Assembly: GCA_947501625.1 (NCBI GenBank)
Contig: CANMWN010000004.1
Location: 124,001-188,000, forward strand
Length of the DNA stretch: 64,000 nt
Source: an uncultured Flavobacteriaceae bacterium
GTDB taxonomy: Bacteria; Bacteroidota; Bacteroidia; Flavobacteriales; Flavobacteriaceae
Direction: 5' to 3'
The notes beneath the pieces were generated by a model. The model had not been told where the DNA came from. It saw nothing but the letters and a program-made list of their open reading frames with translations, and searched no databases. The position numbers and the translations under genes are program-made. Shown piece by piece: positions 1 through 64,000 of the stretch (position 1 is its first letter; the number at the start of each line of letters is the position of its first letter).

Positions 1-199
1 CTTTGTAATTTGATTTTACTGGATTTTCATTGACCAACACATTTCCTGCTTTGGCTGCTTGTTGGATTTTATTACGTGTAGCATTTTCAATAAAGTTCAT
101 CAAAAATTTATCTACTCGTAAAGGCTCTTGACCTACATGAGCCACATACCTAAAATGCTCATATAACTCTTCGTTTTCTAATTCTTCTTCAGTACTCAT
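1..199 (-). CDS. RluD-family 23S rRNA pseudouridine synthase, N-terminal part only
   Basis: This is the first 66 codons of a gene that runs off the left edge. The start is the ATG at 199, six bases after the stop of the PASTA gene, so the two form an operon. The translation begins MSTEEELENEELYEHF. From about residue 24 it shows an S4-like RNA-binding segment (VDKFLMNFIENATRNKIQQA, then AGNVLVNENPVK), as at the N-terminus of RluA/RluD enzymes. These make pseudouridines in 23S rRNA. The catalytic domain with its Asp lies outside the window, so RluD versus another RluA-type member cannot be decided here. Confidence 0.8.
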   Translation of the reverse strand, partial: MSTEEELENEELYEHFRYVAHVGQEPLRVDKFLMNFIENATRNKIQQAAKAGNVLVNENPVKSNYK

Positions 200-205
200 A
201 TCAAC

Positions 206-763
206 TTAACGACCTCTACCGTCTCCCAACTTCATATCTATAACTGAATTCTTTGGCAATTTATCTCCAACTTTGATTGGTTTACCATTATGATACAAAC
301 CTCTAACGATATCTTTCGCTAAATCTGGAACATATTTATGGTTCTTACCAATTCTAAAACCTACAGCTTTTAAAACAGTTTCTGCGTTTCTTCTAGATTT
401 TGTTAAAACATTTGGCAATTTAATATCTTGATAAGTTGCTCTGTTTAATTTTAAATATATCTTTCTGTTTTCTTTTACAAAATCACCTGCTTCAGGATCT
501 TGCTCTATTACAGAAAGCGGAGGATATGTAGGATTGTAATTAGTTGAGTCTAAGATTTTCATATCCAAATCAAGTTCCTCCAATTTAACTTTAACTTCCT
601 CAATAGTTAATTTTGACAAATCTGGAACTTGGATTTTTTGACTATGATTAGTAGTAATTCTTAACCATTGCATTAATAAAAAAAGGAAAATTAAAATCCC
701 AATAATAGCAAATCCTACTTGCTTCAAAAAAGTTTTACTTTTTATAAAATTTAATAAACTCAT
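206..763 (-). CDS. PASTA domain membrane protein
   Basis: This is a 185-residue protein. Residues 14-34 form one membrane helix (VGFAIIGILIFLFLLMQWL), followed by an extracytoplasmic region with two to three PASTA repeats (about 45-106 and 113-180; signatures VPDLSKLTIEEVKVKLEEL and LPNVLTKSRRNAETVLK). PASTA repeats bind muropeptides or protein partners, mostly in wall kinases and penicillin-binding proteins. Here there is no kinase domain, only an anchor plus PASTA. The frame can be extended to a TTG at 784, but that TTG lies inside a -7 promoter box (782-789), so the ATG at 763 is the start. It is cotranscribed with the downstream pseudouridine synthase gene. Its exact role is unknown. Confidence 0.85.
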   Translation of the reverse strand: MSLLNFIKSKTFLKQVGFAIIGILIFLFLLMQWLRITTNHSQKIQVPDLSKLTIEEVKVKLEELDLDMKILDSTNYNPTYPPLSVIEQDPEAGDFVKENRKIYLKLNRATYQDIKLPNVLTKSRRNAETVLKAVGFRIGKNHKYVPDLAKDIVRGLYHNGKPIKVGDKLPKNSVIDMKLGDGRGR

Positions 764-781
764 TTTAAGTATTTGTTTTAA

Positions 782-789
782 CAAAGATA
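782..789 (-). promoter_or_regulatory. -7 box for PASTA-rluD operon
   Basis: On the minus strand this reads TATCTTTG, a perfect match to the Bacteroidota -7 consensus TAnnTTTG, 18 bases before the ATG at 763. A -33 TTG at the usual distance is not obvious. Confidence 0.6.
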
Positions 790-837
790 TAAAACGAACT
801 AATACTAAATAAAATTATATAATTTTAATATTATACG

Positions 838-1722
838 TTAAACCGCCGATTTAATATTCAACTTATTTAGATAATCAATATACTCTTCTGGGCTTTTTAC
901 ATATATAATGTTGGATGATAAATAATTTGTATCATAATTACCAGAAACTAAAAACACAACATCTTTAGTCTCTGTTTTTTCCTTAAACTCTTTATAATAT
1001 TGTTCTTTCTTTGGGGCAGTGAATACAGAAAAAACCAATTTAGTTCCAGTTAAATCTATCATTTTATCAATATTATCTAAAGGAACATTTTGACCTAAAT
1101 AATAAACTTTCCAACCTAAATTTTTCGCAATAAAATACCCTAACAACAAACCTATTTCATGATTTTCATGCTCCGATAAATATAAAATAATCTTAGAGTT
1201 TTCATCTGCTGCAACATTAATATTATCGATTTCAGTAATTATTTTTTGTCTTATAAGATTGGAAATAAAGTGTTCTTGAGATGGAGTTGTTTTATTGGTA
1301 GTCCATAGTATTCCAACCTGATTTAAAAAAGGGTAGACTAAATTAGTCATAGTTGACAATAGTCCATTAGCCAGAACATTCTTTTTAAAGATTTCATTGA
1401 ATTCAGTTTCATCTAATTCAAGCATACATAATATCAATCTATTAATACTATCTTCAAATTTGTCAGAATAATTAGAACCCTTTTCTATAACTAGTTGATG
1501 AAATTCTTCTTCGTCTAACTCATTTATCTTAGAAATTCTGTATCCATTATTTAATAGTATAGAGATATTTAATAATTTTTTCACTTCAATCTCAGAATAA
1601 TATCTAATATTGGTATTTGTTCTTTTTGGATTTAGAAGATTATACCTCCTTTCCCAAACCCTTAAAGTGTGTGACTTAATACCTGTTAAAGACTCAACTT
1701 GTGACATTGTATACATCTCCAT
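838..1722 (-). CDS. MerR-family regulator with B12-binding domain (CarH-like)
   Basis: This is a 294-residue regulator. Residues 4-70 are a MerR winged helix (YTMSQVESLTGIKSHTLRVWERR). A helical domain with W140 and the QEH of residues 149-151 matches the W...EH motif that caps cobalamin in CarH. A Rossmann-like B12 domain spans about 175-290. The cobalamin-ligand motif DxHxxG appears as ExHxxG (residues 186-191, ligand His188 kept). CarH-type proteins are adenosylcobalamin-dependent, light-released repressors, often of carotenoid or photoprotection genes. No carotenoid gene is in the window. The gene is divergent from the fasciclin lipoprotein, with three identical 9-mers between them. Cobalamin binding is inferred. 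ATGs at 1716 and 1707 are alternative starts. Confidence 0.85.
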   Translation of the reverse strand: MEMYTMSQVESLTGIKSHTLRVWERRYNLLNPKRTNTNIRYYSEIEVKKLLNISILLNNGYRISKINELDEEEFHQLVIEKGSNYSDKFEDSINRLILCMLELDETEFNEIFKKNVLANGLLSTMTNLVYPFLNQVGILWTTNKTTPSQEHFISNLIRQKIITEIDNINVAADENSKIILYLSEHENHEIGLLLGYFIAKNLGWKVYYLGQNVPLDNIDKMIDLTGTKLVFSVFTAPKKEQYYKEFKEKTETKDVVFLVSGNYDTNYLSSNIIYVKSPEEYIDYLNKLNIKSAV

Positions 1723-1746
1723 GTCTAATTTTTTTGAATAAATACT

Positions 1747-1813
1747 TAAACAAAACTATAGTATTTATAACACTAAACAAAATAAAATTAAATAAAATTT
1801 ATTCTTTTGTTTA
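1747..1813. promoter_or_regulatory. three TTTTGTTTA boxes between MerR and fasciclin genes
   Basis: The 9-mer TTTTGTTTA occurs exactly at 1805-1813 on the plus strand, and at 1747-1755 and 1774-1782 on the minus strand. All three lie between the divergent start codons, upstream of the fasciclin promoter. They are candidate operators for the adjacent MerR protein. The region is very AT-rich, which lowers the weight of the match. Confidence 0.4.
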
Positions 1814-1831
1814 ACTTTTTTAATAAAAAAC

Positions 1832-1861
1832 TTGAACATTTATATTTTTTTTATATATTTG
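1832..1861 (+). promoter_or_regulatory. promoter of the fasciclin gene
   Basis: TTG at 1832-1834, a 19-base spacer, and TATATTTG at 1854-1861 fit the Bacteroidota -33/-7 consensus. The ATG follows 30 bases later. The TTG could be mistaken for a start codon because the frame is open through it. Confidence 0.75.
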
Positions 1862-1891
1862 TCTAATATTTATAATTTAAAACTTGAACAA

Positions 1892-3280
1892 ATGAAAGCG
1901 ATCAAAAAAACATTAACGGAAAAAATTCCATTACTACTATTTGTGATGGTACTTACAACTTCATTTCTATTTACTAGTTGTGATGATGACGATGATAATA
2001 TGCAAAATCCAACACAAACAATTGTTGGAATTGCGTCAGGAAATTCTTCATACTCAATATTAGTAGATATTTTATCAATGCCTGAAAATTCTGACTTACT
2101 AGCTGCTGCAAATGATCCAAATTCAAACTTAACGGTATTTGCACCTACCAATACTGCTTTTACCAATTTACTTACAGCACTTGGAAAATCAAGTTTAAAT
2201 GAATTACCTACTCCATTGGTAAGAGAGATTGTTGAATATCACATTATAGGACAAAAAGTTCTTTCGTCTCAATTAACGAATGGACAAGTAGCAACACTAC
2301 TAGCAAATGAATCAGTAACGGTTGATTTAAGTAGCGGCGTTAAAATTAATAGTTCTAATGTTGTAAATCCAGATGTAGAAGCTACTAATGGAGTAATTCA
2401 TGGAATTGACGCAGTTTTGTTACCATCTTTCGTAACTAACGCTTTAGGTACAATTTCAGAAACTTTTATGTTTGATAATGACTACACAATTTTAACAGAA
2501 GCCTTAAAAATTGCAGATTTATTAAATACAGTTTCAACTACGCAAGGCTTAACACTATTTGCTCCAAATAATGATGCCTTTGTTGCTGCAGGGATAACTT
2601 CTTTAGATGGATTAGATGCAGCAGCACTTTCTCCAATACTTTTATACCATGTATTAGGTGCTAAAGTATTATCTACTGAATTACCTGCTGATGGAATGGC
2701 TGAAACATTAAATGGCGAGAATATTTATTTAGGATATTTAACAAATGCTGTTCTTATCAACGGACTTACTCAAATCACGGATGTAGATATTGAAAAGAGT
2801 AATGGCGTAGTGCATAAAATAAATAGAACTTTAACTCCACCTGCACCTAATGTAGTTGATATTGCTGTTGCGTTATCACAAGCAGATGATGCTGAATTTA
2901 CAGTTCTTGTAAGCCTTCTAACAAATCCGGCATATAGTGGAATTACTGACGCAATCATTGCATCAGAAAATATTACAGTATTTGCACCAACTGATGCTGC
3001 ATTTGGAGAAATTTCTAGTGTTATTCCAACATTATCTGAAGCTCAAATAACAAATGTATTATTGTATCATGCTGTAGGTGCAAGAGTATTTAGTACTGAT
3101 CTTTCTAACGGTCAAATTGTACAAACTTTAAATACAATGGACACTCTTACAGTAAATATTGAATCTGGTGTTACATTATCAGATACAACTGCTGACCCAG
3201 CAAATATAACTGAAGTAAATATCCAAGGAAGTAATGGTGTTATTCATGTAATTGATAAAGTATTACTGCCTACACTTTAA
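1892..3280 (+). CDS. lipoprotein with three fasciclin (FAS1) domains
   Basis: This is a 462-residue surface lipoprotein. The start is the ATG at 1892: it directly precedes a type II signal peptide with lipobox FTSC (Cys30), and the promoter ends at 1861. An Asp run follows the Cys, compatible with outer-membrane sorting in this phylum. Three FAS1 domains lie at about 45-180, 185-320 and 325-462. Each has the paired motifs TVFAPTNTAF / TLFAPNNDAF / TVFAPTDAAF, YHxxGxxV and GV(I/V)HxI. FAS1 domains mediate adhesion. The gene is divergent from a B12-binding MerR regulator, which may control it. A strong terminator follows at 3307. Confidence 0.92.
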   Translation: MKAIKKTLTEKIPLLLFVMVLTTSFLFTSCDDDDDNMQNPTQTIVGIASGNSSYSILVDILSMPENSDLLAAANDPNSNLTVFAPTNTAFTNLLTALGKSSLNELPTPLVREIVEYHIIGQKVLSSQLTNGQVATLLANESVTVDLSSGVKINSSNVVNPDVEATNGVIHGIDAVLLPSFVTNALGTISETFMFDNDYTILTEALKIADLLNTVSTTQGLTLFAPNNDAFVAAGITSLDGLDAAALSPILLYHVLGAKVLSTELPADGMAETLNGENIYLGYLTNAVLINGLTQITDVDIEKSNGVVHKINRTLTPPAPNVVDIAVALSQADDAEFTVLVSLLTNPAYSGITDAIIASENITVFAPTDAAFGEISSVIPTLSEAQITNVLLYHAVGARVFSTDLSNGQIVQTLNTMDTLTVNIESGVTLSDTTADPANITEVNIQGSNGVIHVIDKVLLPTL

Positions 3281-3306
3281 TAGTTTTTATTTTTATTAGT
3301 TAATTT

Positions 3307-3349
3307 AATTGTCGATTGAGAAAATTCTCAATCGACAATTATCTATTTT
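3307..3349 (+). terminator. intrinsic terminator after the fasciclin gene
   Basis: A perfect 15-bp stem (3307-3321 with 3326-3340, AATTGTCGATTGAGA and its complement) with a 4-base loop is followed by a T-rich stretch ATCTATTTTT. Confidence 0.85.
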
Positions 3350-3376
3350 TACAATATTATTAATTCATCAAAAAAT

Positions 3377-5782
3377 ATGAATAAATTTACTTGGATATCT
3401 ATATTGTTATTTTTTTTTACATTATCAAATAATGCTCAAAATGGCGTTATCGAAGGTAGAGTATTCAATGAAATAAATAATAAATCATTGGAGGGAGTTG
3501 CGATTAAAATTGAAAACTCTGACAATGGAACTACAACTGATAACAATGGTGTATATAAAATTGAAAATCTAGTTCCAGGGAAATATACTATCACTGCAAG
3601 TTATTTAGGCTTTGAAAAAAAAATATTTTATGACCTTCAAGTTTTAACAAATAAGCCGGTAATATTAGATATTTCGTTAATTGAAGAAACTATGAATCTC
3701 GATGAAGTTCAATTAGAAATATCTCCATTTAAAAAATCTAAAGAATCTCCTATAAACCTTCAGAAAATAAATGCTGATGAAATCTATAAAAATCCTGGAG
3801 GAAATAGAGATATTTCTAAAGTAATTCAAATTTTACCTGGAGTTGGATCTACTGTTTCTTTTAGAAATGACATCATTGTTAGAGGTGGAGCGCCAAATGA
3901 AAACCGTTTTTATTTAGATGGTATAGAAGTACCAAACATTAATCACTTTGCTACTCAAGGTTCATCAGGCGGTCCAGTTGGAATGATTAATGTAAATTTT
4001 ATAAAAAATGTAAACTTTTATTCAGGTGCCTTTCCTGCCAATAGAGGTAATGTAATGAGTTCTATTTTAGATTTTGAGCAAATTACTGGAAACAAAGAAA
4101 AACTTACAGGTACATTTTTACTTGGTTCTTCAGATGCTGGAATAACTCTGGACGGACCTCTTGGTAAAAAATCTTCATTTATACTATCAGTGAGAAGATC
4201 CTATTTACAGGCTTTGTTTAAATTGATAAAATTACCTTTTTTACCTACCTATAATGATTTTCAATACAAACACTCCATTGATCTTAATGACAAAAATAAA
4301 ATCACCATTATCGGTTTAGGAGCAATTGATGACTTTGAAATCAATACTGATGTGAACAATGGAGTTAATGACCAAGAAACATTAAACAGAAATAACTATA
4401 TACTCAATAATATACCTGTAAATTCTCAATGGAATTATACTGTTGGAATAAACTGGAAACATTTTTCAGAAAATAGTAATCAAACTTATGTATTGAGTAG
4501 AAATCATTTAAGCAATAGTGCAATTAAATACCTTGGTAATATAGAACAACCTAATAATCTCTTGTTAGATTATAACTCTGAAGAAATTGAAACTAAATTT
4601 AGATTTGAAAATACCAGTTATAAAAATGGTTGGAAAATAAATTTTGGAATTGGATTAGAAAATAGTGTTTATAAAAACTCAACATTCAATCAAAAACAAC
4701 TAAATAATAATGTTGTAACAATTGATTTTAATTCCAAAATCAATTTTAATAAATATGCTACTTTTGGTCAAGTAAGCAAATCATTTTTTAACAACAGTTT
4801 ATCATTATCGGCAGGTTTCAGAGCTGATTTTAATGACTACTCTAATCAAATGAATAATCCATTAGACCAGTTTTCACCTAGAATAGCAGCCTCTTATTCA
4901 ATAAACAACAAGTTAAATCTTGGCTTGAGTATTGGAAAATATTATCAATTACCTCCCTACACAATCTTAGGTTATAGAGACAATAGCAATACATTAATCA
5001 ATAAAGAAAACAATATAACTTATATCCAAAACAATCAGATAAGTACAGGTTTAGAATATAGACCTACTAAATTTTCAAAAATATCATTAGAAGGGTTTTA
5101 TAAAAAGTATGATAACTACCCTTTCCTATTAGAAAAAAACATTTCACTAGCCAACCTTGGAGCTGACTTTGGCGTCATTGGAAATGAACCAGCAAATTCG
5201 ACTTCAAAAGGAAAAAGTTATGGCGTTGAATTAATGGCTCAACAAAAACTAAGTGACAAAATCTATGGAATTTTATCTTACACATTTGTAAGGAGTGAAT
5301 TTCAAGACGCTAATAATAACTTTGTTCCTTCATCTTGGGACAATCAGCATATTTTAAACATTGTAGCTGGGAAAAAATTACCAAAAAATTGGGAAATTGG
5401 TGCGAAATTTAGGCTTTTAGGCGGCGCTCCATACACTCCATATGATGTTGAACTATCATCAATTAAAGAAATTTGGGATGTAACACAACAAGGAATTAAT
5501 GATTGGAGTAGTTTAAATACTGAAAGAAATCCAACTTCACATTCATTGGATATAAGAGTTGATAAAAAATGGTATTTTGATAAATGGTATTTGAATGCCT
5601 ATTTGGATATACAAAATGCTTATGGTGCAAAAACAACTTTACAACCTTATCTAGATGTAGTAAGAGATACTAATGGCAATCCGATTGAAAATCCATCAGA
5701 TAGTCAACGATATCAGACTTATTCTATAGAAAATGAAGCAGGGAACGTACTACCGTCAATTGGTATCATGATTGGGTTTTAA
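3377..5782 (+). CDS. TonB-dependent receptor with carboxypeptidase-regulatory-like domain
   Basis: This is an 801-residue outer-membrane receptor. A signal peptide (1-20, ending SNNAQ) is followed by a carboxypeptidase-D regulatory-like beta-sandwich (about 23-105, GRVFNEINNKSLEGVAIKIE). Next comes a TonB plug domain (about 120-235, with IIVRGGAPNENRFYLDGIEV), then a long beta-barrel ending in the aromatic residue expected of such barrels (GIMIGF). The family imports scarce ligands in a TonB-dependent way. The cargo cannot be told, and there is no SusD partner, so a polysaccharide role is not supported. It lies just after a terminator with no clear TAnnTTTG box in the 36 bases before the ATG, so expression may depend on read-through or a diverged promoter. 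Confidence 0.9.
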   Translation: MNKFTWISILLFFFTLSNNAQNGVIEGRVFNEINNKSLEGVAIKIENSDNGTTTDNNGVYKIENLVPGKYTITASYLGFEKKIFYDLQVLTNKPVILDISLIEETMNLDEVQLEISPFKKSKESPINLQKINADEIYKNPGGNRDISKVIQILPGVGSTVSFRNDIIVRGGAPNENRFYLDGIEVPNINHFATQGSSGGPVGMINVNFIKNVNFYSGAFPANRGNVMSSILDFEQITGNKEKLTGTFLLGSSDAGITLDGPLGKKSSFILSVRRSYLQALFKLIKLPFLPTYNDFQYKHSIDLNDKNKITIIGLGAIDDFEINTDVNNGVNDQETLNRNNYILNNIPVNSQWNYTVGINWKHFSENSNQTYVLSRNHLSNSAIKYLGNIEQPNNLLLDYNSEEIETKFRFENTSYKNGWKINFGIGLENSVYKNSTFNQKQLNNNVVTIDFNSKINFNKYATFGQVSKSFFNNSLSLSAGFRADFNDYSNQMNNPLDQFSPRIAASYSINNKLNLGLSIGKYYQLPPYTILGYRDNSNTLINKENNITYIQNNQISTGLEYRPTKFSKISLEGFYKKYDNYPFLLEKNISLANLGADFGVIGNEPANSTSKGKSYGVELMAQQKLSDKIYGILSYTFVRSEFQDANNNFVPSSWDNQHILNIVAGKKLPKNWEIGAKFRLLGGAPYTPYDVELSSIKEIWDVTQQGINDWSSLNTERNPTSHSLDIRVDKKWYFDKWYLNAYLDIQNAYGAKTTLQPYLDVVRDTNGNPIENPSDSQRYQTYSIENEAGNVLPSIGIMIGF

Positions 5783-5805
5783 TAAATATCTATTTTGTAT
5801 TTTTG
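5772..5805 (+). promoter_or_regulatory. promoter of ddl-coaD
   Basis: TTG at 5772-5774, a 23-base spacer, and TATTTTTG at 5798-5805, 18 bases before the ddl ATG. The -33 part overlaps the end of the receptor gene. Confidence 0.5.
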
Positions 5806-5823
5806 TTTTAAAGCAAAGCATCA

Positions 5824-6795
5824 ATGAAAAAAAATATTGCTGTTGTGATGGGAGGTTACTCATCGGAATACAAAATATCCTTAAAAAGCGGACAAGTAGT
5901 TTGTGAAAACTTAGATAGAAACGAATACTATGTCTACGCTGTTTATATTTTTAAAGATAAATGGGTATTAGTTCAAAATAAAACAGAATATCCTATCAAC
6001 AAACATGATTTTTCTGCAATTATTGACAACCAAAAAATAACTTTTGATTGTGTTTTCAATGCAATACATGGAAGTCCAGGAGAAGATGGGCAATTGATTG
6101 CTTATTTTGAATTGTTAAATATTCCTCATACTTCTGCTCCTTCTTATCAAATGTCATTGACATTCAATAAAAGAGACTGCCTGAGTGTTCTAAAACCATA
6201 TGGAATAAAAATGGCAACTTCTTATTATCTGAATTTAGGTGATAAGATTAATGAACAAGAAATTATTGATACAGTTGGTTTACCATGTTTTGTAAAGGCT
6301 AACAAGGCTGGAAGTAGTTTTGGAATTTCTAAAGTGAATAAAATCGAAGATTTAAAACAAGCAATTGAAGTGTCTTTTAAAGAAGATGATGAAATTATTA
6401 TTGAGTCTTTTCTTGACGGAACAGAAGTTTCAGTTGGTGTTATGACTTATAAGCACGAAGTTACTGTTTTACCAATTACAGAAATTGTTTCTGAAAATGA
6501 TTTCTTCGATTACGAAGCAAAATATCTTGGAAAATCTCAAGAAATTACGCCTGCAAGACTAACTGATAAAGAAAGAAAACGTGTAAATGAAGTCTCAAAA
6601 AAAGTATACGAAGTACTGAAAATGAATGGATTTTCACGTAGTGAATATATCTTAATTGATGGAGAACCACATTTGATTGAAATGAATACAGTTCCTGGAC
6701 TGACTAATGAAAGCATTTTACCTCAACAAGCAAGAGAAGCAGGAATAAGTCTTCAAAATCTTTTTGGTAATGCAATTGAGGAAGCATTAAAATAA
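5824..6795 (+). CDS. ddl: D-alanine--D-alanine ligase
   Basis: This is a 323-residue cytoplasmic ATP-grasp enzyme that joins two D-Ala for the peptidoglycan pentapeptide. Visible family marks are the N-terminal GGYSSEYKISLKSG substrate-binding loop, AIHGSPGEDGQ, the ATP-grasp core around VKANKAGSSFGISKV, and the C-terminal LIEMNTVPGLT metal- and substrate-binding stretch. Length and motif order are those of a complete enzyme. It has its own promoter and is followed 18 bases later by coaD, so the two are probably cotranscribed. Confidence 0.95.
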   Translation: MKKNIAVVMGGYSSEYKISLKSGQVVCENLDRNEYYVYAVYIFKDKWVLVQNKTEYPINKHDFSAIIDNQKITFDCVFNAIHGSPGEDGQLIAYFELLNIPHTSAPSYQMSLTFNKRDCLSVLKPYGIKMATSYYLNLGDKINEQEIIDTVGLPCFVKANKAGSSFGISKVNKIEDLKQAIEVSFKEDDEIIIESFLDGTEVSVGVMTYKHEVTVLPITEIVSENDFFDYEAKYLGKSQEITPARLTDKERKRVNEVSKKVYEVLKMNGFSRSEYILIDGEPHLIEMNTVPGLTNESILPQQAREAGISLQNLFGNAIEEALK

Positions 6796-6813
6796 TTATT
6801 GTAATTTTATAAT

Positions 6814-7269
6814 ATGAGAAGAGCTATTTTCCCAGGATCTTTTGATCCAATTACTTTAGGACACTATGATATCATTAAACGTGGCGTAACACTATTTGAT
6901 GAAGTTATTGTTGCAATTGGTGTGAATGCTGATAAAAAATATATGTTCTCACTTGAAGAACGAATGAATTTTATCAAAGAATCTTTTAAAGACGAACCTA
7001 AAATTAAAGTTGCTTCTTATAAAGGTTTAACAGTTGATTTTTGCAAAAAAAATAACGTTAAGTTTATTCTTCGTGGATTGCGAAATCCGGCAGATTTTGA
7101 ATTTGAAAAAGCAATAGCGCATACCAATCGTGACCTTGCTCCTATTGAAACTGTCTTTCTATTAACTGCTGCAAAAACTTCTTATATCGCATCTTCTATC
7201 GTGCGTGATGTAATCAGAAACAATGGTGACTACACGAAGTTGGTTCCTAACAGTGTGAGGGTGAAATAA
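6814..7269 (+). CDS. coaD: pantetheine-phosphate adenylyltransferase
   Basis: This 151-residue nucleotidyltransferase makes dephospho-CoA from 4'-phosphopantetheine and ATP, the next-to-last step of CoA synthesis. It starts MRRAIFPGSFDPITLGHYDII, which holds the TxGH nucleotide-binding motif (His17 in TLGH). The C-terminal signature TAAKTSYIASSIVRDV matches the second nucleotide-binding segment. Size is normal for the family. It is placed directly behind ddl. Confidence 0.95.
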   Translation: MRRAIFPGSFDPITLGHYDIIKRGVTLFDEVIVAIGVNADKKYMFSLEERMNFIKESFKDEPKIKVASYKGLTVDFCKKNNVKFILRGLRNPADFEFEKAIAHTNRDLAPIETVFLLTAAKTSYIASSIVRDVIRNNGDYTKLVPNSVRVK

Positions 7270-7330
7270 CTTGCTTACTTAAGCAAAAGTAAATGCCGTG
7301 CGAAAGTCGGGTAAAATTCATTTTAAATAA

Positions 7331-7361
7331 TTGTACAACCTAAAAACTGAATGTAACATTG
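7331..7361 (+). promoter_or_regulatory. possible promoter of the membrane HTH gene
   Basis: TTG (7331-7333), 20 bases, then TAACATTG (7354-7361), one base off TAnnTTTG, 26 bases before the ATG. The TTG here could be miscalled as a start. Confidence 0.4.
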
Positions 7362-7387
7362 TAGTGAAATTAAAAAATATACATACG

Positions 7388-8158
7388 ATGAAACAGCCAG
7401 AATTAGGAAAGAAAATTTCTGAACTTAGAAAATCGAAAGGTTTAACTCAAGAAGAACTTGTTGATAAATGCAACTTAAACGTTCGAACTATACAACGTAT
7501 TGAAGCAGGAGATGTGACACCAAGAAGATATACTATAAAAGCAATTTTAGAAGCCTTAGATTATGATTTTGAATCTATAGAATTAATAGAATCAACTAAA
7601 CATAATCGGCAATTCTTAAAACTTGCGTGGATTTTTGGAATCATCTTTTTTATTATTGGCTTTTTTGAGTTTGGCATAGATTATTATCGCTTCTATGAAA
7701 ATGATGTAGCATATTCAAAATCCATTTACATTCTTATTAAAACTACTGTACTAATTAGTTACATAATTTTTATTTATAGATTTGTAATAGTAAGTGATTT
7801 ATTTAAAAATTCAATTTTAAAAATTACCTCTTACCTTCTTGGTTTTATGCTCTTTCTTTCAATAGGATATGACATCACTTCTTTATTCTATGAAACAATA
7901 TCTCCAGAAATCATTCTACCTATAGAAGCAATATCATTTGGTTTTATTCAAATAATTTTTGGAGTTGCTTTAATAAAATTGCAAAAAAACATTGGAAATA
8001 TTCCTTTGGTTGCTGGAATTTTAGAAATTATTACTGGCGCATTACTAGTAACAGTAATTTTTGCAATAGCAGGATTGATCGTTTATATACCTGCAATAAT
8101 ATTTGAAGTAATTATATTATACAAAGTATCTGAAACTATTAAATCTAATAGTCTCTAA
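7388..8158 (+). CDS. HTH (XRE-type) regulator with membrane domain
   Basis: This 256-residue protein joins an N-terminal XRE helix-turn-helix (residues 3-58: LGKKISELRKSKGLTQEEL, NVRTIQRIEAGDVTPR) to about five or six hydrophobic segments from residue 78 onward (LAWIFGIIFFIIGFF, ILIKTTVLISYIIFIY, and a long C-terminal stretch near GALLVTVIFAIAGLIVYI). It is a membrane-tethered DNA-binding protein. The signal it senses is unknown. The start is set at the ATG at 7388 because family members begin at MKQPELGKKI, and upstream codons belong to the promoter region. It ends two bases before the convergent SulP gene. Confidence 0.85.
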   Translation: MKQPELGKKISELRKSKGLTQEELVDKCNLNVRTIQRIEAGDVTPRRYTIKAILEALDYDFESIELIESTKHNRQFLKLAWIFGIIFFIIGFFEFGIDYYRFYENDVAYSKSIYILIKTTVLISYIIFIYRFVIVSDLFKNSILKITSYLLGFMLFLSIGYDITSLFYETISPEIILPIEAISFGFIQIIFGVALIKLQKNIGNIPLVAGILEIITGALLVTVIFAIAGLIVYIPAIIFEVIILYKVSETIKSNSL

Positions 8159-8160
8159 TA

Positions 8161-9783
8161 TTATAATTTATATTCAGAAAGCGGCTTTGTAAATGCTTCA
8201 GGGTTTTCTGCTAAGTGATATCTTGGGTCGTCCACATCCTCAACTATCACTTCTCTAAACTTTGGACTTGCTTTATATAACAACACCTTACAATCAGTGC
8301 TTAAATGCTTTAATTTAATTGATTTTCCTTCTGCTTCGTATTTATTTACCAAATTAAATATGGCTTCCAAGGCAGAGTGATCACTTATTCTCGCTTCTAC
8401 AAAATCAATTTCTACATTTTGAGGATCATTTTTAGCATCAAATTTCTCATTAAATGCAGTAATAGAACCAAAAAATAATGGTCCCCAAATCTCATATACT
8501 TTCGTACCGTCATCTTTCATTCTTTTACGAGCACGAATACGTTTTGCATTTTCCCAAGAAAACACCAAAGCACTTACAATAACACCTGCAATAACAGCAA
8601 TAGCTAAATCAAAAACCACAGTTAAACCTGAAACTAACACCAACACAAAAAGATCTGCTCTTGGAATCTTATTCATAATTCTAAAACTAGACCAAGCAAA
8701 TGTTCCGATAACTACCATAAACATTACTCCTACCAATGCAGCAATAGGCACTTGCTCTATCAATCCTGATGCAAAAAGTATAAACATCAATAAAGTAATA
8801 GCAGCAACAATTCCAGAAAGTCGTGTTCTACCTCCACCTTTTATATTTATTAATGATTGTCCAATCATGGCACATCCACCCATTCCTCCAAACAATCCTG
8901 TTACGATATTTGCACCACCTTGAGCCAAACATTCTTTGTTAGAATTTCCTCTTGTTTCTGTTAATTCGTCTATTAAATTCAAAGTCATCAGTGACTCAAT
9001 CAATCCAATTGCCGCTAAAATCAAAGCATAAGGCCCAATAAATTTTATCGTTTCCCAATTCATTGGAACTTTATTAAATATATCAAATTGAAAAGATGGC
9101 AAACCTCCTTTTAATCCTTCTCCTCCTCCATCTCTAATAAAACTTCCAACAGTTGCTACATCTAAATTTCCAAATATTACAATAGCTGAAACTACTAAAA
9201 TAGCTATCAATGCTTCTGGTAATTTCTTGGTCAATTTTGGTAAGCCATACATGATTGCCATAGTTAAGGCAACTAAACCTATCATAATATATAATTGAGA
9301 ACCTTGCATCCAAGTTTTTTCTCCTCCTACAGTTTCCTTAAACATTCCTAACTGAGATAAGAATATCACAATTGCCAATCCATTAACAAATCCCATCATT
9401 ACTGGATGTGGTATCAGTCTAACAAACTTACCGAGTTTAAAAATTCCAGCCAGCATCTGAATAACTCCCATCAAAATCACCGTTGCAAAAAGATAATACA
9501 ATCCTAACTGTTCCCCTTCTGTTCCCATCGAGTTTCCTTTGGCAACTAGTGTAACCATAACAACTGCCAATGCACCTGTAGCGCCACTTATCATTCCAGG
9601 ACGCCCTCCAAAAACTGAAGTAATCAATCCAATCATAAATGCTGCATACAATCCAACTAAAGGATCTACTCCTGCAACAAAAGCAAAGGCAACTGCCTCT
9701 GGCACCAATGCCAAAGCAACTGTTAATCCACTTAAAATGTCATTCTTAGCATTTGCTGCTCTCTTTCTAATAAACTCAGTCAT
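8161..9783 (-). CDS. SulP-family inorganic anion transporter with STAS domain
   Basis: This is a 540-residue inner-membrane transporter. Ten or more hydrophobic segments fill residues 10-420, with the SulP signature near GLTVALALVPEAVAFAF at the N-terminus and the conserved GGMGGCAMIGQSLINIKGG stretch around 285-305. A cytoplasmic STAS domain occupies about 430-540 (VEIDFVEARISDHSALEAI). Family members move sulfate, bicarbonate or other anions, usually with sodium or protons. No carbonic anhydrase or sulfate-assimilation gene is near, so the substrate stays open. It is monocistronic and convergent with the HTH gene. Confidence 0.92.
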   Translation of the reverse strand: MTEFIRKRAANAKNDILSGLTVALALVPEAVAFAFVAGVDPLVGLYAAFMIGLITSVFGGRPGMISGATGALAVVMVTLVAKGNSMGTEGEQLGLYYLFATVILMGVIQMLAGIFKLGKFVRLIPHPVMMGFVNGLAIVIFLSQLGMFKETVGGEKTWMQGSQLYIMIGLVALTMAIMYGLPKLTKKLPEALIAILVVSAIVIFGNLDVATVGSFIRDGGGEGLKGGLPSFQFDIFNKVPMNWETIKFIGPYALILAAIGLIESLMTLNLIDELTETRGNSNKECLAQGGANIVTGLFGGMGGCAMIGQSLINIKGGGRTRLSGIVAAITLLMFILFASGLIEQVPIAALVGVMFMVVIGTFAWSSFRIMNKIPRADLFVLVLVSGLTVVFDLAIAVIAGVIVSALVFSWENAKRIRARKRMKDDGTKVYEIWGPLFFGSITAFNEKFDAKNDPQNVEIDFVEARISDHSALEAIFNLVNKYEAEGKSIKLKHLSTDCKVLLYKASPKFREVIVEDVDDPRYHLAENPEAFTKPLSEYKL

Positions 9784-9841
9784 TGTTCAAATTTTTGAAG
9801 CGCCAAAAATAACCTTTTATTCATAATTGACAATCAGATTC

Positions 9842-10432
9842 TTATAGTTTTTCAAATAGCAGTTTTATATTTCCGTAGGTGTTTTCTAATGCTTTTTTAA
9901 TTTCATTCTCATTTTTAAAAACAACAGCTGTAATTCCTTCTTCTACTTGTGGCACTAATTCACCTATAAATTTAGTAGTCATTGAATACCAATAAGTTAT
10001 TTTCAAAACCTCTCTATTGTTTCTTTGAAAAATATGATAAGTTGTTGGTAGTTTTTTGTTAATTTTCAATTTATTTACACCACATTCCTCTTTCACTTCT
10101 CTTTTTGCAGCTTTTTTCTTAGACTCTTTTTTCTCAATTTTACCTTTTGGTAAATCCCAAGTATCTAATCGGTAAATAAATAACGTTTCTTCTTTTTTAT
10201 TTTTTACCAATCCTCCAGCAGCTTTTTCAATTTTAAAAAACCATTTAAATTCTTTCCAAAGAAGTTTCAAATCATTGTGATATAAAATAACTTTCGAAAA
10301 CTGATTAGATTTAACCTTATCTAATAATTCTTCAATCGTAATATCATCCTTATAAAAAAAGTAATCTTCAGATACATTTTCTATATTATCGGTCAAATAA
10401 ATTGGAATGTTGTTGCAGAAAATTGTGTACAT
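9842..10432 (-). CDS. NUDIX hydrolase
   Basis: This is a 196-residue protein with a complete NUDIX box at residues 97-119: Gly97, Glu103 seven residues on, then R111-E112-V-K-E115-E116-C-G118-V, matching Gx5Ex7REUxEExGU. Enzymes of this class hydrolyse nucleoside diphosphates linked to another group, and the substrate cannot be told. The start is the ATG at 10432 (MYTIFCNN), which suits the family. An in-frame ATG at 10441 overlaps the pyrE ATG. Frames open further upstream only run antisense through pyrE and are not real. It is transcribed divergently from pyrE with start codons eight bases apart. Confidence 0.85.
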   Translation of the reverse strand: MYTIFCNNIPIYLTDNIENVSEDYFFYKDDITIEELLDKVKSNQFSKVILYHNDLKLLWKEFKWFFKIEKAAGGLVKNKKEETLFIYRLDTWDLPKGKIEKKESKKKAAKREVKEECGVNKLKINKKLPTTYHIFQRNNREVLKITYWYSMTTKFIGELVPQVEEGITAVVFKNENEIKKALENTYGNIKLLFEKL

Positions 10433-10435
10433 TTG
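10428..10435 (+). promoter_or_regulatory. -7 box of pyrE
   Basis: TACATTTG matches TAnnTTTG and ends only four bases before the pyrE ATG at 10440, so the transcript would be leaderless or nearly so. A TTG at 10402-10404 lies 23 bases upstream. The box overlaps the NUDIX start codon on the other strand. Confidence 0.55.
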
Positions 10436-10439
10436 TGGC

Positions 10440-11081
10440 ATGATAAAGAACAAAGATACTGCAAAAAAAACTGCTGAACTATTACTACAAATTAAAGCTA
10501 TAAAATTACAACCAAACGACCCATTCACTTGGGCTTCGGGATGGAAATCACCTATATATTGTGATAACAGAACAGTGCTTTCATTTCCTACTATTAGAAC
10601 ATTTTTAAGACAAGAAATTGCTAATCTTGTAATTGAAAAATATGGAAAACCAGATGTTATTGCTGGTGTTGCTACAGGAGCAATTGCCATTGGCGTTTTA
10701 GTTGCTGAAGAATTGGGAATACCATTTGTATATGTGAGACCTGAACCAAAAAAACATGGAAGACAAAACCAAGTCGAAGGAATGCTTGAAAGTGGTTCAA
10801 ATGTAGTAGTTATTGAAGATTTAATTAGCACAGGAAAAAGTAGTTTAAATGCAGTAAAAGCCTTGAAAAAAGAAAACGCAACTGTAAAAGGAATGGTGGC
10901 TATTTTCTCTTATGGTTTTAAACTTGCTGAAGAAAATTTCAAGAATGATAATGTTGAATTAACAACATTAAGTAATTATACTGCGTTACTAGAACAAGCA
11001 AACGAAACAAATTATATTACCGAAAAAGAATTGGATACCTTAAATGCTTGGAGAGAAAATCCGAGTGAATGGAATCAATAA
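10440..11081 (+). CDS. pyrE: orotate phosphoribosyltransferase
   Basis: This 213-residue cytoplasmic enzyme transfers the phosphoribosyl group of PRPP to orotate in pyrimidine synthesis. The PRPP-binding motif is seen as VVVIEDLISTGKSSLNAV, and the catalytic loop as RPEPKKHGRQNQVEG. The start is the ATG at 10440 (MIKNKDTAKKTAELLLQ), as in homologues. The frame is open further upstream, but that part overlaps the NUDIX gene and promoter. The SRPBCC gene follows after ten bases. Other pyrimidine genes (pyrR, pyrB) are 13 kb away and part of carA is at the right edge. Confidence 0.95.
   Translation: MIKNKDTAKKTAELLLQIKAIKLQPNDPFTWASGWKSPIYCDNRTVLSFPTIRTFLRQEIANLVIEKYGKPDVIAGVATGAIAIGVLVAEELGIPFVYVRPEPKKHGRQNQVEGMLESGSNVVVIEDLISTGKSSLNAVKALKKENATVKGMVAIFSYGFKLAEENFKNDNVELTTLSNYTALLEQANETNYITEKELDTLNAWRENPSEWNQ
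10451..10458 (-). promoter_or_regulatory. -7 box of the NUDIX gene
   Basis: On the minus strand this reads TATCTTTG, a perfect TAnnTTTG, ending 18 bases before the NUDIX ATG at 10432. It lies inside codons 4-7 of pyrE. Confidence 0.5.
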
Positions 11082-11091
11082 ATACATTAAA

Positions 11092-11481
11092 ATGAACTTA
11101 GAAACTCCAAATATTACGATTAAGAAATCTCAAAAAGAATTGTTTGAATTTTTAACCGATTTAAACAATTTTGAACAATTGATGCCTGAAAATACAGAGA
11201 AGTTTGTAGTTGATGGCGATTCTTTTATTTTCGGATTGAAAGGAATGCCAGAAATAAGATTGGTATTGAAAGAAAAAACTGAATACAATCAAATTGTGTT
11301 AGGCGCTGCTAGTAGTAAATTACCTTTTACGCTTACTGCTAATATTAATGAGATTAATGAATCTAGTGCTGAAGCTAATTTGAAATTTGAAGGAGATTTT
11401 AACCCAATGATGGCAATGATGATTAAAAAACCGTTGCAAAAATTTATAGATACGCTTTCTGGGAATATTGAGAAGTTGTAA
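11092..11481 (+). CDS. SRPBCC-family protein, function unknown
   Basis: This is a 129-residue protein of the START/Bet v1-like SRPBCC type. It has an N-terminal strand-helix pattern (ITIKKSQKELFEFLTDLNNFEQLMP) typical of polyketide-cyclase-like folds, followed by antiparallel strands and a long C-terminal helix (MMIKKPLQKFIDTLSGNIEKL). Such proteins form a hydrophobic ligand pocket. The ligand is unknown. The ATG at 11092 is chosen over an earlier in-frame ATG at 11044 because the latter lies in pyrE and family members begin close to the first strand. It probably shares the pyrE transcript. Confidence 0.8.
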   Translation: MNLETPNITIKKSQKELFEFLTDLNNFEQLMPENTEKFVVDGDSFIFGLKGMPEIRLVLKEKTEYNQIVLGAASSKLPFTLTANINEINESSAEANLKFEGDFNPMMAMMIKKPLQKFIDTLSGNIEKL

Positions 11482-11484
11482 TTT

Positions 11485-12219
11485 TCACTTTAAAAATTGA
11501 ATCTCCTTTAAACTAAATTGACTAACTGTTTCATCTTCCATCTCTATATTGAGTTGACCTTGTTTGGAAACGCTAACAATTTTCCCCATAAACACTTCAT
11601 TCATTAATGTGTTTTTAAACATTGAAGGAATACCGATTTTATATAATCTTTCTAAGTATAATTCATCAATTTCTTGAAAGCCATTCTTATCAAGAATTGA
11701 AATGTACTTTTTTATTGAATCCGCTAGTTCTTCAAGCACAAAATCTAAATCATATTCCTCTTTAGAAATTAACTTCATTGAAGTGGCATTTGGAAGATTT
11801 TTAAACACTTCTTGATTTACATTTAAGCCTATTCCAACGATCGATTGATGAATCATTGTCTTTTTGACCGAATTTTCAATCAAAATTCCACATATCTTTT
11901 TTCCTTCTGCCAGAATGTCGTTTGGCCATTTTATGCTAATTTTCACCTTTAAAATTGTGCTTAAAACATCATAAATAGCCAAAGAAATTACTTTACTAAT
12001 ATAAAATTGATTGGCAATACCTAATCCATCAAACTTTAATAAAATACTGAATGTTAGATTTTTACCACTTTCAGATTCCCAAACAGCATTCATTTGCCCT
12101 CTTCCACTCACTTGATTTTCGGCAACAACAATTGTAAAATTCTCAACTTGATTATCGTATAACATTTCTCTTAAAAATGTATTTGTAGAGTCGATGGCAT
12201 CAAGTTTGATTATCTTCAT
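11485..12219 (-). CDS. birA: biotin--[acetyl-CoA-carboxylase] ligase
   Basis: This 244-residue ligase attaches biotin to carboxylase carrier domains. It likely serves the pyruvate carboxylase encoded at 37897 among others. Motifs are the N-terminal DSTNTFLREM, the biotinyl-AMP loop GRGQMNAVWESESGKNLTFS (family form GRGRxxxxW), and KWPNDILAEGKKICGILIE. It lacks the N-terminal DNA-binding domain of E. coli BirA, so it is a ligase only and not a repressor. It is divergent from rsfS, as is usual in Flavobacteriaceae. Confidence 0.93.
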   Translation of the reverse strand: MKIIKLDAIDSTNTFLREMLYDNQVENFTIVVAENQVSGRGQMNAVWESESGKNLTFSILLKFDGLGIANQFYISKVISLAIYDVLSTILKVKISIKWPNDILAEGKKICGILIENSVKKTMIHQSIVGIGLNVNQEVFKNLPNATSMKLISKEEYDLDFVLEELADSIKKYISILDKNGFQEIDELYLERLYKIGIPSMFKNTLMNEVFMGKIVSVSKQGQLNIEMEDETVSQFSLKEIQFLK

Positions 12220-12273
12220 TTATATTTTAAATTACAATCGTTATTTTTGTAAGGTAGTTACCACAAAAAACAA

Positions 12274-12281
12274 TAACTTTG
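12274..12281 (+). promoter_or_regulatory. -7 box of the rsfS-ftsH operon
   Basis: TAACTTTG matches TAnnTTTG, 22 bases before the rsfS ATG. A TTTG at 12246-12249 is 24 bases upstream, slightly long for a -33 element. Confidence 0.55.
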
Positions 12282-12303
12282 TAGCAAAACTAAACATTTT
12301 TTA

Positions 12304-12669
12304 ATGACGGAAAAAAATTCTAACGTAGATCAATTAATTACATCAATAATAAAAGGAATAGAGGAAGTAAAAGGTGCTGAAATACAGTTGTTTGATTTAA
12401 GAGAAATTGAAAATACCGTAACAGAATACTTCATCATATGTACTGGAAGTTCAAATACGCAAGTTAATGCAATAGCCAATTCGGTTCAAAAAATAGTTAG
12501 TAAAGAAGTTCAAGACAAGCCTTGGCATGTAGAAGGTGAAGGAAACGCAGAATGGATATTAATGGATTATGTTAATGTTGTTGTGCATGTTTTCCAAAAA
12601 CAAATAAGAGAATTTTATGATATAGAAAGTCTTTGGGGAGATGCCAAAATAACTGTTATATCTGCTTAA
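12304..12669 (+). CDS. rsfS: ribosome silencing factor
   Basis: This 121-residue RsfS/Iojap protein binds ribosomal protein uL14 and blocks subunit joining when nutrients are short. Family marks are LFDLREIENTVTEYFIICTGSSNTQV, KPWHVEGEGNAEWILMDY and VVVHVFQKQIREFYDIESLWGDA. Length is normal. It is the first gene of an rsfS-ftsH-LUD-cdsA-psd run with short gaps, a common order in Flavobacteriaceae. Confidence 0.95.
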   Translation: MTEKNSNVDQLITSIIKGIEEVKGAEIQLFDLREIENTVTEYFIICTGSSNTQVNAIANSVQKIVSKEVQDKPWHVEGEGNAEWILMDYVNVVVHVFQKQIREFYDIESLWGDAKITVISA

Positions 12670-12695
12670 AATTATTTACACAAAAGACACTTTAA

Positions 12696-14690
12696 ATGAG
12701 TAATCAAAAGAACACAAATAAAAACCCAAAATCACCTAACAAACTTCCTAAATTCAATTTTTATTGGGTTTACGGAATATTGTTTGCCTTATTTTTAGGA
12801 TATCAATTGATAAATGGAGCTAGTAATATTTCAGAGGACTTAACTGAAAACGACTTCAATACTTTATTGGCAGAAAATGATATTCAAAAAATAACTATTG
12901 TCAATGGTGACGTAGCAAAAATAACAATTAAAAAAGAAGCCTTAAAGAAAGAAAAACATGCTAAAGTTGGCAAAACTTCAATTTTTAAAGACCCTTCTGC
13001 TGCACATTATACCTATGATTTTGGTGATTTACAAAATTTTGAAAACGAACTGAATACTAAAAGAAGTGAGTTAAAATTAGACTTTGATAAAAACAATAAA
13101 AGAGAAGGTAATTTAGTTGCTGAGTTGTTAAGTTGGTTGCCTTTTATTATTCTTATCGGATTGTGGATTTTCTTTATGAGAAGAATGTCTGGCGGAGGAT
13201 CTGGAGGCGGTGGCGCTGGTCAAATTTTCAGTATTGGAAAATCTAAAGCAAAACTATTTGATAAAGATCAAAAAGTTAAAACTACTTTTAAAGATGTTGC
13301 TGGATTGGAAGGAGCAAAAGAAGAGGTACAAGAAATTGTTGATTTCCTTAAAAACCCAAAGAAATATACAGCTCTTGGAGGTAAAATTCCAAAAGGAGCA
13401 TTATTGGTCGGACCTCCAGGAACAGGTAAAACATTACTGGCCAAAGCAGTTGCTGGTGAAGCTGACGTTCCATTTTTCTCATTATCTGGTTCTGATTTTG
13501 TAGAGATGTTTGTAGGAGTTGGTGCTTCTAGAGTTAGAGATTTATTCAAACAAGCTGCCCAAAAATCACCTTCTATAATATTCATTGATGAGATTGATGC
13601 AATTGGTAGAGCTCGTGGAAAAAGTAATATGACTGGCGGAAATGATGAAAGAGAAAACACGCTTAACCAACTTCTTACCGAAATGGATGGCTTTGGAACT
13701 GACACAAATGTTATTGTACTTGCTGCCACGAACCGAGCTGATGTTTTAGATAAAGCACTTATGAGAGCTGGTCGTTTTGATCGTCAAATTTATGTTGATC
13801 TCCCAGATTTAAATGAACGTAAAGAAATATTTGAAGTACATATAAAACCTTTAAAACTTGGGAAAGACGTAAACTTAGATTTTCTTGCACAACAAACCCC
13901 TGGTTTTTCAGGAGCAGATATAGCAAACTTATGTAATGAAGCTGCTTTGATTGCTGCTAGAGAAAACAAAAAGGCTGTTCATCATCAAGATTTCTTAAAT
14001 GCTGTTGATCGTATTGTTGGAGGACTTGAAAAGAAAAATAAGATAATTTCAAAATCGGAAAAGAAAACAATTGCTTATCATGAAGCTGGACATGCAACAG
14101 CAAGTTGGTTTTTAGAACACGCTGCTCCATTAGTGAAAGTAACAATTGTACCTAGAGGTCAATCTCTTGGAGCTGCATGGTATTTGCCTGAAGAAAGAAT
14201 GATTGTAAGAACTGAGCAAATGCTTGATGAAATGTGTGCAACTCTTGCAGGTAGAGCAGCAGAAAAAATTATCTTTGATAAAATTTCAACTGGTGCTTTA
14301 AATGATTTAGAAAAAATTACAAGACAAGCTAGAGCAATTGTAACTATTTATGGCTTGAATGATAAAATTGGTAATATTACTTATTATGATTCAACTGGTC
14401 AAAATGACTACGGATTTACCAAACCTTATAGTGAAGAAACTGCAAAACTGATAGATCAAGAAATATCAAAAATTATTGAAGAACAGTACCAAAGAGCAAT
14501 TTCTATCCTTAATAAACATAAAGACAAATTAATTCAACTTGCAGATGTATTACTTGAAAAAGAAGTCATATTTAAAGCAAATCTAGAGGAAATTTTTGGT
14601 AAAAGACCATTTGAAAAAGAAGAAGTAATTGAAAAAGTGACTGAAGAAAAAACTGAAAATATTGATGATTCTTCAGAAAAAAATGAATAA
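12696..14690 (+). CDS. ftsH: ATP-dependent zinc metalloprotease FtsH
   Basis: This is a 664-residue inner-membrane AAA+ protease that degrades misassembled membrane proteins and regulators. One membrane helix lies near residues 25-43 and a second near 146-164, separated by a periplasmic domain. A Gly-rich linker follows. The AAA module has Walker A GPPGTGKT (239-246), Walker B IIFIDEIDAIG and the second region of homology (TNRADVLDKALMRAGRFDRQI). The zinc motif HEAGH begins at His462. The C-terminus is acidic (about 30 residues rich in Glu). FtsH hexamers often control lipid synthesis enzymes, and cdsA and psd follow in the same operon. Confidence 0.97.
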   Translation: MSNQKNTNKNPKSPNKLPKFNFYWVYGILFALFLGYQLINGASNISEDLTENDFNTLLAENDIQKITIVNGDVAKITIKKEALKKEKHAKVGKTSIFKDPSAAHYTYDFGDLQNFENELNTKRSELKLDFDKNNKREGNLVAELLSWLPFIILIGLWIFFMRRMSGGGSGGGGAGQIFSIGKSKAKLFDKDQKVKTTFKDVAGLEGAKEEVQEIVDFLKNPKKYTALGGKIPKGALLVGPPGTGKTLLAKAVAGEADVPFFSLSGSDFVEMFVGVGASRVRDLFKQAAQKSPSIIFIDEIDAIGRARGKSNMTGGNDERENTLNQLLTEMDGFGTDTNVIVLAATNRADVLDKALMRAGRFDRQIYVDLPDLNERKEIFEVHIKPLKLGKDVNLDFLAQQTPGFSGADIANLCNEAALIAARENKKAVHHQDFLNAVDRIVGGLEKKNKIISKSEKKTIAYHEAGHATASWFLEHAAPLVKVTIVPRGQSLGAAWYLPEERMIVRTEQMLDEMCATLAGRAAEKIIFDKISTGALNDLEKITRQARAIVTIYGLNDKIGNITYYDSTGQNDYGFTKPYSEETAKLIDQEISKIIEEQYQRAISILNKHKDKLIQLADVLLEKEVIFKANLEEIFGKRPFEKEEVIEKVTEEKTENIDDSSEKNE

Positions 14691-14723
14691 ATTCACGACT
14701 TTATTTAGAATGCCCTCAACAAA

Positions 14724-15311
14724 ATGAATTTTTTAAAGAAGTTATTTACTAATTCTGAAAAGTCTAAAAACGAAGAGATAAAGAAGCAAAATGTTTCACT
14801 TTCTTTAGATGATTCGTTTGTGCATAATTTCATAAAAAAAGGAGGGAAATTTTTATATTGCCTAAAAAAAGAGGATGTTACGGAAAATATTGCTAATATA
14901 ATTTCTGAAAACGAATGGGATGAAATAAGTCTAAAAAATGACGAATTGAAAAAGTTTACTTCATCACTTGATTTAAAAGTCCATAATGATTGGAATAATC
15001 AAATTCCATTTTTTACGACTTGTGAGCAATTAATTTCAGAAAATGGGAGTATCCTTTTTTCTTCCAATCAAATTAAAGAAAAGCGTATTTCTACTCTATC
15101 TGAAAATTTTATTGTTTTTGCTACTACTAGTCAAATTGTAAAAAATATGGGAGAGAGTTTGACAGGAATAAAATTAAAATACAAAGATAATTTACCAACT
15201 AATATCAGTTCAATTAAAAATTATAATAAAAGCGTCAAAAGTGATGATTTTATGAGTTATGGTAATAGTAATACAAAGAATCTGTACCTTTTATTATTAG
15301 AAGATTTTTAA
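14724..15311 (+). CDS. LUD (LutC/YkgG-type) domain protein
   Basis: This 195-residue protein resembles the C-terminal part of LutC/YkgG-type lactate-utilisation proteins (ISENGSILFSSNQIKEKRIS, then FIVFATTSQIVKNMGESL). No LutA or LutB partner with iron-sulfur motifs is present, so a role in lactate oxidation is not supported by context. Its place between ftsH and cdsA recurs in Flavobacteriaceae, to my knowledge, and suggests a housekeeping role not yet defined. The stop is three bases before the cdsA ATG. Confidence 0.75.
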   Translation: MNFLKKLFTNSEKSKNEEIKKQNVSLSLDDSFVHNFIKKGGKFLYCLKKEDVTENIANIISENEWDEISLKNDELKKFTSSLDLKVHNDWNNQIPFFTTCEQLISENGSILFSSNQIKEKRISTLSENFIVFATTSQIVKNMGESLTGIKLKYKDNLPTNISSIKNYNKSVKSDDFMSYGNSNTKNLYLLLLEDF

Positions 15312-15314
15312 TTT

Positions 15315-16127
15315 ATGAATGAATTCACCAAACGAATATTATCAGGACTTGTTTACTTAACTGTACTTACTTTTTCAATTTTATATTCTAAAATATCTTT
15401 TTTATCACTCTTTTTTATAGTGATGTTATTTTGTCTTTATGAATTTATGAAAATTATAGACTTAAAAAGCGTTTTCCCATATTTAATAGCCATTCTTTCT
15501 TATGTTTTCGGTAACATTTTAAATGTTGAAGATGTTCCTTCAAGAACAATATTTGAATATGTTGGAGTAATTTTATTTCTAACCATTTTTTGCTCTTTTG
15601 CTTGGATTTTGCTTGCAAAAAAAGAAGAGATTGTTAGTCATCTTGGAAAAATATTCTTATCAATTATTTATATCGTAGTACCTTTTGTTTTAATGGCACA
15701 AATACCTTTTTTAAACAACGATTTCAAATATGCAAGTACCACTATTCTAGGTGTATTCATTCTTATTTGGAGTAGCGATACTTTTGCTTACTTAATCGGA
15801 AAAAACTTTGGAAAAACTAAACTTTTAAAAAGAATTTCGCCAAACAAAACTGTTGAAGGTTTTGCTGGAGGAATGATAGCTTGTTTAATAACAAGTTATA
15901 TATTAGCACAATACTTTACTGACTTTACTACTATACAATGGATTGTCATTGCATTATTAGTTAGTATATTTGGAGTGTTTGGAGATTTAATAGAATCAAT
16001 GTTTAAAAGACAAGCAGGAATTAAAGATAGTAGTAACCTTATTCCTGGTCATGGAGGATTTTTAGATAGATTTGACAGTGTCATTTTCGCAGCTCCTTTT
16101 ATTTTTATTTACCTACAAATTGTATAA
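15315..16127 (+). CDS. cdsA: phosphatidate cytidylyltransferase
   Basis: This 270-residue inner-membrane enzyme makes CDP-diacylglycerol from phosphatidic acid and CTP, the branch point of phospholipid synthesis. About seven to eight membrane segments are visible. The family signature is present in the C-terminal half: the KRISPNKTVEGFAGG loop, and GDLIESMFKRQAGIKDSSNL followed by PGHGGFLDRFDS with the catalytic Asp residues. It sits three bases after the LUD gene and two bases before psd, so the lipid genes are translationally close. Confidence 0.95.
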   Translation: MNEFTKRILSGLVYLTVLTFSILYSKISFLSLFFIVMLFCLYEFMKIIDLKSVFPYLIAILSYVFGNILNVEDVPSRTIFEYVGVILFLTIFCSFAWILLAKKEEIVSHLGKIFLSIIYIVVPFVLMAQIPFLNNDFKYASTTILGVFILIWSSDTFAYLIGKNFGKTKLLKRISPNKTVEGFAGGMIACLITSYILAQYFTDFTTIQWIVIALLVSIFGVFGDLIESMFKRQAGIKDSSNLIPGHGGFLDRFDSVIFAAPFIFIYLQIV

Positions 16128-16129
16128 AA

Positions 16130-16780
16130 ATGTTTCATAAAGAAGGGTATAAAATTATTTTAATTGCATCAGTTATATTACTTGTTGCAATTCTGACAAT
16201 AGATAAATTTATAAATATAGATTGGTTAAGAATAACTTTCTCTTCTATATGTATTGTATTTTACATTTTAGTTTTACAATTCTTCAGAAATCCAAAAAGA
16301 AACACCATAATAAATGACAATTCAGTTATCTCTCCAGTTGATGGTAAAGTAGTTGTAATTGAGGAAGTTGAAGAAACTGAATTTTTTAATGATAAAAGAT
16401 TACAAGTTTCTATTTTCATGTCGCCTCTTAATGTGCATGTAACAAGATATCCAATAAGTGGGGATGTAGTTTTTAGTAAATATCATCCTGGAAAATATTT
16501 AGTTGCTTGGCATCCAAAAGCATCTACTGAAAATGAGAGAACAACAATTGTTGTAAAAAACAAAAGTATTGGCGAAATTTTATATAGACAAATCGCAGGT
16601 GCAGTAGCTAAAAGAATAGTAAATTATGCCAAAGTAAATCAAAAAGTCATCCAAGGAACTGACGCAGGATTTATTAAGTTTGGATCTAGAGTTGATTTGT
16701 TCTTACCATTGGATAGTAAAATAAATGTTACTCTAAACCAAAAAGTAAAAGGCGGAGAAGCTGTTATTGCTACTTACTAA
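16130..16780 (+). CDS. psd: phosphatidylserine decarboxylase proenzyme
   Basis: This 216-residue enzyme makes phosphatidylethanolamine. It is the short archaeal/Bacteroidota-type Psd: an N-terminal hydrophobic hairpin (about 6-50) then the catalytic domain (ISPVDGKVVVIEEV, MSPLNVHVTRYPISGDV). The self-cleavage site that creates the pyruvoyl group is the Gly-Ser of KFGSRVDLF near residue 185, the equivalent of LGST in the long form. It directly follows cdsA. Confidence 0.94.
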   Translation: MFHKEGYKIILIASVILLVAILTIDKFINIDWLRITFSSICIVFYILVLQFFRNPKRNTIINDNSVISPVDGKVVVIEEVEETEFFNDKRLQVSIFMSPLNVHVTRYPISGDVVFSKYHPGKYLVAWHPKASTENERTTIVVKNKSIGEILYRQIAGAVAKRIVNYAKVNQKVIQGTDAGFIKFGSRVDLFLPLDSKINVTLNQKVKGGEAVIATY

Positions 16781-16812
16781 TTTCTTTTACTTAGTCTTAT
16801 AACTGAATTTTG

Positions 16813-16820
16813 TAAATTTG
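16813..16820 (+). promoter_or_regulatory. -7 box before the acyl-CoA-binding protein gene
   Basis: TAAATTTG matches TAnnTTTG, 20 bases before the ATG at 16841. No clear -33 TTG is seen. It could give separate expression from psd. Confidence 0.5.
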
Positions 16821-16840
16821 TTGTGAATTATTCAAAACCA

Positions 16841-17107
16841 ATGAGTAAAAGTTTAAATCAAAAATTTCAAGAAGCTTATAAAATTGCCTCGGAAACTGAA
16901 GAAAGATTACCGCCTGATATTATGCTTCAATTCTATGCTTATTATAAACAAGCAACTCATGGTAACGATTATAGACAAGCATCAAATGACGAAGTAGAAT
17001 TGCGAAATGCTTTTAAGTTAAATGCTTGGTTGCAATTAAATCATCTTACCGAAGATGAAGCAAAAAAAGAATATATCAAACTTGTAAAAAAACATTTAAA
17101 AAAATAA
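16841..17107 (+). CDS. acyl-CoA-binding protein
   Basis: This 88-residue protein matches the acyl-CoA-binding (ACBP) fold in full: four helices, with the ligand-binding FYAYYKQATHGN (family form LYxLYKQATxGD) near residues 31-42 and NAWLQLNHLTEDEAKKEYI near the end. It would buffer long-chain acyl-CoA in the cytoplasm, which fits its position after cdsA-psd. The ATG at 16841 is chosen; a GTG at 16823 is in frame but adds residues not found in the family. Confidence 0.92.
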   Translation: MSKSLNQKFQEAYKIASETEERLPPDIMLQFYAYYKQATHGNDYRQASNDEVELRNAFKLNAWLQLNHLTEDEAKKEYIKLVKKHLKK

Positions 17108-17111
17108 TACT

Positions 17112-17729
17112 ATGAATTCTAAACTATCATTATACACTACTATTTTCTTTGCTTTTACATTACTTATATCATGTAAAACTGAAACTAAAAATATAGAAAA
17201 AAACAATACTAAAGTTTATAGCCTAGTTCCTGAAACTACTACTATTGGATGGACTGCTTATAAAACTACTGATAAAGTTGCTGTAAAAGGTGTATTTCAA
17301 GAATTAAATGTGAAAGTTATCAATGGTAGTACAAAAGAAGAAGCGCTAAACGGTCTAGAATTTTCTATTCCTGTAAGTAGTATTTTCTCTAAAAATGAAG
17401 ATAGAGATTCCAAATTAAAAAAGTTCTTTTTTGGAGTTATGGATGCAACAGAATTATTAACCGGAAAATTAATTATTGATTCCGAAACTACTGGAAAAGT
17501 GGAAGTTAAAATGAATGGAGTTACAAATTCTTTTCCAATTAAGCATACTATAAAAGGTCAATTAGTTACATTTTCTGGCACATTAAACATTCAAGATTGG
17601 AATGCACAAAACGCTTTAAATAGTTTAAACAAAATTTGCTTTGAATTACATAAAGGAGCAGATGGAATTAGTAAAACTTGGGATGAAGTTACTATTGATG
17701 TATCAACTTATCTTAAGGTAAGTAAGTAA
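17112..17729 (+). CDS. YceI-domain lipoprotein
   Basis: This 205-residue protein has a type II signal peptide with lipobox LISC (Cys21) and a YceI-like beta-barrel domain (about 38-200: YSLVPETTTIGWTAYKT, VAVKGVFQELNV, LNIQDWNAQNAL). YceI domains bind isoprenoid or other lipid-like ligands in the periplasm. It is four bases behind the ACBP gene. A strong bidirectional terminator follows. Confidence 0.88.
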   Translation: MNSKLSLYTTIFFAFTLLISCKTETKNIEKNNTKVYSLVPETTTIGWTAYKTTDKVAVKGVFQELNVKVINGSTKEEALNGLEFSIPVSSIFSKNEDRDSKLKKFFFGVMDATELLTGKLIIDSETTGKVEVKMNGVTNSFPIKHTIKGQLVTFSGTLNIQDWNAQNALNSLNKICFELHKGADGISKTWDEVTIDVSTYLKVSK

Positions 17730-17744
17730 TTACATTAAAATATT

Positions 17745-17780
17745 ATAAAAAAAGCGCTCAAAATTGAGCGCTTTTTTTAT
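17745..17780. terminator. bidirectional terminator between the yceI-type and DUF349 genes
   Basis: A near-perfect 17-base inverted repeat (17745-17761 with 17764-17780) has core GCGCTC / GAGCGC flanked by A7 and T7 runs. It serves the convergent genes on both strands. Confidence 0.9.
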
Positions 17781-17794
17781 AAATGATTTTTCTT

Positions 17795-19657
17795 TTAATA
17801 ATCTAACTGATTTAAAAAATTCAATTTAGATTTCAAACTTGTCAAGTTCTTTTTGTGAGACTCTAATTTATTAACAACATTTTTTAAAAGAGGATTATCT
17901 TTATCCTTATCGGCAAAAAAACTCATGTTATTTTCCAACTGTTGAATATCTCTAACCATCTCATCAACCTTCTTCCTCAACGATAATTGCTCATTATCCA
18001 ACTTTCTTAAATTTTTATCTCCCAAATAACTCATCATTTGATTTTCAAACTTAATTTTTTCCTTTTCTTCACCCTCAATAGAAAGTTTAGAAAATAAAGA
18101 GTCTATATGTTTGGAAAAATCACTTTCAATTCTTCTAGAACTATAGGGAACTTTACCTATACTTCTCCAATCTTTGGTTATTGATTTAATATATTCTAAA
18201 GTTATTTCCTTTTTAGCATCTTTTTTTAAATCTTCAATAAGAACTTTCTTTTTCTCATACGCCTCTTGTTCTTCGGGAGATCCAGAATTTTGAAACTTAT
18301 GATACCTATCAAAGTAATGATTACAAGCATTTTTAAACTGACTCCAAATTTTATCTGAATACTTTCGAGGGACATGACCAATATTTTTCCATTCGGCTTG
18401 AATTCGCTTCATAACCTCAGTAGCCATTTCCCAATCTTCACTATCTTTCAACTTTTCAGCTTGATCGATTAATTCTTTCTTTTTATTTAAGTTTTCTTGT
18501 TGCGAACTTTTCACTTTTTTATAGAAAGCATTTTTTTCTTTATTAAAATTTCGAGTAGCTTCTTTAAACTTATTCCAAATTTTTTCGCTTTCTGATCTTG
18601 GCACATTTCCAATTTTGAAAAATTGTTCACGTAAACTTTCAAGTAATTTTATACTTTGTTGCCAATCTTTATGTGTTTTATTTTCTGAAATATTTATATT
18701 CTCAATTTTAGAAATAACTTCTAATTTCTTCCCTACATTTTCCTCGTATTTACCTTTCAGTTTTTTAAAATTATCATGTCGCCTATCATGAATTTTTTTA
18801 GTTGCTGCACTAAACTTTTGCCAAACCTCCTCTCTATACTCTCTCGCGACAGGCCCAATATTTTCTTTCCACATTTTATGCAAAATTTGCAATTGCTTAA
18901 AAGCATAATTTACGTCTTCATTTTCTGAAAGTTTTTCAGCCTTTTCTACAAGTTTTAACTTTTCTTCAAGATTATGCTTAAAATCTAAATCCCTAAAGTC
19001 TTTACTCATATGCAGTAGGTCGTAAAATCGTTCAACATGATGATGAAAAGTTCTCCAAGTATCATTATATTTTTCTCTAGCTACTGGTCCTATTTTCTTC
19101 CATCTTACCTGAATATCACGAAACTTATTATACATCGTTTCAGGCTCAGCATTTTCAATTAAATCTTTTAATTGTTCTATAACCGCCAGCCTCAGTTCAA
19201 GATTATCTTTTAATTCAGTTTCTAAATTTTTATAATATCTATTCCTTTGCTCTTTAAAAGATTTATAAAATGTATTAAATTGGTTTTTAAAAGGATTGCT
19301 ATAAGAAAAATTAATGCTCTCTCCTCCTTCTTCTAAAAATTGCTTTTTCTTTTCTGCCAGGGTTTTTGAAAACTGACTATCAAAACTATTTTTGATAGCA
19401 TTTACATGATTATTTATACTTTGTACTGGCTTATTCTCAAGTAAAAATTTGAACTTAGAAACTAAATTTTCTAAATCCATTTCATCATAATTTGGAAAAG
19501 TTTCTTCTTTAATTTCAACAGGTTTTTCTGAATCTTCAGCCAAATTATTATCTATTTCTTCAACAACTTCTTGTTCAATTTTATTAGAAGATAGATTATT
19601 TTCAATAGTATCGTTTGTAACTTGAGGCTGGTTTTCTTTAGAAGTAGTGTCTAACAT
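17795..19657 (-). CDS. DUF349 repeat protein
   Basis: This is a 620-residue, highly charged, helical protein. An acidic N-terminal tail (about 1-65) is followed by at least five DUF349 units. Each carries the core W(K/R)xIGxVxR...W..F: IQVRWKKIGPVAREKYNDTW, HKMWKENIGPVAREYREEVW, FFKIGNVPRSESEKIW, EWKNIGHVPRKYSDKIW and DWRSIGKVPYSS. A coiled-coil C-terminus follows. The function of DUF349 proteins is unknown; the repeat looks like a structural or RNA/protein-binding module. It appears monocistronic. Confidence 0.88.
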   Translation of the reverse strand: MLDTTSKENQPQVTNDTIENNLSSNKIEQEVVEEIDNNLAEDSEKPVEIKEETFPNYDEMDLENLVSKFKFLLENKPVQSINNHVNAIKNSFDSQFSKTLAEKKKQFLEEGGESINFSYSNPFKNQFNTFYKSFKEQRNRYYKNLETELKDNLELRLAVIEQLKDLIENAEPETMYNKFRDIQVRWKKIGPVAREKYNDTWRTFHHHVERFYDLLHMSKDFRDLDFKHNLEEKLKLVEKAEKLSENEDVNYAFKQLQILHKMWKENIGPVAREYREEVWQKFSAATKKIHDRRHDNFKKLKGKYEENVGKKLEVISKIENINISENKTHKDWQQSIKLLESLREQFFKIGNVPRSESEKIWNKFKEATRNFNKEKNAFYKKVKSSQQENLNKKKELIDQAEKLKDSEDWEMATEVMKRIQAEWKNIGHVPRKYSDKIWSQFKNACNHYFDRYHKFQNSGSPEEQEAYEKKKVLIEDLKKDAKKEITLEYIKSITKDWRSIGKVPYSSRRIESDFSKHIDSLFSKLSIEGEEKEKIKFENQMMSYLGDKNLRKLDNEQLSLRKKVDEMVRDIQQLENNMSFFADKDKDNPLLKNVVNKLESHKKNLTSLKSKLNFLNQLDY

Positions 19658-19710
19658 ATTTACAATGTTTAAAGGTCAATTGATTAGTATCAAACAAGTC
19701 AAAATAGACT

Positions 19711-19727
19711 CATCTACATAGTAGATG
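19711..19727. repeat. 17-bp dyad upstream of the DUF349 gene
   Basis: CATCTAC, ATA, GTAGATG is a perfect 7-bp inverted repeat 54 bases before the DUF349 ATG and 37 bases after the aroE stop. It has no T run on the exit side in either direction that suits termination of aroE, so an operator or leader hairpin is more likely. Confidence 0.35.
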
Positions 19728-19763
19728 CAAAAAAAACAAAAAAGTTGCGTTAAACAATTAATA

Positions 19764-20510
19764 TTATTTAGACCAAATTTCCCAAGATTTTTCAGCCTGT
19801 TGCACTAACATTTCATAACCATTCTTAATCTTTGCTCCTTTCTTTTTTCCTTCTATCAAAAAACTAGTTTCTTCAGGGTTATAAATCAAATCGTAAAGTA
19901 AATGTTTATCAGATAAAAACTGGTAAGGAATATTAGGCTTTTCATCAACATTTGGAAAGGTTCCAAGAGGTGTAGTATTTATTATCAATAAATGAGATTT
20001 AATTATTTCTTCTGTTAAATTTTCATAACTAATAATTTCGTTATTCAAATTATTTCTTGAAACAAATTTAAATTCGATATTTAAAAGTTTTAAGACATAA
20101 GCAACTGCTTTTGAGGCTCCTCCAGTTCCTAATATTAAAGCTTGTTTATGTTGGGGTTTCAATATTGGTTTTAGCGAACTTTCAAAACCATATACGTCAG
20201 TATTATAACCAATCAATAAATGATCATCGGTAACTTTAATTGTATTAACTGCGCCGATTTCTTCTGCTACTTTATCAACTCGGTGTAAGTATTTTATAAT
20301 TGCCTCTTTATATGGTATTGTAACATTAAAACCCGCAAACTCTTCTTCTCTATGATAGGTGATAAAGGGAAACTCTTCTATTTCGGGTAAATCATAATTC
20401 TTATATGAAAAACTATTCAGTTTTAATTTCTTAAACTTTTCCTGAAAGTACTTCCTAGAAAAAGAATAGGCTATATCTCTTCCAATTAAACCAAATTTAG
20501 TTTTATTCAT
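19764..20510 (-). CDS. aroE: shikimate dehydrogenase
   Basis: This 248-residue enzyme reduces 3-dehydroshikimate with NADPH in aromatic amino-acid synthesis. Seen are the N-terminal substrate site (GRDIAYSFSRKYF; NVTIPYKEAI with the catalytic Lys), GAVNTIKV, YNTDVYGFE with the catalytic Asp, and the Rossmann glycine motif GTGGASKAVAYVL. It is a little shorter than E. coli AroE. Its start overlaps the upstream DUF368 gene by eight bases, so all three genes form one transcript. Confidence 0.93.
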   Translation of the reverse strand: MNKTKFGLIGRDIAYSFSRKYFQEKFKKLKLNSFSYKNYDLPEIEEFPFITYHREEEFAGFNVTIPYKEAIIKYLHRVDKVAEEIGAVNTIKVTDDHLLIGYNTDVYGFESSLKPILKPQHKQALILGTGGASKAVAYVLKLLNIEFKFVSRNNLNNEIISYENLTEEIIKSHLLIINTTPLGTFPNVDEKPNIPYQFLSDKHLLYDLIYNPEETSFLIEGKKKGAKIKNGYEMLVQQAEKSWEIWSK

Positions 20511-21513
20511 TTACGCTATTTTTCGTATACATATCAAGTAATAACAATAAACTTATTCCAATAACAACAAAAAATATTGCAATCCAAGTATTTATTACTC
20601 CGAAATCTGGAAAATACCTTTGATAATTTTCAATTACGTTATTTCCATTAAAATCTTTCAAAAATTCACCATTTTCTACCTTGAAAATTTCTTTTTTCCA
20701 AGGCCAAACTATTCCTAATGATCCTGTGATAAAACCTATAATTACTGCTGTGACTATATTACGCCAACGTTTCAAAACATAACCAATTACATGTGATGTA
20801 AATACTAAACCAAATGCTGAACCTCCTGTAAAAGTGGCAATAATTTTTAGATATCTTATTCGAATTTGATCTTCTACAAAATCCCAATTACCTGACAAAA
20901 TATCCGTTATGGTTTTATAAAGCATATTTACTGAATCAACTAACAACAGCACATAATTTCCTAAAAGGATTAATATAAATGACCCTGAAAGTCCTGGCAG
21001 TGTCATTCCTGAAACACCAATCATACCACAAAAAAACACAAACCATAGATTATCATTTTCCTTTGCAGGACTCATTAAACTTATTGAAACTCCTATACCA
21101 ATACCTATTATCGCAGATAAAATATTCTCTCGCTTCCACTGAAAATCTTTTCCAATATAATAAATAGATCCAATTATCATCCCAAAAAACAAACTCCAAA
21201 CATACAGTTCATAATGTTTAATAAAATAATCTAGTAATAGCGAAACACTGAAGTAACTAAACATACTTCCAAACATTACCAATGTAAGAAACTGTGCATT
21301 GGTATATCTAAAAAAAGAACGAAACCTTCCGTTAAAGAGCAACTTAAAAGCTTTAGCATTTATTTTTTGAAAAGAATAAATTAATTCTTCATAAAAATCT
21401 AACACAAAGGCAACTGTTCCTCCTGAAACACCTGGAACTTTATTAGCAGCACCCATAGCAAGTCCTTTTAAAAAAAGAAAGCATTTATCAATAAAACTGC
21501 GTTCTTTAGCCAT
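20503..21513 (-). CDS. DUF368 membrane protein (second copy)
   Basis: This 336-residue polytopic inner-membrane protein of the DUF368 family begins with the hallmark FLKGLAMGAANKVPGVSGGTVAF and has about eight to nine membrane segments. Known DUF368 members (PopT-type) have been linked to recycling of the C55 lipid carrier of wall and polysaccharide synthesis. Orthology to such members is inferred from family only. It overlaps the first DUF368 gene and aroE by eight bases each. Confidence 0.88.
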   Translation of the reverse strand: MAKERSFIDKCFLFLKGLAMGAANKVPGVSGGTVAFVLDFYEELIYSFQKINAKAFKLLFNGRFRSFFRYTNAQFLTLVMFGSMFSYFSVSLLLDYFIKHYELYVWSLFFGMIIGSIYYIGKDFQWKRENILSAIIGIGIGVSISLMSPAKENDNLWFVFFCGMIGVSGMTLPGLSGSFILILLGNYVLLLVDSVNMLYKTITDILSGNWDFVEDQIRIRYLKIIATFTGGSAFGLVFTSHVIGYVLKRWRNIVTAVIIGFITGSLGIVWPWKKEIFKVENGEFLKDFNGNNVIENYQRYFPDFGVINTWIAIFFVVIGISLLLLLDMYTKNSVNE

Positions 21514-22432
21514 TTTTTACTGCTATTTTTTCCAAAATTATAATTGCTAAAAAACCTACAATTGCCAATACAATTGCTAAAAAAAACTGAGGGTCTCCAT
21601 CGTAAGAATATGGTAAAATACTTTGTTCATTCAAAGGCACTTCAACACCTTTAGAATTCATTCGCCAAGTCAATGTTTCTTTCCATGGCCATATTTTATT
21701 TAATGAACCTAAAACAAAACCTGTTAAAACAGCAAGCGTTAAATTTTTATAGTGATTAAATAGCCATTTTAATATCCTGGAAAAAACTAATAATCCAATA
21801 ATTGCTCCTGCTCCAACTAAACCAATAACTTTAAAATCTCGATTATCTATAGCCTCTAATACAGGCTTGTAAGCACCTAATAAAACTAAAATAAAAGCAC
21901 CTGAAATACCTGGCAAAATCATTGCACAAATCGCAATTGCACCAGCCAAAAATAAATACAATGGTGAAATATCAGATGAAATTAATGGGTCTAATGTAGT
22001 AATCCAATAGGCTAAGAAAGCACTTATCAAAAGGAATAAAACCGTTTTAATATTCCAAGTTGTTATTTGCTTACCTATATATAAAATACTTGCTAAAACT
22101 AACCCGAAAAAAAAAGCCCATAAGAGTATTGGTTGATTCAATAAAAGCCAAGAAATTAATTTGGCTAAAGAAATTATACTTATTCCAATTCCTAATAATA
22201 ATGAAACTAAAAAATTACCATTTATTTGATGCCAAACTTTTTTCAATCCATCTTTTCTCAACATTTTTAATGTATTGAAATTTACTGAACTTATTGAAGT
22301 TAGTAATTCTTCATAAATTCCAGAGATAAAAGCAATAGTTCCACCAGAAACTCCAGGAACTACATCAGCAGCACCCATAGCAATTCCTTTAAGTGTAATG
22401 ATAAAATATTGAGATAAAGTTCTTTTTTGCAT
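21506..22432 (-). CDS. DUF368 membrane protein (first copy)
   Basis: This 308-residue paralogue of the next gene shares the same N-terminal signature (TLKGIAMGAADVVPGVSGGTIAF) and MILPGISGAFILVLLGAY, with about eight membrane segments. The two copies are diverged, so the duplication is old. The start is the ATG at 22432. A TTG at 22453 is in frame but belongs to the -7 box. Given family links to undecaprenyl-phosphate translocation, the pair may act as two carriers or as a heteromer. That is speculation. Confidence 0.88.
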   Translation of the reverse strand: MQKRTLSQYFIITLKGIAMGAADVVPGVSGGTIAFISGIYEELLTSISSVNFNTLKMLRKDGLKKVWHQINGNFLVSLLLGIGISIISLAKLISWLLLNQPILLWAFFFGLVLASILYIGKQITTWNIKTVLFLLISAFLAYWITTLDPLISSDISPLYLFLAGAIAICAMILPGISGAFILVLLGAYKPVLEAIDNRDFKVIGLVGAGAIIGLLVFSRILKWLFNHYKNLTLAVLTGFVLGSLNKIWPWKETLTWRMNSKGVEVPLNEQSILPYSYDGDPQFFLAIVLAIVGFLAIIILEKIAVKNG

Positions 22433-22450
22433 TGTTAAATGGTTATCATA

Positions 22451-22481
22451 CAAATGTACCTTTATCAGAATTAAATCACAA
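22451..22481 (-). promoter_or_regulatory. promoter of DUF368-DUF368-aroE
   Basis: On the minus strand: TTG (22479-22481), 20 bases, TACATTTG (22451-22458), then 18 bases to the ATG at 22432. This is a full Bacteroidota promoter. Confidence 0.75.
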
Positions 22482-22504
22482 GAGTTTAATTATAAATATT
22501 AATA

Positions 22505-23896
22505 CTATTTAGAATGTTGTTTAAGTATTTTTACTACAGATGAAAGTTGAAAAACTGAAGGGTAAATCTCTTTAAATATTTTATGATACTCGAAATCAAT
22601 TTTTAATGCGTTTTCTAAGTATTTCTCTCCTTCATTATTATTACCCAATATAAAGTTTAAGCAAGAGATTCTATATTCTATTTCGGCAAAATTTGGATAA
22701 ATTCTTAAGCCTTTAATAAGAACATTTTTTGCATCTTCAAATTCGCCAATAAAATTTAAAACATCAGATAAGCCTATAAAAATATCTAAACTATCATCAT
22801 TAAAATCTATACATTTATAAAAAGCATTAGCCGCTTCTTCAAATAAATTTAATTTAATATTAATATCGGCAAACATCCTCCAATAAAGCGTATTAGTATC
22901 ATCAATTGTAATCGCTTTATTGATATAATACTGTGCTTTTTGGTAATTTTTATCGTCATAATACAATCTTGTCAATGACAACCATCCTTTGTCCAAAAGA
23001 GGGTCTTCTTTTACAGTTTTTTTATAATATTGAAGCGCTAATTCTTTCTTACCAAGTTTATTATAACAATTACCAATTCTATAATATGCAAATGCAGTTG
23101 GATCTTCTAATTCGGTAGTAATCAAATAATTTTCGATTGCCTTATCAAATTCTTGAAGCTTTTCTAAGGTTTTAGCTTTTTCTAAATAAGCACCTACAAA
23201 ATACTCATCAATAAGTACAGCATAATCAAATGCTCTATGAGCTTCTTGATACTTTTCTAAAACAAAATATTGTCTTCCCAATTGATGCCAAGCTACTTCA
23301 GAATAAGGATCTTTTTCAATAAACTCCAACAAATAATCTATTGCTTCTTGATACTGATTTTGCATATCAAAACAATAAATCACATTATATAAAGATGAGT
23401 AATCTTCAAAATCAACATCTAAACATTTTGCAAAATTTAATCTTGCATTATCAAATTTATCTAAATATAAATACTCCATACCTATCATAGCAAGTATATC
23501 AGCCTTATTATCAGTAAAAGACAATGCAATCTTAAGTGTCTCAATAGCATCAATATGCATATCTCTTTTGGACATTATATTAGCTCTTTGAACAAACACC
23601 TCTTCATTGTGAGGTTCAATGGCATGAATCTCATTTAATATTTTTTCTGCTTCTTCAAGTTTCTCTTCATAAATATTTAATTCGGCCAATAATAATTTTA
23701 AACTAATTGATGTTGGGTGTTGCTCTAACCCAAGTTTAATTGCTTTATTAGCCAAAGATTGCCTTCCACTATCTAAATAATGATGAATAATATCTTCAAA
23801 TTCGGTAGAATCAAAAAAATACACATTATTCGTTTTTAACATAGACTCGAACTTCGTAAGTGCAAGCTTGTTATTACGGTTAAAGTTTTTTTGCAT
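22505..23896 (-). CDS. tetratricopeptide repeat protein
   Basis: This 463-residue protein has no signal peptide and no membrane segment. From about residue 35 it is built of ten or more TPR units (for example AWHQLGRQYFVLEKYQEAHRAF, AFAYYRIGNCYNKLGKKELALQYYKK and GWLSLTRLYYDDKNYQKAQYYINKA). It is probably a cytoplasmic scaffold. No partner can be named from context. It lies divergent from pyrR and upstream of the DUF368 operon. Confidence 0.88.
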   Translation of the reverse strand: MQKNFNRNNKLALTKFESMLKTNNVYFFDSTEFEDIIHHYLDSGRQSLANKAIKLGLEQHPTSISLKLLLAELNIYEEKLEEAEKILNEIHAIEPHNEEVFVQRANIMSKRDMHIDAIETLKIALSFTDNKADILAMIGMEYLYLDKFDNARLNFAKCLDVDFEDYSSLYNVIYCFDMQNQYQEAIDYLLEFIEKDPYSEVAWHQLGRQYFVLEKYQEAHRAFDYAVLIDEYFVGAYLEKAKTLEKLQEFDKAIENYLITTELEDPTAFAYYRIGNCYNKLGKKELALQYYKKTVKEDPLLDKGWLSLTRLYYDDKNYQKAQYYINKAITIDDTNTLYWRMFADINIKLNLFEEAANAFYKCIDFNDDSLDIFIGLSDVLNFIGEFEDAKNVLIKGLRIYPNFAEIEYRISCLNFILGNNNEGEKYLENALKIDFEYHKIFKEIYPSVFQLSSVVKILKQHSK

Positions 23897-23964
23897 ATTG
23901 TGAGTAATATTATCGTATTAAAAGTAGCATTTCATTAATCTGTTATTATAAATTAATTTAATTG

Positions 23965-23998
23965 TTGTTAACAAATTAATTAACAATCAGTATATTTG
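23965..23998 (+). promoter_or_regulatory. promoter of the pyrR operon
   Basis: TTG at 23965-23967, 23 bases, TATATTTG at 23991-23998, then 27 bases to the ATG. The TTG inside the -7 box is in frame with pyrR and should not be used as the start. Confidence 0.65.
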
Positions 23999-24001
23999 TA
24001 C

Positions 24002-24018
24002 TCCAAACAACGTTTGGA
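24002..24018 (+). promoter_or_regulatory. short hairpin in the pyrR leader
   Basis: TCCAAAC, AAC, GTTTGGA forms a perfect 7-bp stem with a 3-base loop near the expected 5' end of the transcript. It ends seven bases before the pyrR ATG. It does not resemble the PyrR anti-antiterminator loop known from Bacillus. Confidence 0.4.
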
Positions 24019-24025
24019 AAATCTT

Positions 24026-24568
24026 ATGAGTAATAAACGCTTACTTAACGGTACTGAAATAGATATTATTCTCAATCGGCTTGCATGTCAACTTATAGAA
24101 AATCACGGAGATTTTTCTAACACTGCACTTATAGGACTTCAACCAAGAGGTGTTTTTTTAGGTCAACGTATCACAAAATTACTAGAAGAACAATACAACA
24201 TTAAGAATGTGAATTATGGTGAATTAGATATCACATTTTATAGAGATGATTTTAGAAGAAGAGATGCTCCTTTAGAAGCAAATAAAACCACTATAGACTT
24301 TACGATTGAAGATAAAAATATTGTTTTTATTGATGATGTGCTATATTCTGGCAGAAGTATTAGGGCAGCGTTATCGGCTATACAAGCATTTGGAAGGCCT
24401 CAAAAAATTGAACTTCTAGTCCTTATTGATAGGCGTTTCAGTAGGCATTTACCAATTCAACCTAACTATAAAGGAAGGCAGATAGATGCAATAAACAATG
24501 AGAAAGTTGTGGTTAAATGGAAAGAAAATGATAATGAGGATAGTATATACTTAATAAAAAATAATTAA
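24026..24568 (+). CDS. pyrR: PyrR bifunctional regulator / uracil phosphoribosyltransferase
   Basis: This 180-residue PRPP-fold protein carries the PRPP motif VFIDDVLYSGRSIRAAL. Other PyrR marks are LIGLQPRGVFLGQRI, the GELDITFYRDDFRRRDAPLEAN segment and IDRRFSRHLPIQPNYKG. In Firmicutes, PyrR binds pyr mRNA in response to UMP and also makes UMP from uracil. Whether it regulates RNA in this phylum is not known to me. The start is the ATG at 24026, with a promoter and a small hairpin just before. It is followed by pyrB after a single base. Confidence 0.93.
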   Translation: MSNKRLLNGTEIDIILNRLACQLIENHGDFSNTALIGLQPRGVFLGQRITKLLEEQYNIKNVNYGELDITFYRDDFRRRDAPLEANKTTIDFTIEDKNIVFIDDVLYSGRSIRAALSAIQAFGRPQKIELLVLIDRRFSRHLPIQPNYKGRQIDAINNEKVVVKWKENDNEDSIYLIKNN

Positions 24569-24569
24569 A

Positions 24570-25499
24570 ATGAATGAATTAAGTGTTCAACATTTACTAG
24601 GTATTAAATATTTAAACAAAAACGATATTGATTTAATATTTAAAACTGCTGATCATTTTAAAGAAGTTATTAATAGACCCATTAAAAAAGTCCCTTCTCT
24701 TAGAGATATCACTATCGCCAATCTTTTTTTTGAAAATAGTACTAGAACTAAACTTTCTTTTGAACTTGCCGAAAAAAGATTATCTGCGGATATTATTAAT
24801 TTTTCTGCTAGCCAATCTTCAGTAAAAAAGGGGGAAACTCTTATTGATACTGTAAATAACATTTTGTCAATGAAAGTTGACATTGTAGTTATGAGGCACC
24901 CTAATGTTGGCGCTGGAGTTTTTCTCTCCCAACATGTTGATGCTAAAATTATTAATGCAGGTGATGGAACTCATGAACATCCTACGCAAGCACTACTCGA
25001 TTCATATTCAATTAGAGAAAAACTAGGTAGTGTAAAAGGAAAGAAAGTTGTAATTGTTGGAGATATTTTACATTCTAGAGTTGCTCTTTCAAATATTTTT
25101 GCATTAAAACTTCAAGGTGCTGAAGTCAAAGTTTGCGGACCTACAACACTTATTCCAAAACATATTACTAGCTTAGGTGTTGAAGTTGAAACAGATATTA
25201 AAAAAGCCTTAGAATGGTGTGATGTTGCAAATGTTTTAAGAGTGCAACATGAGCGAATGGATATAAAGTATTTCCCTTCAATTAGAGAATATACCCAATT
25301 ATTTGGCATCAATAAAGAAATTCTTGACTCTCTTGGCAAGAAAATTGTTATCATGCATCCAGGACCCATAAATAGAGGTGTTGAAATTACAAGTGATGTT
25401 GCTGATGCAGATCAATCTATAATTCTTAATCAGGTTGAGAATGGTGTTGCAGTAAGAATGGCAGTTATCTATTTATTGGCACAACAAATAAAACGCTAA
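24570..25499 (+). CDS. pyrB: aspartate carbamoyltransferase catalytic subunit
   Basis: This 309-residue enzyme condenses carbamoyl phosphate with aspartate, the first committed pyrimidine step. The carbamoyl-phosphate motif ENSTRTKLSFE, HPTQALLDSYSI, the RVQHERMD loop and MHPGPINRGVEI are all present. There is no pyrI regulatory chain nearby. It follows pyrR in the same operon, and the small subunit of its carbamoyl-phosphate supplier (carA) begins beyond the right edge of the window. Confidence 0.96.
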   Translation: MNELSVQHLLGIKYLNKNDIDLIFKTADHFKEVINRPIKKVPSLRDITIANLFFENSTRTKLSFELAEKRLSADIINFSASQSSVKKGETLIDTVNNILSMKVDIVVMRHPNVGAGVFLSQHVDAKIINAGDGTHEHPTQALLDSYSIREKLGSVKGKKVVIVGDILHSRVALSNIFALKLQGAEVKVCGPTTLIPKHITSLGVEVETDIKKALEWCDVANVLRVQHERMDIKYFPSIREYTQLFGINKEILDSLGKKIVIMHPGPINRGVEITSDVADADQSIILNQVENGVAVRMAVIYLLAQQIKR

Positions 25500-25502
25500 A
25501 AA

Positions 25503-25835
25503 ATGAATTTAAAAGTTACCAATTCTTATACTTTAATAACTCCAGATGAAAAAACTCTTGTTGAGTTTATTAATCTTTTTGAAAAAAATTATAATTCAAC
25601 TTCCAAAGAGCATGTAATTATAAACTTTTCTGAAAATTTTAACATAGAAGCACCTGAAATAAAACTATTTTTGGATATAGCAAATTCATTTCGTGAAAAT
25701 GGCACGTCATTTGTATTAATAGTAAATGACATTGACATTGATGCTATTCCAGACGAAATAAACGTTGTCCCAACTTTTGAAGAGGCAATTGATATTTTAG
25801 AGATAGATGCTATTGAACGAGATTTATTAGGATAA
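25503..25835 (+). CDS. STAS-like small protein
   Basis: This 110-residue cytoplasmic protein has alternating strands and helices resembling a STAS/anti-sigma-factor-antagonist fold (HVIINFSENFNIEAPEIKLF, then GTSFVLIVNDIDIDAIPDEI). A phosphorylatable Ser at the usual helix start is not evident. No kinase or phosphatase partner is adjacent. It is three bases after pyrB. Such proteins next to rnz are sometimes mislabelled as ribonuclease Z, but it has no metallo-beta-lactamase motif. Confidence 0.7.
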   Translation: MNLKVTNSYTLITPDEKTLVEFINLFEKNYNSTSKEHVIINFSENFNIEAPEIKLFLDIANSFRENGTSFVLIVNDIDIDAIPDEINVVPTFEEAIDILEIDAIERDLLG

Positions 25836-25857
25836 CAAAAATTGAAACAGCTTATTG

Positions 25858-26202
25858 ATGAAAAAAATACTTTTAATATTATTTCTTTGCATCTTTACTT
25901 TTGGATTTTCACAGCAAAATCTGCAAGTAAAAACTAATAATACTTCCAGTATTAAAGGTTTATCCACTTTCCCAAACCCATTTACTGAAAGCACAAGAAT
26001 CACTTTTAAGAGTAATAAAAATCAAGAGGTAAAGTTGATTGTAAAAAACTTATTAGGTAAAACTGTTTTTTTACACAAGTTCTCTATTAAACCTGGAAAT
26101 ATTTCTCTCTCATTTCATAAAAATGAGTTAAAATCTGGTACTTATATTTATTCTATTCAAACAGATAGTGAGATAATTTCAAAAAGGCTCGTTATTAAAT
26201 GA
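25858..26202 (+). CDS. orphan type IX secretion C-terminal domain protein
   Basis: This 114-residue protein consists of a signal peptide (1-19, ending FGFSQ), a short linker and a C-terminal domain of the type IX secretion class (about 37-114). The domain shows STFPNPFTESTRI, VKNLLGKTVFLHKF, LKSGTYIYSI and the final KRLVIK. Normally this domain directs large cargo across the outer membrane, but here there is no cargo. The start is the second codon of the TTG-ATG pair, the ATG at 25858. It overlaps rnz by four bases (ATGA), so translation is probably coupled. Confidence 0.85.
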   Translation: MKKILLILFLCIFTFGFSQQNLQVKTNNTSSIKGLSTFPNPFTESTRITFKSNKNQEVKLIVKNLLGKTVFLHKFSIKPGNISLSFHKNELKSGTYIYSIQTDSEIISKRLVIK

Positions 26203-27113
26203 GTTTAAAACTCACAATTCTTGGCTGTCATAGTTCTACTCCCAAAACTACAGTAAACCCAAGTGCCCAAGTACTTGAAATAAAAAACCACACTTTTCTT
26301 ATCGATTGCGGTGAAGGTACTCAAGTACAACTACGAAAAAACAAAATTAAGTTTTCAAAAATTAAGAGAATTTTTATTTCACATTTACATGGCGATCATG
26401 TTTTTGGGCTAATTGGTTTGATATCAACTTTCAGGTTGTTAAATCATGCAAATGATTTGCATATATATGGACCAAAAGGCATTAAAGAATTTATTGTAAC
26501 TCAACTTAGGCTTTCTGATTCTTACGCTAAATTTCCTATCATTTTTCACGAATTATCTTCTAATGAAAGTGAATTGATTTATGAAGATGACAAAATCACT
26601 ATACATACTATACCGCTCAAGCATAGGATTTATACAAATGGTTATTTGTTTAAAGAAAAAATTGGAGAACGAAAATTAAATATAGATGCTATCAAAAACT
26701 ATCCTGAAATTGAAAAATGTGATTATCAAAATTTAAAGAATGGTAAAGATTATCAATTAAAAAATGGAGAACTAATACCAAATAAAGAATTGACACTAAA
26801 CCCAAATAAGCAATTAAGTTATGCTTATTGCAGTGACACATTATATAACGAATCTATAGTCTCTATTATTAAAAATGTAGATTTATTATATCACGAATCT
26901 ACATTTCTAGAATACCATAAAGAACTGGCCTTTAAAACAAAACATAGTACAGCTAAGCAAGCAGCTCAAATTGCTAAACTTGCCAATGTTAACAAACTAA
27001 TATTAGGGCATTATTCCTCTAGATATAAAGACCTAGAATCATTCAAAAAAGAGGCTAAAACTATATTCCCAAATACACTTTTAGCAATAGAGGGTAAAAC
27101 TTTCTCTCTCTAA
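26199..27113 (+). CDS. rnz: ribonuclease Z
   Basis: This 304-residue tRNA 3'-processing endonuclease of the metallo-beta-lactamase fold carries the zinc motif SHLHGDHVFGL (His62, His64, Asp66, His67). Further ligands are the CSDT-type Asp (AYCSDTLYN), HESTF, and the C-terminal LGHYSSRYKD with the last His. Length fits the short-form RNase Z. It is the last gene of the pyrR-pyrB run. Confidence 0.95.
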   Translation: MSLKLTILGCHSSTPKTTVNPSAQVLEIKNHTFLIDCGEGTQVQLRKNKIKFSKIKRIFISHLHGDHVFGLIGLISTFRLLNHANDLHIYGPKGIKEFIVTQLRLSDSYAKFPIIFHELSSNESELIYEDDKITIHTIPLKHRIYTNGYLFKEKIGERKLNIDAIKNYPEIEKCDYQNLKNGKDYQLKNGELIPNKELTLNPNKQLSYAYCSDTLYNESIVSIIKNVDLLYHESTFLEYHKELAFKTKHSTAKQAAQIAKLANVNKLILGHYSSRYKDLESFKKEAKTIFPNTLLAIEGKTFSL

Positions 27114-27136
27114 TTTTAACATACAATCTCCTCTTT

Positions 27137-27176
27137 TGTTAAAGTCATGTTAAAGAGTGTTAATATTAGTAACACT
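27137..27176 (+). promoter_or_regulatory. phased TGTTAA boxes upstream of the beta-barrel gene
   Basis: TGTTAA occurs at 27137, 27148 and 27158, spaced 11 and 10 bases (one helix turn). The first two extend to TGTTAAAG. The third is part of an inverted repeat AGTGTTA (27156-27162) / TAACACT (27170-27176). The array ends five bases before the -33 element, a classic activator position. Confidence 0.5.
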
Positions 27177-27180
27177 TCTA

Positions 27181-27210
27181 TTTGATGGTCGTCATATGGT
27201 CATACATTTG
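27181..27210 (+). promoter_or_regulatory. promoter of the outer-membrane beta-barrel gene
   Basis: TTTG (27181-27184), 18 bases, TACATTTG (27203-27210), 18 bases before the ATG. Confidence 0.75.
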
Positions 27211-27228
27211 AAAAAAATACTAACTATT

Positions 27229-29661
27229 ATGAAAAAAAGTCTACTTAGCATTTTAATGCTATTTACAAGTGTTTTTCTTTTTGCACAAACTCCTAAAGTT
27301 GGATCAGTAACAGGAAAAATAATCGATACCAAAACTCAAGAAGAATTACCTTATGTAAGCATTGTTGTTAAAAGTGCTAGTAATGAAGTTTTAACTGGTG
27401 GAATTACTGATGACAAAGGAAAATTTGAAATAAAACAAATACCACTTGGCGAAAATATTGTTGAAATTCAATTTATAGGTTATAAAACTGTAGAAAAGAA
27501 AATAAACTTCACTAGAAATAATTCTAAACATAATTTAAATACAGTCGGTTTAACTGAAGATGCAACTCAACTAGACGAAGTTGTTGTTGTGGCTGAAACC
27601 TCAACTGTAGTTCAAAAAATTGACCGTAAAGTAATTAATGTAGGTAAAGATTTAACTTCTGCAGGTACTACAGCATCTGAATTATTAAACAACGTACAAT
27701 CAGTGAGTGTTGATTCACAAACAGGAAACATTAGCCTTCGTGGTAACGAAAATGTTCGAGTATTAGTCGATGGAAAAATCACTAATATTAGCGCAGCACA
27801 ATTATTAAAACAGATTCCATCAACATCTATTAAACAAGTTGAATTAATTACCAATCCTTCAGCAAAATATAATCCAGAAGGAATGAGCGGAATGATTAAT
27901 ATTATTCTTCACAAAAATGCGAACCAAGGATTTAATGGAAATGTTAATATTGGTGTAACTAGAGGTGAAAATACACGATTTAACGGTTCAGTAGATATGA
28001 ATTATAAAACTGGAAAAGTGAATTTCTTTACCAATTACGGGTACAATACTGGTAAAAATGACAATTTTGGACACGTTGATAGAACAGACAACAATTCTTT
28101 TCAAAGATTTGAATTTGACAATGATCGAGATTCACACTTATTAAAATTTGGTGCTGATGTTTATATCAATGATAAAAACACTTTTTCAGCCTACACTATT
28201 CAAAATAAATCAGACAATTTAGCCCAAGGTACTACTAAAATTTCTGATAATGGTGTACTTGTTAATGATAGTTTTAACAGTCAAGATACTGAAAGTAAGA
28301 ACGAAACTTACAATATTAACTATAAAACAGAATTTAATAAAGAAGGACATAACTTGGAGTTTGAAGGCAACTTCTCTTATGCTGAAAATCCTGAATATGC
28401 AATCAATGGAGAAACTATAAATCCAAATGATCAATTCAACAATTACACAAGTAGAGTAAACAATACGAGAAGAAATAATATTTTTAATATTGATTATACG
28501 AATCCTGTTTCAAAAAATGGTAAACTTGAATTAGGTTTAGAATACAGATATAACAAAACCTTCAATGATAATACTACAACTCAATTTGAATACACTTTAG
28601 ATCAAAATGGAAATCAAATTCCTGATGGAATGGGTGGTTTTGAAACTCAACAAATTCCTTATTCAAACTTTGAGTACAAAAGAGATATTTATTCTGCTTA
28701 CGCAACTTATGGCCATAAATTTGACAAAGTTACATTGCAAGTAGGAGCACGTTTTGAACAATATGAAATTGAAGGAGATTTTAATAAAGGATCAGAAAAC
28801 CAATTAGTAACTGATGAAATATTTTCTATCTACCCTTCAGCATTTATAACTTATAATCCTAGTGAAAAAAATCAATGGCAAGTAAGTTATAGTCGTAGAG
28901 TTGACAGACCATCATTAGGTCAAATCAATCCAATTAGAGAGTGGAGTACTCCAAGAATAACTTCGGTTGGAAATCCAGATTTAATGCCTCAGTTTACTAA
29001 TTCATTTGAATTAAATTACACACGTCAAATCAAAAAAGGTTCTGTATCATTTGGTACATTTTATAGAAGAGTAAATGACAATATCACTCGTATTTTAAAT
29101 ACCGATCCTCTTGATAGTGACAAAGTTTTATTATCATTTACCAATACCAATGCGAGTAATAGGTATGGAGTTGAAGCATCATTTAATTATGCAATCAATA
29201 AATGGTGGAGAATGAATGCAAGCACAGATTTATATACACAAGACGAATCTGGAACTGCAAACGGAGATGAACTTGAAGTAACAAATACTGCATTTAACGC
29301 TCGTATAAGTAACAGTTTTAGAGCAACAAAGAATTTACGATTTCAACTTTTTGCTATGTATCGCGGAGGAGGAAGAAGCATCCAATTTGAAACTCGTCCT
29401 ATGACTATGGTAAATATTGGATCAAGTTTAAATGTCTTGAAAGGCAAAGGAACTATAAACTTTAGAGTAAATGACATCTTTAAAGGTATGAGGTTCAAAT
29501 TTGAATCTGTAAATCCTTATCCTTCTACTGGACAATTTAATTGGGAAAGTCAAACGGCTTATCTAGGCTTTTCTTACCGATTTGGCGGTGGAAAGAACAG
29601 AGCATTGCGTAGAAAGCAAAGAGATAATAATGAAACTCAAGGAAGCGGAGGTTTCTTATAA
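27229..29661 (+). CDS. outer-membrane beta-barrel protein, TonB-dependent receptor family
   Basis: This 810-residue protein has a signal peptide (1-20, FLFAQ), a carboxypeptidase-regulatory-like domain (about 25-110, GSVTGKIIDTKTQEELPYVSIVV), a plug-like domain (NISLRGNENVRVLVDGKITN) and a barrel of the OMP_b-brl_3 type. The last strand is AYLGFSYRFGGG, followed by a basic, low-complexity tail. The ATG at 27229 starts a canonical signal peptide; open codons upstream contain the promoter. Ligand unknown. Phased TGTTAA boxes suggest control by a two-component or similar activator. A terminator follows. Confidence 0.88.
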   Translation: MKKSLLSILMLFTSVFLFAQTPKVGSVTGKIIDTKTQEELPYVSIVVKSASNEVLTGGITDDKGKFEIKQIPLGENIVEIQFIGYKTVEKKINFTRNNSKHNLNTVGLTEDATQLDEVVVVAETSTVVQKIDRKVINVGKDLTSAGTTASELLNNVQSVSVDSQTGNISLRGNENVRVLVDGKITNISAAQLLKQIPSTSIKQVELITNPSAKYNPEGMSGMINIILHKNANQGFNGNVNIGVTRGENTRFNGSVDMNYKTGKVNFFTNYGYNTGKNDNFGHVDRTDNNSFQRFEFDNDRDSHLLKFGADVYINDKNTFSAYTIQNKSDNLAQGTTKISDNGVLVNDSFNSQDTESKNETYNINYKTEFNKEGHNLEFEGNFSYAENPEYAINGETINPNDQFNNYTSRVNNTRRNNIFNIDYTNPVSKNGKLELGLEYRYNKTFNDNTTTQFEYTLDQNGNQIPDGMGGFETQQIPYSNFEYKRDIYSAYATYGHKFDKVTLQVGARFEQYEIEGDFNKGSENQLVTDEIFSIYPSAFITYNPSEKNQWQVSYSRRVDRPSLGQINPIREWSTPRITSVGNPDLMPQFTNSFELNYTRQIKKGSVSFGTFYRRVNDNITRILNTDPLDSDKVLLSFTNTNASNRYGVEASFNYAINKWWRMNASTDLYTQDESGTANGDELEVTNTAFNARISNSFRATKNLRFQLFAMYRGGGRSIQFETRPMTMVNIGSSLNVLKGKGTINFRVNDIFKGMRFKFESVNPYPSTGQFNWESQTAYLGFSYRFGGGKNRALRRKQRDNNETQGSGGFL

Positions 29662-29687
29662 GAAAATTAGTTTAGGTTAAGTTGATT

Positions 29688-29735
29688 GAAGAGGTTTTGT
29701 CATTAATTTTTATTGATGAGACCTCTTCTTTTTTA
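29688..29735 (+). terminator. terminator after the beta-barrel gene
   Basis: GAAGAGGT (29688-29695) pairs with ACCTCTTC (29721-29728), with further pairing inside (TCAT / ATGA), then TTTTTTAT. Confidence 0.8.
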
Positions 29736-29738
29736 TAT

Positions 29739-29773
29739 CACGGTTTTCCGTGAATCAAAATCACGGGATTTTG
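29739..29773. repeat. two small tandem hairpins
   Basis: CACGG-TTTT-CCGTG (29739-29752) is followed at once by CAAAATC-ACGG-GATTTTG (29756-29773). Both are perfect. They lie just after the terminator and before an orphan promoter; purpose unknown. Confidence 0.4.
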
Positions 29774-29776
29774 GTA

Positions 29777-29807
29777 TTGATTAAAAGCACTAAACACTAT
29801 AAATTTG
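29777..29807 (+). promoter_or_regulatory. orphan promoter with no gene behind it
   Basis: TTG (29777-29779), 20 bases, TAAATTTG (29800-29807). No open reading frame with support follows on this strand before the terminator at 29892-29924. Confidence 0.45.
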
Positions 29808-29811
29808 TACT

Positions 29812-29926
29812 GTTATTTAATGTGAATTATTGGGTACGACATAATAACTCGTGAACATTTTATAGTTGTGGGGACATATAAAATATCACAAAAAAAAAGC
29901 ATCAACAATATTGATGCTTTTTTTAT
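29812..29926 (+). ncRNA. candidate small RNA between the beta-barrel and fabH-like genes
   Basis: A full consensus promoter (ending 29807) and a strong intrinsic terminator (to 29924) bracket about 115 bases without a credible coding frame. A transcript starting near 29812 would end in the T run. The family is not recognised. It would be convergent with the fabH-like gene, whose own terminator is the same hairpin, so the promoter may be fortuitous. Confidence 0.3.
29892..29924. terminator. bidirectional terminator of the fabH-like gene
   Basis: A-rich left arm plus GCATCAA (29892-29905) pairs with TTGATGC plus T7 (29911-29924), loop of five bases. Functional in both directions; it lies 21 bases after the fabH-like stop. 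Confidence 0.88.
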
Positions 29927-29944
29927 TTAATTTAAAATTTATGA

Positions 29945-30952
29945 CTACCATCTTATTACTACACTTCCCCAAGTAAATCCACTTCCAAAAGCAGCTAAAA
30001 CTACTAAATCATTATCTTTAATCTTGCCCTTTTCCCATGCTTCAGTCAATGCTATAATTACAGATGCTGCTGTAGTATTTCCATATTTCTGGATATTATT
30101 AAACACCTTATCATCAGTTAATTGAAACTTTCTTTGGATAAATTGTGCGATTCGCAAATTCGCTTGATGTGGAATCAACATATCAATATCTTCTTTATTC
30201 AAATTGTTTGCTTTCAATCCTTCAACTATGGCTTCTGAAAAACGCACTACTGCATGTTTAAATACAAATTGTCCATTCATATATGGAAAATATGAAGTGT
30301 CGTCAGGATTATTTTCTTCCAAAATTTCTGGAACCCATCTTCCAGTCGCTGGACCTTCAAGCATTAATTCCTTGGCGTATTTACCTTCCGAATGCAAATG
30401 AGATGACAAAATACCTTTTCCTTTTTCTTCACTTCTTGAAACTACCGCTGCTCCTGCTCCATCACCAAAAATAACTGTTACTCCTCTTCCTCTAGTTGAA
30501 CGCTCCAATCCTCCTGAATGGTTTTCTGAACCTATCACCAGAATGTTCTTATACATTCCTGTTTTTATAAATTGGTCGGCAACAGACATAGAATAAATAA
30601 ATCCAGAGCATTGATTTCTCACATCCAATGCGCCAATTGTTGGCATATCCAACATGTCCTGAACTCTTACGCCACCTCCAGGAAAATATAAATCTGGACT
30701 CAACGTAGCAAAAATGATAAAATCAATATCGTCCTTTGTCAATCCAGCTCGTTCAATTGCTATTTTTGAGGCCTTTACAGCCATAGTAGTTGTAGTGTCA
30801 TCGGTTTTAGGATCAATCCATCTTCGTTCTTTTATTCCAGTTCTTTCCTGAATCCATTCATCATTAGTGTCCATCCATTGAGATAAATCATCATTGGTAA
30901 CAACATTTTCTGGAACATAATATCCTAGTCCCGTAATTTTTGAATTATACAT
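29945..30952 (-). CDS. 3-oxoacyl-ACP synthase III family protein (FabH-like)
   Basis: This is a 335-residue thiolase-fold condensing enzyme. The catalytic Cys115 (ALDVRNQCSGFIYS), the His of LIPHQANLRIAQ and the Asn of YGNTTAASV form the KAS III triad. It would join an acyl-CoA primer with malonyl-ACP. Bacteroidota usually have several such paralogues, and this one is not in a plsX-fabH operon. It may serve branched or special fatty acids rather than the main pathway, so no gene symbol is given. It is divergent from htpG. Confidence 0.88.
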   Translation of the reverse strand: MYNSKITGLGYYVPENVVTNDDLSQWMDTNDEWIQERTGIKERRWIDPKTDDTTTTMAVKASKIAIERAGLTKDDIDFIIFATLSPDLYFPGGGVRVQDMLDMPTIGALDVRNQCSGFIYSMSVADQFIKTGMYKNILVIGSENHSGGLERSTRGRGVTVIFGDGAGAAVVSRSEEKGKGILSSHLHSEGKYAKELMLEGPATGRWVPEILEENNPDDTSYFPYMNGQFVFKHAVVRFSEAIVEGLKANNLNKEDIDMLIPHQANLRIAQFIQRKFQLTDDKVFNNIQKYGNTTAASVIIALTEAWEKGKIKDNDLVVLAAFGSGFTWGSVVIRW

Positions 30953-30979
30953 CTATATCTTTTTTCGTTTTCGTAAAAT

Positions 30980-30987
30980 CAAATTTA
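30980..30987 (-). promoter_or_regulatory. -7 box of the fabH-like gene
   Basis: On the minus strand this reads TAAATTTG, a perfect TAnnTTTG, 27 bases before the ATG at 30952. No -33 TTG at standard spacing. Confidence 0.5.
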
Positions 30988-31079
30988 CAAAAAAACAATC
31001 ATTCTTCATTCTTCAGTCATTATATTACAATTTTATCACATTATCTCATTATAACATTACATCATTATCAAAAAAACTC

Positions 31080-31119
31080 TGTCATCTTGTCACAAAATTT
31101 CTTTTGGTATTTTTTTTGT
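31080..31119 (+). promoter_or_regulatory. sigma-54-like promoter and TGTCA repeats before htpG
   Basis: TGG (31105-31107) and TTGT (31116-31119) stand at the exact GG-to-G distance of 12 bases used by RpoN -24/-12 promoters (consensus TGGCAC, N5, TTGC; here GT instead of GC). Just upstream TGTCA occurs twice (31080-31084, 31088-31092) as a short direct repeat. No TAnnTTTG box is found in front of htpG. Confidence 0.45.
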
Positions 31120-31160
31120 CTATAACCTTAAAAATTAAAACAATCTAAATAAAATATAAT

Positions 31161-33074
31161 ATGGCAACTGGAAACATTAATGTAACAGCAGAAAATATTT
31201 TCCCTATAATTAAAAAGTTTTTGTATTCTGATCATGAAATCTTTTTACGCGAACTTATCTCAAATGCAACTGATGCAACTTTAAAATTAAAACACCTTTC
31301 AACTCTTGGTGAGGCCAAAGGTGATATTGGTGAACCAATCATCGAAATCAAACTAGATAAAGAGGCTAAAGAAATCAGAATCATTGATCAAGGTATAGGT
31401 ATGGATGCTGAAGAAGTTGAAAAATATATCAATCAAGTGGCTTTTTCTGGAGCCGAAGAGTTTGTTGAAAAATACAAAGACAAAGTTCCAGATAGCGGAA
31501 TTATTGGTCATTTCGGATTGGGATTCTATTCAGCATTTATGGTTGCTGAGCGTGTAGAAATTTTCACAAAATCATTTAAAGAAGACAGTAAAGCAGTTCG
31601 TTGGGAATGTGATGGAAGTCCACAATACACACTGGAAGAAACTGACAGAACAGAGCGCGGAACTGAAATCGTGTTGCATATTGCTGAAGATTCTGAAGAG
31701 TTTTTGGACGAAGGTAAAATCAGAGGTTTATTGACCAAGTACAATAAGTTTATGCCTATTCCAATAAAGTTTGGAACTAAAGAAATAAACGATCCAAATC
31801 ATACGCCTAAAACAACAAAAGATAAAGACGGTAAAGATACTACTGAACCTCAGAAAAAAATAACTATTGATGACATCATCAACAATCCAAATCCAGCGTG
31901 GACAAAGCAACCAAGTGAACTTGAAGATGAGGATTATAAAAATTTCTATCGCGAGTTGTACCCAATGCAATTTGAAGAGCCGTTATTCAACATTCATTTG
32001 AATGTAGATTATCCATTCAACTTGACCGGAATTTTATATTTCCCAAAAATCAGTAAGAACATTGATCCTCAAAAAGACAGAATTCAGTTATACCAAAACC
32101 AAGTTTTTGTAACTGACAATGTAGAGGGAATTGTTCCTGATTTCTTACAGATGCTGAGAGGAGTTATTGATTCTCCAGACATTCCATTGAATGTATCTCG
32201 TAGTTATTTACAGGCTGATGGAGCCGTTAAGAAAATATCTAGTTACATTACTCGTAAAGTGGCAGACAAACTAAATAGTTTGTTTAAAAATGATAGAAAA
32301 GCATTTGAAGAAAAGTGGGAAGACATCAAAATAATTATTGAATACGGAATGCTTTCTGAAGAAAAATTCTTTGAAAAAGCAGACAAATTTGCCTTATATC
32401 CAACGGTAGATAATGAATATTTTATTTGGGACGAATTGATTGAAAAAATCAAAGAAAACCAAACCGATAAAGATGACAAAACTGTTGTTCTATATGCATC
32501 GGATGTGAAAGCACAACACAGTTATATCCAAGATGCAAAAGACAAAGGATATAAAGTTTTATTGTTAGACTCTCCTATTGTTTCTCACCTTATTCAAAAA
32601 CTAGAAACAAGTAAAGAAAATATTTCTTTTGTACGTGTTGATGGTGACCATATTGATAATTTAATCAAGAAAGAAGACACTAAAATCTCTAAATTATCCG
32701 AGGAAGAACAAGCGAGTTTAAAAACTTTATTGGAGACTAATATTCCTAAAGAAACTTATACTATTCAATTGGAAGCAATGGATTCTAATGCCAATCCTTT
32801 TATCATTACTCAACCAGAATTTATGCGTCGTATGAAAGAAATGCAAGCAACTGGCGGTGGCGGAATGATGGGAATGGGTAATTTCCCAGACATGTACAAT
32901 TTGGTAGTAAACACCAATAGCGAATTGGTTGGAGAAATCTTGAATACCAAAACTAGCAAGAAGCAAGAACGCTTAATCAAACAAACATTTGATTTAGCAA
33001 AACTTTCTCAAAACCTTTTACATGGCGAAGAGTTAACTAGTTTTATAAAGCGCAGTTTTGATATGATTAAATAA
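31161..33074 (+). CDS. htpG: molecular chaperone HtpG (Hsp90)
   Basis: This is a 637-residue cytoplasmic ATP-dependent chaperone. The N-terminal GHKL ATPase domain shows the three family motifs: ELISNATDATLKLKHL, IIDQGIGMDAEEVE and GHFGLGFYSAFMVAE. The middle and C-terminal dimerisation domains follow. A charged linker (about 215-235, TTKDKDGKDTTEPQKK) separates N and middle domains. Near the C-terminus there is an unusual Gly-Met run (ATGGGGMMGMGNFPDMYN). Its upstream region resembles a stress promoter of the RpoN type. A terminator follows. Confidence 0.96.
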   Translation: MATGNINVTAENIFPIIKKFLYSDHEIFLRELISNATDATLKLKHLSTLGEAKGDIGEPIIEIKLDKEAKEIRIIDQGIGMDAEEVEKYINQVAFSGAEEFVEKYKDKVPDSGIIGHFGLGFYSAFMVAERVEIFTKSFKEDSKAVRWECDGSPQYTLEETDRTERGTEIVLHIAEDSEEFLDEGKIRGLLTKYNKFMPIPIKFGTKEINDPNHTPKTTKDKDGKDTTEPQKKITIDDIINNPNPAWTKQPSELEDEDYKNFYRELYPMQFEEPLFNIHLNVDYPFNLTGILYFPKISKNIDPQKDRIQLYQNQVFVTDNVEGIVPDFLQMLRGVIDSPDIPLNVSRSYLQADGAVKKISSYITRKVADKLNSLFKNDRKAFEEKWEDIKIIIEYGMLSEEKFFEKADKFALYPTVDNEYFIWDELIEKIKENQTDKDDKTVVLYASDVKAQHSYIQDAKDKGYKVLLLDSPIVSHLIQKLETSKENISFVRVDGDHIDNLIKKEDTKISKLSEEEQASLKTLLETNIPKETYTIQLEAMDSNANPFIITQPEFMRRMKEMQATGGGGMMGMGNFPDMYNLVVNTNSELVGEILNTKTSKKQERLIKQTFDLAKLSQNLLHGEELTSFIKRSFDMIK

Positions 33075-33096
33075 AATCATTGTCACACTATTATAG

Positions 33097-33131
33097 AAAG
33101 CCTCTTTGTTTTATCAAAGAGGCTTTTTTTA
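33097..33131 (+). terminator. htpG terminator
   Basis: AAAGCCTCTTTG (33097-33108) pairs with CAAAGAGGCTTT (33115-33126), loop of six bases, followed by Ts. Confidence 0.9.
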
Positions 33132-33211
33132 TTAACTAATCAAAAAGGGCACTTTACGCATTTATAAGTCATGTTTACTCAATACCAATTTTTATCAATT
33201 GACTTCTATCA

Positions 33212-33219
33212 TAAATTTG
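33212..33219 (+). promoter_or_regulatory. -7 box before 33249 gene
   Basis: TAAATTTG matches TAnnTTTG, 29 bases before the ATG at 33249. No well-placed -33 TTG. Confidence 0.45.
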
Positions 33220-33248
33220 ATTAAGTTTAACCTATAAATTTTAATATC

Positions 33249-33701
33249 ATGAAAAATCAAAGAAAAGAATTAACAATGTGGAGTAAAAAATTTGGATTAG
33301 TTTGTATAATTCTATTCTCAATGAGTACAATTCTTGCTCAAACAGATCATACAAAGCAAGTATCGCAGACTAAATTAAAACAAGAAAATGAAAAAAAAGA
33401 AATTGTTGTAAAAGGGAATGTTTCTGATGATACTGGTGGATTGCCTGATGTAAATATCGTTTTAGAAGGAACAGCAATTGGTACAACAACAAATCTTAAA
33501 GGCGATTTTGAGTTTCCAAAAAAACTAAAAAAAGGTGATGTACTTGTCTTTAGTTATTTGGGTATGGAATCTCAAAAAGTGGTTATAAACAACTCGAATT
33601 CAGCCTCAAATGTTGGATTAAAATTAGATATGGTTTTAACTCCTGTAACACTTTTAGGAAGCGCTTCTTCAAACAAAGTATACAAATCAAAAAGGAAATA
33701 A
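33249..33701 (+). CDS. secreted carboxypeptidase-regulatory-like domain protein
   Basis: This 150-residue protein has a signal peptide (about 1-31, STILAQ) and one carboxypeptidase-regulatory-like beta-sandwich (about 52-130: VVKGNVSDDTGGLPDVNIVL, TTTNLKGDFEFPK, GDVLVFSYLGMESQKVVI). This is the same module found at the N-terminus of TonB receptors, but here alone, followed by a basic tail (KVYKSKRK). It could be a free adaptor domain or a remnant of a receptor. There is no frame continuing into plug or barrel sequence, so decay is not evident. The next gene starts 12 bases later. Confidence 0.8.
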   Translation: MKNQRKELTMWSKKFGLVCIILFSMSTILAQTDHTKQVSQTKLKQENEKKEIVVKGNVSDDTGGLPDVNIVLEGTAIGTTTNLKGDFEFPKKLKKGDVLVFSYLGMESQKVVINNSNSASNVGLKLDMVLTPVTLLGSASSNKVYKSKRK

Positions 33702-33713
33702 TACTTTAATAGT

Positions 33714-34718
33714 ATGAGAAAGTTTATACTCATTATTTCATTTCTTGCTTTCAATTATACATTTTCTCAAATTGATGATTTTAAGCATATCGATTTTACA
33801 GTTGCTGATAATATTGCGAAATTACACGATGGAGAAAATCTAAATAATTTATCATTATTGAGTTATAACTTAACGCATAAGTTAACAACCGATGTTGAAA
33901 AATTTAGAGCCATCTATTCTTGGGTTTGCAACAATATCAAAGGCGATTATTACCAACATAACAAAGTTGACAAAAAACAAAACAAGTATATCAACGATAG
34001 TTTGGAATATATAAAATGGAATAATGAGTATAAAAAAATTGCTTTTAAAAAGTTATTGAAGTACAAAAAAACGATGTGCACTGGTTATGCATATCTAATC
34101 AAAGAACTGGCATATTTATCCAATATTGAATGTGAAATAATAGATGGTTATAGTAGAACAGTTGAATCTAACGTAGATGAATTGTATTACCCAAACCACT
34201 CGTGGAATGCGGTTAAACTAAATAATAAATGGTATTTATGTGATGCTACTTGGTCTAGTGGCTATATGGAATATGACAACACTTTTATTAAAGATTATAA
34301 CCTTGGTTATTTCCTAACCGATCCAGTTTTATTTGCCAAAAATCATTTACCATTAGATAGTAAGTGGCTACTTACTTCAAAGGAAACAGTAGACAGTTTT
34401 CTAACTTACCCAATACTTTACAATGCTAGTTTTAGACATAAAATATTGCCAGTTTCTCCTTCGTTGATGCAAATAGATATCAAAAAAAATGAGGATATAC
34501 TTTTTGAATTAAAGACTTTTAAAAAACTCCATTTTAAAAAAATCACTTTAGTACATTACTATAGAAATCGTGAAAAATACTTTCCAGTACATTCAATTGA
34601 GTACAATAATGAAACGCTAAAATTCAAAGGCGCCTTCAAATCTTTAGGACATTTTGATGTACATTTAATGATTGATAATGACATTATTGCAACTTATACC
34701 ATAAGTGTAACTAAATAA
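33714..34718 (+). CDS. secreted transglutaminase-like protein
   Basis: This 334-residue protein has a signal peptide (1-19, NYTFSQ) and a transglutaminase-like papain-fold core with catalytic Cys122 (KKTMCTGYAYLIKELAYL), His162 (PNHSWNAVKLNNKWYLCD) and Asp177 (CDATW), all in place. Bacterial members are usually proteases or amidases rather than cross-linkers. The C-terminal third has no clear domain. It is probably cotranscribed with the preceding carboxypeptidase-regulatory-like gene. The substrate is unknown. Confidence 0.82.
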   Translation: MRKFILIISFLAFNYTFSQIDDFKHIDFTVADNIAKLHDGENLNNLSLLSYNLTHKLTTDVEKFRAIYSWVCNNIKGDYYQHNKVDKKQNKYINDSLEYIKWNNEYKKIAFKKLLKYKKTMCTGYAYLIKELAYLSNIECEIIDGYSRTVESNVDELYYPNHSWNAVKLNNKWYLCDATWSSGYMEYDNTFIKDYNLGYFLTDPVLFAKNHLPLDSKWLLTSKETVDSFLTYPILYNASFRHKILPVSPSLMQIDIKKNEDILFELKTFKKLHFKKITLVHYYRNREKYFPVHSIEYNNETLKFKGAFKSLGHFDVHLMIDNDIIATYTISVTK

Positions 34719-34884
34719 CAAGTTACTTAATTTATTTTGTTTCTTAACTTTTTAAAATTTAACTTCGCCTATCGTTTGATATAAACAATTAAAAAAGTTC
34801 ATATCAATATAAGATAAGCGCAATTACAAAAAATCTCTTTTGAACTTTAACAATTGTTCAAATCAACTATTCAAGAAGAAAAGT

Positions 34885-34892
34885 TATTTTTG
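34885..34892 (+). promoter_or_regulatory. -7 box of the DUF885 gene
   Basis: TATTTTTG matches TAnnTTTG, 21 bases before the ATG at 34914. Confidence 0.5.
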
Positions 34893-34913
34893 TACAAACA
34901 CAAATTCACCAAC

Positions 34914-36698
34914 ATGAAAAAAATCGTATTGTTCAGTTTAGTATTAGCATTTACCTTCACTTCTTGTAAAAAAGATGTAGAAAAAATTGACAAAGAAGCA
35001 ACAAGCATTGCATTTAACGAACTCCTAAAAAACTTTAATGAAGAGAGTTATAAACTATTCCCATTAAATGCCACTTTTGCTGGAGATAACCGTTTTAATG
35101 ACCAACTTCCAAATGATTTAACCGATGAGTTTAAAGAAAAACTTAGTTCGTTTTATCAAAGTACCAAAAACAGTTTAGCAGCATTTAAAGACGAAGATTT
35201 ATCGGATTCTGAAAAAATGAGTAAAGCCGTTTTAAATTGGGATTGTGATATCAATATAGCGCGTTTAGGGTTTAGAGAAGACCTCACTCCTATCAATCAA
35301 ATGTGGACAATGAACCTGTCTTTTGGTCAGTTAGCAAGTGGTGCTGGTGCACAACCTTTTGAAACTGTTGAGGATTATAAAAACTGGTTAAAAAGAGTGG
35401 ATAGTTATTTAGATTGGCTGAACAGTGCTGAAGAAAGAATGAGAGAAGGAATAAAATTAGGTCATGTATTGCCAAAATCATTGATCAAAAAAGTAATTCC
35501 TCAATTGGCTTCACAAACAGGTGACAATGTTGAAGAGCATTTATTTTATCAGCCAATAAAAAACTTGCCAGACAATTTTTCTGACGAAGATAAAGTTGCC
35601 TTGACCAAATCTTATAAAGATATGGTGCAAAATAAAATTGTTCCTACTTATAAAAAATTACACCAATTTATGAGTACAGAATATTTAGATTCAGGTAGAG
35701 CATCAAGCGGCATTGCTGATACTCCTAAAGGTAAAGAATATTATGACCATCAAATTAAAACATACACAACTACTGATATGACTGCCGAGCAAGTTCATCA
35801 ACTTGGGTTGAAAGAAGTTGCAAGAATTAGAGCAGAAATGGAAAAAGTAAAGAATGAAGTTGGTTTTAAAGGAGATTTAAAAGCCTTCTTTGACCATGTA
35901 CGTGAAAACGAAGAATTAATGCCTTTTACGGATGCACAACAAGTTATTGATAACTTTAACAGCATCCATAAAAAGATGATTCCGCAGGTAGAAAAACTAT
36001 TTGATTTAAAACCTCAAACTCCTTTTGAAGTTCGAAGAACTGAAGCATTTCGTGAAGCATCGGCAAGTGCTGAATACAATCCTGGATCTATTGATGGAAC
36101 TAGACCTGGAATTTTCTATGCTCCAGTTCCTGATGCGTCAAAATATAATGTATTACAAGACGAAGCGCTTTTCTTACATGAGGCTATTCCTGGACATCAT
36201 TATCAAATTTCTTTAACGCAAGAAAACAAGGATTTACCTGATTTCAGAAAAACACTTTGGTATAGTGCTTATGGAGAAGGTTGGGCTTTATACACCGAGT
36301 CTCTAGGTAAAGAATTAGGTTTGTACACTGACCCTTATCAATATTTTGGAATGTTGAGCATGGAAATGCACCGTGCTATTCGCTTGGTTGTTGATACTGG
36401 AATGCATGCGATGGGATGGTCTAGAGAAAAAGCAATTCAATATTCTTTGGACAACGAAGCAGAATCTGAAGCAAGTATTACTCGTGAAATTGAACGTTAT
36501 ATGGCAAATCCTGGACAAGCCTTATCATATAAAATTGGTCAATTAAAAATTCAGGAATTACGCGCAAAAGCCACGAAGGAATTAGGTGATAAATTTGACA
36601 TTAAAGAATTCCATAACCAAGTGCTAGAAACTGGATGTATTCCTTTACAATTATTGGAAAACAAAATTGACAAATGGATTTCGGAAACTAAAAGTTAA
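34914..36698 (+). CDS. DUF885 zinc metallopeptidase, lipoprotein
   Basis: This 594-residue protein has a type II signal peptide (lipobox FTSC, then KKD) and a DUF885 domain covering nearly all the rest. The zinc motif HEAIPGHH (His422, Glu423, His427) is intact, with the downstream Glu expected in YGEGWALYTESLG. DUF885 enzymes are thought to be carboxypeptidase-like oligopeptidases. As a lipoprotein it would act in the periplasm or at the surface. The ATG at 34914 is used. A TTG at 34854 is in frame but would place about 20 odd residues before the signal peptide. A perfect terminator follows. Confidence 0.9.
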   Translation: MKKIVLFSLVLAFTFTSCKKDVEKIDKEATSIAFNELLKNFNEESYKLFPLNATFAGDNRFNDQLPNDLTDEFKEKLSSFYQSTKNSLAAFKDEDLSDSEKMSKAVLNWDCDINIARLGFREDLTPINQMWTMNLSFGQLASGAGAQPFETVEDYKNWLKRVDSYLDWLNSAEERMREGIKLGHVLPKSLIKKVIPQLASQTGDNVEEHLFYQPIKNLPDNFSDEDKVALTKSYKDMVQNKIVPTYKKLHQFMSTEYLDSGRASSGIADTPKGKEYYDHQIKTYTTTDMTAEQVHQLGLKEVARIRAEMEKVKNEVGFKGDLKAFFDHVRENEELMPFTDAQQVIDNFNSIHKKMIPQVEKLFDLKPQTPFEVRRTEAFREASASAEYNPGSIDGTRPGIFYAPVPDASKYNVLQDEALFLHEAIPGHHYQISLTQENKDLPDFRKTLWYSAYGEGWALYTESLGKELGLYTDPYQYFGMLSMEMHRAIRLVVDTGMHAMGWSREKAIQYSLDNEAESEASITREIERYMANPGQALSYKIGQLKIQELRAKATKELGDKFDIKEFHNQVLETGCIPLQLLENKIDKWISETKS

Positions 36699-36724
36699 GA
36701 ATTAACTACTCAAATAACTTCTCA

Positions 36725-36764
36725 AAACGACTTAAGTAAATCAACTAACTTAAGTCGTTTTTTT
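36725..36764 (+). terminator. terminator after the DUF885 gene
   Basis: AAACGACTTAAGT (36725-36737) pairs perfectly with ACTTAAGTCGTTT (36748-36760), loop of ten bases, then T run. Confidence 0.9.
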
Positions 36765-36819
36765 GTTTTTTATGCTTTTTACTATTATCTTACAAGAGAA
36801 TTTCTCAACAATTGTTGGA

Positions 36820-37881
36820 ATGGATAAAAAATTAATGTCGAAAAAGAAACCTGCTTATCCTATAACTGAGCAGTTGTCTAATTACCTTACCGAACATAGC
36901 AGAAACATAAAAATTCCGATTTATTATGATGATTTATTGCGCTTTCAAGGTGCCATAGAAATCTATGACAAATATGGAAACGACACTCTTTGGGTAAGTA
37001 CTTATTTTGCTGAGCACGAACGTGAAGAAATTGAATTGAGTCTAAAAAAAATGTACACAATTCTCCATGCCGATGGTAGCGACTCTATCCTTCAATATTT
37101 AAATATCGATGCTATAGATTTTTGCACCTTTGGAAATACCAAACCTTTTCGAATTAAGGTAAGGAATATTCTAAATGACAATTATATCTACTTATATATC
37201 AAAAAAGCAGATGCGTCAAGAATTTATGGACTGGAATTGGAACATTTACTTTCTCCCAATCACATTAATTTTTTGGTCCATAAAGACACTTTGATTGAAG
37301 AGCATATTTCTGGAATTCCTGGAGATACTTTTATTGCTGAAGAATTGGACAAATGTTCAGAACAAGATAAAAGAGCCATTGCCAAAGAGTTTGTCAAGTT
37401 TAACGAGCGTTGTTTTGTTCGATTGTTAGGCGATATGCGCTCCTATAACTATGTCATGGTACTTACCAATGATTTTGATAGAATTCAATACCGAATAAGA
37501 GCCATCGATTTTGACCAACAAAACTTTGAAGGAAATCCAAAAGTTTATAAACCTCAATTTTTAAAAGAGAACAACAAACTTGTTGAAATGACTTTATCAA
37601 TGCTTCAAGAAGAATCTATTGAACAGTATAAAAATGAAGAACGTTCCTTACTTGCAAAAAGAGCTACAAGCGAGCACGAGCGATTGAATGAATTGCTGAA
37701 TTGCATGAAGAATGATACAATTTCTAGTCTAGAAAAAATAAAAGAACTAAGCCAAGGTCTTTATAAAATAACCAACGATGTGAATTTTAAAAAGTCAAAA
37801 AACATGGGGCAAATTCTTGAAAGCGCCTTGCAGTTTATTATTAGAAATTACAAAAACATCAATCCATATATCATCAAATAA
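36820..37881 (+). CDS. kinase-fold candidate adjacent to pyruvate carboxylase
   Basis: This 353-residue soluble protein belongs to no family I can name. Its motif order is that of a small-molecule or protein kinase fold: a possible ATP-binding Lys in IYLYIKKAD (128/129), an acidic helix residue in YGLELEHLL (Glu141), a hinge-like LIEEHISGIPGD (158-169), a catalytic loop LLGDMRSYN (Asp205, Asn210; family form GDxxxxN) and a metal-binding IDFDQ (Asp230-Asp232). A helical C-terminal part follows (about 250-353). The gene ends 15 bases before pyc, so it is likely cotranscribed. Open codons start at a TTG within the upstream terminator; ATGs at 36820 and 36835 are the realistic starts. Activity is inferred only. 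Confidence 0.6.
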   Translation: MDKKLMSKKKPAYPITEQLSNYLTEHSRNIKIPIYYDDLLRFQGAIEIYDKYGNDTLWVSTYFAEHEREEIELSLKKMYTILHADGSDSILQYLNIDAIDFCTFGNTKPFRIKVRNILNDNYIYLYIKKADASRIYGLELEHLLSPNHINFLVHKDTLIEEHISGIPGDTFIAEELDKCSEQDKRAIAKEFVKFNERCFVRLLGDMRSYNYVMVLTNDFDRIQYRIRAIDFDQQNFEGNPKVYKPQFLKENNKLVEMTLSMLQEESIEQYKNEERSLLAKRATSEHERLNELLNCMKNDTISSLEKIKELSQGLYKITNDVNFKKSKNMGQILESALQFIIRNYKNINPYIIK

Positions 37882-37896
37882 CCAAATAAAAATACT

Positions 37897-40800
37897 ATGA
37901 AAATTAAGAAAATACTTGTAGCCAACCGTGGAGAAATTGCCATAAGAGTATTACGAGCTTGTACTGAATTAAACATTCCAACAATTGCAATTTACACCTA
38001 TGAAGATCGCTATTCGCAACATCGCTACAAAGCAGATGAATCTTATCAAATAGGTAAAGAAAATCAGCCATTAAAACCTTATTTGGACATTCAAGAAATC
38101 ATAACGCTGGCCAAAAACAAAGGTGCAAATGCTATTCATCCTGGTTATGGTTTTCTTTCTGAAAATTCAGAATTTGCAAGAGAATGTGCTAAAAACAACA
38201 TTATTTTTGTTGGTCCAAAACCTGAAGTTATGGATGCTTTGGGTGATAAAATAACTGCAAAAGAAATTGCTCAAAAATGTAATGTTCCAATAATAGAAAG
38301 TAACAAACAAGATTTAACTACTTTGGAAATTGCATTATCAGAAGCCAAAAATATAGGTTATCCATTGATGTTAAAAGCAGCTTCTGGAGGTGGCGGTCGT
38401 GGAATGAGAATCATACGCAATGATGAGGATTTAGAAAACAACTTTGATTCGGCAAGAAATGAAGCTTTAAATGCATTTGGAGACAATACCATGTTTTTGG
38501 AAAAATATGTTGAAAACCCAAAACATATAGAAATTCAAATTGTCGCTGATAACCATGGAAATATTAGACATCTTTATGAACGCGACTGTTCGGTGCAAAG
38601 ACGCCATCAAAAAGTAGTTGAAATTGCACCATCACATAATGTTGCACAAGAAGTTAAAGACAACCTATATAAATATGCTTTGGCAATTGCCCACGAAGTA
38701 AACTATAATAATATTGGTACTGTTGAATTTTTGGTTGACGAAAGAGATACTATTTATTTTATTGAAGTAAACCCAAGAATACAAGTTGAGCACACAGTAA
38801 CCGAAATGGTTACTGGAATAGACCTAGTAAAAACTCAAATATTTGTTGCAAGTGATTATCCACTTGATAGCAAACAAATAAAAATATATGGTCAAGAGAG
38901 TTTAGGAACCTATGGATTTGCATTACAATGTAGAATAACAACTGAAGATCCAGAAAACAATTTCACTCCAGATTATGGAACAATAACTACATATCGAAGT
39001 GCAGCTGGAATGGGAATACGATTAGATGCAGGTAGTGTTTACCAAGCATCAAACATTAGTCCGTTTTTTGACTCTATGCTCGTTAAAGTTTCAGCACATG
39101 GAAGAACACTTGATGGAGCAACTAGAAAAATGGTTAGAGCATTAAGAGAATTCAGAATAAGAGGTGTAAAAACGAATATTTCTTTCTTGCGAAATGTAAT
39201 TCAACACGCAACTTTCAAAGCAGGAAAAGTAAATGTAAACTTTATTCAAAACACGCCTGAATTGTTTAAGATTGAATTACCTCAAGATAGAACAACTAAA
39301 CTTACAAAGTTTTTAGGCGAAGTAATTGTCAATGGAAATACTGATGTGAAATTTGTTGATAAAAATAAAGAATTTAGGAATCCAAAAATCCCTCATTATA
39401 ATGCTTTTGAGCCATATCCTAAAGGCACAAAAGATATGCTCACCGAAATGGGTGCAGAAAAATTTTGTAATTGGCTTAAAAACGAAAACAAAATACAGTA
39501 TACTGATACTACAATGAGAGATGCTCATCAATCATTATTAGCTACAAGAATGCGTACTTATGACATGAACAAAGTTGCAGAAAGTTTTGCAAAAAACCAC
39601 CCTAACACTTTCAGTATGGAGATGTGGGGAGGAGCAACTTTTGATGTTTGTTTACGCTTTTTACACGAAAGTCCTTGGACTCGTTTGAGAGACTTACGCA
39701 GAGCCATTCCAAATATTTTATTCCAAATGTTATTAAGAGGTTCTAATGGTGTTGGATATACAGCCTATCCTGATAATTTGATTGAAAAGTTTATAATAAA
39801 ATCATGGGAAAATGGAATTGATATATTTAGAATATTTGACTCATTAAATTGGGTGAAAGCCATGGAACCAAGTATTAATTATGTGAGAAAACAAACTGGA
39901 GGTATTGCCCAAGCAGCGATTAGTTATACTGGAGATTTATTGGATGTAAACAATACCAAATATGACTTAAAATATTATACTCAATTAGCAAAAGACTTAG
40001 AAAATGCTGGTGCTCACATGATTGCAATTAAAGATATGGCTGGTTTATTAAAACCTTATGCTGCAACTGAACTAGTAACTGCTTTAAAAGATACTGTAAA
40101 CTTACCAATACATTTACACACTCATGATACTTCTTCACTGCAATCGGCTACATATTTAAAAGCCATTGAAGCTGGAGTTGATGTTGTTGATGTAGCTCTT
40201 GGAGGATTGTCTGGATTGACTTCGCAGCCAAATTTTAATTCAGTTGCCGAAATGCTAAAACACCATCCAAGATATCACGATTTTAACCAACATGTTTTAA
40301 ATCAATTTTCTAATTATTGGGAAGATATTCGTGAGTATTACTATCCTTTTGAATCTGGCTTAAAATCAGGAACTGCCGAAGTTTTTAAACATGAAATTCC
40401 TGGAGGACAATATTCAAACCTTAGACCACAAGCAACCGCACTAGGACTTGCAGATAGGTTTGACGAAGTCAAAAGCATGTATAAACAAGTAAATACCATG
40501 TTTGGCAACTTAGTAAAAGTAACTCCAAGTTCTAAAGTTGTAGGTGATATGGCAATATTTATGGTAACCAACAACCTATCTCCACAAGATGTAATGGAAC
40601 GAGGACATACAATTTCTTTCCCAGAATCGGTGATTAATTTCTTTAAAGGAGATTTAGGTCAACCTGTTGGTGGTTTTCCTAAAGAACTTCAGAAAATTGT
40701 ATTGAAAAACAAAAAGCCTTATACCAATAGACCCAATGCTCATTTAAAACCTATTGATTTTGACAAAGCATATAATGACTTTCAAAAGAAATTTCAAAAA

Positions 40801-41349
40801 GGATTCACACGCGCTATTGAATTTGAAGATTTCTTGTCTTACAGTCTGTATCCGAAAGTTTTTGAGAAAGCTCATGAGGTATATAAAACCTATGGTAATC
40901 TAGCAACTATTCCAACAAAAAACTTCTTTTATGGTATGGAAGTCCATGAAGAGATAATGGTAGAAATACAGCCTGGAAAAACAGTTTTAGTTGAGTTATT
41001 ATCAGTAAGTAATCCTAATGAAGAAGGAATCAGAATAGTTTTCTTTAAAGTAAATGGAGAAAATAGATATGTAGAAATCAAAGATCAATCTCTTAATATC
41101 CAGAAAGTTGAAAATGAGAAAATAGATGCCGAAAATGACAATCAAGTAGGTGCTCCTTTACAAGGATTGCTTTATAAAACTTTGGTGAAAGTTGGAGATA
41201 AAGTTGAGGAAAATGACCCTTTATTTGTTATTGAAGCTATGAAAATGGAAACAACCGTAACAGCAACCAAAGGAGGAATGGTCAAATCAATTATTATACA
41301 AGATGGAGAAATGGTGATGCAAGATGACCTTATTTTAACTTTAGAATAA
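37897..41349 (+). CDS. pyc: pyruvate carboxylase
   Basis: This 1150-residue single-chain enzyme makes oxaloacetate from pyruvate, ATP and bicarbonate. Domains in order: biotin carboxylase (about 1-455; KILVANRGEIAIRVLRAC, ATP loop KAASGGGGRGMRII, FIEVNPRIQVEHTVTEM); carboxyltransferase (about 525-800; TDTTMRDAHQSLLATRMRT, metal site HLHTHDTSS); the conserved carboxylase domain; and a C-terminal biotinyl domain with the EAMKMET motif (biotin on Lys1116). Length is typical. The enzyme feeds the citrate cycle (citrate synthase lies in the window) and needs the BirA ligase encoded at 11485. Confidence 0.97.
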   Translation: MKIKKILVANRGEIAIRVLRACTELNIPTIAIYTYEDRYSQHRYKADESYQIGKENQPLKPYLDIQEIITLAKNKGANAIHPGYGFLSENSEFARECAKNNIIFVGPKPEVMDALGDKITAKEIAQKCNVPIIESNKQDLTTLEIALSEAKNIGYPLMLKAASGGGGRGMRIIRNDEDLENNFDSARNEALNAFGDNTMFLEKYVENPKHIEIQIVADNHGNIRHLYERDCSVQRRHQKVVEIAPSHNVAQEVKDNLYKYALAIAHEVNYNNIGTVEFLVDERDTIYFIEVNPRIQVEHTVTEMVTGIDLVKTQIFVASDYPLDSKQIKIYGQESLGTYGFALQCRITTEDPENNFTPDYGTITTYRSAAGMGIRLDAGSVYQASNISPFFDSMLVKVSAHGRTLDGATRKMVRALREFRIRGVKTNISFLRNVIQHATFKAGKVNVNFIQNTPELFKIELPQDRTTKLTKFLGEVIVNGNTDVKFVDKNKEFRNPKIPHYNAFEPYPKGTKDMLTEMGAEKFCNWLKNENKIQYTDTTMRDAHQSLLATRMRTYDMNKVAESFAKNHPNTFSMEMWGGATFDVCLRFLHESPWTRLRDLRRAIPNILFQMLLRGSNGVGYTAYPDNLIEKFIIKSWENGIDIFRIFDSLNWVKAMEPSINYVRKQTGGIAQAAISYTGDLLDVNNTKYDLKYYTQLAKDLENAGAHMIAIKDMAGLLKPYAATELVTALKDTVNLPIHLHTHDTSSLQSATYLKAIEAGVDVVDVALGGLSGLTSQPNFNSVAEMLKHHPRYHDFNQHVLNQFSNYWEDIREYYYPFESGLKSGTAEVFKHEIPGGQYSNLRPQATALGLADRFDEVKSMYKQVNTMFGNLVKVTPSSKVVGDMAIFMVTNNLSPQDVMERGHTISFPESVINFFKGDLGQPVGGFPKELQKIVLKNKKPYTNRPNAHLKPIDFDKAYNDFQKKFQKGFTRAIEFEDFLSYSLYPKVFEKAHEVYKTYGNLATIPTKNFFYGMEVHEEIMVEIQPGKTVLVELLSVSNPNEEGIRIVFFKVNGENRYVEIKDQSLNIQKVENEKIDAENDNQVGAPLQGLLYKTLVKVGDKVEENDPLFVIEAMKMETTVTATKGGMVKSIIIQDGEMVMQDDLILTLE

Positions 41350-41351
41350 TC

Positions 41352-41756
41352 TTAATTATTATAGTAATTTCTAATATATCCAAATTGTACAATAGCCATA
41401 ATTGCTAAAAACACAAAACCATAAACGGTTACGTTGGATGCGGTAAAATTCAAAGACATATCAAATGAAATTGGATTGGAAATTCCACTTGTATCAATCT
41501 TTGATAAAAATGTTGGCATTTTTATAGGTGCAGTTTTTAACAACAAAATCATTGAACCTAAAAGTGAACCAATAATGATAAGCCATACTTTTTTAGAAAT
41601 TAATGGTTGATAAACACTAATCTCTTTTTCAGTTTCAAGTTTATTTATAGCATTCATAACATTCTTAGAAAAACTCATTGAAGGTTTTTCTAAAGATGTT
41701 TCTTTCACCAATTTTTTGGTGAAATTTTCTAATAACTCTTTTTCTTTATTGTTCAT
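41352..41756 (-). CDS. putative anti-sigma partner, membrane protein
   Basis: This 134-residue protein has a soluble helical N-terminus (about 1-48), a membrane helix (about 53-73, VWLIIIGSLLGSMILLL), a short outer segment and a second hydrophobic segment (about 108-127). The start at 41756 overlaps the end of the ECF sigma gene by 11 bases, so translation is coupled. Position and topology suit an anti-sigma factor. No zinc HxxxCxxC motif is present, so it would not be of the ZAS type. It belongs to no family I can name. Confidence 0.6.
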   Translation of the reverse strand: MNNKEKELLENFTKKLVKETSLEKPSMSFSKNVMNAINKLETEKEISVYQPLISKKVWLIIIGSLLGSMILLLKTAPIKMPTFLSKIDTSGISNPISFDMSLNFTASNVTVYGFVFLAIMAIVQFGYIRNYYNN

Positions 41757-42327
41757 AACTGCTATATATTTCAGGTTCAACAGACTCTTTAAAAATAGTA
41801 AATAATTTCTTTCTGACTCTGAATAATTTTACTTTCACATTTCCTTCGGTCAAAGAAGTAACATCAACTATTTCTTTCAAACTTAATTCTTCAAAGTAAA
41901 ACAGATGAATTAATCCTCGCTCATCTTCAGGTAATTTATTCATACATTTTTGAATAATTTCACTTCGTTCTTTATTTTCAAGACTATCAAATACATTCTC
42001 TGCTTGAAAAATTTGATTAGCAGTAACATCATTCATTTCAACATTACTATTATACTTTGAATTCTTTTTTATTCTATCCAAACAAGTATTATAGGCTATT
42101 CTATATAACCACGTAGAAAACTTTGATTCGCCATGAAACTTTGACAAAGACTTATATGCTTTAATAAAAGTATCTTGTGAAACTTCTTCCGACTCTTCTC
42201 TATGCTTCAACATTTTTATAGCCAAAGTAAATACCATATTTTGATATTTCTCAACCAAAAAACTAAAAGAAGCGTGATCACCTTCAAGTGTTTTCTTTAT
42301 ATAATAATCGTCATCATTATTTGCCAT
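41746..42327 (-). CDS. ECF-type RNA polymerase sigma factor
   Basis: This 193-residue sigma-70 factor has regions 2 and 4 only. Region 2 (about 18-88) has LVEKYQNMVFTLAIKML, SQDTFIKAYKSL and FSTWLYRIAYNTCLDRIKK. Region 4 (about 130-180) has LPEDERGLIHLFYFEELSLKEIVDVT and the helix-turn-helix TEGNVKVKLFRVRKKL. It is transcribed with a membrane protein that may hold it inactive. It is divergent from the DUF6249 gene, a possible target. Confidence 0.92.
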   Translation of the reverse strand: MANNDDDYYIKKTLEGDHASFSFLVEKYQNMVFTLAIKMLKHREESEEVSQDTFIKAYKSLSKFHGESKFSTWLYRIAYNTCLDRIKKNSKYNSNVEMNDVTANQIFQAENVFDSLENKERSEIIQKCMNKLPEDERGLIHLFYFEELSLKEIVDVTSLTEGNVKVKLFRVRKKLFTIFKESVEPEIYSSYEQ

Positions 42328-42470
42328 CAGTAGTAAGACTATAATGCTTTAAAAAAGGTTACACTAATATTCAAAAAAATATTTTTTACTTTTTTTGTAA
42401 CCTCATCAATAAGTTTTAAGTCATATGCTTGTATAACGAATTAAAAATAATCATTTTAAAACAATTAATC

Positions 42471-42815
42471 ATGGGATCAGAAGTAATTATAGTACCAATC
42501 ATATTTGGAATATTTTTCGGAATAGTATATCTATTCTTTACAACACGAAACAAAGAACGTATGGCACTTATTGAAAAAGGCATTGGTGCTGAAATCTTTA
42601 ATAAAGGGGAGCGTAGAACAGCACCTATTTGGAAAGTATTAATCTTGAATATGGCACTATTATTAATAGGTATTGGTATTGGAATTTTTGTTGCAACAAT
42701 TCTTGATCATTATACATCATTAAATGAAGATTCAATTTATCCTGCAACTATATTTACAACTGCTGGTTTAGGACTTTTAGCAGGATTTAATATGACAAAA
42801 AATTTAGATAAGTAA
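42471..42815 (+). CDS. DUF6249 membrane protein
   Basis: This 114-residue membrane protein has an N-terminal helix (about 4-25, IIVPIIFGIFFGIVYLFF), a conserved cytoplasmic loop TRNKERMALIEKG that marks DUF6249, and two further helices (about 58-78 and 93-108). The start is the ATG at 42471; a TTG at 42429 is in frame but has no signal or family support. It is divergent from the ECF sigma gene. Function unknown. Confidence 0.8.
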   Translation: MGSEVIIVPIIFGIFFGIVYLFFTTRNKERMALIEKGIGAEIFNKGERRTAPIWKVLILNMALLLIGIGIGIFVATILDHYTSLNEDSIYPATIFTTAGLGLLAGFNMTKNLDK

Positions 42816-42838
42816 CCAAACTTTAAATTGCCGTCACG

Positions 42839-42869
42839 AAAAACGCTCCAAATTTGGAGCGTTTTTTTA
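42839..42869. terminator. bidirectional terminator between DUF6249 and TPR lipoprotein genes
   Basis: AAAAACGCTCC and GGAGCGTTTTT flank a palindromic AAATTT centre (42839-42866), with A run left and T run right. The stop codon of the minus-strand TPR gene (42867-42869) lies at its edge. Confidence 0.88.
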
Positions 42870-44579
42870 TTTTACCTTAGAGCCTTTTAACTCTATATCA
42901 GAAGTTGACCAACTATCTTTTATTAAGTTCTCAACTTTTTTTACATTTTCTATATCATCCAAATTTTCATAGGCCAATTTCAATCCATGTTGTGCCCAAC
43001 CGTTTTTTGGTAATCGTATTAAATCTTCTTTATATGTTTTAATTGCTTCTTCGTTTAACTCTGCTTCAATTTGGATAGCTCCTAAATTATGTCTTATTGA
43101 AAAAAACCAATCTGGAGGTTCATTATAATTTAAAGCATCTTCAATCTCAACAGCTTCTTCCAATAACTTAATAGCTATTTGATAGTTTTTCTTTTCCGCT
43201 TCTATTTCAGCAGTTAATACTTTAGTCGCAATTTGCACCAATTCAAATACAGAGTTAATTTCCCAAATAGTAACATCTTTAAGAGTTTCATCTAATGATA
43301 ATTCTTGTAAATGTTTTAGTTCTTCTATAGCTTTTTCACTATTATTTTTACCTAAATAAGCCATTCCTTCAGCATAATGACGAATTGCTTTTGGATAATT
43401 TAAATCATACGTTTTTAAATCCAACATTAAAATTTCATTCCACATTCCAAGTTTTACAGCCACATAATAAGGAATTGTATAATAGTGTTGCAATGTTCCC
43501 CATCCAGGCTCTTTCATTAAATCAGGATGCACATGTTCAGAAACTTTATTAGCTCCAACCATTGCCCATTTACTATTTCCTTCTAGTGTTGCAGTTGCAG
43601 CCATAAAATGATAATTATGTGGATAATAACCCAAAGGATATGCTCCTTGAGCATGACACATTGTAACATATGTACTGTCAGCTTTAACAGCTGCAATATT
43701 TGATAATGTTCCTTTATGATATTCACCAGTTCTTATATAGGTATGTGATGGCATATGTAATAAATGTCCAGAACCTGGAACAAGCCCATCATCAAAAGCT
43801 TTGGCAGAAATATTTGAGCGTTCGGGAGTATTCGAAGCTTCAACAGCATGAATATAAAAATGATGTGCTCCTGGATGCATTGGATTTTTCTTTATCAATG
43901 CTTCCAGTAAACCAACAATTTCTTTAGTCCAAGGTTTTTCTGTACCATCTTTTTCATTTAAATCCCAAGGGTGTAAATTCATAATAGATTCAGCATATAA
44001 AGCGCCAATTTCTTCATCATCTGGATATTTCTCATACAAAGACTTCATAGCCTTAGAATAATTCAAATCTAATTCGGCTCTATCCTCAGGCGGCTCTGCT
44101 GCATACCTTAATGACATCGCCTCAATAAACAACTTTTCCTTTTCAGTTGAATTTACAGAAAGTTCTTTTGCTTTTTGAATTGCTGCATAGGCACGTTGAT
44201 AATTATCATCTTCCATTCCTGCATTATAATTTGGTCCTAATACATATGCATAACCAAAAAATGCCATTGCACAACTTGGATCCAATTTTGTAGCATAATA
44301 AAATGACCTTGCTGCTTCTGCATGATTAAATCCATAAGCTAAAGTCATTCCTTGATTAAAATATCTTTGAACTAAAGTATCATTCGTAGTAATTGGATAA
44401 TCAACTACATCCATACCTGAAAAAAGAGGAGCTACATTATCACTTTTGTACCATTCAGCATCAGAAACTTGTGGCACACATGAATACTTTATTGTCGGAG
44501 AATTTTTCGTTATTTTATCTTTTTTACAAGACAGAAACAGTAATGCAATAAAAACTAAGAGTGAAAAATTAGATTTCAT
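42867..44579 (-). CDS. TPR lipoprotein
   Basis: This is a 570-residue periplasmic or surface lipoprotein. The type II signal peptide has lipobox LSC (Cys18, then KKDK). TPR-like helical repeats follow from about residue 75 (YFNQGMTLAYGFNHAEAARSFYYATKLDPSCAMAFFGYA) and again at the C-terminus (SIRHNLGAIQIEAELNEEAIKTY). The middle (about 230-360) has a conserved His-rich stretch (NPMHPGAHHFYIHAVEAS, HMPSHTYIRTGEYH) that could bind metal. Function unknown. The stop codon lies in the terminator. Confidence 0.85.
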   Translation of the reverse strand: MKSNFSLLVFIALLFLSCKKDKITKNSPTIKYSCVPQVSDAEWYKSDNVAPLFSGMDVVDYPITTNDTLVQRYFNQGMTLAYGFNHAEAARSFYYATKLDPSCAMAFFGYAYVLGPNYNAGMEDDNYQRAYAAIQKAKELSVNSTEKEKLFIEAMSLRYAAEPPEDRAELDLNYSKAMKSLYEKYPDDEEIGALYAESIMNLHPWDLNEKDGTEKPWTKEIVGLLEALIKKNPMHPGAHHFYIHAVEASNTPERSNISAKAFDDGLVPGSGHLLHMPSHTYIRTGEYHKGTLSNIAAVKADSTYVTMCHAQGAYPLGYYPHNYHFMAATATLEGNSKWAMVGANKVSEHVHPDLMKEPGWGTLQHYYTIPYYVAVKLGMWNEILMLDLKTYDLNYPKAIRHYAEGMAYLGKNNSEKAIEELKHLQELSLDETLKDVTIWEINSVFELVQIATKVLTAEIEAEKKNYQIAIKLLEEAVEIEDALNYNEPPDWFFSIRHNLGAIQIEAELNEEAIKTYKEDLIRLPKNGWAQHGLKLAYENLDDIENVKKVENLIKDSWSTSDIELKGSKVK

Positions 44580-44587
44580 AATTAATA

Positions 44588-44624
44588 AGTGTTTGATTTA
44601 CAAATGACTAAACACTCAAAATTA
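44588..44624 (-). promoter_or_regulatory. -7 box and inverted repeat of the TPR lipoprotein gene
   Basis: On the minus strand TAATTTTG (44617-44624) matches TAnnTTTG. Directly downstream lies an inverted repeat AGTGTTT (44588-44594) / AAACACT (44610-44616) with a 15-base spacer, positioned as an operator over the start site. Confidence 0.4.
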
Positions 44625-44635
44625 CAAATTAAAAT

Positions 44636-45415
44636 TTAAAACAAATCATTCAACACTTTAGCCAATCGTATTCCTGCTATTTGTAATTGAGAACGTACAG
44701 TCCCGAAATGCCTATACGAATATCTATATCTAAGATTTTCACCTTGTTCTGCTGATGCATAAACCTTTTTAGTCAATTCATGCATTTCATTAACCCAATC
44801 AATCAGTTCTCCTTCTTGAATTTTCTTCACTTGCTCTTTTGTTAATTCATCTGCATTCTCAGCCAATTCCATATAAGACATATCATATCTATCTATCATT
44901 TTATAATCCCAAACAGCATGTAGGTTTGTGTCATCATAATGCCATTGCACTTTAAAATCATTTCCGCCTCTATCTTCTGCAAGACCTATATGTAAAGGTT
45001 GATGCAAATCTCCAATAAAATGAATTAACATTTTCAAATAAAAAATCTTATCCTCTTCACTAGAATTCTCGTCGCTTATTACCTTTTTACAAGTTTCTAT
45101 TCCTGTATATAAATCTCCATTTGGATTTTTTTCTGAATCGGTATAATTTGATTCCATTGGCATATTTATATAATGCCAAGAATAATATTTATTAAAATTT
45201 CTATCCGATTTTATTTCATCAGCAAAAGTTGATAAAAATGCCATGGACTTTTTCTTTAACAACTTTTTTAACTTTCTTTTTGTTTTTGGTTTTAAATAAT
45301 CTTGAGCTATTTCGCCAACAACACGATGTCCAGTTGGACCCCAAACTTTAGAAGCACTTGCTTGATAAGAAAATGTTATTAAAAAAATGAGTAGATATAT
45401 AATTTTTGATTTCAT
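44636..45415 (-). CDS. S1/P1-type nuclease
   Basis: This 259-residue secreted zinc nuclease has a signal peptide (about 1-22) and the P1 zinc ligands in order: VWGPTGHRVVGEIA (N-terminal Trp25 and His30), STFADEIK, SWHYINMP, HFIGDLHQPLHIGLAEDRGGND and NLHAVWDYKMID. Such enzymes cut single-stranded nucleic acid outside the cytoplasm and could serve phosphate or nucleoside scavenging. It is upstream of the TPR lipoprotein on the same strand, with a 56-base gap that contains a promoter box. Confidence 0.92.
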   Translation of the reverse strand: MKSKIIYLLIFLITFSYQASASKVWGPTGHRVVGEIAQDYLKPKTKRKLKKLLKKKSMAFLSTFADEIKSDRNFNKYYSWHYINMPMESNYTDSEKNPNGDLYTGIETCKKVISDENSSEEDKIFYLKMLIHFIGDLHQPLHIGLAEDRGGNDFKVQWHYDDTNLHAVWDYKMIDRYDMSYMELAENADELTKEQVKKIQEGELIDWVNEMHELTKKVYASAEQGENLRYRYSYRHFGTVRSQLQIAGIRLAKVLNDLF

Positions 45416-45461
45416 TGTTTCTATTTGTTTTGGCTAAGTTAAAAATAAAATTGATAAAATA

Positions 45462-45494
45462 TTTGGAAACATCAAAAATTATTTGATATATTTG
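45462..45494 (+). promoter_or_regulatory. promoter of the SPFH operon
   Basis: TTTG (45462-45465), 21 bases, TATATTTG (45487-45494), then 35 bases to the ATG. The -7 box is embedded in the first of the 11-bp repeats. Confidence 0.75.
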
Positions 45495-45528
45495 TGATAT
45501 CATTTTAATATCATACTAAATCAAATAT
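45485..45528 (+). repeat. tandem 11-bp repeats over promoter and leader of the SPFH operon
   Basis: Consecutive 11-base units read GATATATTTGT (45485), GATATCATTTT (45496), AATATCATACT (45507) and a weaker AAATCAAATAT (45518), ending one base before the ATG. ATATCAT is exact in units 2 and 3. An 11-bp period puts each unit on one face of the helix, as operators for ribbon-helix-helix or similar dimers often do. The last gene of the operon encodes such a protein. Confidence 0.55.
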
Positions 45529-45529
45529 T

Positions 45530-46390
45530 ATGACACAAGAAAAAAATATAAAAGTTTCCAATGGATATTTAATGTTATTTATCTTTTTTGGATTTATAGC
45601 ATTATTAATATTCGGAATAATGCAAGAAAATCCATTGATAATAATACCAGCAATTTTATTATTATTAATTACATTACCAGGATTTTTCTTAGTAAATCCA
45701 AATACTTCAAAAGTGTTATTACTTTTCGGAAAGTATATTGGAACAGTTAGAGAGAATGGTTTTTATTGGGCAAATCCACTATATAGAAAACGTTCAATAT
45801 CCTTGAGAGCTAGCAACTTTGATAGCGAACGTGTAAAAGTAAACGACAAGTTAGGTAACCCAATAATGATTAGTACCATCCTAGTATGGAAGGTTAGTGA
45901 TACTTTTAAAGCTGCTTTTGATGTGGATAACTATGAAAATTTTGTTCGTGTTCAGTCTGATGCTGCAGTTAGAAAATTAGCAAGTTTATATCCTTATGAC
46001 AACTTTGAAGATGAAGGAAAAGAAGAGGAAATCACTTTACGTGCTAGTGTAAATGAAGTAAGTGAAGCATTAGAAGAAGAACTTTCTGAACGCTTAGCTA
46101 TGGCTGGAATTGAAGTACTTGAAGCACGTATAGGTTATCTTGCCTACGCTCAAGAAATCGCAAACGCTATGTTGAAGCGTCAACAAGCAACAGCTATTAT
46201 TGCTGCGAGACATAAAATCGTTGAAGGCGCAGTGAGCATGGTTGAAATGGCTTTAGACGAATTAAATAAAAAAGAAATAGTTGAATTGGATGAAGAGCGA
46301 AAAGCTGCAATGGTAAGTAACTTAATGGTTATTTTATGTTCGGATAAAGAAGCTTCACCAGTACTTAATACAGGAACTTTAAGTCACTAG
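45530..46390 (+). CDS. SPFH (band 7) domain membrane protein
   Basis: This is a 286-residue protein. Two hydrophobic segments at the N-terminus (about 13-31 and 35-55) are followed by an SPFH domain (about 55-240: NPNTSKVLLLFGKYIGTVRENGFYWANPLY, SISLRASNFDSERVKVNDKLGNP, ILVWKVSDTFKAAFDV). A helical part follows with ARIGYLAYAQEIANAMLKRQQA and a C-terminal KEASPVLNTGTL. SPFH proteins form large ring-shaped membrane assemblies that scaffold proteases or lipids. No NfeD partner is adjacent. It opens an operon of six genes, most of them very small. Confidence 0.92.
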   Translation: MTQEKNIKVSNGYLMLFIFFGFIALLIFGIMQENPLIIIPAILLLLITLPGFFLVNPNTSKVLLLFGKYIGTVRENGFYWANPLYRKRSISLRASNFDSERVKVNDKLGNPIMISTILVWKVSDTFKAAFDVDNYENFVRVQSDAAVRKLASLYPYDNFEDEGKEEEITLRASVNEVSEALEEELSERLAMAGIEVLEARIGYLAYAQEIANAMLKRQQATAIIAARHKIVEGAVSMVEMALDELNKKEIVELDEERKAAMVSNLMVILCSDKEASPVLNTGTLSH

Positions 46391-46394
46391 AATT

Positions 46395-46553
46395 ATGGCA
46401 CAATATAAAGTATTGACAAAAAAGTTATTTAAAAAAGAAGATACTTTTCTTGACGCAGTTAACAATGAAGCAAGAAGCGGATGGAAAGTAATAAGCGTTG
46501 GCTACTACGAAGGTCATATTTCAAAAGTGTTTTTAGAAAAGTCTAATTATTAA
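46395..46553 (+). CDS. 52-residue protein, DUF4177-like
   Basis: This small soluble protein begins MAQYKVLTKKLFKKEDTF and contains NEARSGWKVISVGYYEG. The pattern YKV(L/V)...(L/V)N..A..GW.V resembles DUF4177 proteins, small ferredoxin-like units of unknown function. It begins five bases after the SPFH stop and is followed three bases after its own stop by a 17-codon frame. Spacing and reading frame support a real gene although it is short. Confidence 0.7.
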   Translation: MAQYKVLTKKLFKKEDTFLDAVNNEARSGWKVISVGYYEGHISKVFLEKSNY

Positions 46554-46556
46554 AAG

Positions 46557-46610
46557 ATGATTTGGATCATATTAGCCATATTAATATCAGTTGTAGAATT
46601 ATTATTTTAA
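46557..46610 (+). CDS. 17-residue hydrophobic microprotein (candidate)
   Basis: The frame ATG ATT TGG ATC ... TTT TAA encodes MIWIILAILISVVELLF, a single membrane-spanning stretch with one Glu. It fills exactly the gap between the 52-residue gene and the PH-like gene (three and four bases either side). The tight fit and strong hydrophobicity argue for a real membrane peptide. Its size means chance cannot be ruled out. Confidence 0.4.
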   Translation: MIWIILAILISVVELLF

Positions 46611-46614
46611 CACT

Positions 46615-47133
46615 ATGAAAGTTTTTGTAGAAGAACAGCGTTTTAGAAAGTGGTTTTTAGTACCAATTATTGCACTTCCGCTCATTGGAATTATAATTTT
46701 ATCGGTGCAAAAAAATAATGAACTTCAAACTTCAAACTCTGAAAGTTTTTGGGGGATATTAATTAGTGTATCAATTATCTTGGCTGTTATTATTTTTATT
46801 GTTTCTATGAAACTAACAACTAAAGTAGATGAAAAAGGCATCCATTATCAATTTTATCCAATCCATTTTGTAAAAAAATTTATTGATTGGAGAGACATTG
46901 ATAAGTGCTATATAAGAAAATACAATTCATTACGAGAATTTCATGGTTACGGATATAGAATTCGTCCTTTTGGAAAAAATAAAGGTGTAGCCATAAATGT
47001 AAGCGGAAATTATGGACTACAACTTGAGTTAAAAAATGGCAAGAGGTTGTTAATTGGAACTCAAAAACAAGAACAATTAAAAATAACTTTAGAAGTTTAT
47101 AAAGAAAAATATAATAAAAATGAACAACAATAA
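46615..47133 (+). CDS. membrane protein with PH-like domain
   Basis: This 172-residue protein has two membrane segments (about 13-30 and 45-66) followed by a PH-like beta domain on the cytoplasmic side (about 70-165: LTTKVDEKGIHYQFYPIHFV, FIDWRDIDKCYIRKYN, LQLELKNGKRLLIGTQKQEQL). The last part matches the pattern of bacterial PH domains, where strands are followed by one helix. It is in the SPFH operon and ends 14 bases into the next small gene. Function unknown. Confidence 0.75.
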   Translation: MKVFVEEQRFRKWFLVPIIALPLIGIIILSVQKNNELQTSNSESFWGILISVSIILAVIIFIVSMKLTTKVDEKGIHYQFYPIHFVKKFIDWRDIDKCYIRKYNSLREFHGYGYRIRPFGKNKGVAINVSGNYGLQLELKNGKRLLIGTQKQEQLKITLEVYKEKYNKNEQQ

Positions 47134-47272
47134 AGGTTTAAGTATAGGTATTGGAGTTGCAATTGGAACCGCAATTGGAGTAGCAATGAATAATATAGCT
47201 GTAGGCGTAGTTGTGGGTGTTGCTTTAGGTGCTGCATATGCAGCTATTTTAAACAAAAAATCAAAAAAATAG
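47120..47272 (+). CDS. 50-residue glycine-zipper membrane microprotein
   Basis: The translation MNNNKGLSIGIGVAIGTAIG is followed by VAMNNIAVGVVVGVALGAAY and a basic tail (NKKSKK). Gly every four residues in two hydrophobic stretches is a glycine zipper, which packs helices tightly in membranes. The start overlaps the PH-like gene by 14 bases. It is short, but composition, codon pattern and operon position all support it. Confidence 0.65.
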   Translation: MNNNKGLSIGIGVAIGTAIGVAMNNIAVGVVVGVALGAAYAAILNKKSKK

Positions 47273-47284
47273 TTTAATTGAATT

Positions 47285-47464
47285 ATGGCAAAGAAAAAAG
47301 CATTTGCATTACGTATTAATGAAGATATGCTTAAAGCAGTTGAAAAATGGGCTGCTGATGAGTTTAGATCTACCAATGGTCAATTGGAATGGATGCTAAA
47401 CAAATGTCTAAAAGATGCTAATAGACTACCTAAAAAGAAAGATGAAAAGAAAGAGGATAAATAA
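47285..47464 (+). CDS. Arc-type ribbon-helix-helix DNA-binding protein
   Basis: This 59-residue protein has a beta strand (KKAFALRINE) followed by two helices (EDMLKAVEKWAADEFRSTNG, QLEWMLNKCLKDANRL), the Arc/MetJ ribbon-helix-helix layout. The Lys-rich C-terminus is disordered. It would bind DNA as a dimer of dimers. No toxin gene is adjacent, so it is not an obvious antitoxin. The 11-bp repeats at the operon promoter are a plausible target. Its last codons and stop form the left arm and loop of the operon terminator. Confidence 0.82.
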   Translation: MAKKKAFALRINEDMLKAVEKWAADEFRSTNGQLEWMLNKCLKDANRLPKKKDEKKEDK

Positions 47465-47483
47465 ATTATCCTCTTTCTTTTTT
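47445..47483 (+). terminator. terminator overlapping the ribbon-helix-helix gene
   Basis: AAAAGAAAGAGGATAA (47445-47460) pairs perfectly over 16 bases with TTATCCTCTTTCTTTT (47466-47481), loop ATAAA, then Ts. The left arm encodes the C-terminal residues and the loop holds the stop codon. Confidence 0.88.
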
Positions 47484-47527
47484 AAGTAATATTCATATAT
47501 TAGCAAAAATCAATTTATTCCTAAATT

Positions 47528-48922
47528 ATGAGTATTTCAGAAATCAGTAATGACATTCCTTTATTTGCTAACGATACTATTATTTTTGGTATTCTATGCG
47601 TTATTTTAGCAGGAATTTTTTACACTTCAAAACTTCCAAAATTCACTAAATTCTATTCAATTATCCCAGCTCTTTTGTTGTGCTATTTTATTCCATCAGT
47701 ATTTAGTTCTCTTGGAATTATTGCCGATAAATGGATTGATGTGAACGCAGCAATTGCTCACTTAAATTCACTTTATGGAAACCTAGAAGGCGTAACTGAT
47801 TTAGAAAGTTTAAAGGCTTATGTTGCGGCAAATAATATAGATTCTTCTGCTTATTCACAGTTTGTTGGCAAAAGTAATTTATACTATGTTTCATCTAGAT
47901 TTTTATTACCAGCATCTTTAGTTTTACTCACATTGAGTATAGACTTAAAAGGTGTATTTAATTTAGGATCCAAAGCATTAATTATGTTTTTAACTGCCAC
48001 AATTGGTGTAATGATTGGTGGTCCTATTGCTATATTATTTTTTAGTTATGTTGCTCCAGACATTTTAATCCAAGTTGAAGGAACTGAGTTATGGAAAGGT
48101 TTATCAACTGTAGCGGGAAGTTGGATTGGTGGCGGTGCAAATCAACTAGCAATGAAAGAACAATGGGAAGTTGGTGATAGTATGTTTAGTATTATGGCGG
48201 TTGTAGATGTTTTGGTTGCCGAAGTTTGGATGGCTTTTTTATTAATTGGTGTTGCAAAATCTGATAGGCTAGATAAATGGTTTAAAGCTGATAATTCTTC
48301 AATTACTGAACTAAAAAACAAAATGGAAAAATTCACTTTGGAAACTGCAAGAATTCCATCATTTGAAGATTTAATGATTTTAATGGGAATTGCCTTTGGA
48401 GTTACTTCTATCGGACATATAATTGGTGATAATTTAGGTGGTTACATCAAAGAAAATGTTCCTTTTTTGGTTGACTTTGGTTTAGGAAGTTCTTTCTTTT
48501 GGTTGATAATCACAGCAACTACTATTGGTATATTTTTATCGTTTACCAAAGCAAAAAGTTATGAAGGTGCTGGAGCCTCTAAAATCGGAACTGTATTTAT
48601 TTATGTACTAGTTGCATCTATAGGAATGAAAATGAATTTGAATGCTATTGTTGAAAATTTAAGTCTATTTGCAATTGGTTTCGTTTGGATGATTTTCCAT
48701 GTAGGACTTCTTGTGCTTGTTGCCAAAATTATAAAAGCGCCTTACTTCTTTTTGGCTGTTGGATCTAAAGCCAATATTGGAGGAGCAGCATCGGCACCAG
48801 TTGTTGCTGGAGCATTTCATCCTTCATTAGCACCTGTAGGAGTATTATTGGCTGTTCTTGGTTATGCTTTAGGCACCTATGGAGCATTTGCTTGTGCACT
48901 AATGATGAAGGCTGTAAGTTAA
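47528..48922 (+). CDS. DUF819 family membrane protein
   Basis: This 464-residue polytopic inner-membrane protein has roughly eleven hydrophobic segments. DUF819 features are the AGSWIGGGANQLAMKE segment (about 197-212) and the related GSKANIGGAASAPVVAGAFHP near 414-434, which look like inverted pseudo-repeat pore loops, as in transporters. The family is unassigned but looks like a secondary carrier. It is a separate unit from the SPFH operon, since a terminator lies between them. Confidence 0.88.
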   Translation: MSISEISNDIPLFANDTIIFGILCVILAGIFYTSKLPKFTKFYSIIPALLLCYFIPSVFSSLGIIADKWIDVNAAIAHLNSLYGNLEGVTDLESLKAYVAANNIDSSAYSQFVGKSNLYYVSSRFLLPASLVLLTLSIDLKGVFNLGSKALIMFLTATIGVMIGGPIAILFFSYVAPDILIQVEGTELWKGLSTVAGSWIGGGANQLAMKEQWEVGDSMFSIMAVVDVLVAEVWMAFLLIGVAKSDRLDKWFKADNSSITELKNKMEKFTLETARIPSFEDLMILMGIAFGVTSIGHIIGDNLGGYIKENVPFLVDFGLGSSFFWLIITATTIGIFLSFTKAKSYEGAGASKIGTVFIYVLVASIGMKMNLNAIVENLSLFAIGFVWMIFHVGLLVLVAKIIKAPYFFLAVGSKANIGGAASAPVVAGAFHPSLAPVGVLLAVLGYALGTYGAFACALMMKAVS

Positions 48923-48996
48923 AATTCAAATAAATTTACTTAAAGAATACATTGAAAAGTTGCATATTTGCAACCTCAATTTTGCATCAAATAATT

Positions 48997-49698
48997 ATGA
49001 ATAAGTATTTCAATATTTTAATTACACTATCATTATTCATTACATCTTGCTCTTCTAATAAAAGCAATAGTATGATTGTTAATGGAACTATTAACGGACT
49101 TCAAAAAGGGACAGTATTACTACAAAAAATGCAAGATACCATCCTTATATCTGTTGATTCTATATCTTTAAATGGAGAAAGTACTTTTACGCTTGTTGAT
49201 GAAAATGTTGAGCCTGAATTATATTACCTAACACTAAAAGAGATTGATCAAGAAAAGATAGCATTTTTTGGTGAAAAGGGTGAAATCACTATCAATTCTA
49301 AGTTAGAAAAGTTAGCAACTGCTGTAAAAATAGAAGGTTCAAAATCTCAAAGAATATTGGATGAATACAAAGAAATGATTGTTAAGTTCAATGATAAAAG
49401 ATTAGATTTAATGAAAGAAACTTTTGAAGCACAAGTTACAAAAGATGATGAGTTGATTGAAAAATTAGATACCGATTTACAACGCTTGATAAAAAAAAGG
49501 TATTTGTACTCAGCAAACTTTTCAATCAAAAATGCTGATAGTGAAGTTGCTCCATATATTGCTCTTACCGAACTTTATGATGCTAATGTTTCTTTATTGG
49601 ATACCGTAAATAATTCATTATCCAAAAAAATAAAAGCATCAAAGTATGGAAAAAAACTCGATGCTTTTATAAAAGACATTAAAGAGAACGAAAAGTAG
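48997..49698 (+). CDS. DUF4369 lipoprotein
   Basis: This 233-residue protein has a type II signal peptide with lipobox ITSC (Cys17) and an N-terminal DUF4369 beta domain (about 25-115: MIVNGTINGLQKGTVLLQKM, LTLKEIDQEKIAFFGEKGEITI). A helical C-terminal half follows. DUF4369 is usually found before a thioredoxin domain in TlpA-type proteins, but here there is no CxxC domain, so it is either a stand-alone version or a shortened one. The ATG at 48997 begins the signal peptide; an in-frame TTG at 48952 does not. Confidence 0.82.
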   Translation: MNKYFNILITLSLFITSCSSNKSNSMIVNGTINGLQKGTVLLQKMQDTILISVDSISLNGESTFTLVDENVEPELYYLTLKEIDQEKIAFFGEKGEITINSKLEKLATAVKIEGSKSQRILDEYKEMIVKFNDKRLDLMKETFEAQVTKDDELIEKLDTDLQRLIKKRYLYSANFSIKNADSEVAPYIALTELYDANVSLLDTVNNSLSKKIKASKYGKKLDAFIKDIKENEK

Positions 49699-49838
49699 AT
49701 TCTTCGTTCCACTCAGAATGACAAATACATATTTATTGTCATTACATTTTTGATTCGCAATCAACAAGACAATCAAAAATAGGTTCCTTATTTCACTTCG
49801 ACTCTGCTCAGTGACCAAGTAGGAATGACAAAAACACT
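49699..49838. repeat. dispersed flavobacterial repeat element
   Basis: The gap holds motifs I recognise from intergenic repeats common in Flavobacteriaceae genomes: GTTCCACTCAGAATGACAAA on the left (49708-49727) and CACTTCGACTCTGCTCAGTGACC on the right side (49796-49818), ending GGAATGACAAA. Both halves share GAATGACAAA. No reading frame fits. It resembles a REP/MITE-like element; copies elsewhere in the genome cannot be seen here. Confidence 0.55.
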
Positions 49839-49862
49839 TATAATTTGACTGTCGCTATGCGA

Positions 49863-50663
49863 CTAAAAACGATTATCTCCATCAAGGATATCTCCAATAC
49901 CACCAAGAATACTACCTTCTCCTCTACTTTTACCTCCTTGCCTTGGAATAGAAGCCGCAATTCTACCAGCCAATCTACTAAACGGTAAGGATTGTACATA
50001 TACCGTTCCTGGACCTTGAAGCGTTGCGAAAAACAGACCTTCTCCACCAAAAACAGTGTTTTTTATTCCACCAACAAACTCAATATCATAATTCACATTT
50101 TGAGTAAATCCAACCAAGCAACCTGTATCAATTTTTAAAGTTTCACCAGCAGTCAATTCTCTTTTTGCAACAGTTCCACCAACATGTAAGAATGACAATC
50201 CATCGCCTTCCAATTTCTGCATAATAAACCCTTCTCCACCAAACATTCCTCTGCCCAACTTTTTTGAAAATTCAATACCTACAGAAACCCCTTTGGCAGC
50301 ACATAGGAATGCATCTTTTTGACAAACAAACTTTCCTCCATATTCGGATAAATCAATTGGAATAATTTTTCCAGGATATGGTGATGCAAATGATATTTTC
50401 TTTTTCCCTTGCTCAACATTGTGAAACACTGTCATAAACAAACTTTCACCTGTTAAAATTCTTTTTCCGGCTGAAAATATTTTTCCTAAAATCCCTTCTG
50501 ATTGTCCTGAGCCATCACCAAAAATGGTATCCATTTTTATTCCAGTATCCATCATCATAAAACTTCCAGATTCAGCAACTACGCCTTCTTGAGGATCTAA
50601 CTCAATTTCAACATATTGCATTTCTTCTCCATAAATTTCGTAATCAATTTCATGTGCATTCAT
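49863..50663 (-). CDS. AIM24 / TIGR00266 family protein
   Basis: This 266-residue cytoplasmic protein of the AIM24 family (TIGR00266) has a beta-rich tryptophan-RNA-binding-attenuator-like fold (DYEIYGEEMQYVEIELDPQEGVVAESGSFMMMD, then LHVGGTVAKRELTAGETLKIDTG). The Gly-rich C-terminus (IPRQGGKSRGEGSILGGIGDIL) is typical. The function is not established in bacteria. It follows the DUF4442 gene 21 bases downstream on the same strand, so they are cotranscribed. Confidence 0.9.
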   Translation of the reverse strand: MNAHEIDYEIYGEEMQYVEIELDPQEGVVAESGSFMMMDTGIKMDTIFGDGSGQSEGILGKIFSAGKRILTGESLFMTVFHNVEQGKKKISFASPYPGKIIPIDLSEYGGKFVCQKDAFLCAAKGVSVGIEFSKKLGRGMFGGEGFIMQKLEGDGLSFLHVGGTVAKRELTAGETLKIDTGCLVGFTQNVNYDIEFVGGIKNTVFGGEGLFFATLQGPGTVYVQSLPFSRLAGRIAASIPRQGGKSRGEGSILGGIGDILDGDNRF

Positions 50664-50684
50664 AGTAGTATTTTTTATTAATTA

Positions 50685-51140
50685 TTATTTTTTTAACCGT
50701 ACACTCCATTCGTATTCAAATGAAGATACTTTCTCATTTTGTTCATTATATCCTTCAGATTTTAATACTATAACCTGTCCTTCTCCATTGCCAACAGTTT
50801 GTTGTATTGCTTCAGTTATTTTTTTTCCATCCAAACATTTAAATGTAATTTTCCCTATAGCTTTTTTATAAAATTCTCCTTTTTGATTAGTAACTAACAT
50901 GGAGATTTTTTGTCCGCTTTCAGCAATTTGTTGCATTACCAAAATACCAGTTGTTAATTCTGAAGCCATTCCTTGCACTGCCCAAAACATCGATTTAAAT
51001 GGATTTTGATTGATCCACTTATACCTAACTTTTACTTCCGATTGAGTTTTAGAAATTGAAGTAACTCTAACTCCAGTAAAATATGCTGCAGGCAATTTAA
51101 ACAACAAAAACGTGTTGATTTTTCTTGGTGTAAACTTCAT
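50685..51140 (-). CDS. DUF4442 (hotdog-fold) protein
   Basis: This 151-residue protein resembles DUF4442, a thioesterase-like hotdog fold: a long hydrophobic helix (NQNPFKSMFWAVQGMASELTTGILVM) wrapped by strands (VRVTSISKTQSEVKVRYKW, ISMLVTNQKGEFYKKAIGKITF). The catalytic residues of true acyl-CoA thioesterases are not obvious, so the activity is uncertain. It is the first gene of a pair with the AIM24-type gene and divergent from the DUF4870-padR operon. Confidence 0.82.
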   Translation of the reverse strand: MKFTPRKINTFLLFKLPAAYFTGVRVTSISKTQSEVKVRYKWINQNPFKSMFWAVQGMASELTTGILVMQQIAESGQKISMLVTNQKGEFYKKAIGKITFKCLDGKKITEAIQQTVGNGEGQVIVLKSEGYNEQNEKVSSFEYEWSVRLKK

Positions 51141-51215
51141 TCGGTATTCAATAATTTGGTTACAAGTTACTGTTTTTTTTATTTATTCATATTCGATAAA
51201 AAAATATTTTTTCGC

Positions 51216-51234
51216 TAATATACTACGTATATTA
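51216..51234. promoter_or_regulatory. 19-bp palindrome, candidate PadR operator
   Basis: TAATATAC, TAC, GTATATTA is a perfect 8-bp inverted repeat in the divergent intergenic region, close to an upstream -7 box (51240-51247). PadR regulators bind similar AT-rich dyads, and a padR gene is second in the operon. Confidence 0.45.
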
Positions 51235-51239
51235 AATTG

Positions 51240-51247
51240 TAAATTTG
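51240..51247 (+). promoter_or_regulatory. upstream -7 box of the DUF4870-padR operon
   Basis: TAAATTTG matches TAnnTTTG, five bases after the palindrome. It would give a leader of about 100 bases. Confidence 0.4.
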
Positions 51248-51290
51248 AATCTTAATATGTTAATGAAATGTTAAATTATAGTACTTTGTA

Positions 51291-51322
51291 TTGCATAATA
51301 CCTTTTTTTATTCATATCTTTG
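51291..51322 (+). promoter_or_regulatory. main promoter of the DUF4870-padR-pspC operon
   Basis: TTG (51291-51293), 21 bases, TATCTTTG (51315-51322), 29 bases before the ATG at 51352. Confidence 0.65.
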
Positions 51323-51351
51323 CAATGTAAAATATCTTACATAACAATATT

Positions 51352-51783
51352 ATGACCACAAAAAACGAAAATAGTAACGCTTTTTTAATTCACATTTCTG
51401 CATTTGCAGGATACTTCTTTCCGCTTGGAGGAGTTATTGCTCCGCTAATCTTTTGGCAAGTAAAAAAGAATGAAAGTGAATTTTTGGACAAGCAAGGTAA
51501 GGAAGCAGTCAACTTTAATTTAAGTTTTCTCTTATACTCTATAATATTAGGATTGACATTTATCCCAATCTTTTTTGGAAGTCTTTTTAATGCGATAGAG
51601 AGAATAGATTACACACACAACGACATCTTTTTTGACTTTCCAAGTATGTTAGGATTCTTTGGAGGAATATCATTAATTGGTTTATTAGGAATCATCCGAT
51701 TTGTATTTATTATTCTGGCAGCAATAAGAGCAAATCATGGCGAATATTATAAATATCCGCTAACTATAAAATTCGTCAAATAA
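51352..51783 (+). CDS. DUF4870 membrane protein
   Basis: This 143-residue membrane protein of the DUF4870 (Tic20-like) family begins with ENSNAFLIHISAFAGYFFPLGGVIAPLIFWQVKK, then DKQGKEAVNFNLSFLLYSIIL, the two signature segments. It has about four membrane helices. Function is unknown, but the family often sits with PspC- or head GIN-type envelope genes, as here. padR follows after 21 bases. Confidence 0.88.
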   Translation: MTTKNENSNAFLIHISAFAGYFFPLGGVIAPLIFWQVKKNESEFLDKQGKEAVNFNLSFLLYSIILGLTFIPIFFGSLFNAIERIDYTHNDIFFDFPSMLGFFGGISLIGLLGIIRFVFIILAAIRANHGEYYKYPLTIKFVK

Positions 51784-51804
51784 TAACGAAATAAAACATT
51801 CAAT

Positions 51805-52146
51805 ATGAAGATTGAAAATACAAAAGCGCAAATGCGAAAAGGAGTTTTAGAGTTTTGCATCCTTTCAATATTACAAGGAAAAGATGCCTACACTTCTGAA
51901 ATTTTGGATCACCTAAAAAGCGCAAAATTACTAGTAGTTGAGGGAACAATTTATCCACTACTCACTAGATTAAAAAATGCTGGTTTATTAAGCTATAGAT
52001 GGGAAGAGTCTACATCTGGACCTCCACGCAAATACTATGGATTAACTGAAACAGGAAAATTATTTTTAAAAGAACTAAACACAACTTGGAGCGACTTGGT
52101 AAAAGCAGTTGATCTAGTTACATCAAATAAATCAACGAAAAAATGA
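51805..52146 (+). CDS. PadR-family transcriptional regulator
   Basis: This 113-residue winged-helix repressor has the PadR pattern: AQMRKGVLEFCILSILQGKDAYTSEILDHL, the wing GTIYPLLTRLKNAGLLSYRWEES and TSGPPRKYYGLTETGKLFLKEL. PadR proteins release DNA on binding a small molecule. The stop overlaps the pspC-type ATG (ATGA), so translation is coupled. It probably controls its own operon, with a palindrome upstream as candidate site. Confidence 0.92.
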   Translation: MKIENTKAQMRKGVLEFCILSILQGKDAYTSEILDHLKSAKLLVVEGTIYPLLTRLKNAGLLSYRWEESTSGPPRKYYGLTETGKLFLKELNTTWSDLVKAVDLVTSNKSTKK

Positions 52147-53903
52147 ACAAAACTATTAACATAAATCTCGGAGGATTGTTTTTTCATATTGATGAAAATG
52201 CATATCAGAAATTAAATAAATATTTAACGGCTATCCGAAAATCTTTGAGTGACGATCCTCAAGGAAGAGATGAAATCATTAAGGATATAGAATTACGAAT
52301 AAGCGAACTATTATCTGACAAGATTGTTGACGAACGCCAAGTTGTAAGTGAAAATGACATTGCTGACATTATTGAAGTGATGGGTCAACCAGAGGATTAT
52401 AATGTAGACGAAGAATTGTTTACTGAATCAACAACTTACTCTAGAAAAAGAAAAACATCTAAAAAATTATATAGAGATATTGATGACAAGTTTTTAGGTG
52501 GAGTTGCTTCAGGAACTGCGCATTATGTTGGAATAGAACCAATATGGTCTAGAATAATTTGGTTGATAGCTGCATTTGGGACTGGATTTGGGTTTTTAAT
52601 CTATATTTTACTTTGGATATTGGTTCCAAAAGCAGAATCTACTGCCGAAAAACTCGAAATGGAAGGTGAAACTGTGAACATTGATAATATTGAACGTAAA
52701 ATAAGAGAAGAATTTACTTCGGTATCTGATAAAGTAAAAGAAAGTGCTACAGAAGTATCTGGTAAAATTAAAGACGGTGCTAATGAAGTTTCTAATAAAA
52801 TAAAAAAAAAATACGGAAATAAATCCAAATCAGGATTGCAAGAATTCTTAGATACTCTAGGACAGATTTTAATCACTATACTTAAAGTATTTGCAAAGTT
52901 TATCGGAGTATTAATCATCTTTGTTTCTGCTATTGTTTTATTATCTCTTATCATTAGTTTGTTCTCAATAGGTAGTTTAGAGTTTTTAGGTTTTGGTGAT
53001 GAATTTATAAATTATCCAACAGCATTTTTCAACTCCTATTTTCCACATTGGTTAATTCTATTGCTATTTTTTACAGCAGTAGCAATACCAGTAATTGTAT
53101 TGTTTATGCTTGGGTTAAAGATTCTATCAAACAATGCTAAATCTTTTGGAAAAGTAACTGGCTTAACATTATTAGCGCTTTGGATACTTTCAATATTAGG
53201 ATTAGTTTTCTCAGGTTTAGATTTTGCAAGCAAATACAGGTATCAGGGAATTGACACTCAAACCAATGATATTGAATTAATAGCCAATGACACTTTGAAT
53301 ATTTCAATGGTTGGAAACGACACGTATCAGGATACAAAATATTTAAAGCATAACCATAATTTCAACATTATTAATGTTGATGGAAATGAAAAGGTATATT
53401 CAACTAATGTAGATTTTGACATCAGAAAAAGTAACAATGACATGGCTTATATAAAAATAAGAAAAGAAGCCAGAGGAAGAAATTATGAAAATGCTAATGA
53501 AAACGCAGCAAAAATTGAATATCAATTTAACTTAAATGATTCAAAATTAGAATTAGATGGTTATTTCTTAAACGACATTTCAAACTCATTCTTTGATCAA
53601 CAAATAGATGTAATTCTATATTTACCTGAAGGTGCAACTATCTATTTAGATAAATCAACAAGAACTTTCTTAGACGATGTTGCTAATAAACAAAACATCT
53701 ACGATAGAAGTATGACAAATCATTACTATGTAATGGGGAAAAATGAATTGAATTGTATTGATTGTAAAAGTTATAACTCTTCGGATGATGAAGATGACAA
53801 AGTAAACCTCAAAATCGATGAAGATAGTTTAAATTTAAATATCAATACCGATGACGGCGAAGTTGAAATGAAAATTGATCAAAACGGATTAACAATAAGT
53901 TAA
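52143..53903 (+). CDS. PspC domain envelope protein
   Basis: This is a 586-residue protein. An N-terminal soluble helical part (1-90, MNKTININLGGLFFHIDENA, DEIIKDIELRISELL) is followed by a PspC domain with its membrane hairpin (about 108-164, KLYRDIDDKFLGGVASGTA). Next comes a charged repeat helix (about 185-225: SDKVKESATEVSGKIK, DGANEVSNKIKKK), then three more membrane helices (about 240-370) and a C-terminal beta-rich domain (about 400-586, VILYLPEGATIYLDKS) with an acidic end. PspC senses envelope stress in the phage-shock system. The C-terminal domain resembles LiaF/head GIN modules. Confidence 0.88.
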   Translation: MNKTININLGGLFFHIDENAYQKLNKYLTAIRKSLSDDPQGRDEIIKDIELRISELLSDKIVDERQVVSENDIADIIEVMGQPEDYNVDEELFTESTTYSRKRKTSKKLYRDIDDKFLGGVASGTAHYVGIEPIWSRIIWLIAAFGTGFGFLIYILLWILVPKAESTAEKLEMEGETVNIDNIERKIREEFTSVSDKVKESATEVSGKIKDGANEVSNKIKKKYGNKSKSGLQEFLDTLGQILITILKVFAKFIGVLIIFVSAIVLLSLIISLFSIGSLEFLGFGDEFINYPTAFFNSYFPHWLILLLFFTAVAIPVIVLFMLGLKILSNNAKSFGKVTGLTLLALWILSILGLVFSGLDFASKYRYQGIDTQTNDIELIANDTLNISMVGNDTYQDTKYLKHNHNFNIINVDGNEKVYSTNVDFDIRKSNNDMAYIKIRKEARGRNYENANENAAKIEYQFNLNDSKLELDGYFLNDISNSFFDQQIDVILYLPEGATIYLDKSTRTFLDDVANKQNIYDRSMTNHYYVMGKNELNCIDCKSYNSSDDEDDKVNLKIDEDSLNLNINTDDGEVEMKIDQNGLTIS

Positions 53904-53912
53904 AACAAAGTA

Positions 53913-54791
53913 ATGAAAAAGGTATTCATAACACTTTTATCGTTAATTATTCTATTTATTCTATTGATGTATTTCAATATTATTTGGAAGTCTCCATCGT
54001 ATTATAAAGTTAGTAATTATGTAACATTACAGGAGCCAATAATGAATATGAAAGATTATGAGTCTATTTGGGAAACGCATAGAAGACCATATATATATTC
54101 AATAGAATCAAAAAATGGTGGAAGAGCAACTATTGTTGGTGTAGAACACACTAACGACCCAAAGCATTCTCAATTTGACACTATTAATAGGCTTTGGAAT
54201 GATATAAAACCAAATGTTGCATTGGTCGAAGGCAGAATGGGTTTTATGTTTACTTGGTTTATGGACCCTATTGAAAAGTATGGAGAAAGTGGTTTAGTTT
54301 CATCACTTGCAAAAAAGGACAATGTTGAATTATATACTTGGGAACCAACAAGAGATGACGAAATTCCAATTCTATTAAAAAAACAATCAGCAGATAAGAT
54401 TGCTGTTTTCTATTCTTTTAGAGCATTTTTCAGTAATCAAAGAAATGGAAAATATCAAAACCCTGAGGGAAAATTACAAGAATATTTAGAAGACAGAACT
54501 GATTATGATAAAATTAGAAATATTTATACTTCTTGGAAACAATTAGACAGTGTTTGGAATAAAGATTTCCCTAACCTTAACTGGAGAGAATATTCTACTG
54601 GGAATGGATGGCCTGACGGATACTTACATGATCTTTGGAATGGTTCAAACTTGGCAAGAGATGAGCAATTAATTCAAATCATTTTAGAAGAAGTAAATAA
54701 AGGGAATAATGTCTTTGCAACTGTTGGTGTAAGCCATGCCCCAAGAATAGAGAAGACTTTAAAAAAAGCGCTTAATTACAGTTCGTACTAA
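53913..54791 (+). CDS. TraB/GumN-like (TIKI superfamily) membrane-anchored protein
   Basis: This 292-residue protein has an N-terminal membrane anchor (about 5-23). The body has two GxxH motifs, ATIVGVEHTNDP near residues 73-83 and ATVGVSHAPRIE near 272-282, with an acidic residue in VALVEGRMGFM. Paired GxxH plus Glu is the mark of the TraB/TIKI/EreA metal-hydrolase superfamily. The fold is inferred from these motifs only. It is nine bases after the PspC gene, so it belongs to the same operon, but its substrate is unknown. Confidence 0.65.
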   Translation: MKKVFITLLSLIILFILLMYFNIIWKSPSYYKVSNYVTLQEPIMNMKDYESIWETHRRPYIYSIESKNGGRATIVGVEHTNDPKHSQFDTINRLWNDIKPNVALVEGRMGFMFTWFMDPIEKYGESGLVSSLAKKDNVELYTWEPTRDDEIPILLKKQSADKIAVFYSFRAFFSNQRNGKYQNPEGKLQEYLEDRTDYDKIRNIYTSWKQLDSVWNKDFPNLNWREYSTGNGWPDGYLHDLWNGSNLARDEQLIQIILEEVNKGNNVFATVGVSHAPRIEKTLKKALNYSSY

Positions 54792-54840
54792 GAATACAAC
54801 AATTGAGAATAAGAAATTATTATTAAAACATATTTAAAAA

Positions 54841-54848
54841 TACTTTTG
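54841..54848 (+). promoter_or_regulatory. -7 box of the head GIN gene
   Basis: TACTTTTG matches TAnnTTTG, 20 bases before the ATG. It may allow separate expression of the last gene in the module. Confidence 0.45.
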
Positions 54849-54868
54849 AACAAACTAAAACAACTATT

Positions 54869-55582
54869 ATGATGAAAACAAAATTAGCAATCTTATTATT
54901 AGTCCTTATTTCTACTACCTCTTGTATGTTTGACGGATTTGGAATAAAAGGAAATGGAAATGTGGTTTCGGAAGACCGAAAAATATCTTCTGATTTTGAT
55001 GCCATTAAAGTAAGTCAAGGAATAAACCTATACTTAACTCAAGGAAATGAAACAGGCTTATCAGTAGAAGTAGATGAAAACATTTTAGACCTTCTCGTTA
55101 CCGAGATTGAGGGTGATGTTTTAAAAATCTATTTTGAAAAAAATGTATCAAGAGCAACTAAAAATGTATACTTAACTGCCAATAAATTGAACAGTATTAA
55201 ATCCTCTAGCGGTTCATCTGTAAAAGGGGAAGGTACTTTTAAGTCTAAGTCTATGGTATTAAAGTCTAGTAGTGGTAGTGAAATTAAATTAAACTTAGAT
55301 GCCGAAAATGTTACCTGTTCTACATCTAGTGGTGCCGATATTAGAGTTAGTGGAATAACGAATACGTTCAATGGAGATGCAAGTAGTGGAAGTCAAATTG
55401 ATGCTGATGCATTAAAAGCGCAAGTAAGTATTGTTGATGTTTCTAGCGGAGCAAATATAGACACTTATGCAAGTGAAAAAATTGTTGCAAATGCTAGTAG
55501 CGGTGGAGATATTGACTTTTATGGAAATCCAAAATCAGTAAATAAATCAAAATCTTCTGGCGGAAGTATTTCTAAAAACTAA
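54869..55582 (+). CDS. head GIN (DUF2807) domain lipoprotein
   Basis: This 237-residue protein has a type II signal peptide (lipobox TTSC, near residue 19) and a right-handed beta-solenoid of the head GIN/DUF2807 class. Repeating turns are SIKSSSGSSVKGEG, VLKSSSGSEIKLNL, VTCSTSSGADIRVSG, FNGDASSGSQIDAD and VSSGANIDTY, each with an SSG(S/A) turn. Such lipoproteins are common at the Bacteroidota surface, but the function is unknown. The ATG at 54872 is an equal alternative start. A strong terminator follows. Confidence 0.9.
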   Translation: MMKTKLAILLLVLISTTSCMFDGFGIKGNGNVVSEDRKISSDFDAIKVSQGINLYLTQGNETGLSVEVDENILDLLVTEIEGDVLKIYFEKNVSRATKNVYLTANKLNSIKSSSGSSVKGEGTFKSKSMVLKSSSGSEIKLNLDAENVTCSTSSGADIRVSGITNTFNGDASSGSQIDADALKAQVSIVDVSSGANIDTYASEKIVANASSGGDIDFYGNPKSVNKSKSSGGSISKN

Positions 55583-55698
55583 ACCTTATTAGATAGTAAC
55601 TAACCGTACTATTTAATTGCATTGTTATCAGTTAAAATATTTTAAAAACATGATTCTCTTTTAAAATAATTATAAAACTTAACTAAACAAGCAATTTT

Positions 55699-55738
55699 GC
55701 AGTAACACCTGTTGTTGTTGGGTGTTACTGCTTTTTTT
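55699..55738 (+). terminator. terminator after the head GIN gene
   Basis: GCAGTAACACC (55699-55709) pairs perfectly with GGTGTTACTGC (55721-55731), loop of 11, then T7. Confidence 0.92.
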
Positions 55739-55781
55739 GTCGTAGTACGACAGTCAATCATACTATTAACAAAGTTTTTTC

Positions 55782-56717
55782 TTAGGCTTTAGGCAAGAAA
55801 ACTTCAGCCATCATACAACGAGCACTTCCTCCTCCACATACTTCAATTGTTGACAAGGGACTTGATATTATTGTACAACTTTTTTCGATAACTGCTCTTT
55901 GACTTTCAGTCAAACTTCCCTCTGCCGATTTTGACATTACCAAATAGCGTTCATCATTATTACCTATTACTTGTAACATATTTCCAGCAAAACTATTTAC
56001 TTGTTTTTCGGTAATTGATATAATTGTTTTACCACTTTCCTTCAAGTGTTTTATTAAATTTTTTCGCTCTTTTTTATCATCAATTGATTCTAAACACACC
56101 ACAGCAAACTCTTCAGCCACACACATCATAACATTGGTATGATATATTTCTTTTCTTTTATTTTCAACAGTTTGGAATGATTTAAATAAAATAGGTGTGT
56201 ATTCAAAATCTTCACAAAACTCAATCATTAATTCTTCATCTGCTCTTGGTGATAAAGCACAATACGCTTTTTTATGTATTCTATCTAAAATCAAACTTCC
56301 TGTACCTTCCAAAAAATACTCTTCTTCTTCGGCTGATGAATAATCAACCACATTTTCTATTAAAAAACCTTTTTGTTCCAATATATCAAAAACATCTTCT
56401 CTCCGCTCTTTTCTTCTATTCTCAGCAAACATTGGATATATTGCGACAGTTCCATCTTGATGAAAAGAAATCCAATTATTGGGAAATATAGAATCAGGAG
56501 TGTTTTTTTCTTTTATATCATCTATTACTATTACATCTATACCTACTGTTCGTAACTTATCAACCAAACCATTAAATTCTTTCAACGCTTTTAATTGAAT
56601 AGCTTCAGGTAAAACATTGGTTATTGATTTTTGATAATAATTATTTACTGAAGTTTGTTCATTCATCCTAAAGTTTATTGGACGAATCATCAAAATTGTA
56701 TTGGTAATTTGTTTCAC
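55782..56717 (-). CDS. ctlX: citrulline utilization hydrolase CtlX-type protein
   Basis: This 311-residue amidinotransferase-fold enzyme of the CtlX class (arginine deiminase superfamily) shows FPNNWISFHQDGTVAIYPMFAENRR near residue 80, the acid pair in LEGTGSLILDRI and the C-terminal catalytic Cys in EVCGGGSARCMMAEVF. CtlX is thought to break down citrulline. The start is the GTG at 56717 (VKQITNTILMIRPINFRMNEQT), which fits family N-termini. An ATG at 56777 would put the -7 box inside the gene. An arginase gene lies about 2.3 kb away. The substrate is assigned by family. Confidence 0.8.
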   Translation of the reverse strand: MKQITNTILMIRPINFRMNEQTSVNNYYQKSITNVLPEAIQLKALKEFNGLVDKLRTVGIDVIVIDDIKEKNTPDSIFPNNWISFHQDGTVAIYPMFAENRRKERREDVFDILEQKGFLIENVVDYSSAEEEEYFLEGTGSLILDRIHKKAYCALSPRADEELMIEFCEDFEYTPILFKSFQTVENKRKEIYHTNVMMCVAEEFAVVCLESIDDKKERKNLIKHLKESGKTIISITEKQVNSFAGNMLQVIGNNDERYLVMSKSAEGSLTESQRAVIEKSCTIISSPLSTIEVCGGGSARCMMAEVFLPKA

Positions 56718-56740
56718 TTTATGATTGATTAGGTTACCGA

Positions 56741-56748
56741 CAAATTTA
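56741..56748 (-). promoter_or_regulatory. -7 box of the ctlX gene
   Basis: On the minus strand this reads TAAATTTG, 23 bases before the GTG at 56717. It supports that start against the upstream ATG at 56777. Confidence 0.55.
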
Positions 56749-56776
56749 CCAAGAAAGTAAATACTAATTTCAGTCA

Positions 56777-56807
56777 TTTTGTTAATTAATCTAAATTATT
56801 ATATTTG
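56777..56807 (+). promoter_or_regulatory. promoter of the sulfotransferase gene
   Basis: TTTTG (56777-56781), 18 bases, TATATTTG (56800-56807), 19 bases before the ATG. The TTG here is in frame with the gene but is a -33 box, not a start. Confidence 0.8.
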
Positions 56808-56826
56808 TAAACAAAAAAAATGCACT

Positions 56827-57432
56827 ATGAGCAAAGTATTCGGTATTGGTTGGGCTAAAACTGGGACTACTACCCTTGCAAAATGCCTTGAAATATTAGG
56901 TTACAACCATCAAACACAAAAACTTTATTTAACATTCGATTACGAAAAAAAAGACTTTACTCGTATTTTTGAAGTAGTTGATAAATATGATTCTTTTGAC
57001 GATTGGCCTTGGTTATTAATGTATAAAGAGTTTGACAAACAGTATCCTGGCAGCAAATTTATCCTTACTACTAGAGAGCATTCATCATGGGTGAATAGTT
57101 ATAAAAACATGATTAAAACTCAAGGAAAAGCTTCTAAACACATGAATAGAGTCAGATCTATTTTGTATGATTTACCCTTTCCTAACGTAACCAAAGAACA
57201 ACTCATAAATAGATACAGCAAACATGTTGCTGATGTTGAAGAATACTTTAAAGATCGTCCAGATGATTTATTAATTGTTTCATGGAAAAATGGTGACGGT
57301 TGGAAAGAAATATGTGAATTCTTGGGTAAAGATATTCCTGATCAAGATTTTCCACATGCCAATCAAGGAGATTACAAAAAGAAAGAACCTAATTACATTA
57401 TCAAAAGAATAAAAGAAATTTTTTCTAGTTAA
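56827..57432 (+). CDS. sulfotransferase family protein
   Basis: This 201-residue P-loop protein has the 5'-phosphosulfate loop GIGWAKTGTTTLAKCLEILG (about 6-25), and the 3'-phosphate-binding region KFILTTREHSSWVNSYKNM (about 77-95) with the conserved Arg and Ser. The C-terminal WKNGDGWKEICEFLG segment matches the Sulfotransfer_4-like group. It would transfer sulfate from PAPS to an alcohol or sugar. The acceptor is unknown, and no PAPS synthesis gene is near. It is convergent with the thioredoxin-like gene (six bases apart). Confidence 0.85.
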   Translation: MSKVFGIGWAKTGTTTLAKCLEILGYNHQTQKLYLTFDYEKKDFTRIFEVVDKYDSFDDWPWLLMYKEFDKQYPGSKFILTTREHSSWVNSYKNMIKTQGKASKHMNRVRSILYDLPFPNVTKEQLINRYSKHVADVEEYFKDRPDDLLIVSWKNGDGWKEICEFLGKDIPDQDFPHANQGDYKKKEPNYIIKRIKEIFSS

Positions 57433-57438
57433 TTTTTT

Positions 57439-58053
57439 TTATTTTTTCAATAATTCCGCAAGGTCATCAATAGTGTTTTGACCTTTATCTTTATTGTACC
57501 AACGTTGCAAGTCCTCTTTAAACTCAGGAGTTAATTTTCCATAAGTATACTTATAATCATTCACAAGTTTAGTTGCTTCACTTGGTCTAGGACCGTATGT
57601 ATCTATAACTTTGTTAGTTTTATTACCAAGCATTATAACCTTGGGAATTGATCTATTACCATTGGTCAAAAAAGCATCCATTAATTCAGGGTGCTCATCA
57701 CGCATTACAACTTTAATATCAATATTCTCATTTAGTTCTGCTACTTTGTTCATCGCAGGCATCACATGAGCAGCATCACCACACCAACTTTCGGTAAGCA
57801 CTAACCACGTAGTTGGGTTTTTATATTTTACAATCTCATTTTTAGCCTCATCATTCACTTTCAATGTCTTATTCCAACGTTTAAATCTACGTTGATTCAA
57901 CATAGTATAATTAATCAATGCTTCCGTTTTTTCTTCTCCTGTTGTTGAGTTATTAGCAGCAAGTTCATTTATAAGTTCTACAAACTCATTATAAGTTATA
58001 GCATCTTTTAAAGCATCATTGATTATAATATCTATATTTTTTGATTGTTTCAT
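57439..58053 (-). CDS. thioredoxin-fold protein with CxxA site
   Basis: This is a 204-residue cytoplasmic protein without signal peptide. The thioredoxin fold spans about 75-200 with WLVLTESWCGDAAHVMPAMNKVAE and the cis-Pro loop RSIPKVIML. The active site reads Cys-Gly-Asp-Ala, so the resolving Cys is replaced by Ala. It could act as a monothiol enzyme or peroxidase-like protein but not as a classical dithiol reductase. The N-terminal 70 residues are helical. Its substrate cannot be told from context. Confidence 0.82.
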   Translation of the reverse strand: MKQSKNIDIIINDALKDAITYNEFVELINELAANNSTTGEEKTEALINYTMLNQRRFKRWNKTLKVNDEAKNEIVKYKNPTTWLVLTESWCGDAAHVMPAMNKVAELNENIDIKVVMRDEHPELMDAFLTNGNRSIPKVIMLGNKTNKVIDTYGPRPSEATKLVNDYKYTYGKLTPEFKEDLQRWYNKDKGQNTIDDLAELLKK

Positions 58054-58159
58054 AAGTATAATTTTATGTTCAATAAGACGTGAAATTTATGTTTACTTAC
58101 AAAAATCAGTATATTCGTAAAACACTTATTTTAACTCTAATTATTATACTAAACCAACA

Positions 58160-58942
58160 ATGATAAAACTCTTTAGAAAAATTAGACAAAACTTACTTTC
58201 AGAAGGAAAAACTGGAAAGTATTTTAAATATGCAATTGGTGAAATTGTACTTGTTGTTATTGGAATTTTGATTGCATTAGGTATCAATAATTGGAATGAA
58301 AATCGTAAAGATCATAATTCAGAAAAAGCCGTTTTGATGAATCTTAAAAAAGAATTTCAATTAAATTTAGAAATGATAAACAATTATCTTGAGGGTGATT
58401 ATGAAATAGTAAAAGGGTGCATTAAGATTACAGATATTATTCGTTCGAATAATTTAGAAAACGAATCTAACAAACTTGATAGTTTGCTTTATGTCATTGA
58501 AAATTTTGCTGCATTTCCTGCCAAAACAGGTGTCGTTGACGAATTAATTAATTCAGGTAAACTTAACATTATAACAAATGATTCTTTGAGAATGAAATTA
58601 ACTGGATGGTCATCTTTCCTTATAAATGCGAAAGAAGATAGCGAATATCGATTTGAAAACTATCACTTAAACTTAATGCCATTTTTAATAAAAAACTTTC
58701 CACTTGCCAATGGAGAACTAAACAAAAAAATGGAAAACGTTATAACAGGGGATTTGCTTCCAAATTATAAAGAACAATCTCAATTTAAAGCGGATTATAG
58801 TAATTTAAATCTAATGGAATTTGAAAATGTTATTTGGCATCAAAAACACAATACTGATTATGTAATAATCGAAAACTATACACTTAAAAAGGAAATCTTA
58901 TCTATTCTTAAAATTATTGAACGTGAACTTACAAATAAATAA
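58160..58942 (+). CDS. DUF6090 family membrane protein
   Basis: This 260-residue protein has a conserved N-terminus MIKLFRKIRQNLLSEGKTGK, then YFKYAIGEIVLVVIGILIAL with one membrane helix (about 26-44) and GINNWNENRKD. These are the marks of DUF6090, a family expanded in Flavobacteriaceae. The remaining 200 residues are helical and extracytoplasmic, with no known motif. Function unknown. It is divergent from the thioredoxin-like gene. Confidence 0.85.
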   Translation: MIKLFRKIRQNLLSEGKTGKYFKYAIGEIVLVVIGILIALGINNWNENRKDHNSEKAVLMNLKKEFQLNLEMINNYLEGDYEIVKGCIKITDIIRSNNLENESNKLDSLLYVIENFAAFPAKTGVVDELINSGKLNIITNDSLRMKLTGWSSFLINAKEDSEYRFENYHLNLMPFLIKNFPLANGELNKKMENVITGDLLPNYKEQSQFKADYSNLNLMEFENVIWHQKHNTDYVIIENYTLKKEILSILKIIERELTNK

Positions 58943-58978
58943 CGAAAGCACAACAAAGTACTGCTAAACCAAAGTTAT

Positions 58979-59932
58979 TTATAACTTTTGAATTACTTTA
59001 GTTACTTCTTCTAAAACCTCAAAAGCAGTTTCTGCCATTTTATTTCCCTTGAAATCTAATAATGGATTTACCTCAACAAACTCAACACAAGCAACTTTCT
59101 TGCTTGCCAATAAACCATTTATAATTTCAACTATCTCCTTTTCATCAAACCCTTTTGGTACTGGTGTACCTGTTCCGTAAGATATCATATCACAATCCAT
59201 AGAGTCTACATCAAACGATATATAAATCATATCACAGTCTGATAAACGATCAATTGCTTCGGCAACACAAGTTTCCAATCCTCTATAACGAACTTCAGCA
59301 ACCATATAATTCTTAATCCCCAATTTCTCTATCTGCTTATCTTCCGGTTCTTCTGTGTCTCTAACTCCAAAATAAACAATATCGGACGGCAAAACTTTAG
59401 CGTCATCTACACCTATATTTTTCATCTTTTCCCACAACGTATAAGTCTCATCTTTCACTTCATTGATTTGACAATCTAAATTATCATCTCCCATTGCAGC
59501 AGCTAAAGGCATTCCATGAATATTCCCAGAAGGAGAAGTGTATGGTGAATGAATATCGGCATGTGCATCTATCCAAACCACACCTAGTCTTTTATTAGGA
59601 TATGCTGCTTTAACTCCACTTATTGTTCCTAGTGCTGAGGAATGATCGCCAGATAAAACTAACGGAAAATTACCTTTTAATAAATTATTTTTTACATGAT
59701 CACTCAACCTATAGCATTGCTTATAAACACTTCCAATTCTTTTGGCAAATGAGTTGTTTACTTTATCATAAATAGATTCGTTTTCAGTAATTACATCTTC
59801 ATAATTAAATTGGTCAAAATAGTTACTATGCTTATTAATTGCAGCAATTTCAATTGCATCAATTCCTAAATCAGAACCTCGAGTACCTGCTCCAATATCG
59901 GATCTATTTTTTATGATTTTAATTTTACTCAT
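58979..59932 (-). CDS. arginase
   Basis: This 317-residue ureohydrolase carries the manganese ligands in order: His97 (LSGDHSSALGT), Asp122/His124/Asp126 (WIDAHADIHSP) with His128, and the DVD pair in YISFDVDSMDCD. It would split arginine to ornithine and urea. It could be an agmatinase-like member, but size and the DAHADIH...SGNIHGMPL stretch fit arginase. A terminator for gltA lies between it and that gene, so it probably has its own promoter, not clearly seen. Confidence 0.88.
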   Translation of the reverse strand: MSKIKIIKNRSDIGAGTRGSDLGIDAIEIAAINKHSNYFDQFNYEDVITENESIYDKVNNSFAKRIGSVYKQCYRLSDHVKNNLLKGNFPLVLSGDHSSALGTISGVKAAYPNKRLGVVWIDAHADIHSPYTSPSGNIHGMPLAAAMGDDNLDCQINEVKDETYTLWEKMKNIGVDDAKVLPSDIVYFGVRDTEEPEDKQIEKLGIKNYMVAEVRYRGLETCVAEAIDRLSDCDMIYISFDVDSMDCDMISYGTGTPVPKGFDEKEIVEIINGLLASKKVACVEFVEVNPLLDFKGNKMAETAFEVLEEVTKVIQKL

Positions 59933-59964
59933 TACTTGTAATATTTCTAATTTTTCACTTCAAT

Positions 59965-59997
59965 AAAAAAATGCCATTTAGTTTAAAATGACATTTT
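59965..59997 (-). terminator. gltA terminator
   Basis: On the minus strand AAAATGTCATTT pairs with AAATGGCATTTT (12 bp, one G-U), loop of six, followed by Ts. It lies nine bases after the gltA stop. Confidence 0.75.
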
Positions 59998-60005
59998 CTT
60001 AATAT

Positions 60006-61292
60006 TTATCTTCTATTGATTTTTACAAACTCACGTGAATTCTCTCCAATATATACTTGCCTTGGCCTACCAATTGGTTCTTTGCGTAAACGCATTTCTC
60101 TCCACTGTGCAATCCATCCAGGAAGTCTTCCTAAAGCAAACATAACAGTAAACATCTCAGTTGGTATTCCCATTGCTCGGTATATAATACCTGAATAGAA
60201 ATCAACATTAGGATATAACTTTCTTTTTACAAAATAATCATCTTTCAATGCTTCTTGTTCTAATCCTTTTGCAATATCCAATATTGGGTCTTCAACACCT
60301 AAATCACCTAAAACTTCATCAGCAGCGACTTTAATAATCTTTGCTCTTGGATCAAAATTTTTATAAACTCTATGTCCAAATCCCATCAAACGGAATGGAT
60401 CTGATTTATCTTTAGCTTTAGCCATATACTTTTTCGTATCGCCTCCATCTTCTTTTATCGCTTCCAACATTTCAAGAACTGCTTGATTTGCTCCTCCATG
60501 AAGTGGTCCCCAAAGTGCTGAAATTCCTGAAGATAAAGATGCAAATAATCCTGCATGAGCTGAACCAACTATTCTAACAGTTGATGTCGAGCAATTTTGC
60601 TCATGATCGGCATGAAGAATTAAAAGTTTATCTAAAGCGTCAACTAATATTGGATTTTGAACATACTTCTCTCCAGGCTTTTTAAACATCATTTTTAAAA
60701 TGTTTTCTACATAACCTAAAGAGCTATCAGAATATCTAAATGGCATTCCTTGATTCTTTCTCATCGTCCATCCAACAAGCACAGGGAATTTACCCATTAT
60801 CTTAACTATTGCTTTGTACATTGCTTCTTCAGAATCCACATCAACCGAAGAAGGATTAAATGCAGTTAAGGCGCTGGTTAGTGATGCTAAAACTCCCATA
60901 GGATGTGCTGCTCTTGGAAATGCATCAACAATCTTTTTTAAATCTTCATCTACTACAGCATGCTCTTTTATATCTTGCTTAAACTTCTCTAGTGTCTCAG
61001 CATTAGGTAAATTCCCAAAAATTAACAAATAAGCCACTTCTAAAAAATCTGCTTTATCTGCAAGTTCTTCTATACTATATCCTCTATAGCGAAGGATTCC
61101 TTTTTCTCCATCCAAAAATGTGATGGCGCTCTCGCATGAACCTGTATTTTTGTATCCTGGATCAATTGTAGTAATTCCGCCTGTCAATCCTCTTAATTTA
61201 GAAATATCAATAGCCTTTTCATTTTCTGAACCTTCTATAATTGGAAATTCATAAACACTACCGTTAACATCTATTTTTGCTATTTCTGACAT
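60006..61292 (-). CDS. gltA: citrate synthase
   Basis: This 428-residue type II (hexameric-type) citrate synthase condenses oxaloacetate and acetyl-CoA. Motifs are ITFLDGEKGILRYRGYSIEEL, LHADHEQNCSTSTVRIVGSAHAG with the first active His, LWGPLHGGANQAVLEML with the second, and the C-terminal DFYSGIIYRAMGIP with the catalytic Asp, then RPRQVYIGE. Pyruvate carboxylase in the window supplies the oxaloacetate. The order carA, eno, gltA is usual in Flavobacteriaceae. Confidence 0.97.
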   Translation of the reverse strand: MSEIAKIDVNGSVYEFPIIEGSENEKAIDISKLRGLTGGITTIDPGYKNTGSCESAITFLDGEKGILRYRGYSIEELADKADFLEVAYLLIFGNLPNAETLEKFKQDIKEHAVVDEDLKKIVDAFPRAAHPMGVLASLTSALTAFNPSSVDVDSEEAMYKAIVKIMGKFPVLVGWTMRKNQGMPFRYSDSSLGYVENILKMMFKKPGEKYVQNPILVDALDKLLILHADHEQNCSTSTVRIVGSAHAGLFASLSSGISALWGPLHGGANQAVLEMLEAIKEDGGDTKKYMAKAKDKSDPFRLMGFGHRVYKNFDPRAKIIKVAADEVLGDLGVEDPILDIAKGLEQEALKDDYFVKRKLYPNVDFYSGIIYRAMGIPTEMFTVMFALGRLPGWIAQWREMRLRKEPIGRPRQVYIGENSREFVKINRR

Positions 61293-61401
61293 AAATTTAT
61301 TTTTTGATTTCTTTATAAAATGAGTTCACGAATTTACAAATTTTTGGCATAAAATAAAAGCAAAGAAAGTGTTAATTAGATGTTATATAATTATGAAATA
61401 G

Positions 61402-61409
61402 TACATTTG
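61402..61409 (+). promoter_or_regulatory. -7 box before the DUF481-like gene
   Basis: TACATTTG matches TAnnTTTG, 29 bases before the ATG at 61439. Confidence 0.5.
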
Positions 61410-61438
61410 CAATTATTAGTTTTATTTGACAAATACCT

Positions 61439-62197
61439 ATGACTAAGAAATTACTAACCACCTTGTTCTTATTGTTGATTTCTAATGAATTATCAGCACA
61501 AATTATTAATACAGAATCTTTAAGAAAAGTAACCGACACTAGTGGTTGGTCGGGATCTATAAGTCTAAATATAGACTTAAAGAAGAATACTGCAAAAATC
61601 TTTAAAATCAATAACAAAATTCACATTCAATATAAAAATAAAAAGAATTTAGTTTTGTTAATGAATGATATCAACTATGAACGATTTGATGGGAAAAGCA
61701 TTATTAGTAACTCAATTCAACATTTTAGATATAATTATAAATTAACTAAAAGAACTGCGTTAGAAGCATTTACACAATCACAATTCAATTCTATTTCTAA
61801 AGTTGATTTTAGATGGCTCCTTGGAACTGGGCTGCGCTTTAAATTAAGTCAATCAGAAAATTATAAATTCTATTTAGGTTCTTTGATTATGTATGAGTAT
61901 GATAAATCTACGGAAGAAGTACCAGTGATTAATAAAGATGTTAGATCTAGTACTTATTTTTCTTTTAGTCTATATCCAACTGAGAACATCTCAATTGTAA
62001 GCACAACATACTATCAGCCAAAAATTGACGCTTTTAAAGATTATAGAATATCTAGTGAAAGTTCAATTGCTTTTAGTCTTTATAAAAATTTAGGGTTCAA
62101 ATCGACTTTCAACTACTTCTTTGACGAGTTTCCTGTAAATGGAATTCCTAAAACTCAATATGCTTTTACTAATGGATTAATTTATAGTTTTGATTAA
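61439..62197 (+). CDS. outer-membrane protein, DUF481-like
   Basis: This is a 252-residue protein with a signal peptide (1-20, NELSAQ) and a run of beta strands (SGSISLNIDLKKNTAKIFKINNKIHIQYK, KLTKRTALEAFTQSQFN, FRWLLGTGLRFKLSQ, YKFYLGSLIMYEYD). It ends in Phe-Asp after an aromatic-rich last strand, fitting a small beta-barrel of the DUF481 type. Function unknown. It is monocistronic between gltA and eno, both of which run the other way. Confidence 0.78.
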   Translation: MTKKLLTTLFLLLISNELSAQIINTESLRKVTDTSGWSGSISLNIDLKKNTAKIFKINNKIHIQYKNKKNLVLLMNDINYERFDGKSIISNSIQHFRYNYKLTKRTALEAFTQSQFNSISKVDFRWLLGTGLRFKLSQSENYKFYLGSLIMYEYDKSTEEVPVINKDVRSSTYFSFSLYPTENISIVSTTYYQPKIDAFKDYRISSESSIAFSLYKNLGFKSTFNYFFDEFPVNGIPKTQYAFTNGLIYSFD

Positions 62198-62201
62198 ATA
62201 G

Positions 62202-62231
62202 AAAAGCCTGCTCAATGAACAGGCTTTTGTG
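62202..62231. terminator. terminator between the DUF481-like gene and eno
   Basis: AAAAGCCTG (62202-62210) pairs with CAGGCTTTT (62220-62228), loop of nine. The T run on the plus strand is short (TTTTG); the A run lets it work on the minus strand for eno as well. Confidence 0.7.
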
Positions 62232-62246
62232 TTATTATTATAAACT

Positions 62247-63548
<1,302 letters not shown>

Positions 63549-63626
63549 TTAGATTGTTAGACGCAAATTACTAATTGAAATAGTTATACTAAAATATATA
63601 CAACATCAATTACGAAAGCGTTATTG

Positions 63627-64000
63627 TTATGTAAGCGTTAATTTTTTCTTTTTTATATTTTCAATAAATTCATCAAATAAATAAGAAGAATCATGAGGTC
63701 CAGGACTCGCTTCAGGATGGTATTGAACAGAAAAACAATTCTTATTTTTCATTCTCATTCCAGCTACTGTATTATCATTTAAATGAATATGTGTCAATTC
63801 AAATTCATTATTATTTTCTAAAGAATCAGCATCTACAACAAAACCATGGTTTTGAGATGTGATTTCACCTTTACCAGAAATTAAATTTTTTACTGGGTGA
63901 TTTATTCCTCTATGACCATTATGCATTTTATAAGTACTCATTCCATTAGCAAGCGCTATTACTTGATGTCCTAAGCAAATACCAAACAAAGGTAAATCTC
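63627..64000 (-). CDS. carA: carbamoyl-phosphate synthase small subunit, C-terminal part
   Basis: This is the last 123 or so codons of a gene entering from the right edge. The glutaminase site is complete: catalytic Cys in [19 protein letters not shown], and His-Glu in [14 protein letters not shown]. This provides ammonia from glutamine for carbamoyl phosphate, used by the PyrB encoded at 24570 and for arginine. The [12 protein letters not shown] and SQNHGFVVD segments are typical of CarA rather than of other class I amidotransferases. The true start is outside; the TTG at 63989 is internal. Confidence 0.93.

Follow-up and report, generated by a model that had tools for sequence, protein, structure and literature searches.

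A tandem palindromic element over the promoter of an SPFH operon as a probable autoregulatory operator of the operon's ribbon-helix-helix protein

The promoter of an SPFH operon in the window (the whole stretch of 64,000 nucleotides analysed here) carries a conserved 19-bp element. This element appears to be the autoregulatory operator of the operon, bound by the operon's own ribbon-helix-helix (RHH) protein and used for repression; from the sequence comparisons described below, we assign this reading a probability of roughly 0.88. Since the 19-letter element, near-constant even between very distant bacteria, is lost alongside the RHH gene, the RHH protein very probably represses its own operon.

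The SPFH operon and its ribbon-helix-helix protein

The operon lies on the plus strand and begins with a gene for an SPFH/Band 7 membrane protein of 286 aa (45530–46390; Pfam PF01145, E 9e-23). This is followed by genes for a 52-aa protein with weak DUF4177 similarity (46395–46553; the match lies below the curated cut-off), a 172-aa protein with hydrophobic N-terminal stretches and no curated family (46615–47133), a 50-aa glycine-rich hydrophobic protein (47120–47272) and the 59-aa Arc-like RHH protein, the proposed autorepressor (47285–47464). A hairpin followed by a U-run at the end of the RHH gene (47446–47483, plus strand; fold z = -6.1) is probably the end of the operon. A divergent S1/P1 nuclease gene is located upstream of the operon and a DUF819 gene after the hairpin. 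The source genome has a size of 2.66 Mb, and the search with the RHH protein gave Lutibacter species as its nearest named relatives.

Among relatives, the SPFH and RHH genes are constant, and they are adjacent to each other in many genomes; the intervening small-protein genes (46395–47272 in the window) differ in number and kind. A 17-codon ORF, MIWIILAILISVVELLF, was also observed between two operon genes (46558–46611), with a similar short ORF in a relative (L088), and possibly encodes a small membrane peptide. Neither Pfam nor PADLOC named a toxin gene among the operon proteins searched, and the constant partner of the RHH protein is the SPFH protein.

Judged from its sequence, the 59-aa protein is an Arc-like member of the ribbon-helix-helix (MetJ/Arc) superfamily. 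Arc entries led a PDB profile search with the RHH family, and at E <= 0.01 the Pfam family PF03869 (Arc) was matched by 46 of 69 family members and RHH_5 by 42 of 69; the window's own copy was sub-threshold against the Arc/RHH profiles (E 0.025). The KKxFxLR strand, which has an invariant R10, aligns with QFNLR of Arc, the strand with which Arc reads DNA. The predicted structure contains helices at residues 13–25 and 27–44, in blocks with a mean pLDDT above 90. A fold search with the monomer model gave weak matches at best (E above 1, Z 2.4–3.0), among them chains of PutA, AtaR, Reg576 and KacTA, which are known RHH proteins.

From an 11-bp repeat array to a 19-bp element

The earlier note had described four 11-bp units, the last one weaker, in front of the SPFH gene and had considered them a likely operator array. 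The four 11-mers are indeed present at 45485–45495, 45496–45506, 45507–45517 and 45518–45528, with the -7 promoter box (TATATTTG, 45487–45494, plus strand) inside unit 1 and ATATCAT perfect in both units 2 and 3. The 11-bp period was likewise reproduced, lag 11 giving 61% matches as the sole strong lag in the stretch, against 24–46% for other lags. The lag-11 score of units 1 to 3 (16/22) is reached by three clusters in the window, where about 1.1 would be expected per 64 kb of AT-rich DNA; shuffling the local 90 nt also yielded it in 1.8% of cases. The array as such is thus a modest signal, slightly above chance.

The conserved element spans 19 bp (45495–45513) and has the form TGATATCA-TTT-TAATATCA, that is, two 8-bp boxes assigned to neither strand, with their centres 11 bp apart. 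Box 1 (TGATATCA, 45495–45502) is a perfect palindrome, and box 2 (TAATATCA) occupies 45506–45513. The 19-bp core, TGATATCATTTTAATATCA, is far rarer than such an array: the window and the 2.66-Mb genome each have a single copy, and none appeared in sixty simulated 64-kb sequences or in 20,000 leader shuffles. A wider regulon in the source genome was considered and rejected, as the two further one-mismatch sites are both inside ORFs.

The array could be retained as an operator in the form of two 8-bp palindromes at 11-bp centre spacing, while the four 11-mers did not hold as functional units: the window's class conserves no more than two boxes, and the register enriched upstream falls on the -7 box. 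A degenerate box in register upstream (TGATATAT, 45484–45491, plus strand; 6/8 positions), which corresponds to unit 1, overlaps the -7 box, and unit 1 as an independent repeat is largely accounted for by that box. Owing to this overlap, a weak third box at unit 1 is inseparable from the promoter. Unit 4 (AAATCAAATAT, 45518–45528, plus strand) matches the box at 4/8 positions, is not conserved and was not counted as a box.

Conservation and co-occurrence with the RHH gene

Upstream of SPFH genes of the family and order, TGATATCA-NNN-TRATATCA is kept while the flanks diverge. The exact pattern was found in 26 genomes among 60 relatives and lay at the SPFH gene in 25 of the 26; the remaining site is within an ORF of a genome that lacks both the SPFH and RHH genes. 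Across 295 genomes of the class, the RHH gene was present in 79 and the exact pattern in 48, all of them RHH-positive, and the pattern occurred in none of the 216 RHH-negative genomes, these counts being of related genomes and hence not of independent events. The class sites whose loci were read are directly upstream of the SPFH gene, and where an RHH-positive promoter has no exact match, its score is mostly 15/16. When distinct SPFH promoters were scored, 172 of 178 reached 15–16 of 16, as compared to 0.27% of shuffles, and three of the six lower-scoring promoters were the RHH-less ones. The 178-promoter set was partly fetched with the pattern itself and the 295-genome count was not, which makes the class-wide figure the unbiased one.

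In a phylum-wide sample, the exact pattern was present in 15 of 41 RHH-positive genomes versus 4 of 157 others. Among the exact hits seen in RHH-negative genomes, those in G047, G462 and G512 are inside ORFs. Two further such sites were observed. In G386, a genome without an SPFH-linked RHH gene, the same operator (TGATATCATAATGATATCA; L327, 1475–1493) lies 16 bp upstream of a vapBC-like pair, comprising an unrelated RHH antitoxin and a PIN-like toxin, and may be shared or converged with the SPFH operator. An exact match at G406:C2:6881-6899 (L328) is intergenic, in a genome without RHH and SPFH genes.

The earlier note had proposed examining whether the pattern is lost in relatives that keep the RHH gene. 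This comparison was run, and the boxes are kept at RHH-positive SPFH promoters and missing where an SPFH gene has no RHH gene, which supports an autoregulatory operator. In the SPFH-positive, RHH-negative genomes G196, G199 and G293, the promoters scored 9, 12 and 13, the level of shuffled sequences, and TGATATCA was not found at the plasmid SPFH loci of D. proteolyticus, D. radiophilus and Pseudomonas Leaf58, where no RHH gene could be detected. In G325 (L255, 2287 onwards), what is left of the SPFH gene is a fragment interrupted by stops and frameshifts, and the operator and RHH gene are intact; this decay may be recent, because a same-genus relative has an identical operator variant. G200 contains a lone RHH gene, preceded at a distance of about 200 bp by boxes that keep the 11-bp register. 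These losses in RHH-less genomes, together with G325 and G200, indicate that the motif tracks the RHH gene, not the SPFH gene.

Plasmid records contained SPFH relatives from Deinococcota, Actinomycetota, Alphaproteobacteria, Bacillota and Bacteroidales, mostly with the RHH gene after and TGATATCA-type boxes before the SPFH gene, two of them at about 70% GC. Wherever TGATATCA occurred in the 13 plasmid loci examined, it was upstream of the SPFH gene. Weaker boxes were seen at some RHH-positive promoters (Bosea, Rhizobium, two Deinococcus plasmids and L313).

As it is co-occurrence only that points to the target of the RHH protein, the palindromes might be bound by another DNA-binding protein, such as a global or membrane-stress regulator encoded elsewhere, with the RHH protein acting at other sites. 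This explanation appears very unlikely. The genome has no second copy of the site, which fits a local regulator, and the operator is absent at all six RHH-less SPFH loci examined. In addition, the operator and the RHH gene occur together in several phyla that differ in their other regulators, and the lone RHH gene has boxes of its own.

Promoter overlap, proposed repression and known systems

The -7 box abuts the operator and fits the consensus TAnnTTTG; a candidate -33 element, TTTG (45462–45465, plus strand), was recognised by sequence 21 nt before it, and T-T-G is enriched at the corresponding position of 136 aligned promoters. Since the consensus TAnnTTTG is placed at -12 to -5 (PMC9723704), transcription is predicted to start near 45499, inside box 1, and box 2 falls within the predicted 31-nt leader. 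The base-frequency profile of the 136 promoters reads TA-T-(C/A)-TTT-(A/G), followed by a box, an AT-only spacer and a box, and the end of the -7 box is the exact edge of box 1 in 92 of them. The register 11 bp upstream of box 1 is enriched in these promoters, coinciding with the -7 box, and a downstream third box occurs in a minority (11/136); the tandem array of G121 comprises four units.

Promoters from other classes of the phylum commonly carry three boxes spaced by 11 bp, with a perfect central one. Many of these loci show TTGA(C/T)(A/T), 17 bp and then a TATCAT -10 box lying inside the central box; in the form TTGACA-N17-TATCAT, the -10 box is inside the central palindrome. Among box-to-box spacings, 11 bp is the commonest by far (195 pairs; next commonest, 25). 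Across lineages, tandem half-sites at a fixed helical spacing of 11 bp overlap their own promoter at its -7 or -10 box. The promoter type has changed yet its core is still covered by the operator, which argues for promoter occlusion.

The position of box 2 in the predicted leader would also suit a motif that works in RNA, as a 5' leader or translation signal, but this is extremely improbable: the sites are palindromic, the asymmetric box occurs in either orientation, the distance of the element to the start codon varies (about 21–59 nt), and, in lineages that have Shine-Dalgarno sequences, the element lies over the promoter core. Activation is also known for a few RHH proteins, namely AmrZ and H. 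pylori NikR (PMC3325190). The RHH protein binding here as an activator, or aiding RNA polymerase at the SPFH promoter, is nevertheless very unlikely, as the boxes of the window's class lie over the predicted start site and those of other classes over the -10 box. Binding sites of activators are usually found upstream of the -35/-33 region, which also counts against this explanation.

Autorepression by the RHH protein would proceed as described below. The 59-residue protein would form dimers and one dimer would occupy each 8-bp palindromic box; the 11-bp distance between box centres would place neighbouring dimers on one helix face, where they may bind cooperatively. Two or three dimers would thereby lie side by side across the promoter, and as the boxes directly adjoin the -7 element, the predicted transcription start falls within box 1. 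The bound protein would block RNA polymerase, placing SPFH and RHH levels in negative feedback. Repression as the direction of control is judged from the operator position only. With a single-site regulon, the putative inducing signal could be searched for directly with a reporter. A broader idea, which we regard as doubtful, is that the operator, SPFH protein and RHH protein form an ancient, bacteria-wide membrane-sensing module in which the SPFH scaffold, through its state or assembly, would determine the amount of free repressor. If true, the operon would read out membrane condition in a toxin-antitoxin-like circuit, the scaffold replacing the toxin.

RHH autorepression via tandem half-sites is already known as a kind, from RelB and from RHH proteins generally. 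We found no report of the SPFH-RHH operon or the TGATATCA operator in the open literature searched, most subscription journals lying outside it. The bacterial physiology of the SPFH family is poorly understood, and the present analysis suggests that in several phyla a conserved regulatory link at the DNA level ties an SPFH scaffold to a small repressor dedicated to it. The exact bases and the protein can now be named, and a likely function is assigned to a large family of unnamed proteins of 50–70 residues.

In phage P22, two dimers of Arc occupy adjacent half-sites about 11 bp (one helix turn) apart over the promoter. Arc is the closest solved relative by sequence, and both are small RHH proteins. 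The system described here differs in that the box is TGATATCA, each box itself being palindromic, and in that it is chromosomal, with the repressor gene in the regulated operon and three or four boxes in some lineages. References to the Arc structures are given in PMC3325190. RelB, an operon-encoded RHH protein, represses its own promoter via tandem same-face half-sites whose spacing is critical (PMC2812701). Autoregulation by RHH antitoxins (RelB-relO, FitAB and VapBC) shares with the present case an operon-encoded RHH protein and tandem half-sites at the promoter, whereas the partner here is an SPFH membrane protein and no recognised toxin. The relO half-sites are two adjoining 12-bp elements; those here are 8-bp boxes 11 bp apart. 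The SPFH1, SPFH2 and SPFH5 operons have NfeD as a conserved partner, and no such partner was reported for the other SPFH subfamilies (PMC2636767). The present operon resembles the former in having a conserved operon partner, but that partner is a putative DNA-binding RHH protein, not NfeD.
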